In this document: positions 1-32,515 of the stretch, piece after piece
How positions within the stretch are numbered: the first letter of the stretch is position 1
Layout of the letters: each line of letters begins with the position of its first letter
Assembly (NCBI GenBank): GCA_003280885.1
Contig: QCDN01000013.1
Location: 1 to 32,515, forward strand
Direction of reading: 5' to 3'
DNA length: 32,515 nucleotides
DNA from: Prochlorococcus sp. AG-355-J04
GTDB taxonomy: Bacteria > Cyanobacteriota > Cyanobacteriia > PCC-6307 > Cyanobiaceae
Program-made: the position numbers and the translations under genes
Notes under the pieces: model-generated
What the model was told of the DNA's origin: nothing
The model's input: only the letters and a program-made list of their open reading frames with translations
The model's database searches: none

Positions 1-503
1 AGAATTGTTATGAGTGGAAATTGAATACTATTATATTTAGCAAATATAAGTAGTAATAATATTGAGCTGGAGAATAATATTCGATCAAACTTTAATCTTT
101 TTTTTAGTAGAACTAATGAGAATGAAAAAATTATTCCTGCAATAATAGGCGGATTAAAATAAATTAAATCTGTTAAGAATTTTGATCCAGAACCAATTTG
201 CCAAAAAAAACTAAGAGCTAATACCGAAATGAATCCTGGGATAATGAAACTTATACCTGATATCAATCCACCAAGATAACCATTTATTTTAAGACCTATA
301 TATATTGCCAATTGAGTAGATATTGGTCCTGGAAGTATTTGACATAATCCAATACCTTTTTCAAAAGATTGAGTTGATATCAATTTTTTATTATTTATAA
401 GTTCATCTTCGAATAAGGAAATATGAGCATAGGGTCCTCCAAAACTTAAGATACCAATTTTTAGGAAAGTTTTTGCAAGTTCAATTAAGGATATTTTTGC
501 CAT
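1..503 (-). CDS. chrA: Chromate transporter family protein ChrA (3' end beyond window)
   Basis: I translated 167 codons by hand from an ATG at 503; the C-terminal part lies off the left edge. The protein is a hydrophobic CHR-family membrane protein. It shows the FGGPYAH motif at residues 21-27 and the Q-x-L-PGP-x-x-TQ motif around residues 55-64, both typical of the N-terminal CHR domain, followed by several membrane segments. Characterised members export chromate from the cytoplasm. Here the gene is third in a leftward run, 30 bp after arsJ and behind the arsenate-linked GAPDH, so it is probably transcribed from the arsR/gap intergenic promoter. The substrate in this organism is unproven; chromate, or another oxyanion linked to phosphate or arsenate stress, are both possible. 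Confidence 0.88.
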   Translation of the reverse strand, partial: MAKISLIELAKTFLKIGILSFGGPYAHISLFEDELINNKKLISTQSFEKGIGLCQILPGPISTQLAIYIGLKINGYLGGLISGISFIIPGFISVLALSFFWQIGSGSKFLTDLIYFNPPIIAGIIFSFSLVLLKKRLKFDRILFSSSILLLLIFAKYNSIQFPLITI

Positions 504-533
504 TAAAATATTCTAATTCCTAAAAATTAGTCT

Positions 534-1793
534 TTATGGAGCTGATAAGCTTTGTTTGATTGTTGGTAATTTAAGACTCGAAATCCAAGATAAGAATATT
601 AGAAGTGATGAAAAATAAAGACAATATTGAAGACCAATACTCGGATTTCTCCCAATCATAAATAGTAAGCCAGATAGTAATGTTCCAACTAGTCTTCCAG
701 CAGCATTTGCCATGTAATAGAAGCCAACATTTAAACTGACTTTTTCATTATCAGAGTAGGCCAAAATCATATAAGAATGTGTAGAGGAATTCATTGCAAA
801 AACAAATCCAAAAATAGTAAGGCCTAAAATTATTGCTATTGATGGGGAACTTTCTCTCCATAATGCGACTCCTATCAAAGATGGTATGACCATTAATACG
901 GCACTCCAAAATCGGATAGCTTTACGATCTGGACTTTCTTTCTGGCCCCATATCTTTCTAATTGCTGGAGCAGAAGCCTGAACAATTCCATAACCTATTA
1001 CCCAGGCCCCAAGAAATAATCCTATTTCCATGTAGTCCCAACCAAATGCCATATCTAGGAATACTGGAAGAGCTACAACAAACCAAACATCTCTTGCTCC
1101 AAAAAGAAAGAATCTTGCTGCAGAAAGAATATTTATTGCATTTGATTTTGAAAAAAGATCATTAAAAGCTGGTTTGGTTTTCATCTTGCCAATTTCTCCA
1201 GGTAAAATTAATGTCAATAAAAAGGCTAAGCAGAGTCCAAAACCCATAATTTCTACAGCATTATTGAATCCAAATAACTTATATAAAAGTCCACCTAAGA
1301 AAAAACCAACTCCCTTAAGAGCATTTTTAGATCCAGTTAAAATAGCAACCCATTTAAAAAGTTGTTTTTGGCCAGTATCATTGCCATCATTTGTCTCTGG
1401 GACTACTGTCTTAACAGCACTTTTAGCACTCATTTTGTTTAAATCTTTTGCTATCCCACTAACTGCTTGAGCAACCATAACGTATGTGACACTAAAAATT
1501 ACTGGCCAATCTTCCTTAACTGGAATAAGCATAAAAAGAGCGATGATTTGCAGGATAGTCCCAATCCATAAAGTAAGCCTTAATCCATATCTTGCTCCTA
1601 TCCAGCCACCATAAAGATTAGTAATTATTCCAAAAAACTCATAAAAAAGGAAAAGTAAAGCAATTTGTAGAGTTGTGTAACCTAGCTCATGAAAGTGACC
1701 AACAACTAATAATCTTAATGCGCCGTCAGTAAGCGTGAACGCCCAATAGTTTGCTGTTACAACACTATATTGTTGAATATTAGATAACTTCAT
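534..1793 (-). CDS. arsJ: ArsJ, organoarsenical (1-arseno-3-phosphoglycerate) efflux permease, MFS
   Basis: This is a 419-residue major facilitator superfamily protein with about 12 hydrophobic segments. The N-terminus (YWAFTLTDGALRLLVVGHFH) is the typical ArsJ start, and the length matches the family. In characterised systems ArsJ exports the unstable product that a partner GAPDH makes from glyceraldehyde-3-phosphate and arsenate; it then decays outside the cell, giving net arsenate efflux. The partner GAPDH lies directly upstream on the same strand with an 11-bp gap, and an ArsR-type repressor is divergent from it. The pairing makes the assignment strong. The ATG at 1793 is the natural start, with no longer option seen. 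The open frames on the opposite strand here are shadows. Confidence 0.92.
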   Translation of the reverse strand: MKLSNIQQYSVVTANYWAFTLTDGALRLLVVGHFHELGYTTLQIALLFLFYEFFGIITNLYGGWIGARYGLRLTLWIGTILQIIALFMLIPVKEDWPVIFSVTYVMVAQAVSGIAKDLNKMSAKSAVKTVVPETNDGNDTGQKQLFKWVAILTGSKNALKGVGFFLGGLLYKLFGFNNAVEIMGFGLCLAFLLTLILPGEIGKMKTKPAFNDLFSKSNAINILSAARFFLFGARDVWFVVALPVFLDMAFGWDYMEIGLFLGAWVIGYGIVQASAPAIRKIWGQKESPDRKAIRFWSAVLMVIPSLIGVALWRESSPSIAIILGLTIFGFVFAMNSSTHSYMILAYSDNEKVSLNVGFYYMANAAGRLVGTLLSGLLFMIGRNPSIGLQYCLYFSSLLIFLSWISSLKLPTIKQSLSAP

Positions 1794-1804
1794 AAAGACA
1801 TAAA

Positions 1805-2827
1805 TTAAATCTCTTTTTTGATTACATATTCAGTAAGATCTGCAAGTCTGCAGCTGTATCCCCACTCGTTGTCATACCAAGCGTATATCTTTAATAAATT
1901 TGAATTAACAACCATCGTTGATAAACTATCAACTATTGAACTTCTAGAGTCATTTACATAATCTGCAGAAACTAAAGGTCTTTCTTCGTAGCCAAGAATT
2001 CCTTTTAAATAAGTTTCTGAAGCTTCCTTTAGTGCCATATTCACTTGTTCAGTTGTCACTTCTTTATTTAATTCAAAAACTGCATCTGTTAAAGAACCAT
2101 TAAGTAGAGGAACTCTTACTGCATGTCCATTTAATTTTCCTTTTAATTCTGGAAAGATCTCAGCGATAGCTTTAGCAGATCCAGTGGTAGTAGGTATTAA
2201 ACTTTGCATACATCCTCTTGCTCTCCTCAGATCACTTTTATAAAAATCTACAGGAACTTGAGTGTTCGTTACATCGTGAATAGTTGTAATAGCACCGTGT
2301 TTAATAGAAAAATTTTCATTAATTACCTTTACTATCGGAGCTAAACAATTTGTAGTGCAGGATGCTGCAGTTACTAATTTATGTTTGGTAGGGTCATAAA
2401 GACTTTGATTTATACCGTAAACAATATTCAGTGATTCAGCTTCTGCAACAATTCCTTTGACTGGACAAGCTACTATTACTCTTTTCATCCCAAGAGTATC
2501 AAAATAGGGATTTAGTTTGTCTGGCTTTTTATTCTTTCCTGTACATTCCAAAATAATATCTACAGAAGATTTTTCCCAAGGAACATCAAGGTAATTTTTA
2601 AAAGATGTGTAGGTTAATTTCTTTCCATCAATTATTATTTCTTCTTCTTTAACCTTTATATCTTTCACCCATCTACCATGGACTGAATCGAATTCGAGTA
2701 AATGCGCAGCAGCATTCGAATCTCCTGCTATCTCATTTATATGAGTTATTTCTATATCAGCTCTATCCCATAATGCTCTGAAAACTAATCTGCCAATTCT
2801 TCCAAAACCATTAATTCCAATTTTCAT
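1805..2827 (-). CDS. gap: ArsJ-associated glyceraldehyde-3-phosphate dehydrogenase (type I)
   Basis: This 340-residue type I GAPDH begins [13 protein letters not shown], the NAD(P)-binding Rossmann motif. The catalytic Cys is about residue 157 in [11 protein letters not shown], and the C-terminus has [15 protein letters not shown] one codon upstream (2830) is also open, but I chose the ATG because it gives the canonical family N-terminus. Its place between arsJ and a divergent arsR indicates the dedicated enzyme that uses arsenate in place of phosphate to form 1-arseno-3-phosphoglycerate, rather than the main glycolytic or Calvin-cycle isozyme. A housekeeping role cannot be excluded from sequence alone. 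Expression is probably controlled by ArsR through the palindromes at 2857-2891. Confidence 0.92.
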
Positions 2828-2856
2828 CACTGTTGAAATTTTCTATATTAATCATA

Positions 2857-2891
2857 CATCAAAATATTTTGATGCATCAAGTTGTTTTGAT
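2857..2891. promoter_or_regulatory. Probable ArsR operator in the gap/arsR divergent promoter
   Basis: An 18-bp perfect palindrome, CATCAAAATATTTTGATG, occupies 2857-2874. A weaker inverted repeat follows directly at 2876-2891, with ATCAA and TTGAT arms around six bases. The spacing and the A/T-rich ATCAA...TTGAT arms suit a dimeric winged-helix ArsR/SmtB repressor. It lies midway between gap (-) and arsR (+), so one repressor could control both directions. Binding is inferred. Confidence 0.7.
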
Positions 2892-2933
2892 TAATGAAAT
2901 CTTTTTTATTTAAGCTATATTTAAAAGAATTTA

Positions 2934-3266
2934 ATGTCCTCAAAAGTGTTAAAAGAGATTAGCAAAGTAAAAAAAGAAAATATATCTAAGTTTATGGTTT
3001 CATTTTCTGATCCTTTTAGGCTAGAAATAATTGATCTAATGATGGATGGAGAAGTTTGTGTTTGCGATATTATGAAATTAACTAAATTGTCTCAATCAAG
3101 AATTTCATATCACATAAAAATTCTGAAGGAAGCTGGTCTTATCTCAGATAGGCAAGAAGGTAGATGGGTGTATTACAGCCTAAATAAAGAATCTCTCTTT
3201 TTGATCAAGGAATGGATAACTTCTTTGACAGATTATTCCTCAAATAGAAAACGTTGTTGTGAATAA
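2934..3266 (+). CDS. arsR: ArsR/SmtB-family metalloregulatory repressor
   Basis: This 110-residue winged-helix protein has the recognition-helix segment SQSRISYHIKILKEAGLI and the wing segment RQEGRWVYYSLN. Residues 40-46 read EVCVCDI, with Cys42 and Cys44 matching the As(III)/Sb(III)-sensing CVC motif at the start of the DNA-binding domain of classical ArsR. The protein also ends with a vicinal Cys108-Cys109 pair, which could bind or supplement a thiolate site. The gene is divergent from gap-arsJ-chrA across about 100 bp containing two inverted repeats, the classical layout for an autorepressed, arsenite-induced pair. The exact inducer is inferred from the motif. It might also respond to phosphate status, given the adjoining pst genes. 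Confidence 0.9.
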   Translation: MSSKVLKEISKVKKENISKFMVSFSDPFRLEIIDLMMDGEVCVCDIMKLTKLSQSRISYHIKILKEAGLISDRQEGRWVYYSLNKESLFLIKEWITSLTDYSSNRKRCCE

Positions 3267-3284
3267 ATTATATTTTAGATTTTA

Positions 3285-3491
3285 TTAGTTAACTTCTGAT
3301 TCCCTGTCATAAGTCATTCCTGATTGTTCCATCCACTCAGCTTTAGTTTTGCAATTTTGTTTGTGATTAAAGATGTGAAAACCTTCTATAATAATCATTA
3401 TTGATAGAAGCAAAACAGGAATAAAATATACAGGGGAAGATATTACTTCTTTATATTTGATTTGAGCAATAAATTCCCTGTATTTAAACAT
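3285..3491 (-). CDS. Small one-helix membrane protein, unknown function, possible Pho regulon member
   Basis: The product is 68 residues from ATG 3491, with one strong transmembrane helix (about residues 20-38, PVYFIPVLLLSIMIIIEG) and a polar C-terminal tail containing one Cys. I recognise no family. A GTG at 3524 would add 11 residues, but that codon abuts a Pho-box-like repeat (3525-3546). A TATTAT -10-like hexamer would then sit inside the extended frame. The ATG with GAGGG just upstream is therefore the better start, although its spacing is short. The gene lies between arsR (convergent) and pstC (divergent), so a link with phosphate stress is plausible but inferred. Confidence 0.65.
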   Translation of the reverse strand: MFKYREFIAQIKYKEVISSPVYFIPVLLLSIMIIIEGFHIFNHKQNCKTKAEWMEQSGMTYDRESEVN

Positions 3492-3524
3492 TCCCTCAGT
3501 TTCTATTCCATAAATAATATTCAC

Positions 3525-3546
3525 CTATGGTTAAGTAAAGTTAAAG
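3525..3546 (-). promoter_or_regulatory. Pho-box-like repeat upstream of the 68-residue membrane protein
   Basis: Read on the minus strand, two units 11 bp apart occur: CTTTAACTTTA then CTTAACCATAG. CTTAACC is close to the cyanobacterial PhoB/SphR half-site. A TATTAT hexamer follows a few bases downstream. Only two good units are visible, so this is tentative. Confidence 0.45.
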
Positions 3547-3592
3547 AAAAAATTTTTGAAGAAATTAATTTAAGGATGTTAACTTTTCATGA

Positions 3593-3625
3593 CTTTCTTA
3601 TACCTTTAACCCCTCTTAAAGTCTT
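3593..3625 (+). promoter_or_regulatory. Pho-box-like triple repeat upstream of pstC
   Basis: Three consecutive 11-bp units each start with CTT: CTTTCTTATAC (3593), CTTTAACCCCT (3604) and CTTAAAGTCTT (3615). The 11-bp period is the known spacing of Pho-box direct repeats. A/T-rich -10-like sequence (TATTTAG around 3632) follows, and pstC starts at 3669. PhoB control of pst genes is well established in cyanobacteria; this particular site is inferred. Confidence 0.5.
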
Positions 3626-3668
3626 TTCCAATATTTAGTAGTACATTTATAGAAATATTCTTTTTTTA

Positions 3669-4616
3669 ATGGAAGAGAAATTAACTCTTTTCAAGAATCG
3701 TAAAAGATTCGGAATTGAAAAAAATATAGATTTAATCTTTAAAAATACAACCCTAGCCTTGTCTAGTCTTGTTGCAATAGTACTTTTTGGAATTATTTTA
3801 GTAGTCTTTTTTCAGTCATTTGAATCATTTTCAAGGTATGGCTTAAATTTTCTAGTAACTTCTGAATGGAATCCAGTAAAAGATGAATATGGAGCTTTTA
3901 CAGCAATATATGGGACATTAGTTACTTCTCTTCTTTCATTATTGATTACTATCCCTTTAGGTGTTGGAACTGCGATATTTATTACAGAGGATTTTGTTCC
4001 GAAATTTGTCAGAGAAATAGTAGGTTCATTTGTTGAATTACTAGCAGCTATACCATCTGTCGTATTGGGATTATGGGCGATATTTGTTATGGAACCTTTC
4101 TTTAGAGAGTTTTTTGTTTTTTTACATAAATTCTTTGGTTGGATTCCTTTATTTAGTTCGGAGCCTGCAGGTCGGAATTCACTTTTAGCGATAATAATTT
4201 TAGTGGTAATGCTTTTACCAATAGTGACCTCGATAGCTAGAGATAGTCTGAATCAAGTTCCCAAAAAGCTTAGAAATGCTTCCTATGGAATTGGTGCAAG
4301 TAGATGGAAAACTATATTTTCGGTAATTTTGCCTGCGGCATTATCAGGAATTATGGCAGGTGTTCTATTGGCGTTAGGCAGGGCAATGGGTGAAACCATG
4401 GCTGTCACGATGATTATTGGAAATTCTAATGTATTTAGTTGGTCACTATTATCTCCTGGATATACCATCTCTTCTATGCTTGCAAACCAGTTTGGTGAAG
4501 CCGATGGAAGTCAGGTCTCATCACTTTTTTATGCGGCTTTTGTACTAATGATCCTATCTTTAGTGGTTAATATCTTTGCTCAATGGCTAGTTAAGAAATT
4601 TAGTCTCAAATATTAG
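3669..4616 (+). CDS. pstC: Phosphate ABC transporter permease PstC
   Basis: This is a 315-residue inner-membrane permease, a usual PstC length, with about six membrane helices. The N-terminal helix lies around residues 27-50. The binding-protein-dependent transport motif (EAA loop) lies around residues 200-225, with NASYGIGASRWKTIF. The segment GRAMGETMAVTMIIGN is a strong PstC signature. It forms the PstCA channel of the high-affinity phosphate importer. It is first in a tight pstC-pstA-pstB operon, and its stop codon is directly followed by the pstA ATG. No pstS is in the window; the phosphate-binding protein must be encoded elsewhere. Confidence 0.96.
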   Translation: MEEKLTLFKNRKRFGIEKNIDLIFKNTTLALSSLVAIVLFGIILVVFFQSFESFSRYGLNFLVTSEWNPVKDEYGAFTAIYGTLVTSLLSLLITIPLGVGTAIFITEDFVPKFVREIVGSFVELLAAIPSVVLGLWAIFVMEPFFREFFVFLHKFFGWIPLFSSEPAGRNSLLAIIILVVMLLPIVTSIARDSLNQVPKKLRNASYGIGASRWKTIFSVILPAALSGIMAGVLLALGRAMGETMAVTMIIGNSNVFSWSLLSPGYTISSMLANQFGEADGSQVSSLFYAAFVLMILSLVVNIFAQWLVKKFSLKY

Positions 4617-5516
4617 ATGATTATGAATTCTCTTTATTACCAGAAAAAACTATCACGAAATGTAGGAGATAAATTCTTTACTTCTTTATCAGTTTTTTGT
4701 GCACTCATTGCAATTCTTCCTTTGATTTTTGTGGTTACATATATTCTTATTAAAGGGGGAGCTCAAATCACACCAGAATTATTTACTTTAGAACCAAATC
4801 CTCCTGGAGATGATTTAGATGCGGGAGGAATTAATCCTGCATTAATTGGGACACTAGTTATTACAACTATTGCTTCAATTATTTCCATACCAGTAGGTGT
4901 TGGCGGTGGCATATATCTAGCTGAATATTCAAACGGAGGACCTTTTTCAAAATTTATTAGATTCGGAGTTAATGTTTTAGCTGGTGTTCCTTCAATAATT
5001 GCCGGTGTATTTATTTATGCCTTAATCGTTTCAACAAAAATTTTATTTGGCAGTATGTACAGTGGTTTTGCAGGAGGTATGGCTCTTTCAATATTGATGT
5101 TGCCTACAGTTATAAAAACTACTGATGAAGGTTTAAAGTTAGTACCAAATGAATTAAGGTATGCTTCTCTAGGCATAGGAGCAAGTATGTATACAACAAT
5201 ATTAAAAATAACTTTACCCACAGCATTTAGATCTATTGCTACTGGGGTTGTGCTTGGAATCGCAAGGGCTGCAGGCGAAACAGCACCTTTGATATTTACT
5301 GCTTTATTTTCTTACTACTACATAGTAGGTTTTGAAGATTTGTTTTACGAGATGGGCTCATTAGCTGTTTTGATATATAATTTTGCCCTTGAACCTTATG
5401 ATGCACAGAATAAACTAGCCTGGGCGGCTTCCTTTATTCTTGTCATATCAATACTAACAGTTAATATTTTTTCAAGGATATTTGCCGTTTTTACTGAGAA
5501 AACTAAGAGGGTATGA
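4617..5516 (+). CDS. pstA: Phosphate ABC transporter permease PstA
   Basis: This 299-residue permease has six predicted helices and the EAA-loop region [19 protein letters not shown]. It is followed by [16 protein letters not shown], the PstA counterpart of the PstC GRAMGETMAV motif. It forms the transmembrane channel with PstC. The ATG at 4617 directly follows the pstC stop; a second in-frame ATG at 4623 is possible. The gene ends one base before the pstB ATG, so translation of the three genes is probably coupled. Confidence 0.96.
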
Positions 5517-5517
5517 A

Positions 5518-6327
5518 ATGATTAAAAACACTAAAAACTCGCAAAAGGAAAACATTTTATCTCTTGAGGATGTTTCTATTAGTTATGGCACTTTTGAAGC
5601 GGTAAAAAATGTTTTTTTAAATTTTAAAGCAGGAGATATAACTTCACTCATTGGCCCTTCTGGTTGTGGTAAATCAACCGTTCTTAGAGCTTTGAATAGA
5701 ATGAACGATTTAATCCCTAATTGTTCGTTAAAAGGGACAGTCCTCTTTGATGGAACTAATATCTATGACAAAAGAGTAGATCCAGTTGAAGTTAGAAGAA
5801 GAATCGGAATGGTTTTTCAGCAACCTAATCCTTTTCCAAAATCTATCTACGAAAATATTGCATTCGGAGCAAGAATCAATGGCTTTACGGGAGATATGGA
5901 TGAATTAGTGGAAAGTTCCTTGAGAAAAGCTGCTGTATGGAGTGAATGTAAGGATAAATTAAATGATAGTGGTTACTCTTTATCTGGTGGACAACAACAG
6001 AGATTATGTATTGCTCGAACCATCGCAATTGAGCCTGAAATAATTCTCATGGATGAGCCATGCTCAGCTTTAGATCCAATCTCTACTTTGAAAATAGAAG
6101 AGACGATGCACGAACTTAAGAAGAATTACACAATAATAATCGTTACCCATAATATGCAGCAGGCATTAAGAGTCAGTGATATGACTGCTTTCTTTAATGC
6201 AGTTGAATACGAAGATGGTGATGGAGGGAAAGTCGGCTATCTTGCCGAATTTGATTCTACTAAGAAAATTTTTAACTCTCCAAAAGAAAAAACCACTCAG
6301 GAATATATATCAGGTAAATTTGGTTAA
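5518..6327 (+). CDS. pstB: Phosphate ABC transporter ATP-binding protein PstB
   Basis: This 269-residue ABC ATPase powers PstCA. It shows Walker A (GPSGCGKS), the Q-loop ([20 protein letters not shown]), the signature LSGGQQQR, Walker B with D-loop ([12 protein letters not shown]) and the switch His (VTHN). The Q-loop wording is specific to PstB. The frame is open upstream to a TTG at 5482, but that overlaps pstA. The ATG at 5518 is preceded by AGAGGG at good spacing and gives the usual PstB length. It is the last gene of the pst operon. Confidence 0.96.
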
Positions 6328-6443
6328 TTTGGTTAATTTATAATTTTGCCTTTAAAAGAATAATTTTTACTTTTTAAGAAAGCTTAGGGGTAGACAAACA
6401 GTATAAATACCTATATAGTTATCTCGAATTAGTAAATCTATCT

Positions 6444-6533
6444 TTGAAAAACTACCCTTTTCTACCTTTCTTGATTTTTGCAGGGGCTCTCATAACAACT
6501 GCAACAATAGGATTACCTGTATTTACTTCTTAA
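6444..6533 (+). CDS. Possible 29-residue one-helix membrane peptide
   Basis: A TTG-initiated frame encodes 29 residues, almost all hydrophobic (FLPFLIFAGALITTATIGLP), ending with a short polar tail. It resembles the size class of tiny photosynthetic membrane subunits, but I do not recognise it. A TATAAAT -10-like sequence lies about 40 bp upstream. There is no clear ribosome binding site and the start is non-ATG, so it may be chance in A/T-rich sequence. Confidence 0.3.
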   Translation: MKNYPFLPFLIFAGALITTATIGLPVFTS

Positions 6534-6562
6534 TTTAAAAGTTTTTTGTAGAGGGTAATCTT

Positions 6563-6718
6563 ATGATTTCAATAATACATAAAGAATTAATTGGAAGTCC
6601 TCATAAAACCTTAATAAAGGGAAATTTATTTGACTTTATAAAAAAAAGAGAGAATATGAATTTGTGTGGGAGTGAAAAATCTGTATTAAAACCATTTTTA
6701 AAAGTGGTTAATTTCTAA
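6563..6718 (+). CDS. Small hypothetical protein, 51 residues
   Basis: An ATG frame of 51 codons is preceded by GAGGG about eight bases upstream, a good ribosome binding site in a genome where many genes lack one. The product is basic (SPHKTLIKGNLFDFIKKRENM) with one Cys and no membrane helix. I recognise no family. It lies between pstB and another small gene on the same strand. Confidence 0.45.
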   Translation: MISIIHKELIGSPHKTLIKGNLFDFIKKRENMNLCGSEKSVLKPFLKVVNF

Positions 6719-6728
6719 TTTATTTATC

Positions 6729-6875
6729 ATGGATAAAACTAAAGAACAGTTAGAAAAATTAAGAGAAGTGGCAGAAGCATCTCTTACAAAAACGGATGAA
6801 CTTCAAAAAGTTCTTGCTCAAATCGAAGCTTTAATGTCTAGAGAAGAATCACAAACATTATCAAAGAAGAAGTAA
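6729..6875 (+). CDS. Small coiled-coil hypothetical protein, 48 residues
   Basis: From ATG 6729 the frame encodes a highly charged, helical 48-residue protein with heptad-like spacing (LEKLREVAEASLTKTDEL) and a Lys-rich C-terminus. Composition is protein-like rather than random A/T translation: it has many Glu, Lys, Leu and Ala and no low-complexity Ile/Phe runs. It starts 10 bp after the preceding 51-residue gene and is followed about 110 bp later by a strong terminator. The function is unknown. Confidence 0.5.
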   Translation: MDKTKEQLEKLREVAEASLTKTDELQKVLAQIEALMSREESQTLSKKK

Positions 6876-6985
6876 TTATTTAAAAAATAATTTTAGGTTT
6901 TGTACTTTTAATTACACCTCTACAAATCCATTGTAGTTATTAATTGGTTATGCAGAACCCGTTCCAAAGTTTTCTGTTAGGTCTC

Positions 6986-7028
6986 GAGGTCTTACCTTCT
7001 TTAAGTAAAAGACCTCTTTAATTTTTTG
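6986..7028 (+). terminator. Rho-independent terminator, rightward
   Basis: A perfect 8-bp stem, GAGGTCTT (6986-6993) with AAGACCTC (7009-7016), encloses a 15-base loop and is followed by TTTAATTTTTTG. It is one of the few clear hairpin terminators in the window. It ends the rightward transcript carrying the small genes after pstB. Confidence 0.8.
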
Positions 7029-7057
7029 TTTTTATTATATTTTTATAACCTGCTTAT

Positions 7058-7360
7058 TTAGTTTATTACTTTATAGATTTCTTTCAAACAGACATTTACA
7101 TCGAAAGATTCAGTATTTACAACTTCTAATCCTGTTTTTTCTGTAACTTCAACAGTGGCATTGCATTCGTCTTGTTTAAGAGCCATGTAACTTGGTTTTT
7201 TGTCTTTTTTGCCTAATTCAACACTTGAATCAGTATCTTCCTTATATTGCTCCATTACTAGTGTAAGTGCCTCTATCTCTACGGAAAAGTTATCATTAGC
7301 TTTTCCGTCAAATGGGATGACAAGAACTGGAAATAAAATCAAGGCTATTAATTTTTTCAC
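7058..7360 (-). CDS. Small secreted hypothetical protein
   Basis: This is a 100-residue protein with a classical signal peptide: MKK, then the hydrophobic core LIALILFPVLVIPF and a likely cleavage near KA-ND (about residues 21-22). The mature part is acidic and has two Cys (in DECNA and NVCLKE), which could form a disulfide in the periplasm or thylakoid lumen. I recognise no family. It is monocistronic and convergent with the terminator at 6986-7028. The overlapping rightward frame at 7200-7430 is a shadow. Confidence 0.75.
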   Translation of the reverse strand: MKKLIALILFPVLVIPFDGKANDNFSVEIEALTLVMEQYKEDTDSSVELGKKDKKPSYMALKQDECNATVEVTEKTGLEVVNTESFDVNVCLKEIYKVIN

Positions 7361-7569
7361 TTCTATAAAATGTGTTTATTTTTTTTATAACGTGGATTGT
7401 CTACTAAAGAAAGGGTCATTAGCTGTTTAAAAATTTTTTATTATATATTGCCACTAGCAGAAAAAAGATTAATAGAAACTTAGTAATTGATTAAAAAAAT
7501 AAACGAGACTTTAAAGTATAAATTGGTATATCTAAATGAAAAATTTAAGTCACTTCACAAGGATTTTTC
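7361..7569. other. Intergenic stretch without recognised features
   Basis: These 209 bp lie between the start of the secreted-protein gene (-) and the end of the repair operon (-). The sequence is A/T-rich with T and A runs. I found no convincing small gene, hairpin terminator or RNA. It presumably holds the promoter of the secreted-protein gene and the end of the repair transcript. Confidence 0.4.
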
Positions 7570-8220
7570 TTAAGATTTTATTTCGATAATTTCTTCTTCA
7601 GAAACAATTGCCCATTTTTTAAATGACTTTTTGCAGGGATATCCGCCTGTTAAGTCTCCAAATGCAGGAATATATAAAACATTTTTATTTATATCCATTG
7701 CAAAGCACCTAAATGATAATTTATCTCCATTGTTTTTTATATAGATTTTTGGATGATAATGTCCACAAATATTCAAGGTATTTTTGTTTTCTGATTTAAC
7801 TGGCTCATGACTAAAAGTAATATTTTTAGTTTTTCTAATATCAAAAATTTTTATATTTTTAATATCACAACCTACATCGTGATTACCGAGGATGAGTTCA
7901 ACATTAGTTTTTAGTAGTTCAGGAAGATCCTCAACTTTTTTTTGAAGAGTTTTATCTATTGAATATTTGCTGTGGAATAAATCTCCCAATATTATTAACT
8001 TTTCAGGACTATATTTTTTTACTATTTTTATTATTCTTGCAAAATTGTTTTTATCTGAATTATTAGTAAGAGGTATACCATTTTGCTGAAAATACTCAGC
8101 TTTCCCAAGATGAATATCGCATATTAACAACTCTTTTGTTTCTGGTAGAAATAATGCTCTTGAAGGAAGCATCTCTAACGATGTATCTTCCCAGCAAAAT
8201 TTAAAAGAACTTTTTTTCAT
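7570..8220 (-). CDS. pdeM: PdeM-type ligase-associated metallophosphoesterase
   Basis: This 216-residue calcineurin-like phosphoesterase has Asp35-x-His37 (CDIHLGKAEYFQ), Asp80 in LGDLFHS, Asn113-His114-Asp115 in LGNHDVG, then a HEPV segment and a GHYHP motif. This is the metal-binding set of the superfamily. The wording DIHLGKA and the position after a ligase-associated helicase identify the ligase-associated DNA damage response endonuclease subfamily. In other bacteria the homologues are Mn-dependent nucleases or phosphodiesterases encoded with exonuclease, ligase and Lhr-like helicase. The ATG directly follows the helicase stop codon, so it is the last gene of a coupled operon. Confidence 0.88.
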   Translation of the reverse strand: MKKSSFKFCWEDTSLEMLPSRALFLPETKELLICDIHLGKAEYFQQNGIPLTNNSDKNNFARIIKIVKKYSPEKLIILGDLFHSKYSIDKTLQKKVEDLPELLKTNVELILGNHDVGCDIKNIKIFDIRKTKNITFSHEPVKSENKNTLNICGHYHPKIYIKNNGDKLSFRCFAMDINKNVLYIPAFGDLTGGYPCKKSFKKWAIVSEEEIIEIKS

Positions 8221-10707
8221 TTAATCACTATATTTTTTTATAAGTTTTTCTACTCTTTTTTCTATTGGTTCATTGCTTAAAGTATTTTTAAGTCTTTCAA
8301 CTAATAAAGGGAAAGCAAAAGGTGTTGGAGTTTTTATCTCGTTTAATATAATTTTTAAATTTTTTAATCTTTCTAATGATCTAGATATTCTTTTGTTTTC
8401 TAATTGATATTCTTTAACTTCTTGATGCGATTGTTTTATCAAAAGATGGTCTTCTTCATATTTAGTAAAGACATCGTAGAAAAGACTTGAACTTATTTGA
8501 AGTTGAGAGGAGGTTTTTGTTTTGATTGGATTATTTTGATTTACAAGTCCACTTATTTGGGCAATATTTTTAAATCTACGTTTTGTTAATTCTGAAAAAT
8601 TAATTGCATTTTCTAGATCTTCTTCTAATTTTTTGTTATTCAAAAAGTAATCAGCTTCTTTTTTTATTATGGAAAAATCATAATCTTCTGCGGTGGTTAA
8701 ACTGAATCCAAAATCATTAGCAGTAATACTAAATGTAGATTGTTTTAATTTTGCCAATCTCAAAGCCCATAAAAATGCAATTCCTTCATTTACAAATTTG
8801 CCATCAAGTGTAAAAACAAAAAGATTTGATAAATCTTTGGTTTTATATATTTCTATGAGGAATTCATCTTTCTTTGGAATATTTGAAAGAATTTTTTGTT
8901 TCTTCAATATTGGTCGTAATGAATTGAGTTCAGGATTTAAGTAATCATAATTTTCTAGCTCGTTGCATATATCTATTTCATTTCTCAAACTCTCACAAAG
9001 TAGATCAGAAATTGCCATTTGACCTCCAACCCATGCAGGAATTAGAGAACTTTTTTTTGTTGATTTTTTAACGTATAAAATCATATCTCTTATTCTTACA
9101 AATTTAAGCATTTTACCGGCAAAGTAAAATGTATCTCCAGGATTTAATTTTGAAGCAAAATTCTCCTCTAAATTACCTAAAGATTTACCTTTCATATATT
9201 TGACATTCACAAATTTGTCACTTGTAATTGTCCCAATATTGAACTTATGAATTCTTATTAAAGATTTGTCTTTTACAAAATATTTAAAGTTTTCATTATT
9301 ATTTTGTGATTCTTCTTTAACTATCTTTTTATATTTTGGGTATGCTTTAAGACATTTTCCTCCATATTCTAAAAAGTCAAGACACCAATTCCAATCTTGA
9401 TCTTTTAAGTTTCTATAACTCCAGCAATTTTTAATTCTTTCTTTCTCAATTTTCGGATCAAAGCCATTTCCACATGCCAAACTTATTAGATGTTGTAGAA
9501 GCACATCATAAGATAATTCAGGAAGTCTAATTTCCTCAGATATACCACTTTTTATTATTCTTCTCATTGCACTAATCTCTAATAACTCTAAAGAATTAGT
9601 AGGCATAAAAATTATTTTTGATTTTCCACCTGGTCTATGAGCACTTCTTCCCGCTCTTTGTATAAGTCTAGCTAAATTCTTTGCACTACCAATTTGAACT
9701 ATTTGATCTACAGGTTGGAAGTCAACTCCCAAATCTAACGAGCTGGTGCAGACTACCCATTTTATTAATCCGTCTTTAACCCCTTCTTCAACTTTTTTTC
9801 TATCTTCTTTATCCAGGGAGCCGTGATGAAGTGCAATTTTGTCTTCCATCTCTGGGAGAAAAAATTTAAGACATTGATACCATCTTTCAGATTGATTTCT
9901 CGTATTGGTGAATAATAAGGTGCTTTTATTTTTATCTAGGATTTTTAATAGTGAACAATGACTTCTAATCCCAAGATGCCCACTCCATGGAAAGGTAGTT
10001 TCCTCCTCTGGTAAAACACTTATAATTTCGATCTCTTTTTGAATATTTGTACTTATAATTTTAGGTTTAATAGCGCTCATCCCAACTATTGCTCTTGCTG
10101 CTTCTTCAATATTTCCAATAGTTGCAGACATTGCCCAAATTTGCAAATTTTTTATATTACCTCTTAGCCAACTTAAAGATAACTCGCACTGGTTTCCTCT
10201 TTTACTTCCCATCAATTCATGCCATTCATCAATAATTATTGATGACAACTCCTTGAAAAGATTATTAGATTCTTTATTAGAAAGTAAAAGAGATAAAGAC
10301 TCTGGAGTGGTAATAAGAATATTAGGTGGTTTAGCTAGTTGCTTTTTCTTTTCATATGGGGTTGTATCCCCGTTCCTAATTGCAACAGTGATTTCTTTAT
10401 TAAAATGCAAAGCTGCTAATTGTATGGAATTTTTTAGATCTCTACTTAGTGCTTTTAAAGGGGTTATTAATAATATATTCACACTTTTATTATTTTTGGG
10501 ATCTTCTATCTTTGAAAGAGGTCCCATTAATGCAGCATAAGTTTTGCCACATCCAGTAGGAACTTGTATTATTCCACTCTCTCCATTAAAAAATGCTTCC
10601 CAAGATTCGATCTGATAGGGTAGTGGCTCCCATCCATTTGTGGAGAAAAACTGTTTAATTTTAGAAATTAAATTATTTTGCTTATTATTCTTCGTAATAT
10701 TTTTCAT
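8221..10707 (-). CDS. Ligase-associated Lhr-like DEXH-box DNA helicase
   Basis: This 828-residue superfamily 2 helicase has an N-terminal ATPase core and a C-terminal Lhr-core domain. Visible motifs are the Q-like segment (WEPLPYQIESWEAFFNG), Walker A (IQVPTGCGKT), Ia (TPLKALSRDL), DEWH (IIDEWHELMG), III (MSATIGN), IV (LLFTNTRNQSERW), V (CTSSLDLGVDF) and VI (RLIQRAGRSAHRPGG). It translocates on single-stranded DNA in characterised relatives. The length is typical of the ligase-associated subgroup and shorter than full-length Lhr. It overlaps the end of the ligase by 4 bp and abuts pdeM, so the four repair genes are translated as a coupled set. Confidence 0.93.
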   Translation of the reverse strand: MKNITKNNKQNNLISKIKQFFSTNGWEPLPYQIESWEAFFNGESGIIQVPTGCGKTYAALMGPLSKIEDPKNNKSVNILLITPLKALSRDLKNSIQLAALHFNKEITVAIRNGDTTPYEKKKQLAKPPNILITTPESLSLLLSNKESNNLFKELSSIIIDEWHELMGSKRGNQCELSLSWLRGNIKNLQIWAMSATIGNIEEAARAIVGMSAIKPKIISTNIQKEIEIISVLPEEETTFPWSGHLGIRSHCSLLKILDKNKSTLLFTNTRNQSERWYQCLKFFLPEMEDKIALHHGSLDKEDRKKVEEGVKDGLIKWVVCTSSLDLGVDFQPVDQIVQIGSAKNLARLIQRAGRSAHRPGGKSKIIFMPTNSLELLEISAMRRIIKSGISEEIRLPELSYDVLLQHLISLACGNGFDPKIEKERIKNCWSYRNLKDQDWNWCLDFLEYGGKCLKAYPKYKKIVKEESQNNNENFKYFVKDKSLIRIHKFNIGTITSDKFVNVKYMKGKSLGNLEENFASKLNPGDTFYFAGKMLKFVRIRDMILYVKKSTKKSSLIPAWVGGQMAISDLLCESLRNEIDICNELENYDYLNPELNSLRPILKKQKILSNIPKKDEFLIEIYKTKDLSNLFVFTLDGKFVNEGIAFLWALRLAKLKQSTFSITANDFGFSLTTAEDYDFSIIKKEADYFLNNKKLEEDLENAINFSELTKRRFKNIAQISGLVNQNNPIKTKTSSQLQISSSLFYDVFTKYEEDHLLIKQSHQEVKEYQLENKRISRSLERLKNLKIILNEIKTPTPFAFPLLVERLKNTLSNEPIEKRVEKLIKKYSD

Positions 10708-12345
10708 GATATTTTTTTCATTAGTTCATAAGCATTCTCAAGGCTATCTGCATCATTAATTTTTTTATCTTTTCTCCATTTTGTTATTCTTGGAAATCGT
10801 ACTGCTATGCCTGACTTATGACGTTTAGAAATTTGTATTTTCTCAAAAGATATTTCGAATACCATTTCTGGTTTTAACGATCGAACAGGACCAAATTTTT
10901 CTATTGTATTTTTTCTTATCCATTTATCTAGCTCTTTAATCTCAATATTTGTTAAACCAGAATATGCACTTGCAAATTTAATTAATTCTTTGTCTTTCCA
11001 TAATGCAAAACTGTAATCTGTATACAGACCAGCTCTTCTACCGCTACCGCCCTTAGCGTAAATTAGAACAGCATCCAGTTGCATAGGATCAACTTTATAT
11101 TTCCACCAAATACCTTTTTTTCTGCCAGAGGAGTATATAGAAGTCTTTTTCTTAATTATTAATCCTTCAGTATTATTTTCTCGAGATTTTTCTTTAAAAG
11201 TTAAAGCATCAGGCCAATCTTTAGGAAAGATTAAATCACATATTTTGAAAATATCAGTGATATTATTCTCAGTTTTATTTTGCCATTTTGAAAAATATTT
11301 TTCTAACTCAATTCTTCTATTTTCTAATTTAATTTCTCTTATATCTTTCCCATTAATCTCTAAAAGATCATAAGCAATAAAAATAATTGGATATTTTATT
11401 TGGATTGATCTAGTAGGAGACTTTCTATTTATTCTTTTTTGAAGTAAAGAAAAATCAAAGGCAATTTGCTCTTTAAAATTCCAAACTAATAATTCCCCAT
11501 CAAGAACAAAATCATCTTTTATATGTGACATTTTCTCTACTAATTCTGGGAAAGATTCATTTACTAATTCTTGCCCTCTTGTCCATAGGGAAACATTGCC
11601 TGATCTTTTAATTAATTGCATCCTTATACCGTCGTATTTCCATTCAAATTGAAAATCATTTATTGAATTTTTGAAGATTTTATCTTCAATAGTATTTGCT
11701 AGAAGAAATGGAAATGGTTTGGAATTTAACTCTTGAAGATTGATATTCTTGTTAATTAAAAATTCATATGAATCAATTGAAGGTTTAAAAGCACCCATCA
11801 ACCTATGAGAAATAATCTCTTCCTCAATATTAATTAGTTTTGATATTGATTTTGTGATTAATCCGATAGAGACTCCTACTCTAAAAGTTCCTGTAAGAAT
11901 TTTATTAAAAATTAGATGGTTATCTTCAGGTAATGTTTCCCAAAGATTTTTAATTTCTAAATTTTTCTCCTCCTCATTAAGTTTTGATAATGCAGGTATT
12001 GTTTCGCTTAGTAATTCATTGAGACTTATATTTGATAATTTCTTTTTTTTTAGAATTAGTTTTATTTTTAAGTAATAGCGTTATTACCTCAGCAGAATCT
12101 CCAACTTTTAAATAACATGTATCAATTAACCATTGAGGGTATTCATATATTTGAGAAAAGAGATTTTTTAAATATCTTCCACTAATAAATCTCTTATTAC
12201 TTTTTCCAGTTAGTAAATATATTGCCCATGAATTATCTATTGGATCATTAGATAAAAAATAATTATTTAAAACTTCAATTTTATTATTTGTACTATTAAT
12301 TGAATCTAGATCGCCAAATAATTCTGAAAACTTTTTTAAGCTCAT
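10704..12345 (-). pseudogene. ATP-dependent DNA ligase, split by a one-base frame change at A9
   Basis: Two frames together make one ligase. The first (ATG 12345 down to a stop near 12016) carries the N-terminal DNA-binding domain start (MSLKKFSELFGDLDSI). The second, open to 10704, carries the rest. By hand translation, dropping one A from the nine-A run at 12043-12051 joins them into an uninterrupted 546-residue protein, the usual family length. The downstream part holds the adenylation motif with nucleophile Lys (FEWKYDGIR), motif III (LDGELLVW), motif IV (TEGLIIKK), motif V (WWKYKVD) and motif VI near RFPRITKW. It overlaps the exonuclease start by 4 bp and the helicase by 4 bp. Options are a recent frameshift, programmed slippage on the A run, or an assembly error. 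The C-terminal part alone (from TTG 11801) lacks the DNA-binding domain. Confidence 0.9.
12043..12051 (-). other. A9 homopolymer slip site inside the ligase gene
   Basis: On the minus strand the codons are TCT AAA AAA AAA GAA, and a TGA follows within about ten codons. With eight A the frame continues through the DNA-binding domain to the adenylation domain. Long A runs are known sites of RNA polymerase slippage and of sequencing and assembly errors. Confidence 0.85.
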
Positions 12346-13334
12346 ATTTGTCTACCGAATAAAAGGACATTTATTGATTCCTTTTCAACTAAATATTTAC
12401 TTAAGGCTTCACTATCTCCATGATGAAAAAATACGTTTTTTGCTTCAGACTTTTTTACTACTTCCAGAATTCCATCCCAATCCGCATGATCAGAGATTGC
12501 GAATCCTTTATCATATCCTGATCTTTTTCTTAGAGCTCTTATTGACATCCATCCACTCGCGAAAGCTGTTTGAATGTTTTTGAAATTTTTTAAATAAGAA
12601 CCCTTACTTAAAGATGGCGGTAATAATATTAGACTTCCTTTAAGTTCATCTATCTTTTTTTTATTTTCAATTTTTATAGTATCTTTAATATCAATTCCAA
12701 GTTCCCTATAACTATTGTTCATTTTGTGAATACTTCCATGGGAATAAATATTGCCTTTAAAATTTGTTTGACTAATTTCGTTTAACAATCTCTGAGCTTT
12801 TCCAAGTGAATAGCAGAAAAGTAAAGAAGTTTTTTCTGGTGAATTAGTTATCCATTTTGAAATATCATTTGCTATTTTATTTGATTCATCCCACTTAAAT
12901 ATTGGCAAACCAAAAGTACATTCGCTTATTAAATAATCAGTTTTTACTATTTCATATTGTTTGCAAGTCTCATCTTTTTGAAGCTTAAAGTCTCCTGAAA
13001 TTAACCATTTTTCTTCAGCAAAAACAAATCTTATTTGACTAGATCCAAGGATGTGTCCTGAAGGATGAAAAGAAATATTGATACCATTTATTTTGAATTC
13101 TTCACCATAATCAAAAGTCTTAATTCTGATATTACTTCCAACTCTTTCTTTAAGAAGTATTGCAGTCTCGTTAGTAGAAAAGTATTCTTCACAGCCAAAT
13201 GTAAAGTGATCAAAATGAGCATGGGTTATTAATGCTTTTTTTACTGGTTTACTTGGATCAATCCAAATATCAGCAAGATCACAATAAAGACCTCCGTCAT
13301 GATAACTAATTAAATTTTCTTGATTAGTTCTCAA
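12342..13334 (-). CDS. Ligase-associated DNA exonuclease, MBL fold / beta-CASP-like
   Basis: This 330-residue metallo-beta-lactamase-fold nuclease has the HAHFDH zinc motif at residues 38-43, then HPSGHILGSSQIRF (His of motif 3), LISGDFK (motif 3/4 Asp region) and C-terminal FAISDHADW and VFFHHGDSEAL. These match the mRNA 3'-end-processing-factor-like exonucleases found with ATP-dependent ligases. It is the first gene of the leftward repair operon and overlaps the ligase start by four bases. Its probable role is 5' end trimming of DNA during repair, as for the characterised Exo of the same gene set in other bacteria. Confidence 0.9.
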   Translation of the reverse strand: MRTNQENLISYHDGGLYCDLADIWIDPSKPVKKALITHAHFDHFTFGCEEYFSTNETAILLKERVGSNIRIKTFDYGEEFKINGINISFHPSGHILGSSQIRFVFAEEKWLISGDFKLQKDETCKQYEIVKTDYLISECTFGLPIFKWDESNKIANDISKWITNSPEKTSLLFCYSLGKAQRLLNEISQTNFKGNIYSHGSIHKMNNSYRELGIDIKDTIKIENKKKIDELKGSLILLPPSLSKGSYLKNFKNIQTAFASGWMSIRALRKRSGYDKGFAISDHADWDGILEVVKKSEAKNVFFHHGDSEALSKYLVEKESINVLLFGRQI

Positions 13335-13369
13335 AACTAAATCTATTACAATGAAGTTAATTTAGCGAA

Positions 13370-13783
13370 TTATGCCCATGCTTGTTTTGATAAAGCTATT
13401 GCAGAAATTGTTAATAAAGCAATAACTACAAATTTGTTACTCCAATTAATCATAAAAGAACTAATTTTGCTAAGAGAAACTCTATTCGATGAAACAACTT
13501 TGTTCTGATTCAGAATGTGATGATTTTTATTATTTTCTAAGTAATATAAATTTTTAATCTCATTTATTAATTTAGATTCGCAATTTGAGAGTTTTTCTAC
13601 TTGATTTAATAAATCAATATCTTCTGGTCTTAATAAAGAATTCAATTCTTTAATTTGTCTTTTGTTTTTCATAAGAAATTCATTAACTATCTCATCTTTT
13701 CCTAACCCCATCTTTATTTTTAAAAGAATGTCGTCTCTTTCCCAAGATTTTTCGAGAGAATTTAAAATTTTGCTTATGCTCAT
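13370..13783 (-). CDS. Hypothetical protein with C-terminal membrane anchor
   Basis: This 137-residue protein has a charged, helical N-terminal two-thirds (SLEKSWERDDILLKIKMG...) and one C-terminal transmembrane helix (VVIALLTISAIALSKQ). That makes it a tail-anchored protein with most mass in the cytoplasm. I recognise no domain. It is 35 bp upstream of the repair operon on the same strand and could be part of the same transcript, but its composition gives no hint of a repair role. The start ATG at 13783 is the only sensible one. Confidence 0.75.
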   Translation of the reverse strand: MSISKILNSLEKSWERDDILLKIKMGLGKDEIVNEFLMKNKRQIKELNSLLRPEDIDLLNQVEKLSNCESKLINEIKNLYYLENNKNHHILNQNKVVSSNRVSLSKISSFMINWSNKFVVIALLTISAIALSKQAWA

Positions 13784-13867
13784 TTTAAGTATTTTTACTT
13801 ATGATAAATTATTATTTTTTTCTTCTGTGGCTTATTCCTTTAAGTAATTAGATAAAATTATTTTTAT

Positions 13868-14149
13868 TTAAGATTTGCGAATAAGTCTGTTTGTAAAATA
13901 TTTTATCTTTACCTTTTCTACAATTTTTTTAGAACTACTTTTGCTTTTAACTTTATTTAAATTGATCACTTCATCTGAAACATTTTTGCCCGTTTCAAAA
14001 TAACTTTTAATTTTTTCTAATTCTTCTTCATTTAATCTTTTTGTAGCACCTTTTGCGTTGATTCCAAGTTTCTTGCAGGCTAATAATATTCTATTACTTT
14101 CGACATTAAGATCTTTGGCAATACTGAAAATTGGAGTGTTGATAGACAT
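13868..14149 (-). CDS. Stand-alone IF2 N-terminal-like domain protein
   Basis: The product has 93 residues. The first 50 (IFSIAKDLNVESNRILLACKK and LGINAKGATKRLNEEELEKI) match the small helical IF2_N module found at the N-terminus of bacterial translation initiation factor IF-2, which occurs in one or more copies there. The rest is a Lys/Ser-rich basic tail (KSKSSSKKIVEKVKIK) that could bind RNA. There is no GTPase domain, so this is not infB itself. It may have arisen by duplication of an IF2_N module. The function is unknown; nucleic-acid or ribosome binding is an inference from the domain. Confidence 0.75.
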   Translation of the reverse strand: MSINTPIFSIAKDLNVESNRILLACKKLGINAKGATKRLNEEELEKIKSYFETGKNVSDEVINLNKVKSKSSSKKIVEKVKIKYFTNRLIRKS

Positions 14150-14244
14150 TATTTTCTTTACTATGTAATTTAATATTTATACTATATTTATAAGTTAGAA
14201 ATTAAATATATTTTTAACTATTATTAATTTCAAAAACTTTTTTA

Positions 14245-15564
14245 TTAGGCTACTTCATCTTCGAAATTATTTAAATCATTAAACCTTTTCTTCATGGTTG
14301 GGTTATTTCTAGTTAATTTCTTTACTGTCAAATCTTGAGATTTGCTGTCAGCAGATAATAGATGTTTTTTCGAAAGAATTAAAGCTTCTTTGGTTTTTTG
14401 CAAATGCGTTATTGATTTATCAATTTCTGTAATTGCATCATTAAATCTATCCTGAGCTAGTGAAACATTTTTACCAAATGCATTTTTGAATTGCTCAAGA
14501 GTACTTTCAAAATTAGTTATGTCGTAATTCTCGCGTTTCATTAAATTAATTTGTGATTTGTATTTTAAGGTTTCCATAGATGCATTTCTTAGAAGAGAAA
14601 TAATGGGCAAGAAAAATTGCGGTCTTATGACATACATTTTTGGGAATCTATGAGAAACATCTACTATTCCTGCATTATATAGTTCACTATCTGGTTCTAG
14701 AAGCGATACGAGTACAGCATATTCACAAGATTTTTGTCTTCTATCTTTATCTAATTCTTTTAAAAAATCTTCGTTTTTTCTTTTATTAGATCCATTTAAA
14801 CTTTCATTCTTCATCTCAAACATTATAGATACGACTTCAGTTTTATTTTCATCAAATTCTCTAAATATATAGTCACCTTTACTTCCAAAAGTGGCATCAT
14901 TATCCTTTTCGAAATATGAGTTTTTAAACGCAGAAGCTCGATTCAGATTAAATTGGGTTTCGCAATGGATTTCTAATGTTTCTCCTACCATCTTTGTAGA
15001 TAATTTTGATTTCATTTCTCTTAACTCCTGAATAGTCAGGTCCCTTTCACTAATTTTGCTTTTAAACTTTTCTTCAATTAATTTTTCATTAATTGAATGT
15101 TCAAGCTTCATCTTTTCAATAGAATTTGTTAGTGATGAGTTCTCTTTTTCTAAATTAGTAACAGCTTCACTAACTTTGTTTTTTAAAGATAATTCTGAAA
15201 TTAAAGACTGGTTTTTGATTTCATCCTTCAACTTGATTAATTCATTATTCAATGAATTAATTTTATTAGTTGCTTGATTTTTTAAATCATTTAGGGCATT
15301 TGTTTTTTTTTCTTCAGCTATTTTTAATTTAGATTCAAGAGTTTGGATCTCAGACTCTTTAATGCGATTTTGCTCTATTAATTGTATTTTTAACTCACGT
15401 TTTAAAATTTCCAAAGCTTTTTTATTATCTTCTTCAGCTAAAATAAGTCTTTCTTTTATTTGTTTGTTAAATTCTTCGTCTTTTATCTGAAGAAGTATTT
15501 CTTCAAAGCTGCTGGGATCAATTCGGAAAGTTTTGCCGCATGAAGGACATTTAATATCTTTCAT
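14245..15564 (-). CDS. DUF2130 protein: zinc finger, coiled coil, nuclease-like domain
   Basis: This 439-residue protein begins with a CPSCGKTF half zinc ribbon, followed by a long coiled coil (about residues 25-190, Glu/Lys/Leu-rich). A globular domain of the DUF2130 type starts around MVGETLEIHCETQFN. Within it, FGSKGDYIFREFDENKTEVVSIMFEMKNE resembles a PD-(D/E)xK nuclease core (Asp, then Glu-x-Lys). DUF2130 proteins are widely scattered among bacteria and have no established role that I know. The C-terminus is again helical. It is monocistronic, with an upstream gap of about 130 bp. Nuclease activity is inferred from the motif only. Confidence 0.85.
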   Translation of the reverse strand: MKDIKCPSCGKTFRIDPSSFEEILLQIKDEEFNKQIKERLILAEEDNKKALEILKRELKIQLIEQNRIKESEIQTLESKLKIAEEKKTNALNDLKNQATNKINSLNNELIKLKDEIKNQSLISELSLKNKVSEAVTNLEKENSSLTNSIEKMKLEHSINEKLIEEKFKSKISERDLTIQELREMKSKLSTKMVGETLEIHCETQFNLNRASAFKNSYFEKDNDATFGSKGDYIFREFDENKTEVVSIMFEMKNESLNGSNKRKNEDFLKELDKDRRQKSCEYAVLVSLLEPDSELYNAGIVDVSHRFPKMYVIRPQFFLPIISLLRNASMETLKYKSQINLMKRENYDITNFESTLEQFKNAFGKNVSLAQDRFNDAITEIDKSITHLQKTKEALILSKKHLLSADSKSQDLTVKKLTRNNPTMKKRFNDLNNFEDEVA

Positions 15565-15695
15565 TTTTTAAGTACAAAATTAATATTAGGATGGATTTAA
15601 TATTCGAATTATGTAAATAGAATATTATTCTTGACTAAGAATAAACAATGATTCAATGTTATGCATTAAAAAATAAAATAATTACTCAATAAAAG

Positions 15696-16064
15696 TCATA
15701 TTAATCCTGATTCCTTAAGAATATTTATTTTATTTGCTAATTCAATATCTGCAGAAGATATTGAGCGGTCTAAGGTTTTGTGAGATGAAACTGTATAACC
15801 ACTATCATCAACAAATTCGTCTTCAGCATCTTTTAAGTGGATATTCTCATTTTTGAGATCTTTAATGTTATCCGACTTGTATATATTTGACTTGCTGATA
15901 TTACTATATCCAAAATTCGCAATTCCTCTGGCACCTAATGCTTCCTCAACTAATATTCCAACTACCTTAGATCTACTTATAGATTCGCTCTTGGATATTT
16001 CATCGATAATTTCAAGTACTCTTTTTCTAGGGAGATATCCTATTCTTTTGACTTTATTTTCCAT
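15696..16064 (-). CDS. Hypothetical protein with possible ribbon-helix-helix N-terminus
   Basis: The product has 122 residues. The N-terminal segment (KRIGYLPRKRVLEIIDEISK, then SISRSKVVGILVEEAL) has the pattern of a short strand followed by two helices, as in CopG/Arc-type DNA-binding proteins. The remainder is low-complexity and Ser/Asp/Lys-rich, with a helical end (ELANKINILKESGL). The RHH call is a guess from the pattern. If it is correct, the repeated GTAACACTT words upstream are candidate operators. Confidence 0.6.
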   Translation of the reverse strand: MENKVKRIGYLPRKRVLEIIDEISKSESISRSKVVGILVEEALGARGIANFGYSNISKSNIYKSDNIKDLKNENIHLKDAEDEFVDDSGYTVSSHKTLDRSISSADIELANKINILKESGLI

Positions 16065-16292
16065 GAGTCTTTATATATGTCAATATTGTAACACTTCTGT
16101 CAAATAAAATCATATTTTGATTAGTAACACTTTTTATAAATTTAAATAATGAGATTAAAGTATAATTTTAAAGAACATTCATACAAAGTTATTTCTCAAA
16201 TAGTCATGAGGATAGTTTTATATGATTCTTCAAATTACTCTTTCAGATTGGGTCGGATTTCTGAGATTTTCTTAATTTAAATTCCAATTATT
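16065..16292. other. Divergent intergenic region with repeated GTAACACTT and a -10 element
   Basis: These 228 bp separate two divergent small genes. GTAACACTT occurs twice in direct orientation (16088-16096 and 16124-16132). A TATAAT hexamer at 16161-16166 would serve the rightward gene and implies a leader of about 120 nt. No convincing open frame of 30 codons or more and no strong hairpin were found within the leader, only a 5-bp TCAGA/TCTGA pair. Confidence 0.4.
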
Positions 16293-16496
16293 ATGAAAAA
16301 TAAACTATTTGATAATGCTGATAGCTTTGCAATGTCATTTGATGAGGAATGGGAAAATATTGATTGCGATGATATACGATTAAAGATAGATAAGGTATTT
16401 GAACTTTTATCAGACCACCCTTTTTTAATATCGAATCCAAAAAATGCTAGAAAAATGGCAGAATTTAGGATATTTTCATTAAAAAAATTTCAATAA
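16293..16496 (+). CDS. Small acidic hypothetical protein, 67 residues
   Basis: A short soluble protein, acidic at the N-terminus (FDEEWENIDCDDIRLKID) and basic at the C-terminus (NPKNARKMAEFRIFSLKK). There is no membrane segment or known motif, and one Cys. It is preceded by a long untranslated leader from a likely promoter at about 16161. Codon use and composition look genuine. The function is unknown. Confidence 0.6.
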   Translation: MKNKLFDNADSFAMSFDEEWENIDCDDIRLKIDKVFELLSDHPFLISNPKNARKMAEFRIFSLKKFQ

Positions 16497-16552
16497 TAAT
16501 TTTAAGTTTTATTGAAATTTATTATTGAATTTATATATTCACTTCTTGAGAT

Positions 16553-16726
16553 TTACATAACTGGAGAATTGAAAAATCCCTTACTATATAAGAATATTAT
16601 TATGCCAATTATTGGTCCTATCCCAAATACAAAAAGTACAAATTTTGCAGAATTTTTTGTTTGCCCTAATTTTTGATCTTTTAAATTTGAATTAGTTTGA
16701 ATTTTTTTTGATTTTTTCTTTTTCAT
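16553..16726 (-). CDS. Small one-helix membrane protein, 57 residues
   Basis: I found this by direct translation from ATG 16726. It has a very basic N-terminus (MKKKKSKKIQTNSNLK), one transmembrane helix (FVLFVFGIGPIIGIIIFLY) and a short tail. The Lys-rich start next to the helix predicts a cytoplasmic N-terminus. The type is common among picocyanobacterial small proteins. I recognise no family. It has no partner on the same strand nearby. Confidence 0.55.
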   Translation of the reverse strand: MKKKKSKKIQTNSNLKDQKLGQTKNSAKFVLFVFGIGPIIGIIIFLYSKGFFNSPVM

Positions 16727-16861
16727 GAAGGATATATTACTACAACGAGACTTTAAAAGATTTTACTATGTTGTTGGGTTTGAAAAATTTTTCAATTTAA
16801 AGAGATTAATATGAGAATCAAAAAAGACCGTAATGTATAATGTAGTGAGTATGAAGTAAAT

Positions 16862-17059
16862 ATGAGTGCAACTAAGAGAGAGGAAGTGTGTTCTCACCTT
16901 AGATATATAAGGTTAGAACTTAGAGAGATGCATCAAATGCTTATAAAGGAAGATTTGTTGCCAGATCTTAATGAAGCAAAGGAAGTACATGCACAACTTG
17001 ATGCTTTATTGGATTTATTATCAGAAAAAAAAATAAAGAAGATAAAAAGCCAATTTTGA
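16862..17059 (+). CDS. Small helical protein, HL..MH..L family (copy 1)
   Basis: This 65-residue helical protein has the core HLRYIRLELREMHQMLIKED, LLP, then HAQLDALLDLLSEKK. The same spacing and key residues recur in the protein at 18303-18485, so the two appear to be paralogues (see the findings). A TATAAT -10 at 16836-16841, part of TGTATAAT, lies 21 bp upstream of the ATG, so the leader is very short. No known domain. It probably forms a helical hairpin or dimer. Confidence 0.65.
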   Translation: MSATKREEVCSHLRYIRLELREMHQMLIKEDLLPDLNEAKEVHAQLDALLDLLSEKKIKKIKSQF

Positions 17060-17083
17060 AACTCTTTGTTAATTTGAATATAC

Positions 17084-17278
17084 TCAAAGATAATTTGTAG
17101 CTGATTCTATTTTTTTTCGATTATCGTGCATTTGTTCTAATTTATTGTAAATTTCTTTAATTTGGATTTGTATTAGATCGGTTGAATTTATATTGCTCAA
17201 AGCATCTAATGCCGAAAGAAGGCTGTCCTTGGCTTCAATTAAATGTCTACATTCTTTACTGCCTGCTTCGTATGACAT
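17084..17278 (-). CDS. Small helical hypothetical protein, 64 residues
   Basis: This soluble, mainly helical protein (CRHLIEAKDSLLSALDALSN, then IQIKEIYNKLEQMHDNRKK) has one Cys. It is convergent with the copy-1 gene, with only 24 bp between the stops. It shares size and coiled-coil character with its neighbours but not the HL..MH..LLP pattern, so I do not group it with them. The function is unknown. Confidence 0.55.
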   Translation of the reverse strand: MSYEAGSKECRHLIEAKDSLLSALDALSNINSTDLIQIQIKEIYNKLEQMHDNRKKIESATNYL

Positions 17279-17421
17279 AGGAATCCTAATAAAAATCTAA
17301 GTATCACAAATATATTAATAATTCTTCCGTATTGCTTGATACTCTTATCAAATCAACGCTTATTATTGTAATTTTCAATACAAAACATGCGTTTGATTTT
17401 ACTAGTATTTAGTTAAAACTT

Positions 17422-17604
17422 ATGCAAGAAAATTCCAATGATTATAAATTCTTTATTGAATTAGCTTTAGATAATGCAAGAAAAAGAATTAATCTACTAG
17501 ATAATCGGGATAAAAAGTGCGTTATAGCAGAATATAAGGAATGGTTTAATGAAGGTTTAAACAAGCATACAGTTTTACTACTAAGAGATGACCCCATCAT
17601 CTAA
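17422..17604 (+). CDS. Small hypothetical protein, 60 residues
   Basis: A 60-residue charged soluble protein (FFIELALDNARKRINLLDNR, then EYKEWFNEGLNKHTVLLLRD) with one Cys. It is divergent from the gene at 17084-17278 across about 140 bp. That gap contains an imperfect inverted repeat (17350-17359 with 17389-17399). I recognise no domain. Confidence 0.5.
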   Translation: MQENSNDYKFFIELALDNARKRINLLDNRDKKCVIAEYKEWFNEGLNKHTVLLLRDDPII

Positions 17605-17623
17605 AGTTATTTAATAATATTTT

Positions 17624-17719
17624 CTAATTCTTTGTATTCGAAGTGACCCTAAATAAAAAATAAAGACTTGCTATAAAAATTATTACCAGAATAACTGTTA
17701 ATGAAGAAAAATTATCCAT
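17624..17719 (-). CDS. Possible 31-residue one-helix membrane protein
   Basis: From ATG 17719 the frame encodes 31 residues: MDNFSSL, a hydrophobic helix (TVILVIIFIASLYFLF), and a short RVTSNTKN tail. The layout, with a short polar lumenal-type start, one helix and a basic stromal-type tail, resembles small photosystem or cytochrome b6f subunits. However, I cannot match it to PsbM, PsbN, PetL or PetM. It is convergent with the preceding gene. Confidence 0.4.
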   Translation of the reverse strand: MDNFSSLTVILVIIFIASLYFLFRVTSNTKN

Positions 17720-17777
17720 ACATCTATTTATTTAAAAATTATTTTAACTATAGCAGCTAAATTAAAACGTCTTGCAT

Positions 17778-17906
17778 TCAGCTTTCTTTAAAAAGAGAAA
17801 GAATAAATTTATTCAAATTTTCTTTTTCTAAAAATATTTTTTTATTCTTATAGTTTTTTAACTTCTTAAAAATTAAATCAACTAAATGTTCTGATTTTGG
17901 ATTCAT
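17778..17906 (-). CDS. Small basic hypothetical protein, 42 residues
   Basis: An ATG frame at 17906 encodes 42 residues, helical and Lys-rich (HLVDLIFKKLKNYKNKKIF, then NLNKFILSLFKES). It starts about ten bases after the lipoprotein gene on the same strand, so it could be cotranslated. A/T-rich sequence easily gives Lys/Asn/Phe-rich frames, hence low confidence. Confidence 0.35.
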   Translation of the reverse strand: MNPKSEHLVDLIFKKLKNYKNKKIFLEKENLNKFILSLFKES

Positions 17907-17915
17907 ATAATAATT

Positions 17916-18293
17916 TTATTTTTCTAATAAATAAATTTTCTCTTCACCTATTTTATCTGGCTTAGTTATTTTACATCCTTTATCTTTTTCCATATTACAA
18001 TCCTTTGTGGCAGGAACAGATTTCCAGGTACAAATTTTTTCTTGGGAATCTTCTTTTAAAATATTCCAACCATCATCTAAGTATTCTGAAATGCCATCCT
18101 CTCCACAGGAAAACTTTATTTCCATTCTTTTCTTTTCTAAATTAGTTTTCTCATTAAAGTTATTCTCCAAATTTTTTTTGGGAAACTCTTCATTAATTGA
18201 TGTTTTACAAGAATTTAAGAAAATTGCAATAAGAAGTATTTGAGATAATTTTTTTATTATGTTCAATGTTTTTAAATTTTGATAGTTTCGCAT
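17916..18293 (-). CDS. Putative lipoprotein, unknown function
   Basis: The product has 125 residues. The N-terminal signal (KKLSQILLIAIFLNSC) ends in a lipobox-like FLNSC with Cys at about residue 29, predicting a lipid-anchored protein. The mature part is charged and holds four further Cys (KFSCGED, KICTW, DCNME, GCKI), possibly two disulfides. I recognise no family. It starts 9 bp after the 60-residue gene at 18303-18485 and may share its transcript. Confidence 0.65.
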   Translation of the reverse strand: MRNYQNLKTLNIIKKLSQILLIAIFLNSCKTSINEEFPKKNLENNFNEKTNLEKKRMEIKFSCGEDGISEYLDDGWNILKEDSQEKICTWKSVPATKDCNMEKDKGCKITKPDKIGEEKIYLLEK

Positions 18294-18302
18294 TTTTTAA
18301 AA

Positions 18303-18485
18303 TTATAGTTTATTTGATTCTATTAATTTCAATAGTTTATCCATTTTATTCATCAATTTTTTCACATCATCTGGATGCGGTAATATTAATTCTTCAGTAA
18401 CTTCTAAATGCATTTTCTTTAAGCTTTGTCTCAAATCTTTTAAATGCATTTTTACGTTTTCTTTCTTTTGTTTTATATCAGTCAT
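18303..18485 (-). CDS. Small helical protein, HL..MH..L family (copy 2)
   Basis: The product has 60 residues: KMHLKDLRQSLKKMHLEVTE, LILPHPDDVKKLMNKMDKLL, KLIESNK. Aligned by eye with the protein at 16862-17059, both have HL-x-x-[IL]R at the same place, then MH three residues after a short helix, then E-[DE]-L-[IL]-LP, then a D-x-LL-x-L-[IL] end. These look like two members of one small family 1.3 kb apart in opposite orientation. The function is unknown. Confidence 0.65.
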   Translation of the reverse strand: MTDIKQKKENVKMHLKDLRQSLKKMHLEVTEELILPHPDDVKKLMNKMDKLLKLIESNKL

Positions 18486-18566
18486 AGGATTAAAATTTAA
18501 ACTTTATTAAACGTCAAGTTACTATCATAATATTGAGATGTTTGTTAATAGAGAATAATTAAAAAT

Positions 18567-19004
18567 TTAATTTTTTAAATTTTCTATTTCATAGATTTCT
18601 TCACCACCATAACAAAAATTTGTAGATAACATTCTTATTTCCCTTTTGTTAAATGTGATTAGATTTTTATTTTTAATAATATAATTTTTGGCAATCGCTT
18701 CACAATCTAATTTGTTTTTTGCATGTTTAATAACCGGATAAAAATATGCCAATGAAATAATTATAAATAAAAAAGTTATTATTGATTTTTTATCACTTTT
18801 AATTAATTCTTTAGACTTTTTTTTGACTTGTAATATTTTTATTAGTAATTTATCTGGTAATCCTATTTGAACAAATAATAACTCTACCCACCATGGAAGA
18901 TCCTTATCTTTCTTTTTCTTTGAGTTTTCGTATGTATTCATTTTATTAGCTTCATAATTTTGGCTTTTAACATCTTTAGGATTAGTTGTTTCTTTTTTAC
19001 TCAT
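18567..19004 (-). CDS. Hypothetical membrane protein, 145 residues
   Basis: The first 35 residues are polar and Lys/Asn-rich (MSKKETTNPKDVKSQNYEAN). A PWWVELLFVQIGLPDKLLIKIL segment follows that could lie on the membrane surface, then one transmembrane helix (SIITFLFIIISLAYFYPVI). The C-terminal domain of about 50 residues has two Cys (LDCEAI, NFCYGG). With the positive charges before the helix, the C-terminal Cys-containing domain is probably outside the cytoplasm. I recognise no family. It is monocistronic on the minus strand. Confidence 0.65.
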   Translation of the reverse strand: MSKKETTNPKDVKSQNYEANKMNTYENSKKKKDKDLPWWVELLFVQIGLPDKLLIKILQVKKKSKELIKSDKKSIITFLFIIISLAYFYPVIKHAKNKLDCEAIAKNYIIKNKNLITFNKREIRMLSTNFCYGGEEIYEIENLKN

Positions 19005-19132
19005 ATCATCGAATGATTTATTTGGAATGTAGAGGATTTATTTTGATTTGGAAACTATATTTTTATTTTATAAGTTTTAATTTATTTTATCTATGAATTT
19101 GAGTAATGTTAATTTGTATTTAAAATTTTTAA

Positions 19133-19402
19133 ATGGCAAAAAAAAGAAGGAAATTAAATAAAGATTTTGAGAGAAAAATATATTCATCAAAAAAAAATGT
19201 CGAATTAGTTTTAGCAAAAATCTATGATATAGATGATGAAGACATTCAAAAAGAATATATGAGCGCTTTCAACAGAGTTGTTTACTTATATGATGAATTA
19301 AAAGAAGATTATGAAAGACAGGGATTTTCTGATAATTCAGAAGAAATTCTAACAAACTATAAAAATGCTTTTAATCTTTTTGAATCAGAATTTGAAATTT
19401 AA
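19133..19402 (+). CDS. Hypothetical soluble protein, 89 residues
   Basis: A charged, helical 89-residue protein. The basic start MAKKRRKLNKDF is followed by a long acidic helical part (YDIDDEDIQKEYMSAFNR, LYDELKEDYERQGF). It has no membrane segment and no Cys. The arrangement could suit binding to a protein or nucleic acid, but no domain is recognised. It is convergent with the small secreted protein, with 12 bp between the stops. Confidence 0.6.
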   Translation: MAKKRRKLNKDFERKIYSSKKNVELVLAKIYDIDDEDIQKEYMSAFNRVVYLYDELKEDYERQGFSDNSEEILTNYKNAFNLFESEFEI

Positions 19403-19414
19403 ATTTAATTTCTA

Positions 19415-19621
19415 TCAACGTTTATAAGGTTTTACTGGAATTTCAATAAACTTTCCTTTTTGGAGATCAGATCTTTTCTCTTGTAAATTTTTTATACATG
19501 TGGATACCCTTTTCTGCTTTTTACAAAAATTTTTTATTTGGTAGTCAGTAAGTGATAATGTTTCATTACTAAATGAAAAAAAGGCTAATAAAAACATAGA
19601 TAAATTTAATACCAATTTCAT
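19415..19621 (-). CDS. Small secreted hypothetical protein, 68 residues
   Basis: An N-terminal signal peptide (MKLVLNLSMFLLAFFSFSN) is followed by a basic mature peptide of about 48 residues with two Cys (KNFCKKQKR, STCIKNL), which could form one disulfide, and a Pro/Lys-rich end (IPVKPYKR). It is probably periplasmic or lumenal. I recognise no family. It lies 40 bp downstream of the DUF2103 gene on the same strand. Confidence 0.6.
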   Translation of the reverse strand: MKLVLNLSMFLLAFFSFSNETLSLTDYQIKNFCKKQKRVSTCIKNLQEKRSDLQKGKFIEIPVKPYKR

Positions 19622-19661
19622 TGCTCTTCACCTGACTATTTTCTAATTCTCTTTAATTTAA

Positions 19662-19940
19662 TTACTTTATATTATAAATATCAATAATTTGTTTTAATTC
19701 ATCTTTACTTAAGTCTGTTGAAATAAAAACTTCTTGGGCTGTTTTACCCTTTCTTGCGATTGCTTTATATCCATTTATAGTTTTTACTGACAATCTAAAT
19801 ATCAATTTTGCAGATCTTCCCCTAGCTCTTGATATAACCCCTGGAGTTATTGTCTTGATATTTATGTTTAGTGCTAATTTCTTTAGTATTGGAATTAGAC
19901 CTTCAATATTTGTACTATGATTTAAAACTAATCTTCCCAA
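19662..19940 (-). CDS. DUF2103 family protein
   Basis: This 92-residue protein starts GRLVLNHSTNIEGLIPIL, then TITPGVISRARGRSAKL and INGYKAIARKGKTAQEVFI. I recognise this as the pattern of DUF2103, a small family conserved in cyanobacteria and sometimes labelled as predicted metal-binding. A TAG lies seven codons upstream in frame with no ATG between, so TTG 19940 is the only reasonable start. It would be basic, soluble and cytoplasmic. Its biochemical role is not established as far as I know. Confidence 0.75.
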   Translation of the reverse strand: MGRLVLNHSTNIEGLIPILKKLALNINIKTITPGVISRARGRSAKLIFRLSVKTINGYKAIARKGKTAQEVFISTDLSKDELKQIIDIYNIK

Positions 19941-20056
19941 TTTTAATTTTTCTTTATTCTATTGAGAAAATTTTATTTCCGAGAAATTAACTTTAGCTTT
20001 CAAATGATTAAAAATTTTTGAAGTTCTGTTATATTTATAAAAACGATTACATTCTA

Positions 20057-20158
20057 ATGATCTTTCAAATAGGCTGGGCAGCATTGGCTGCTATTTTTAC
20101 TTTTTCAATTGCCATGGTTGTTTGGGGAAGAAATGGGGACGGATCCATTGACATATGA
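20057..20158 (+). CDS. petN: Cytochrome b6f complex subunit VIII, PetN
   Basis: This 33-residue protein is read directly from ATG 20057: [20 protein letters not shown] followed by [13 protein letters not shown]. That is nearly the textbook PetN sequence, one transmembrane helix in the cytochrome b6f complex of the thylakoid membrane, needed for complex stability and electron transfer between the photosystems. The small size makes it easy to miss. Its stop codon overlaps the start of the next small gene (ATGA), suggesting coupled translation. Confidence 0.95.
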
Positions 20159-20295
20159 TTTCATTTTTAACTTATGAAGTCTATTTAAGTAAATTTCTTA
20201 TCTTAACATCTTTTGTTTTACTCATATTCATAACACTAGCTGTAATTTATATATCCTATGTCTCTTGGAAAGATAAAAAAAGATTAAAAAAATAG
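20155..20295 (+). CDS. Small membrane protein overlapping petN
   Basis: The ATG at 20155 overlaps the petN TGA in an ATGA arrangement. The 46-residue product has a polar start ([13 protein letters not shown]), one long transmembrane helix ([20 protein letters not shown]) and a basic tail (WKDKKRLKK). The overlap implies translation coupled to petN, and the protein probably lies in the same membrane. I do not recognise a named family; a photosynthetic-membrane role is inferred from context only. It ends 3 bp before the convergent end of thf1. Confidence 0.65.
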
Positions 20296-20298
20296 GTA

Positions 20299-20907
20299 TT
20301 ATTTTCGGTCTTTTTTCTTATCTTTAATTCTGAGCTCTTGAATTAATTCTTTTGCTTGTTCCATTTTTGATATGCTGCTTTTGTAGATTCCAATATCTTT
20401 TTCTGCTTTATTAGCAGATAAGCTTAGCTTATCAAAAATATCAGAGGTCATCTTATTTTTATCTGATTCATTTTTCTCTTTGAAATCTTGGGAGTTTGAA
20501 ATTAATATATATATTCCTAAGTTCAAAATCCTTGAAGGATAAAGTTTAGAATTACTTTTTTCTATTAATAACTTTAAAATATCTTCAGATGTTTTATCCT
20601 TGAATTCTTTTTTAGACTTTTTAGATATTTCATTAATTTCCTTCGCCTCAAAATTTGAAGAACTGCATAAAGATTCAAAAAGTAGATCCAAGTGTTTTTC
20701 AGGTTGATATCCTTTCATTAATTCTTTGAATGTTTCGGTGAGACCGACACAAAAGAGATAATCTTGTGTAAATTCATTTTGATGGTTTAAAAGATTAAGT
20801 TCGACAAGCATTTCATCAACTATTCTTTTATATAAACCTGGAATGACGTAAGGAAAATTTTCATGAAATAACTTTTTGCTATCTGAAACAGTCAATTTTT
20901 CTTTCAA
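20299..20907 (-). CDS. thf1: Thf1 / Psb29, photosystem II biogenesis protein
   Basis: This helical protein has the Thf1 pattern LTVSDSKKLFHENFPYVIPG, then YKRIVDEMLVELNLLNHQ and LFCVGLTETFKELMKGYQPE. Thf1/Psb29 takes part in thylakoid formation, photosystem II repair and, in plants and cyanobacteria, FtsH protease stability. The frame is open up to a TTG at 20952 (217 residues). I place the start at TTG 20907, giving MKEKLTVSDSKK and about 202 residues, because the conserved family sequence begins there; neither start is an ATG. The C-terminus is a coiled coil (ISKMEQAKELIQEL). Its proximity to ftsH (1 kb away) fits the functional link. Confidence 0.88.
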   Translation of the reverse strand: MKEKLTVSDSKKLFHENFPYVIPGLYKRIVDEMLVELNLLNHQNEFTQDYLFCVGLTETFKELMKGYQPEKHLDLLFESLCSSSNFEAKEINEISKKSKKEFKDKTSEDILKLLIEKSNSKLYPSRILNLGIYILISNSQDFKEKNESDKNKMTSDIFDKLSLSANKAEKDIGIYKSSISKMEQAKELIQELRIKDKKKDRK

Positions 20908-20987
20908 TTTTTTATATGTAAACCTTAATAAGGTTAGCGTATGTTGACTCAATATCGTTAATATCTAATAAACAGATAAATATTATT

Positions 20988-21575
20988 ATGATCCCCTTAG
21001 TTTTAGAAGAATCAGGCGGTAGTGAAAGAGTCTTTGATATTTATTCGAGACTATTAAGAGAGAGAATAATCTTTTTGGGAGAACAAGTTACTAGTGAAAC
21101 TGCTAATAGAATTGTTGCTCAATTATTGTTCCTCGAGGCAGAGGATCCAGATAAGGACATTTATATGTACATAAATTCGCCTGGCGGATCCGTATATGAC
21201 GGATTGGGTATCTTTGACACAATGCAACATGTAAAGCCTGAAATTCATACTGTTTGTGTTGGCTTAGCAGCTAGTATGGGTGCATTTTTGCTTGCGGCAG
21301 GTACTAAAGGTAAAAGAAGCAGCCTTAGACATTCAAGAATCATGATTCATCAACCACTTGGAGGAGCTAGAGGGCAGGCCAGTGATATTAGAATTCAAGC
21401 AGATGAGATTTTGTTCTTAAAAGAACGACTTAATACTGAATTATCAGAAAGAACTGGAAAGGATTATGACACTATCAAAGAAGATACTGATAGGGATTTT
21501 TATATGTCCCCAAAGGAAGCGGTTGAGTACGGTTTAATTGATCTGGTTTTGGATAAAAAACCGATAAAAGTTTAG
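20988..21575 (+). CDS. clpP: ATP-dependent Clp protease proteolytic subunit ClpP
   Basis: This 195-residue serine protease has its catalytic Ser96 in GLAASMGAF, His121 in MIHQPLGG and a probable Asp170 in DTDRDFY. It also has the [15 protein letters not shown] oxyanion strand. The residues needed for activity are present, so this is a catalytic ClpP and not the inactive ClpR paralogue found in cyanobacteria. It starts [15 protein letters not shown] without a propeptide. The end overlaps the ftsH stop codon tail to tail by four bases, with no terminator between them. Confidence 0.95.
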
Positions 21576-23485
21576 CTTAGTAATTGAGGTGTTCTTTCTT
21601 TCTCAGGAATTTTGGTAAATTTGGAAAGAATACTTACAAATTCATCACCATCTAATGTTTCTTTTTCAATTAGTAGATCAACAATCTTATCCATAGCTTC
21701 TCTATTTTTGCTTACTATATCGTAGGTTTCTTTATAACATTCCTTGACCATTACTCTTACGCTTTCATCTATTTGTTTAGAGATTGAATCAGAAACTTCA
21801 CTTCTAGTCATCAAATCTCTACCAACAAATACTTCTTGATTACCACTTTCTAAAGCTATTGGACCTAAATTACTCATTCCAAATCTAGTAACCATTTGGC
21901 GGGCCATTGAAGCAACTTGTTGGAAATCGCCTCCCGCTCCTGTTGTAATCTCACCTTCTCCAAAAACTACATCTTCAGCAGCTCTTCCTCCTAAAGCACC
22001 CATTATCCTCGCTTTTAATTGCGCCCTGCTAACAAGGGTTTGTTCATCGTCTGGGGTAAACCAAGTTAATCCTTTAGCTTGACCTCTTGGTATGACGGTC
22101 ACTTTTTGAACAGGATCATGGGCTTTTACAAGTGAACCTATGAGAGCATGACCAACTTCATGATAAGCAATTAATCTTTTACTTCTACCATCAGTTAATG
22201 GAGAACCTTCCATCCCTGCGACAATCCTATCTACAGAGTCATCAATTTCTGAAATACTGATAGAGTCTTTTCTCCTTCTAGCAGTTAAAATAGCAGCCTC
22301 ATTTAATAAATTTGCTAAATCTGCTCCAGTAAAACCGGGTGTTCTTCTTGCAATGCTTTCAAGTGTTAAATCCTCTTGAAGTTTTTTATTCCTTGCATGA
22401 ACTTCCAATATTGATAGTCTGCCCTTGATGTCGGGCGCGTCTACAGTTACCTGTCTATCAAATCTGCCGGGTCTCATTAGAGCTGAGTCTAGAACATCAG
22501 GCCTGTTTGTAGCTGCGATTATTATTATGCCACTATTACCTTCAAAGCCATCCATTTCAGTAAGTAATTGGTTGAGAGTTTGTTCTCTCTCATCATTACC
22601 TCCACCAATACCTGCACCCCTTTGCCTACCAACAGCATCGATTTCATCAATAAAAATTAAACAAGGACTATTCTCTTTAGCTCTTTTGAAAAGGTCTCTA
22701 ACTCTGCTAGCACCAACACCAACAAACATTTCAACAAATTCAGAACCAGATAATGAGAAGAATGGTACACCTGCTTCACCTGCAATTGCTTTTGCTAAAA
22801 GGGTTTTACCGGTACCAGGAGGGCCTACCAATAAAACGCCTTTCGGAATCCTTGCTCCTACAGAAGTAAATTTTTCTGGTTTTTTCAGAAAAGTGACAAC
22901 TTCTTGCAAATCCTGTTTTGCTTCATTAACACCTGCAACATCATCGAAAACGACTCCTGTTTCAGCTTCCATTGCAAATCTCGCTTTAGTTTTTCCAAAC
23001 TGCATTGCTTGGCCAGGACCTCCAGGCATACCATTCGACCTCCTCGCTAATAAAATTAAACCTCCAATTAAGATAGCCGGGAAGAGTAAATTACCTAAAA
23101 TTCCTAATGCAGGAGGAGCTGTTTTTATTGGATGAACATCAAAACTAATTCCCTCATTTTTTAAAATATTTATAAGTTCTGGTGTTAGGCCGGGAAGGTC
23201 TACACGCAACCTTTGAACTTTATTATCTAAATCCGAATCTATTGTCTCTATAACTGCATTTCTGCCTCCCTCAAAAATATCAACAGATGTAACCCTTCCC
23301 GAATTAATGTAATCTAAAAATCTGCCGTAACTAACTCTTGCTACCGCTGAATTTCTTGGTGCAACAGTAGTGCCATTAGATTTAAGCGAATCTACGTTGC
23401 TTGAAGATAAAAATTGGTAGGAAAGTGCTATTACTAGAAGTATAGGTAAAGCCCATAAAATTAATGTTTTGAATTTTTGATTCAT
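21572..23485 (-). CDS. ftsH: ATP-dependent zinc metalloprotease FtsH
   Basis: The product is 637 residues from ATG 23485 (a TTG at 23503 would add six). The N-terminus has a membrane helix ([15 protein letters not shown]), a lumenal domain and a second helix ([14 protein letters not shown]). The AAA module follows, with Walker A GPPGTGKT at 221-228, Walker [10 protein letters not shown] and an SRH region ending RPGRFDRQ. The zinc site HEVGH lies at 442-446. It degrades damaged membrane proteins, in cyanobacteria notably photosystem II D1. Prochlorococcus carries several ftsH genes; I cannot say which paralogue this is. The long rightward frame at 22425-23135 is a shadow of this gene. Confidence 0.95.
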
Positions 23486-23592
23486 TAATTTGTAGAAAGT
23501 CAATTCTAGGATTCTAGAATGAATCAGTGCATTTCGTTGATATTTTCTCTAACTTTATGCTTATACTACTCTTTAATGTATCTAATTTATAA

Positions 23593-23802
23593 ATGAAATT
23601 TGAGATCAACGATAAGGTTAAGTTGATTGCGCCAGTCTCTTACTTGAAGACTTCAGATAATATGCCGATGTTAAGACCACCTGATCTAGTGGCAATTGAT
23701 GAAATTGGGGAAATCCTTTCAATTAAATCTCCAGATACTGTTGAAGTAAAGTTTAGGAGAGGTTCGTTTTTAATAGATATTGATAAGATTGAAAAAAACT
23801 AA
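23593..23802 (+). CDS. sipA: SipA-like (DUF3148) regulator
   Basis: This 69-residue SH3-like beta protein contains KTSDNMPMLRPPD, the signature of DUF3148 proteins, and ends VKFRRGSFLIDIDKIE. The family includes SipA, which binds the histidine kinase NblS/Hik33 and modulates stress and high-light signalling in freshwater cyanobacteria. That role here is transferred from the family. It is divergent from ftsH, so high-light induction of both is possible. Confidence 0.8.
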   Translation: MKFEINDKVKLIAPVSYLKTSDNMPMLRPPDLVAIDEIGEILSIKSPDTVEVKFRRGSFLIDIDKIEKN

Positions 23803-23803
23803 T

Positions 23804-25021
23804 CTAAAAGTTTTTCTTCCACCTATTTGAAATTTCTAAACATACATTTTTATTTCCAGAAATACTCAGAAAAGGTTTTAAAAAATACTTTTTAGTTAAT
23901 TTCAAAATATCTAGCGAAGAAATTTTCTCTATTTTTAAATTTAAATCGTTCTCAGAAATTGGTGTAATACCATAACTTACTAACTGTATCTTTCTCTGTA
24001 AAATATCATCTAGTGATTGATTTCCTAATAAAAAAGAACCTTTTAGTTTTTCTTTTGCTAAAAATATTTCAGCATCAGTCAACGGATTTAAAAGTAAATT
24101 TTTCCATAGTGTTGATAAAAGTTCAAAAGCAAAAAGTGCTTGATCATTGGATACGGATAAATAAATTAAAAATGGGGCATTTCCACTCCTGATAGGATAA
24201 TAAACACCTAAATCGTAAGTGATACCATGTTTTTCTCTAAAAAGTTTAAATAAAGCAGCGCTCATTCCATAAGATAAATATGACTCCAAAACCTTAAGAG
24301 GAAAATATTCACTACTTCTTCGCGAGCAAGTTTGGTCCCCCATTATTATTATTGTTTGATTTGAATCATTATTTATGTAATCAAATCTATTAGCAGCAGT
24401 TAAATTATGATTTACACATCCTGATTGTTCTTTTAGGATTTTTTTTTCTAATGTTCCAAAATTTTCTCCATTTATATTGGGATTATTTGAAATTAAATAT
24501 TTTTCTCTATTTTTAAAATTCTTAAACTCGAGTAAAACATCTTCATAGGTAATCTTTGAGACATCTTCTGCATTTCCAATAGTGTTAAAAGCATAAGGAT
24601 GATTTGAGTAAACTATTTTTCTCCATTTTTCAAAACAGATATTGAATGGATTCTCTTTATCTTTCTTAAGGTAATCAGTAGAAGATTTTTTTACTTTTTT
24701 AAATTCTGTTTCATTGAGTAATGGCTTATTAATTATTAAATCCAACAAAGGGAATAACTTGCTGAAATGTTCATTTAAGGATTTAAGGCTTATTGAAATA
24801 CCATCTTCAAATATTTCTTGATTTAATTCTGCTCCATAGGACTCAAGATACTCTGAGAGAGTGAAATTGTTAAAGCCTTCACATCCTCTGGTAAGTAATG
24901 AACAAAGGATCTTGTTTATCCCTTTTTTGCCAGTACTATCCATATCACTCCCCCCTTTTATCCAAATTGAAGCAGTTGAAAAATTTCTTTTTTTATTATT
25001 TAAAAAATATTTTTTTAACAT
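23804..25021 (-). CDS. M16 peptidase family subunit lacking the HxxEH zinc motif
   Basis: This 405-residue protein has the M16 fold sequence pattern: ASIWIKGGSDMDSTGKKGIN and, in the C-terminal half, RRSSEYFPLKVLESYLSYGMSAALFKLFREKHGITYDLGVYY. Where active members have HFLEH it reads INKILCSLLTRGCEG, so the zinc ligands are missing. It should act as the non-catalytic partner, as in mitochondrial processing peptidase and bacterial two-subunit M16 enzymes. Its ATG directly follows the stop codon of the catalytic subunit gene, so the two are coupled. The substrate is unknown. Confidence 0.85.
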   Translation of the reverse strand: MLKKYFLNNKKRNFSTASIWIKGGSDMDSTGKKGINKILCSLLTRGCEGFNNFTLSEYLESYGAELNQEIFEDGISISLKSLNEHFSKLFPLLDLIINKPLLNETEFKKVKKSSTDYLKKDKENPFNICFEKWRKIVYSNHPYAFNTIGNAEDVSKITYEDVLLEFKNFKNREKYLISNNPNINGENFGTLEKKILKEQSGCVNHNLTAANRFDYINNDSNQTIIIMGDQTCSRRSSEYFPLKVLESYLSYGMSAALFKLFREKHGITYDLGVYYPIRSGNAPFLIYLSVSNDQALFAFELLSTLWKNLLLNPLTDAEIFLAKEKLKGSFLLGNQSLDDILQRKIQLVSYGITPISENDLNLKIEKISSLDILKLTKKYFLKPFLSISGNKNVCLEISNRWKKNF

Positions 25022-26266
25022 TTAATAGGGGGATGCAACTAAAGTGAATTTCTCTCCACGTATGTATTCTGTAATCTCTTTGAAGTTATCCAAGTCACTC
25101 CAATATTTTAAATGACTTTCTAAATTATTTATTGAAGATTTTCTCCCCCAAAGAAGTTCATTTCCAAAGAATGAAGAGAGTTGGGTAGATGTCTCTAAAT
25201 TAAAGATATAGTTACTCTTCACAATATTTATTGCTTTTTTTATTTCATCCAAAGCCAAGGCTTTACAATTTGAGATCTCATCAATTATTTTATTAATTTG
25301 CTTTTCTACTAAATCAATATCTTTGGACTCACAACTTGCTTCCATTATAAATAATCCTCCTAATTCTCCAGCATTTACATCTACATATACCGATTCAACT
25401 AGATTACTATCTTCTTTCAAAATTTTAACTAATCTACTGTTTCTTCCAACAGAGAGTATTGATGCTAGTATCTCAAGCCCAATAATATTTTTTTGATCAT
25501 TTAGGTTTGGGATAAACCAGGCCATAAATATTCTTGAAAACTCTAAATTATCAAACTTAACTGACTCTCTACCATTTCTAATTTTTAAAGATGGTTTATT
25601 TTTTGGATTTATTAAATTTTGACTTTCTTTTATGCCAGATAGATCACTTTTTTCAAAAATTTTAAAAATTTCTTCAGAGAGATTTCCCGCAATTGCAATA
25701 CAAATTTTTTCAGTAGTGTAATGTTTGCTATGAAATTTCACAAGGTCATTTATCTCTAAGTTTTTAATACTATGTTCAGTTCCTAGAATCGAATTAGAAT
25801 AATTCGGACTTAACCAAACCCTTTTCAAAAAATAATTAAATAATCTTTCTTCAGGCTGATCATTTTGTTGTTTTATTTCATCAATAACTACGCCTTTTTC
25901 TTTTATAAATTCATCAGGATTAAAATCTGGAGCAACGACAATATTTGTCAAAAGAGCAAGTGATTCTTTAAAGTTACTGGGTGGAACTAATACATGGTAA
26001 TGTACATCATCATAACCTGTTGAAGCATTACTTAATCCGCCTAGTGATTCAATTTTATGGTCAAACTCACCAGGCATTATCTTGTTTGATCCTTTAAAAA
26101 TCATATGTTCTAGAAAATGAGCAGTGCCGTTTTTATCAACGTCCTCAAATGAAGAACCTGCTTTGCACCAAATATCAATGCTTATAAGCGGCAATTCTTT
26201 ATTATCCACAAACACACATCTAGTTTTGCTTGAATGGGTGTAGTAGTTAACTTCTCCTACGTTCAT
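25022..26266 (-). CDS. M16 zinc peptidase, catalytic subunit
   Basis: This 414-residue protein has the inverted zinc motif His50-x-x-Glu53-His54 in GTAHFLEHMIFKG and the downstream acidic segment GVVIDEIKQQNDQPEERLF supplying the third ligand. The C-terminal half has the R/Y-containing substrate-binding segment (NSRLVKILKEDSNLVESVYV). It is a pitrilysin-like cytoplasmic or periplasmic peptide-degrading enzyme with no signal peptide. It is first in a two-gene operon with the motif-less partner and divergent from pcyA across only 41 bp. Confidence 0.9.
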   Translation of the reverse strand: MNVGEVNYYTHSSKTRCVFVDNKELPLISIDIWCKAGSSFEDVDKNGTAHFLEHMIFKGSNKIMPGEFDHKIESLGGLSNASTGYDDVHYHVLVPPSNFKESLALLTNIVVAPDFNPDEFIKEKGVVIDEIKQQNDQPEERLFNYFLKRVWLSPNYSNSILGTEHSIKNLEINDLVKFHSKHYTTEKICIAIAGNLSEEIFKIFEKSDLSGIKESQNLINPKNKPSLKIRNGRESVKFDNLEFSRIFMAWFIPNLNDQKNIIGLEILASILSVGRNSRLVKILKEDSNLVESVYVDVNAGELGGLFIMEASCESKDIDLVEKQINKIIDEISNCKALALDEIKKAINIVKSNYIFNLETSTQLSSFFGNELLWGRKSSINNLESHLKYWSDLDNFKEITEYIRGEKFTLVASPY

Positions 26267-26283
26267 TTCGATTCTCTCTTTAA

Positions 26284-27032
<749 letters not shown>

Positions 27033-27033
<1 letters not shown>

Positions 27034-27947
27034 TGAAATTAAAAATATTAAAAAATTTATTTATTTATTTTTTATTATTTACACCAATATCTCTTGGGGT
27101 TATTTCCTGTTCTGGAAATAATAAATCTAGTTCAAAATTTGAAGAGGAAATAACTTCAGATTTCATACCTCCCATTACAGCTGTTGCCGCACTAGGTCAA
27201 CTTTCTCCTTCGGGAGAAATTAGGCAACTGGCAGCTCCAATAAGTCAGTTTGGCTCTTCCCCTCGAATTGTCGAAATTTTTGTAAATGAGGGAGATTTCG
27301 TAAAAAAAGGTGATATTCTGGCAATCTTTGAAAACGGAGAAAAATTAATTGCTGATCTTGAAAGAAATGAGAATCTTATTAATACTATTAACGAAGAAAT
27401 TACCCTTAAGAAAGATCAAATTCAAAGGTATGAGTTAGCTTTTAGCAAAGATGTTTATTCTTTTGTAGAGTTTTTAAAGAGAAAAGATGAATTATTAAAA
27501 TTGCAAAAACAGAAAATAAATCTAATCGGAGATCAAAAAAATATCAAGATAGATCTATTTAATTCAAAACTAAGAAGTCCAATTGATGGTTTTATCCTTG
27601 GAATAAATACGAGAGTTGGTGAGAGGCCTCAAAATGAAGGGATTTTGGATATTGGTTCTAGTCAAAAAATGGAAGCTTTGATAGAGGTTTATGAATCTGA
27701 TATCGATAGAGTCTTTATCTCTCAGAAAGTTGAATTGAGTAGTGAGAATGGAGGTTTCCAAAAAAATCTTAAGGGAAAGGTTATTAGGATTAGTCCTCAG
27801 GTAAAACAAAGAAAAGTTTTATCGACTGATCCAACAGGGGATGCTGATTCGCGAATTATCGAGGTACTCGTAAAACTAGATCAAGATTCTATAGATATCG
27901 TTCAAAACTATGCAGGAATGAAAGTGATTGCAAAATTTATTCCCTAA
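27033..27947 (+). CDS. devB: DevB-type (HlyD family) membrane fusion protein
   Basis: The product has 304 residues. The N-terminal hydrophobic segment (FIYFLLFTPISLGVISC) ends in VISC, a lipobox-like sequence with Cys at about residue 27, so it may be a lipoprotein. A biotinyl-lipoyl-like half (ISQFGSSPRIVEIFVNEGDF), a coiled coil (about 110-165), the second lipoyl half (KLRSPIDGFILGINTRVGER) and a beta-barrel region follow. It links the DevCA inner-membrane exporter to the outer membrane. In heterocyst-forming cyanobacteria DevBCA exports glycolipids; here the substrate is unknown. It overlaps pcyA (TAATG) and devC (TAATG), each by one base. Confidence 0.88.
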
Positions 27948-29119
27948 TGAGTTTTTCTTTTTTAAAATTTAGAAAAATACCATTAGCTTGGTTGTTATTA
28001 ACTAGGCAACCATTAAGGCTAGCAGTTGCCATTGCTGGAATTAGTTTTGCTGGGATTTTGATGTTTATGCAATTAGGTTTTAGAGATGGTTTATTTGATA
28101 CGAGCGTAACTATTCATAAACTTCTAGATGCCGATCTTGTTTTGATAAGTCCAAGATCAAAAAGTTCCATAAGCATGAGTGGATTCCCAAAAAGAAGATT
28201 AATTCAAACTCTCGCAGTAGAAGATGTTGAAAAAACTGCTCCCGTTAATCTAAATTATTTACTTTGGAGAAATCCCGAAAATCTAAAAACTAGATCAATA
28301 CTTGCATTAGGTTTTAATCCCTCCGATTCACTTCTTTTAGATGAAGGATTCTCAAAGAAAGCTTATAAATTGAGAAATCCATCAAGAGTTCTTTTTGACA
28401 AACTATCTAGACCTGAATTCGGACCGATTGAAGAATGGTTCTTATCTGAAAAAAAAGTTGAGACTGAGGTTGCTGGAAAAAGAGTAATTGTTGAGGGCCT
28501 TGTGGAGTTGGGACCATCTTTTGGTGCAGATGGTAATTTGATAACTAGTCGAGAAACCTTCTTAAGACTTTTTCCTGCTAATCCTCCTGGCAGTATAGAA
28601 ATTGGTTTAGTAAAGCTAAAAAAAGGATCTGATCCTGAATTGATTTCAAGGATATTAAATAACTCACTCCCAAATGATGTTAGGGTTCTTACAAAAAAAC
28701 AATTTATAGAATTTGAAAAGAATTATTGGAGAAATAGTACTGCAATAGGTTTTATATTTAGTTTGGGGGCCTTAATGGGTTTTGTTGTAGGGTGTGTGGT
28801 CGTTTATCAAATTCTTTATAGTGACGTTACTGATCATCTCCCAGAATACGCTACCTTATTGGCAATGGGATATAGACTTAAGTCCCTTTTCTTTGTCGTA
28901 GCAAGAGAGGGGTTTTTGTTGGCATTGTTTGGTTATTTACCTGCTTATTTCTCTGGTCAAATACTTTACTCAGTTATAAGAAGTTCTACTAAACTCCCAA
29001 TAATTATGGACGCAGACAAAACTATTTTAATTTTTGTATTAGTTTTAGTTATGTGTATGGGTTCCGCCGCTGTTGCGATGCGTAAATTAGTTGACGCTGA
29101 TCCTGCCGAAATTTTTTAA
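27947..29119 (+). CDS. devC: DevC-type ABC transporter permease
   Basis: This 390-residue MacB/FtsX-like permease has a first helix at about 22-45 (LAVAIAGISFAGILMFMQLG), a large periplasmic domain, and three C-terminal helices (about 265-290, 315-340, 355-380). The segment HKLLDADLVLISPRSKSS and the C-terminal LATLLAMGYRLKSLFFVV are typical of DevC. It starts with ATG overlapping the devB stop and is followed 13 bp later by devA. It forms the membrane part of the exporter with DevA. Confidence 0.92.
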   Translation: MSFSFLKFRKIPLAWLLLTRQPLRLAVAIAGISFAGILMFMQLGFRDGLFDTSVTIHKLLDADLVLISPRSKSSISMSGFPKRRLIQTLAVEDVEKTAPVNLNYLLWRNPENLKTRSILALGFNPSDSLLLDEGFSKKAYKLRNPSRVLFDKLSRPEFGPIEEWFLSEKKVETEVAGKRVIVEGLVELGPSFGADGNLITSRETFLRLFPANPPGSIEIGLVKLKKGSDPELISRILNNSLPNDVRVLTKKQFIEFEKNYWRNSTAIGFIFSLGALMGFVVGCVVVYQILYSDVTDHLPEYATLLAMGYRLKSLFFVVAREGFLLALFGYLPAYFSGQILYSVIRSSTKLPIIMDADKTILIFVLVLVMCMGSAAVAMRKLVDADPAEIF

Positions 29120-29132
29120 CAATTAAAGATAA

Positions 29133-29861
29133 ATGGTCAAAGCTAATAAATCAAAAAATAATGTTAAAAACCTTAAAACAGTCTCAATATATAATTTGAG
29201 TCACTTTTATGGAAAAAATGAGAATAAAAAACAAGTTCTTAATGAAGTTAATTTAAATATTGATAAAGGAGAGTTGGTTCTTTTAAAAGGACCCTCTGGA
29301 TGTGGTAAAACGACTCTATTAACATTAATTGGTGCCTTGAGAACTTGTCAAAGTGGAGATTTAACTGTACTAAATAATCAGTTAAATGGAGCATCAAGTA
29401 AAACGCGTCAGATTCTTAGAAGAAATATTGGAATGATTTTTCAAGGTCACAATCTTCTGAGATGTTTAACAGCAGAACAAAATGTGCAGATGGGCGCCGA
29501 TTTAATAAAAGGTTTAACATATTTGCAAAGACGTGAAATAGCAAGGAATTGGTTGTCAGCAGTAGGATTAGAAGAACATCATAAAAAGCTGCCAAATGAT
29601 TTATCTGGTGGGCAGAAACAGAGAGTAGCAATTGCTCGAGCTTTATCTGCTAACCCAAAACTTTTATTAGCTGATGAGCCCACTTCTGCTTTAGATAGCG
29701 TCACAGGAAGAGAAATAGTAACCCTTTTAAGAAAACTAGCAAAAGAGCAAAATTGTTCTGTACTTATGGTGACCCACGATCCAAGAATTTCTGATATGGC
29801 TGATAGGATATTAAATATGGAAGATGGTAAAATATATAGTGCTCATAGTGAGCTAATATAA
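29133..29861 (+). CDS. devA: DevA-type ABC transporter ATP-binding protein
   Basis: This 242-residue ABC ATPase of the LolD/MacB group has Walker A (GPSGCGKTT), the Q-loop (GMIFQGHNLLRCLT), the signature LSGGQKQR, Walker B (LLLADEPTSALD) and the switch His (VTHDP). It starts with about 15 extra polar residues compared with the core domain. It powers DevC/DevB export. It is the last recognised gene of the pcyA-devBCA run; a small basic-protein gene starts 18 bp later. Confidence 0.93.
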   Translation: MVKANKSKNNVKNLKTVSIYNLSHFYGKNENKKQVLNEVNLNIDKGELVLLKGPSGCGKTTLLTLIGALRTCQSGDLTVLNNQLNGASSKTRQILRRNIGMIFQGHNLLRCLTAEQNVQMGADLIKGLTYLQRREIARNWLSAVGLEEHHKKLPNDLSGGQKQRVAIARALSANPKLLLADEPTSALDSVTGREIVTLLRKLAKEQNCSVLMVTHDPRISDMADRILNMEDGKIYSAHSELI

Positions 29862-29879
29862 TTAAAAGTTAAAAATTTC

Positions 29880-30029
29880 ATGTCTAAGAGAAGGAATCTA
29901 AAAAAAGAAAAGCAGGAACGTAATCGAGCCTATGCTAGAAAATTCAAAAAAAGGAAATTAAGAACTGATGGAAGACCTGATGGTGGAAACGTTACAGGTA
30001 CAGCAAATAATGGCGGTGCAGCTGATTAG
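29880..30029 (+). CDS. Small basic conserved-looking protein, 49 residues
   Basis: An ATG frame at 29880 encodes MSKRRNLKKEKQERNRAYAR, KFKKRKLRTDGRPDGG and a Gly/Asn/Ala-rich end. The first half is extremely basic and helical, the second glycine-rich, consistent with nucleic-acid or ribosome binding. The low A/T bias of the Arg/Gly codons (GGTGGAAACG...) supports real coding. I recall similar short proteins from other cyanobacteria, but I know of no function. It follows devA by 18 bp, probably in the same transcript. Confidence 0.7.
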   Translation: MSKRRNLKKEKQERNRAYARKFKKRKLRTDGRPDGGNVTGTANNGGAAD

Positions 30030-30090
30030 GGAATATCTTTTATTTTTATCTTTTGGGGTTCAATATATTATGCATATTTAAGACTTAATC

Positions 30091-31002
30091 ATGAATGTAA
30101 GTATTGTTATACCGACTTACAATAGATTACCCATATTAGAGAAATGTCTCTTTGCGCTTGAGAATCAAAAATTAAATATAAATGTCAGTAATTACGAAGT
30201 AATAGTAATTGATGATGGATCAACTGATGGGACAACCTCATGGATAAATAAAAACAAAGCTCATCTTCCACACGTTATTCTATTTCAGCAAGAACATGGA
30301 GGGCCTGCACTTGGAAGAAATTTGGGAGTAATTAAATCAAAATATGAAATTATTATATTCATTGATAGTGATCTAATTGTTTTAGACAATTTTATAAATT
30401 GCCACGTAGAAAAATTACTTGCCTCTTGGAGAAAAAATGATAAAAAATGTTTTACCTATGGCTCGGTAGTCAATACATCTAATTTTCTGAATCCTCAGAG
30501 TGAAAAATATAAAATAATGGACACTTCTTTTGCCTACTTTGCCACTGGGAATGTTGCGATTTCAAAAGAATTGATTTTAAGTGTGGGATTATTTGATACT
30601 TCTTTTAGTCTTTACGGTTGGGAGGATTTAGAACTTGGTGAAAGATTAAAAAAAATTGGGACAAAATTAATTAAATGTCCAAATGCAGTAGGTTTTCATT
30701 GGCATCCGCCATTTAAATGCGAACAAATAGATTCATTAATAGCTCAAGAAAAAGAGAGAGCAAAAATGGCTTTAGTGTTTTATAAGAAACATCCAAATTT
30801 AAGGGTTAGATTTATGATTCAATTAACTCCTCTACATAATTTACTTTGGCAAATTCTTTGCTTGGGAGGAATAATAAGTGTTGATAGAATCCTTCCTTTA
30901 TTAAGATTCCTAGTAAGTATAAGAAGAAATAGACTCGCTCTTGAGATTCTTAGGATCCCTCTAAATATGATTTACATTAAACAGTTAACCAAATCAAGAT
31001 AA
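30091..31002 (+). CDS. Family 2 glycosyltransferase
   Basis: This 303-residue GT-A fold enzyme has the nucleotide-sugar-binding start VSIVIPTYNR, VIDDGSTDGTT, the DxD-type metal motif in FIDSDLIVL and the acceptor-side YGWEDLELGERL (ED motif typical of family 2 enzymes). It has no clear N-terminal membrane helix. The C-terminus has an amphipathic or hydrophobic stretch (LLWQILCLGGIISVDRIL) that may attach it to the membrane. It probably transfers a sugar to a glycolipid or polysaccharide; the exact substrate cannot be read. It lies between devBCA and rpsB, in the same direction. Confidence 0.88.
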   Translation: MNVSIVIPTYNRLPILEKCLFALENQKLNINVSNYEVIVIDDGSTDGTTSWINKNKAHLPHVILFQQEHGGPALGRNLGVIKSKYEIIIFIDSDLIVLDNFINCHVEKLLASWRKNDKKCFTYGSVVNTSNFLNPQSEKYKIMDTSFAYFATGNVAISKELILSVGLFDTSFSLYGWEDLELGERLKKIGTKLIKCPNAVGFHWHPPFKCEQIDSLIAQEKERAKMALVFYKKHPNLRVRFMIQLTPLHNLLWQILCLGGIISVDRILPLLRFLVSIRRNRLALEILRIPLNMIYIKQLTKSR

Positions 31003-31027
31003 AAAACTTTTAGAAATACACATCACT

Positions 31028-31036
31028 TGCTAGAAT
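31028..31036 (+). promoter_or_regulatory. Extended -10 promoter for rpsB-tsf
   Basis: TGCTAGAAT is a TGn extended -10 followed by a near-consensus hexamer. It predicts transcription from about 31043, so the transcript would begin just ahead of the interleaved pairing elements at 31056. No strong -35 is seen, as is common with an extended -10. Confidence 0.5.
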
Positions 31037-31055
31037 CGTTAAAATTAAATCCACA

Positions 31056-31119
31056 CATCTGGCAGTTTCGGGTGATTTATTAATTTTAATTTCCCGCCAG
31101 ATGGAGGCTAACCCGAAAC
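31056..31119 (+). promoter_or_regulatory. rpsB leader with interleaved pairings (pseudoknot), probable S2 autoregulatory site
   Basis: CATCTGGC (31056-31063) is perfectly complementary to GCCAGATG (31096-31103). GTTTCGGGT (31065-31073) is perfectly complementary to ACCCGAAAC (31111-31119). The order is a, b, a', b', so both can form only as a pseudoknot. CGGG in b could also pair with CCCG (31093-31096) as an alternative. It is G/C-rich against an A/T-rich background and ends 12 nt before the rpsB ATG. In E. coli, S2 represses its own mRNA through a structured leader; the same control here is inferred. Confidence 0.75.
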
Positions 31120-31131
31120 CCTTTTTAAATT

Positions 31132-31836
31132 ATGGCTGTTGTATCACTATCAGAAATGATGGAAGCTGGTGCTCACTTTGGGCATCAAACTAGACGTTGG
31201 AATCCTAAGATGTCAAAGTATATATATTGCGCGAGAAATGGAGTTCATATTATTGATCTTGTAAAAACAGCATTGTGTATGAACAATGCGTATAAGTGGA
31301 CTAGAAACGCAGCAAAAAGCGGTAAACGGTTCCTTTTTGTCGGTACAAAAAAACAAGCATCAGATGTAGTAGCTCAGGAAGCTACACGCTGTGGAGCTGC
31401 ATATGTAAATCAAAGATGGCTTGGAGGGATGTTGACTAATTGGACAACAATGAAAGCTAGGATTGAAAGATTAAAGGATCTAGAAAGAATGGAAAGTAGT
31501 GGTTCAATAGCAATGAGGCCTAAAAAAGAAGCTGCAGTATTAAGGAGAGAACTAGAAAGATTACAAAAATACTTAGGTGGACTTAAGGGTATGAGAAGAT
31601 TACCTGATGTAGTTGTATTGGTTGATCAGAGAAGAGAATCTAATGCAGTATTAGAAGCTAGAAAATTAGATATCTCATTAGTATCAATGTTGGATACAAA
31701 TTGCGATCCGGATTTGTGTGAAGTTCCAATTCCTTGTAACGATGATGCCGTTAGATCAGTGCAACTTATTTTAGGAAGACTTGCAGATGCCATAAATGAG
31801 GGTAGAAAGGGCTCTAACGCCGAAAGAAAAAATTAA
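31132..31836 (+). CDS. rpsB: 30S ribosomal protein S2
   Basis: This is a 234-residue S2 with the typical [20 protein letters not shown] start, [21 protein letters not shown] and LDTNCDPD (usual [10 protein letters not shown]) signatures. It is full length for cyanobacteria. The 5' leader carries a strong pairing element, and tsf follows 44 bp downstream, the conserved bacterial rpsB-tsf order. The gene is more G/C-rich and codon-biased than its neighbours, as expected for a highly expressed gene. Confidence 0.97.
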
Positions 31837-31880
31837 ATTCCAATTTAAAACTTACTATTCACTATTTTTTATTACTTCAA

Positions 31881-32515
31881 ATGGGAAACATTACAGCAAA
31901 ACTTGTAAAAGATCTTAGAGACAAAACTGGCGCAGGAATGATGGACTGCAAAAAAGCACTTAATGAAACTGAAGGAAATCTAGACAAAGCTTTGGAATGG
32001 TTAAGAAAGAAAGGGATAGCTAGTGCTGAAAAGAAATCGGGCAGAGTAGCGGCCGAAGGGTCAATTGGTAGTTATATACATACTGGATCAAGAGTTGGCG
32101 TTTTACTAGAGTTAAATTGTGAAACTGATTTTGTTGCTAGAGGTGATATATTCCAATCTCTTTTGAAGGATGTCTCAATGCAAGTAGCAGCATGCCCAAA
32201 TGTTGAGTATGTATCAATTGATGAAATACCTGAAGATGTTGTGGAAAAAGAAAAGCAGATTGAAATGGGTAGGGATGATTTGTCAGGAAAACCAGAACAA
32301 ATTAAAGAAAAAATAGTTGAAGGGAGAATAGCAAAAAGACTTAATGAGCTTGTTTTGCTTTCACAACCCTACATTAAAGATAGTTCTCTAACAGTTGAGG
32401 ATCTTGTTAAACAAGCAGCTGCAAAAATTGGGGAAAATATCAAAGTAAGACGCTTTACAAGATATACATTGGGTGAAGGTATTGAAAAAAATCAGATGGA
32501 CTTTGCTGAAGAGGT
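31881..32515 (+). CDS. tsf: Translation elongation factor Ts (3' end beyond window)
   Basis: From ATG 31881 the frame is open to the right edge (211 codons seen). It starts [20 protein letters not shown], the UBA-like N-terminal domain with the classic [12 protein letters not shown]. The core signature [10 protein letters not shown], which contacts EF-Tu, follows. EF-Ts exchanges GDP for GTP on EF-Tu. Family proteins are close to 218-220 residues in cyanobacteria, so only a few residues are missing. Confidence 0.97.

Follow-up and report, generated by a model that had tools for sequence, protein, structure and literature searches.

The rpsB-tsf leader in the DNA analyzed here (32,515 nucleotides of Prochlorococcus sp. 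AG-355-J04, contig QCDN01000013.1, referred to as the window) is the cyanobacterial form of the S2 leader, known as the rpsB motif and, in E. coli, as t44. Excess S2 most likely binds this leader, and the pseudoknot would then block initiation on rpsB and lower tsf; we give this reading a probability of about 0.85. The kind of element is already known and is the rpsB motif or S2 leader presented in passages of Meyer et al. 2009 (PMC2704228). The leader consists of conserved, covarying helices and is located directly before rpsB.

Structure of the rpsB leader

Two perfect helices are interleaved upstream of rpsB on the forward strand. In the P1 helix, CATCTGGC at 31056 to 31063 is perfectly complementary to GCCAGATG at 31096 to 31103 (8 bp), and in the pseudoknot helix, GTTTCGGGT at 31065 to 31073 is perfectly complementary to ACCCGAAAC at 31111 to 31119 (9 bp). 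The 8-nt and 9-nt pairs had been claimed by the first-pass annotation of this DNA as perfect and interleaved, and they are exact to the nucleotide. A P3 hairpin (31074 to 31092) is weak in the window's genome, where G74-U92, A75-U91, U77-A89, and U78-A88 can pair around a mismatch at 76/90. The 3' strand of P1 is joined to that of the pseudoknot helix by the linker GAGGCUA (31104 to 31110), whose conservation is seen in the genus and family counts and in the t44 alignment. Together with the last P1 base the linker gives GGAGG, and its counterpart in the E. coli leader is GUGGAGGC. Its first bases are GAGGC in 56 of the 57 loci from the genus and in 59 of the 67 from the rest of the family. The downstream strand, claimed to lie 12 nt before the start codon, does end there, at 31119, and is followed by a 12-nt spacer (31120 to 31131) without an SD-like motif (GGAG, AGGA, or GAGG) and by the ATG at 31132. 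From their sequences, we take the open reading frame at 31132 to 31836 (234 aa) to be rpsB, encoding ribosomal protein S2, and that at 31881 to 32515, which runs off the end of the window, to be tsf, encoding elongation factor Ts.

The chance level was estimated by one scoring search for interleaved perfect helices in the 150 nt upstream of rpsB. The site scored 27, and none of 1,000 dinucleotide shuffles of this region matched it (shuffle maximum, 25), in line with the earlier claim that such complementarity is unlikely by chance. Among 150-nt tiles of the whole window, taken on both strands, every tile scoring 27 and the single tile scoring 23 overlapped the site, and the best score elsewhere was 20. 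Chance complementarity could draw on one observation, namely, that the minimum-energy fold of the leader was no better than those of shuffles (z = -0.21). This null result may be attributed to the folding program, which forms no pseudoknots and instead pairs GGG at 31070 to 31072 with CCC at 31093 to 31095. The shuffles, the presence of the element in 201 of 201 loci, and the covariation described below refute chance complementarity, whose probability is negligible. The GGG/CCC pairing was also considered as a conserved feature and was rejected, having shown no covariation and being unpaired at its three pairs in 48, 7, and 30 of 121 sequences.

Occurrence in cyanobacteria

The rpsB gene was found in 80 of the 101 genomes sampled from the genus, whose assemblies are often incomplete, in 192 of the 194 from the phylum, and in 120 of the 121 from the family; the three samples overlap. 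Upstream DNA was taken from part of the genus and family genomes with rpsB, together with 20 + 20 loci outside the class. The class-level set comprised 201 loci, including the window: 57 from the genus, 67 from the rest of the family, and 77 of 79 from the rest of the class (G152 and G158 were omitted).

P1 and an interleaved helix containing GGGU were present directly before rpsB in all 201 class-level loci, 198 of which were scored by script. In L095, L096, and L115, where the script preferred another pairing, the strands were set by eye, and the L115 pseudoknot includes a U-G pair. Neither helix was absent from any of these loci, so that the loss of one helix in relatives keeping rpsB, which would have counted against the proposed leader, was not seen. 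Among the motif matches listed, P1 is separated from the pseudoknot strand by 0 to 4 nt, the inner stretch measures 14 to 139 nt, and the pseudoknot varies from 5 to 11 bp.

The 80 closest named relatives of S2 were 78 Prochlorococcus and 2 labelled Synechococcaceae, the first 53 with 100% identity in the best segment, in agreement with a Prochlorococcus origin of the window. From these 80, 78 Prochlorococcus or Synechococcaceae loci with at least 60 nt upstream were drawn, which overlap the class-level set, and all 78 carried P1 and the pseudoknot. Seventy-six were recognized by script, which required the prefix CACA or CGCA, and the two with the prefix TACA were recognized by eye. Near the rpsB gene of one relative (L043, 2473 to 2529), a glutamine riboswitch (RF01739) was also detected at 43.3 bits against a cut-off of 35.

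Covariation

Alignment A1 contained 121 distinct sequences, out of 171 distinct motif sequences, with an inner loop of at most 60 nt; it was made by MAFFT without structure, and the helices were placed after the sequences had been viewed. Over the whole structure, 93.7% of cells were paired and 18 of 22 pairs had changed on both sides. Cells with changes on both sides numbered 372, versus 139.8 in shuffles, which ignore kinship, and none of 500 shuffles reached any of the five measures. Sliding the partners by one column reduced pairing from 93.7% to 55.3% (-1) or 44.0% (+1), and slides of 1 to 3 columns abolished the pairing signal.

Compensatory changes, which the first-pass annotation had suggested looking for, occurred in both helices. 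In P1 (5' strand, CAUCUGGC; 3' strand, GCCAGAUG), all 8 pairs had changed on both sides and 97.0% of cells were paired, with the innermost pair unpaired in 24 of 121 sequences. For the pseudoknot helix (5' strand, GUUUCGGGU), 96.2% of cells were paired, 5 of 9 pairs had changed on both sides, and this helix alone passed both the shuffle and the slide controls, none of 500 shuffles reaching any of the five measures; its pair 21/130 was unpaired in 24 of 121 sequences. The changes in its flanking pairs were from U-A to A-U in 17 sequences and from C-G to U-A in 2. The core, GGGU/ACCC, is nearly invariant, and therefore covariation supports the flanking pairs only. P3 showed changes on both sides at 5 of 5 pairs, with 84.4% of cells paired.

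The same data bear on whether the complementarity acts at the DNA level, as operator palindromes, or as an intrinsic terminator or attenuator, which is very unlikely. A simple scan gave one terminator-like match, at 31056 to 31074, versus a shuffle mean of 0.2, but the tail ATTTATTAAT is no clean T run and the strands are interleaved. Moreover, G-U is tolerated in part of the sequences at 6 of the 8 P1 pairs, a pattern that suits RNA better than palindromic DNA.

Relation to the E. coli element and the published motif

In passages of Meyer et al. 2009 (PMC2704228), the rpsB motif comprises P1, a P2 and a P3 that both vary, and a pseudoknot connecting the junction with a 3' extension, and Cyanobacteria are named among its carriers, pseudoknot included. 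The element in the window agrees with this description in its place before rpsB, in P1, and in a pseudoknot linking the junction strand to the 3' extension after P1. The variable P3 and the P2 that these passages give as very short or absent in Cyanobacteria are likewise found in the cyanobacterial loci. The pseudoknot differs in length, with 9 bp here versus the 5 predicted outside Firmicutes (PMC2704228). A second difference is that RF01815 ("rpsB"), equated here with the published motif by name and place, matched none of the 40 class genomes searched at E 0.001; in the control set it was detected only in Caulobacter and there, too, below its cut-off.

At Rfam's own cut-offs, no family matched in the window, RF01815 (40 bits) included. 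A relaxed scan of 30950 to 31250 found t44 (RF00127), the E. coli S2 operator, at 31034 to 31113 with 29.8 bits (E = 1.3e-4 for 301 bases). The Rfam comparison proposed earlier thus recovered an S2 leader, but below its cut-off of 44 bits. The alignment extends across the whole model and shares with it the flanking CACACA, P1, GGGUG, the 3' strand of P1, UGGAGGCU, and AAC, and the E. coli GGGGU/ACCCC occupies the position of the pseudoknot by eye. Besides the lower score, the difference is that the model's helix inside P1 is partly unmatched. At genome scale, t44 matched 0 of 59 phylum genomes at E 0.001, with the controls E. coli and Thermotoga maritima detected. The best RF01815 score in a relative was 28.7 bits against the cut-off of 40, and relaxed scans of two sets of 20 loci yielded 2 and 11 loci, respectively, that matched these families, all below the cut-offs. 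The element has the published anatomy but does not reach the Rfam cut-offs. Annotation relying on these two models would therefore omit the S2 leader in the genomes tried.

A covariance model, R1, was built from alignment A1 with P1 and P3 only and without E. coli. Over nine sources, it scored 74.6 bits in the window and 22.6 bits at the E. coli rpsB leader (L222), the latter with an E-value, rough as all those of R1 are, of 8.2e-5 in 37 kb. By eye, the E. coli leader carries CACGUAUC/GAUACGUG, GGGGU, UGGAGGC, and ACCCC at equivalent places. Judged by this sequence match to a model built without E. coli, the leader is homologous to the E. coli element and not a mere analogue. The claim of a cyanobacterial S2 leader therefore stands, by the published motif and the match of R1 to E. 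coli, although the first-pass annotation had overlooked the prior publication. The operators of S15 in rpsO and of S4 in the alpha operon also exert autogenous control by a pseudoknot near the start site, as stated in parts of a 2024 review (PMC10931766), but they involve another protein and gene, and the likeness is a functional analogy only.

R1 matched 221 of 290 class genomes, a lower bound, as 7 of the missed genomes carry the element on direct reading (G263, G270, G179, G183, G272, G278, and G320, with loci L115, L135, L130, L128, L137, L052, and L206, respectively). Every matching genome listed, including the window's own, was matched at a single place. The match was separated from rpsB by 8 to 12 nt in the ten genomes compared (G000, G256, G041, G082, G262, G201, G091, G317, G166, and G197). 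Among seven loci supplied from outside the class, R1 matched one, L142 of family f31 (315 to 392, plus strand; 17.0 bits, E = 0.0034). This weak match has P1 and the GGAGG linker, and its pseudoknot is poor by eye.

A different rpsB leader in family f29

A different conserved rpsB leader was observed in 29 of 32 loci of the sister family f29, which lies outside the class and appears to be Gastranaerophilales-like; L149, L161, and L237 were without this leader or its 3' part. Examples are L146 (307 to 376, plus strand), L155 (87 to 162, minus strand), and L224 (309 to 378, plus strand), and there are 26 further loci. Its pattern is GGUUAnACnnGUCU-GAUAGG...CCCUAGU-hairpin-AUG-AGAC...UAGCC-CGUAGUACAAU. 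Covariation was evaluated on 27 of the 29 loci (L157 and L242 were left out). Changes on both sides were present at 3 of 4 pairs of the inner helix and 3 of 8 pairs of the outer helix, one outer pair being unpaired in 17 of 27 loci, and RNAalifold gave 16 pairs, 8 of them with double changes. Two of the five shuffle measures were not exceeded (double-change pairs, 75 of 500 shuffles; pair types, 499 of 500). Rfam gave no matches in 8 loci at E up to 1, no pseudoknot was found by eye, and a name for the leader was not found in the titles and abstract openings of the literature. It is possibly an undescribed ribosomal leader.

Promoter and translation start

An extended -10 element (TGC TAGAAT, 31028 to 31036) is the probable promoter of rpsB-tsf. 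It had been placed 20 bp upstream of the paired strands and ends 19 nt before P1, a spacing that is nearly constant in relatives. In the genus, 42 of 57 loci have the pattern TGnTRnnnT with its end 19 nt ahead of P1; the distance is 22 to 23 nt in 55 of the 67 loci from the rest of the family and in 62 of the 77 from the rest of the class. The promoter scan was barely above shuffles (2 sites versus a mean of 1.2), and the evidence is thus the conserved place and not the scan. The near-constant distance fits a transcript start just before P1. Further upstream, we presume that 30091 to 31002 is a glycosyltransferase-like gene. Another open reading frame occupies 27033 to 27947, and together with a membrane protein (27947 to 29119) and an ABC ATPase (29133 to 29861), it presumably forms a DevBCA-type exporter.

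The distance from the end of the pseudoknot to the AUG is 7 to 15 nt within the family and 8 to 21 nt among other class members. An SD-like motif (as defined above) between the pseudoknot and the AUG was present in 0 of 124 same-family loci versus 77 of 77 other class loci. The loss of this motif as a peculiarity of rpsB in the family was considered and dropped, as only 1 of the 21 window open reading frames of at least 150 aa is preceded by such a motif and the trend at tsf runs parallel (0 of 61 same-family loci versus 12 of 17 others). The GGAGG linker as the SD of rpsB is disfavored as well: it lies 24 nt upstream of the AUG, families with an SD downstream of it retain it, and GTGGC takes its place in 7 of the 67 loci from the rest of the family.

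Proposed control by S2

As summarized in parts of the 2024 review, uS2 represses rpsB-tsf in E. coli via the 5' untranslated region, with bS1 helping (PMC10931766). Taking E. coli as a guide, S2 would also be the ligand in cyanobacteria, and the repression and steric block proposed here are presumed. P1, P3, and the interleaved pseudoknot helix flank the conserved GGAGG linker in the rpsB-tsf mRNA leader; when free S2 outnumbers 16S rRNA, it most likely binds this structure, and the stabilized pseudoknot would prevent initiation on rpsB and lower tsf. The 3' strand of the pseudoknot, with its end 12 nt upstream of the AUG, falls within the expected 30S footprint. In the other class members, the SD-like motif lies between the pseudoknot and the AUG in all 77 loci, so that a stable pseudoknot would leave the ribosome little room at its site. 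According to the same parts of the review, the E. coli S2 operator excludes the ribosome binding site and the mechanism is unclear (PMC10931766), which means that even for E. coli the simple steric block is unproven. No experiment testing control by S2 in a cyanobacterium was found in the titles and abstract openings of the openly licensed literature, and the main text of a 2020 survey of new ribosomal leaders (PMC7247131) contains the string "cyanobacteri" 0 times.

The fold could instead be conserved mainly as an aid to translation, the pseudoknot keeping the leader open or recruiting S1 or the 30S subunit, with S2 not being the cyanobacterial ligand. S2 binding in cyanobacteria was likewise not found in that literature, and the review, in the parts cited, names pseudoknots as high-affinity targets of S1 (PMC10931766). 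The same-family leaders have no SD-like motif before the AUG (0 of 124), so ribosome recruitment must use something else. However, SD absence is general in the window (1 of 21), and rpsB therefore needs no special recruiter. The element also sits before rpsB itself and retains features of the E. coli S2 operator, and a role mainly as a translation aid is accordingly improbable.

The S2 leader may also be refined into a bistable form rather than replaced by a full alternative, a proposal that we consider doubtful. A possible 5' hairpin, CAUCUGG/UCGGGUG (31056 to 31074), is a hypothetical conformer in which the 5' strand of P1 pairs with GGGUG and which would exclude P1 and the pseudoknot. During transcription, 31056 to 31062 would pair with 31068 to 31074, leaving the linker and start region open, and S2 would select and capture the state with P1 and the pseudoknot, shutting initiation. 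Over five pairs in 121 sequences, 604 of 605 cells of the hairpin were standard (99.8%), versus at most 50.2% in slid versions. A two-state switch would explain why outer P1 positions change only where both pairings survive. Of 82 distinct 5' fragments, 74 folded better than the shuffle mean (averages, -4.6 versus -2.7 kcal/mol), the control being 50 shuffles of each fragment's own P1 strand plus junction, with fragment starts set by script.

Several observations weaken this two-state refinement. All five hairpin pairs can form in 78 of the 82 fragments, helices ordinarily undergo transitions by way of G-U, and the E. coli sequence allows 4 of 5 hairpin pairs with one mismatch (by eye). The pseudoknot and P3 hold GGGUG constant, which makes covariation impossible for the 5' hairpin and its shuffle control uninformative, with 497 to 500 of 500 shuffles reaching every measure. 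The hairpin pairing may be a by-product of the recognition sequence.

Implications

Inspection of the sequence alone was enough to single out a genuine cis-regulatory RNA, in a genome that is small and rich in A/T. The families that combine the pseudoknot with an SD and the family that has the pseudoknot without one offer a natural comparison for how the block would work. If cyanobacterial rpsB is indeed controlled by S2, very abundant phototrophs would regulate their ribosome supply through a leader that they share with E. coli.
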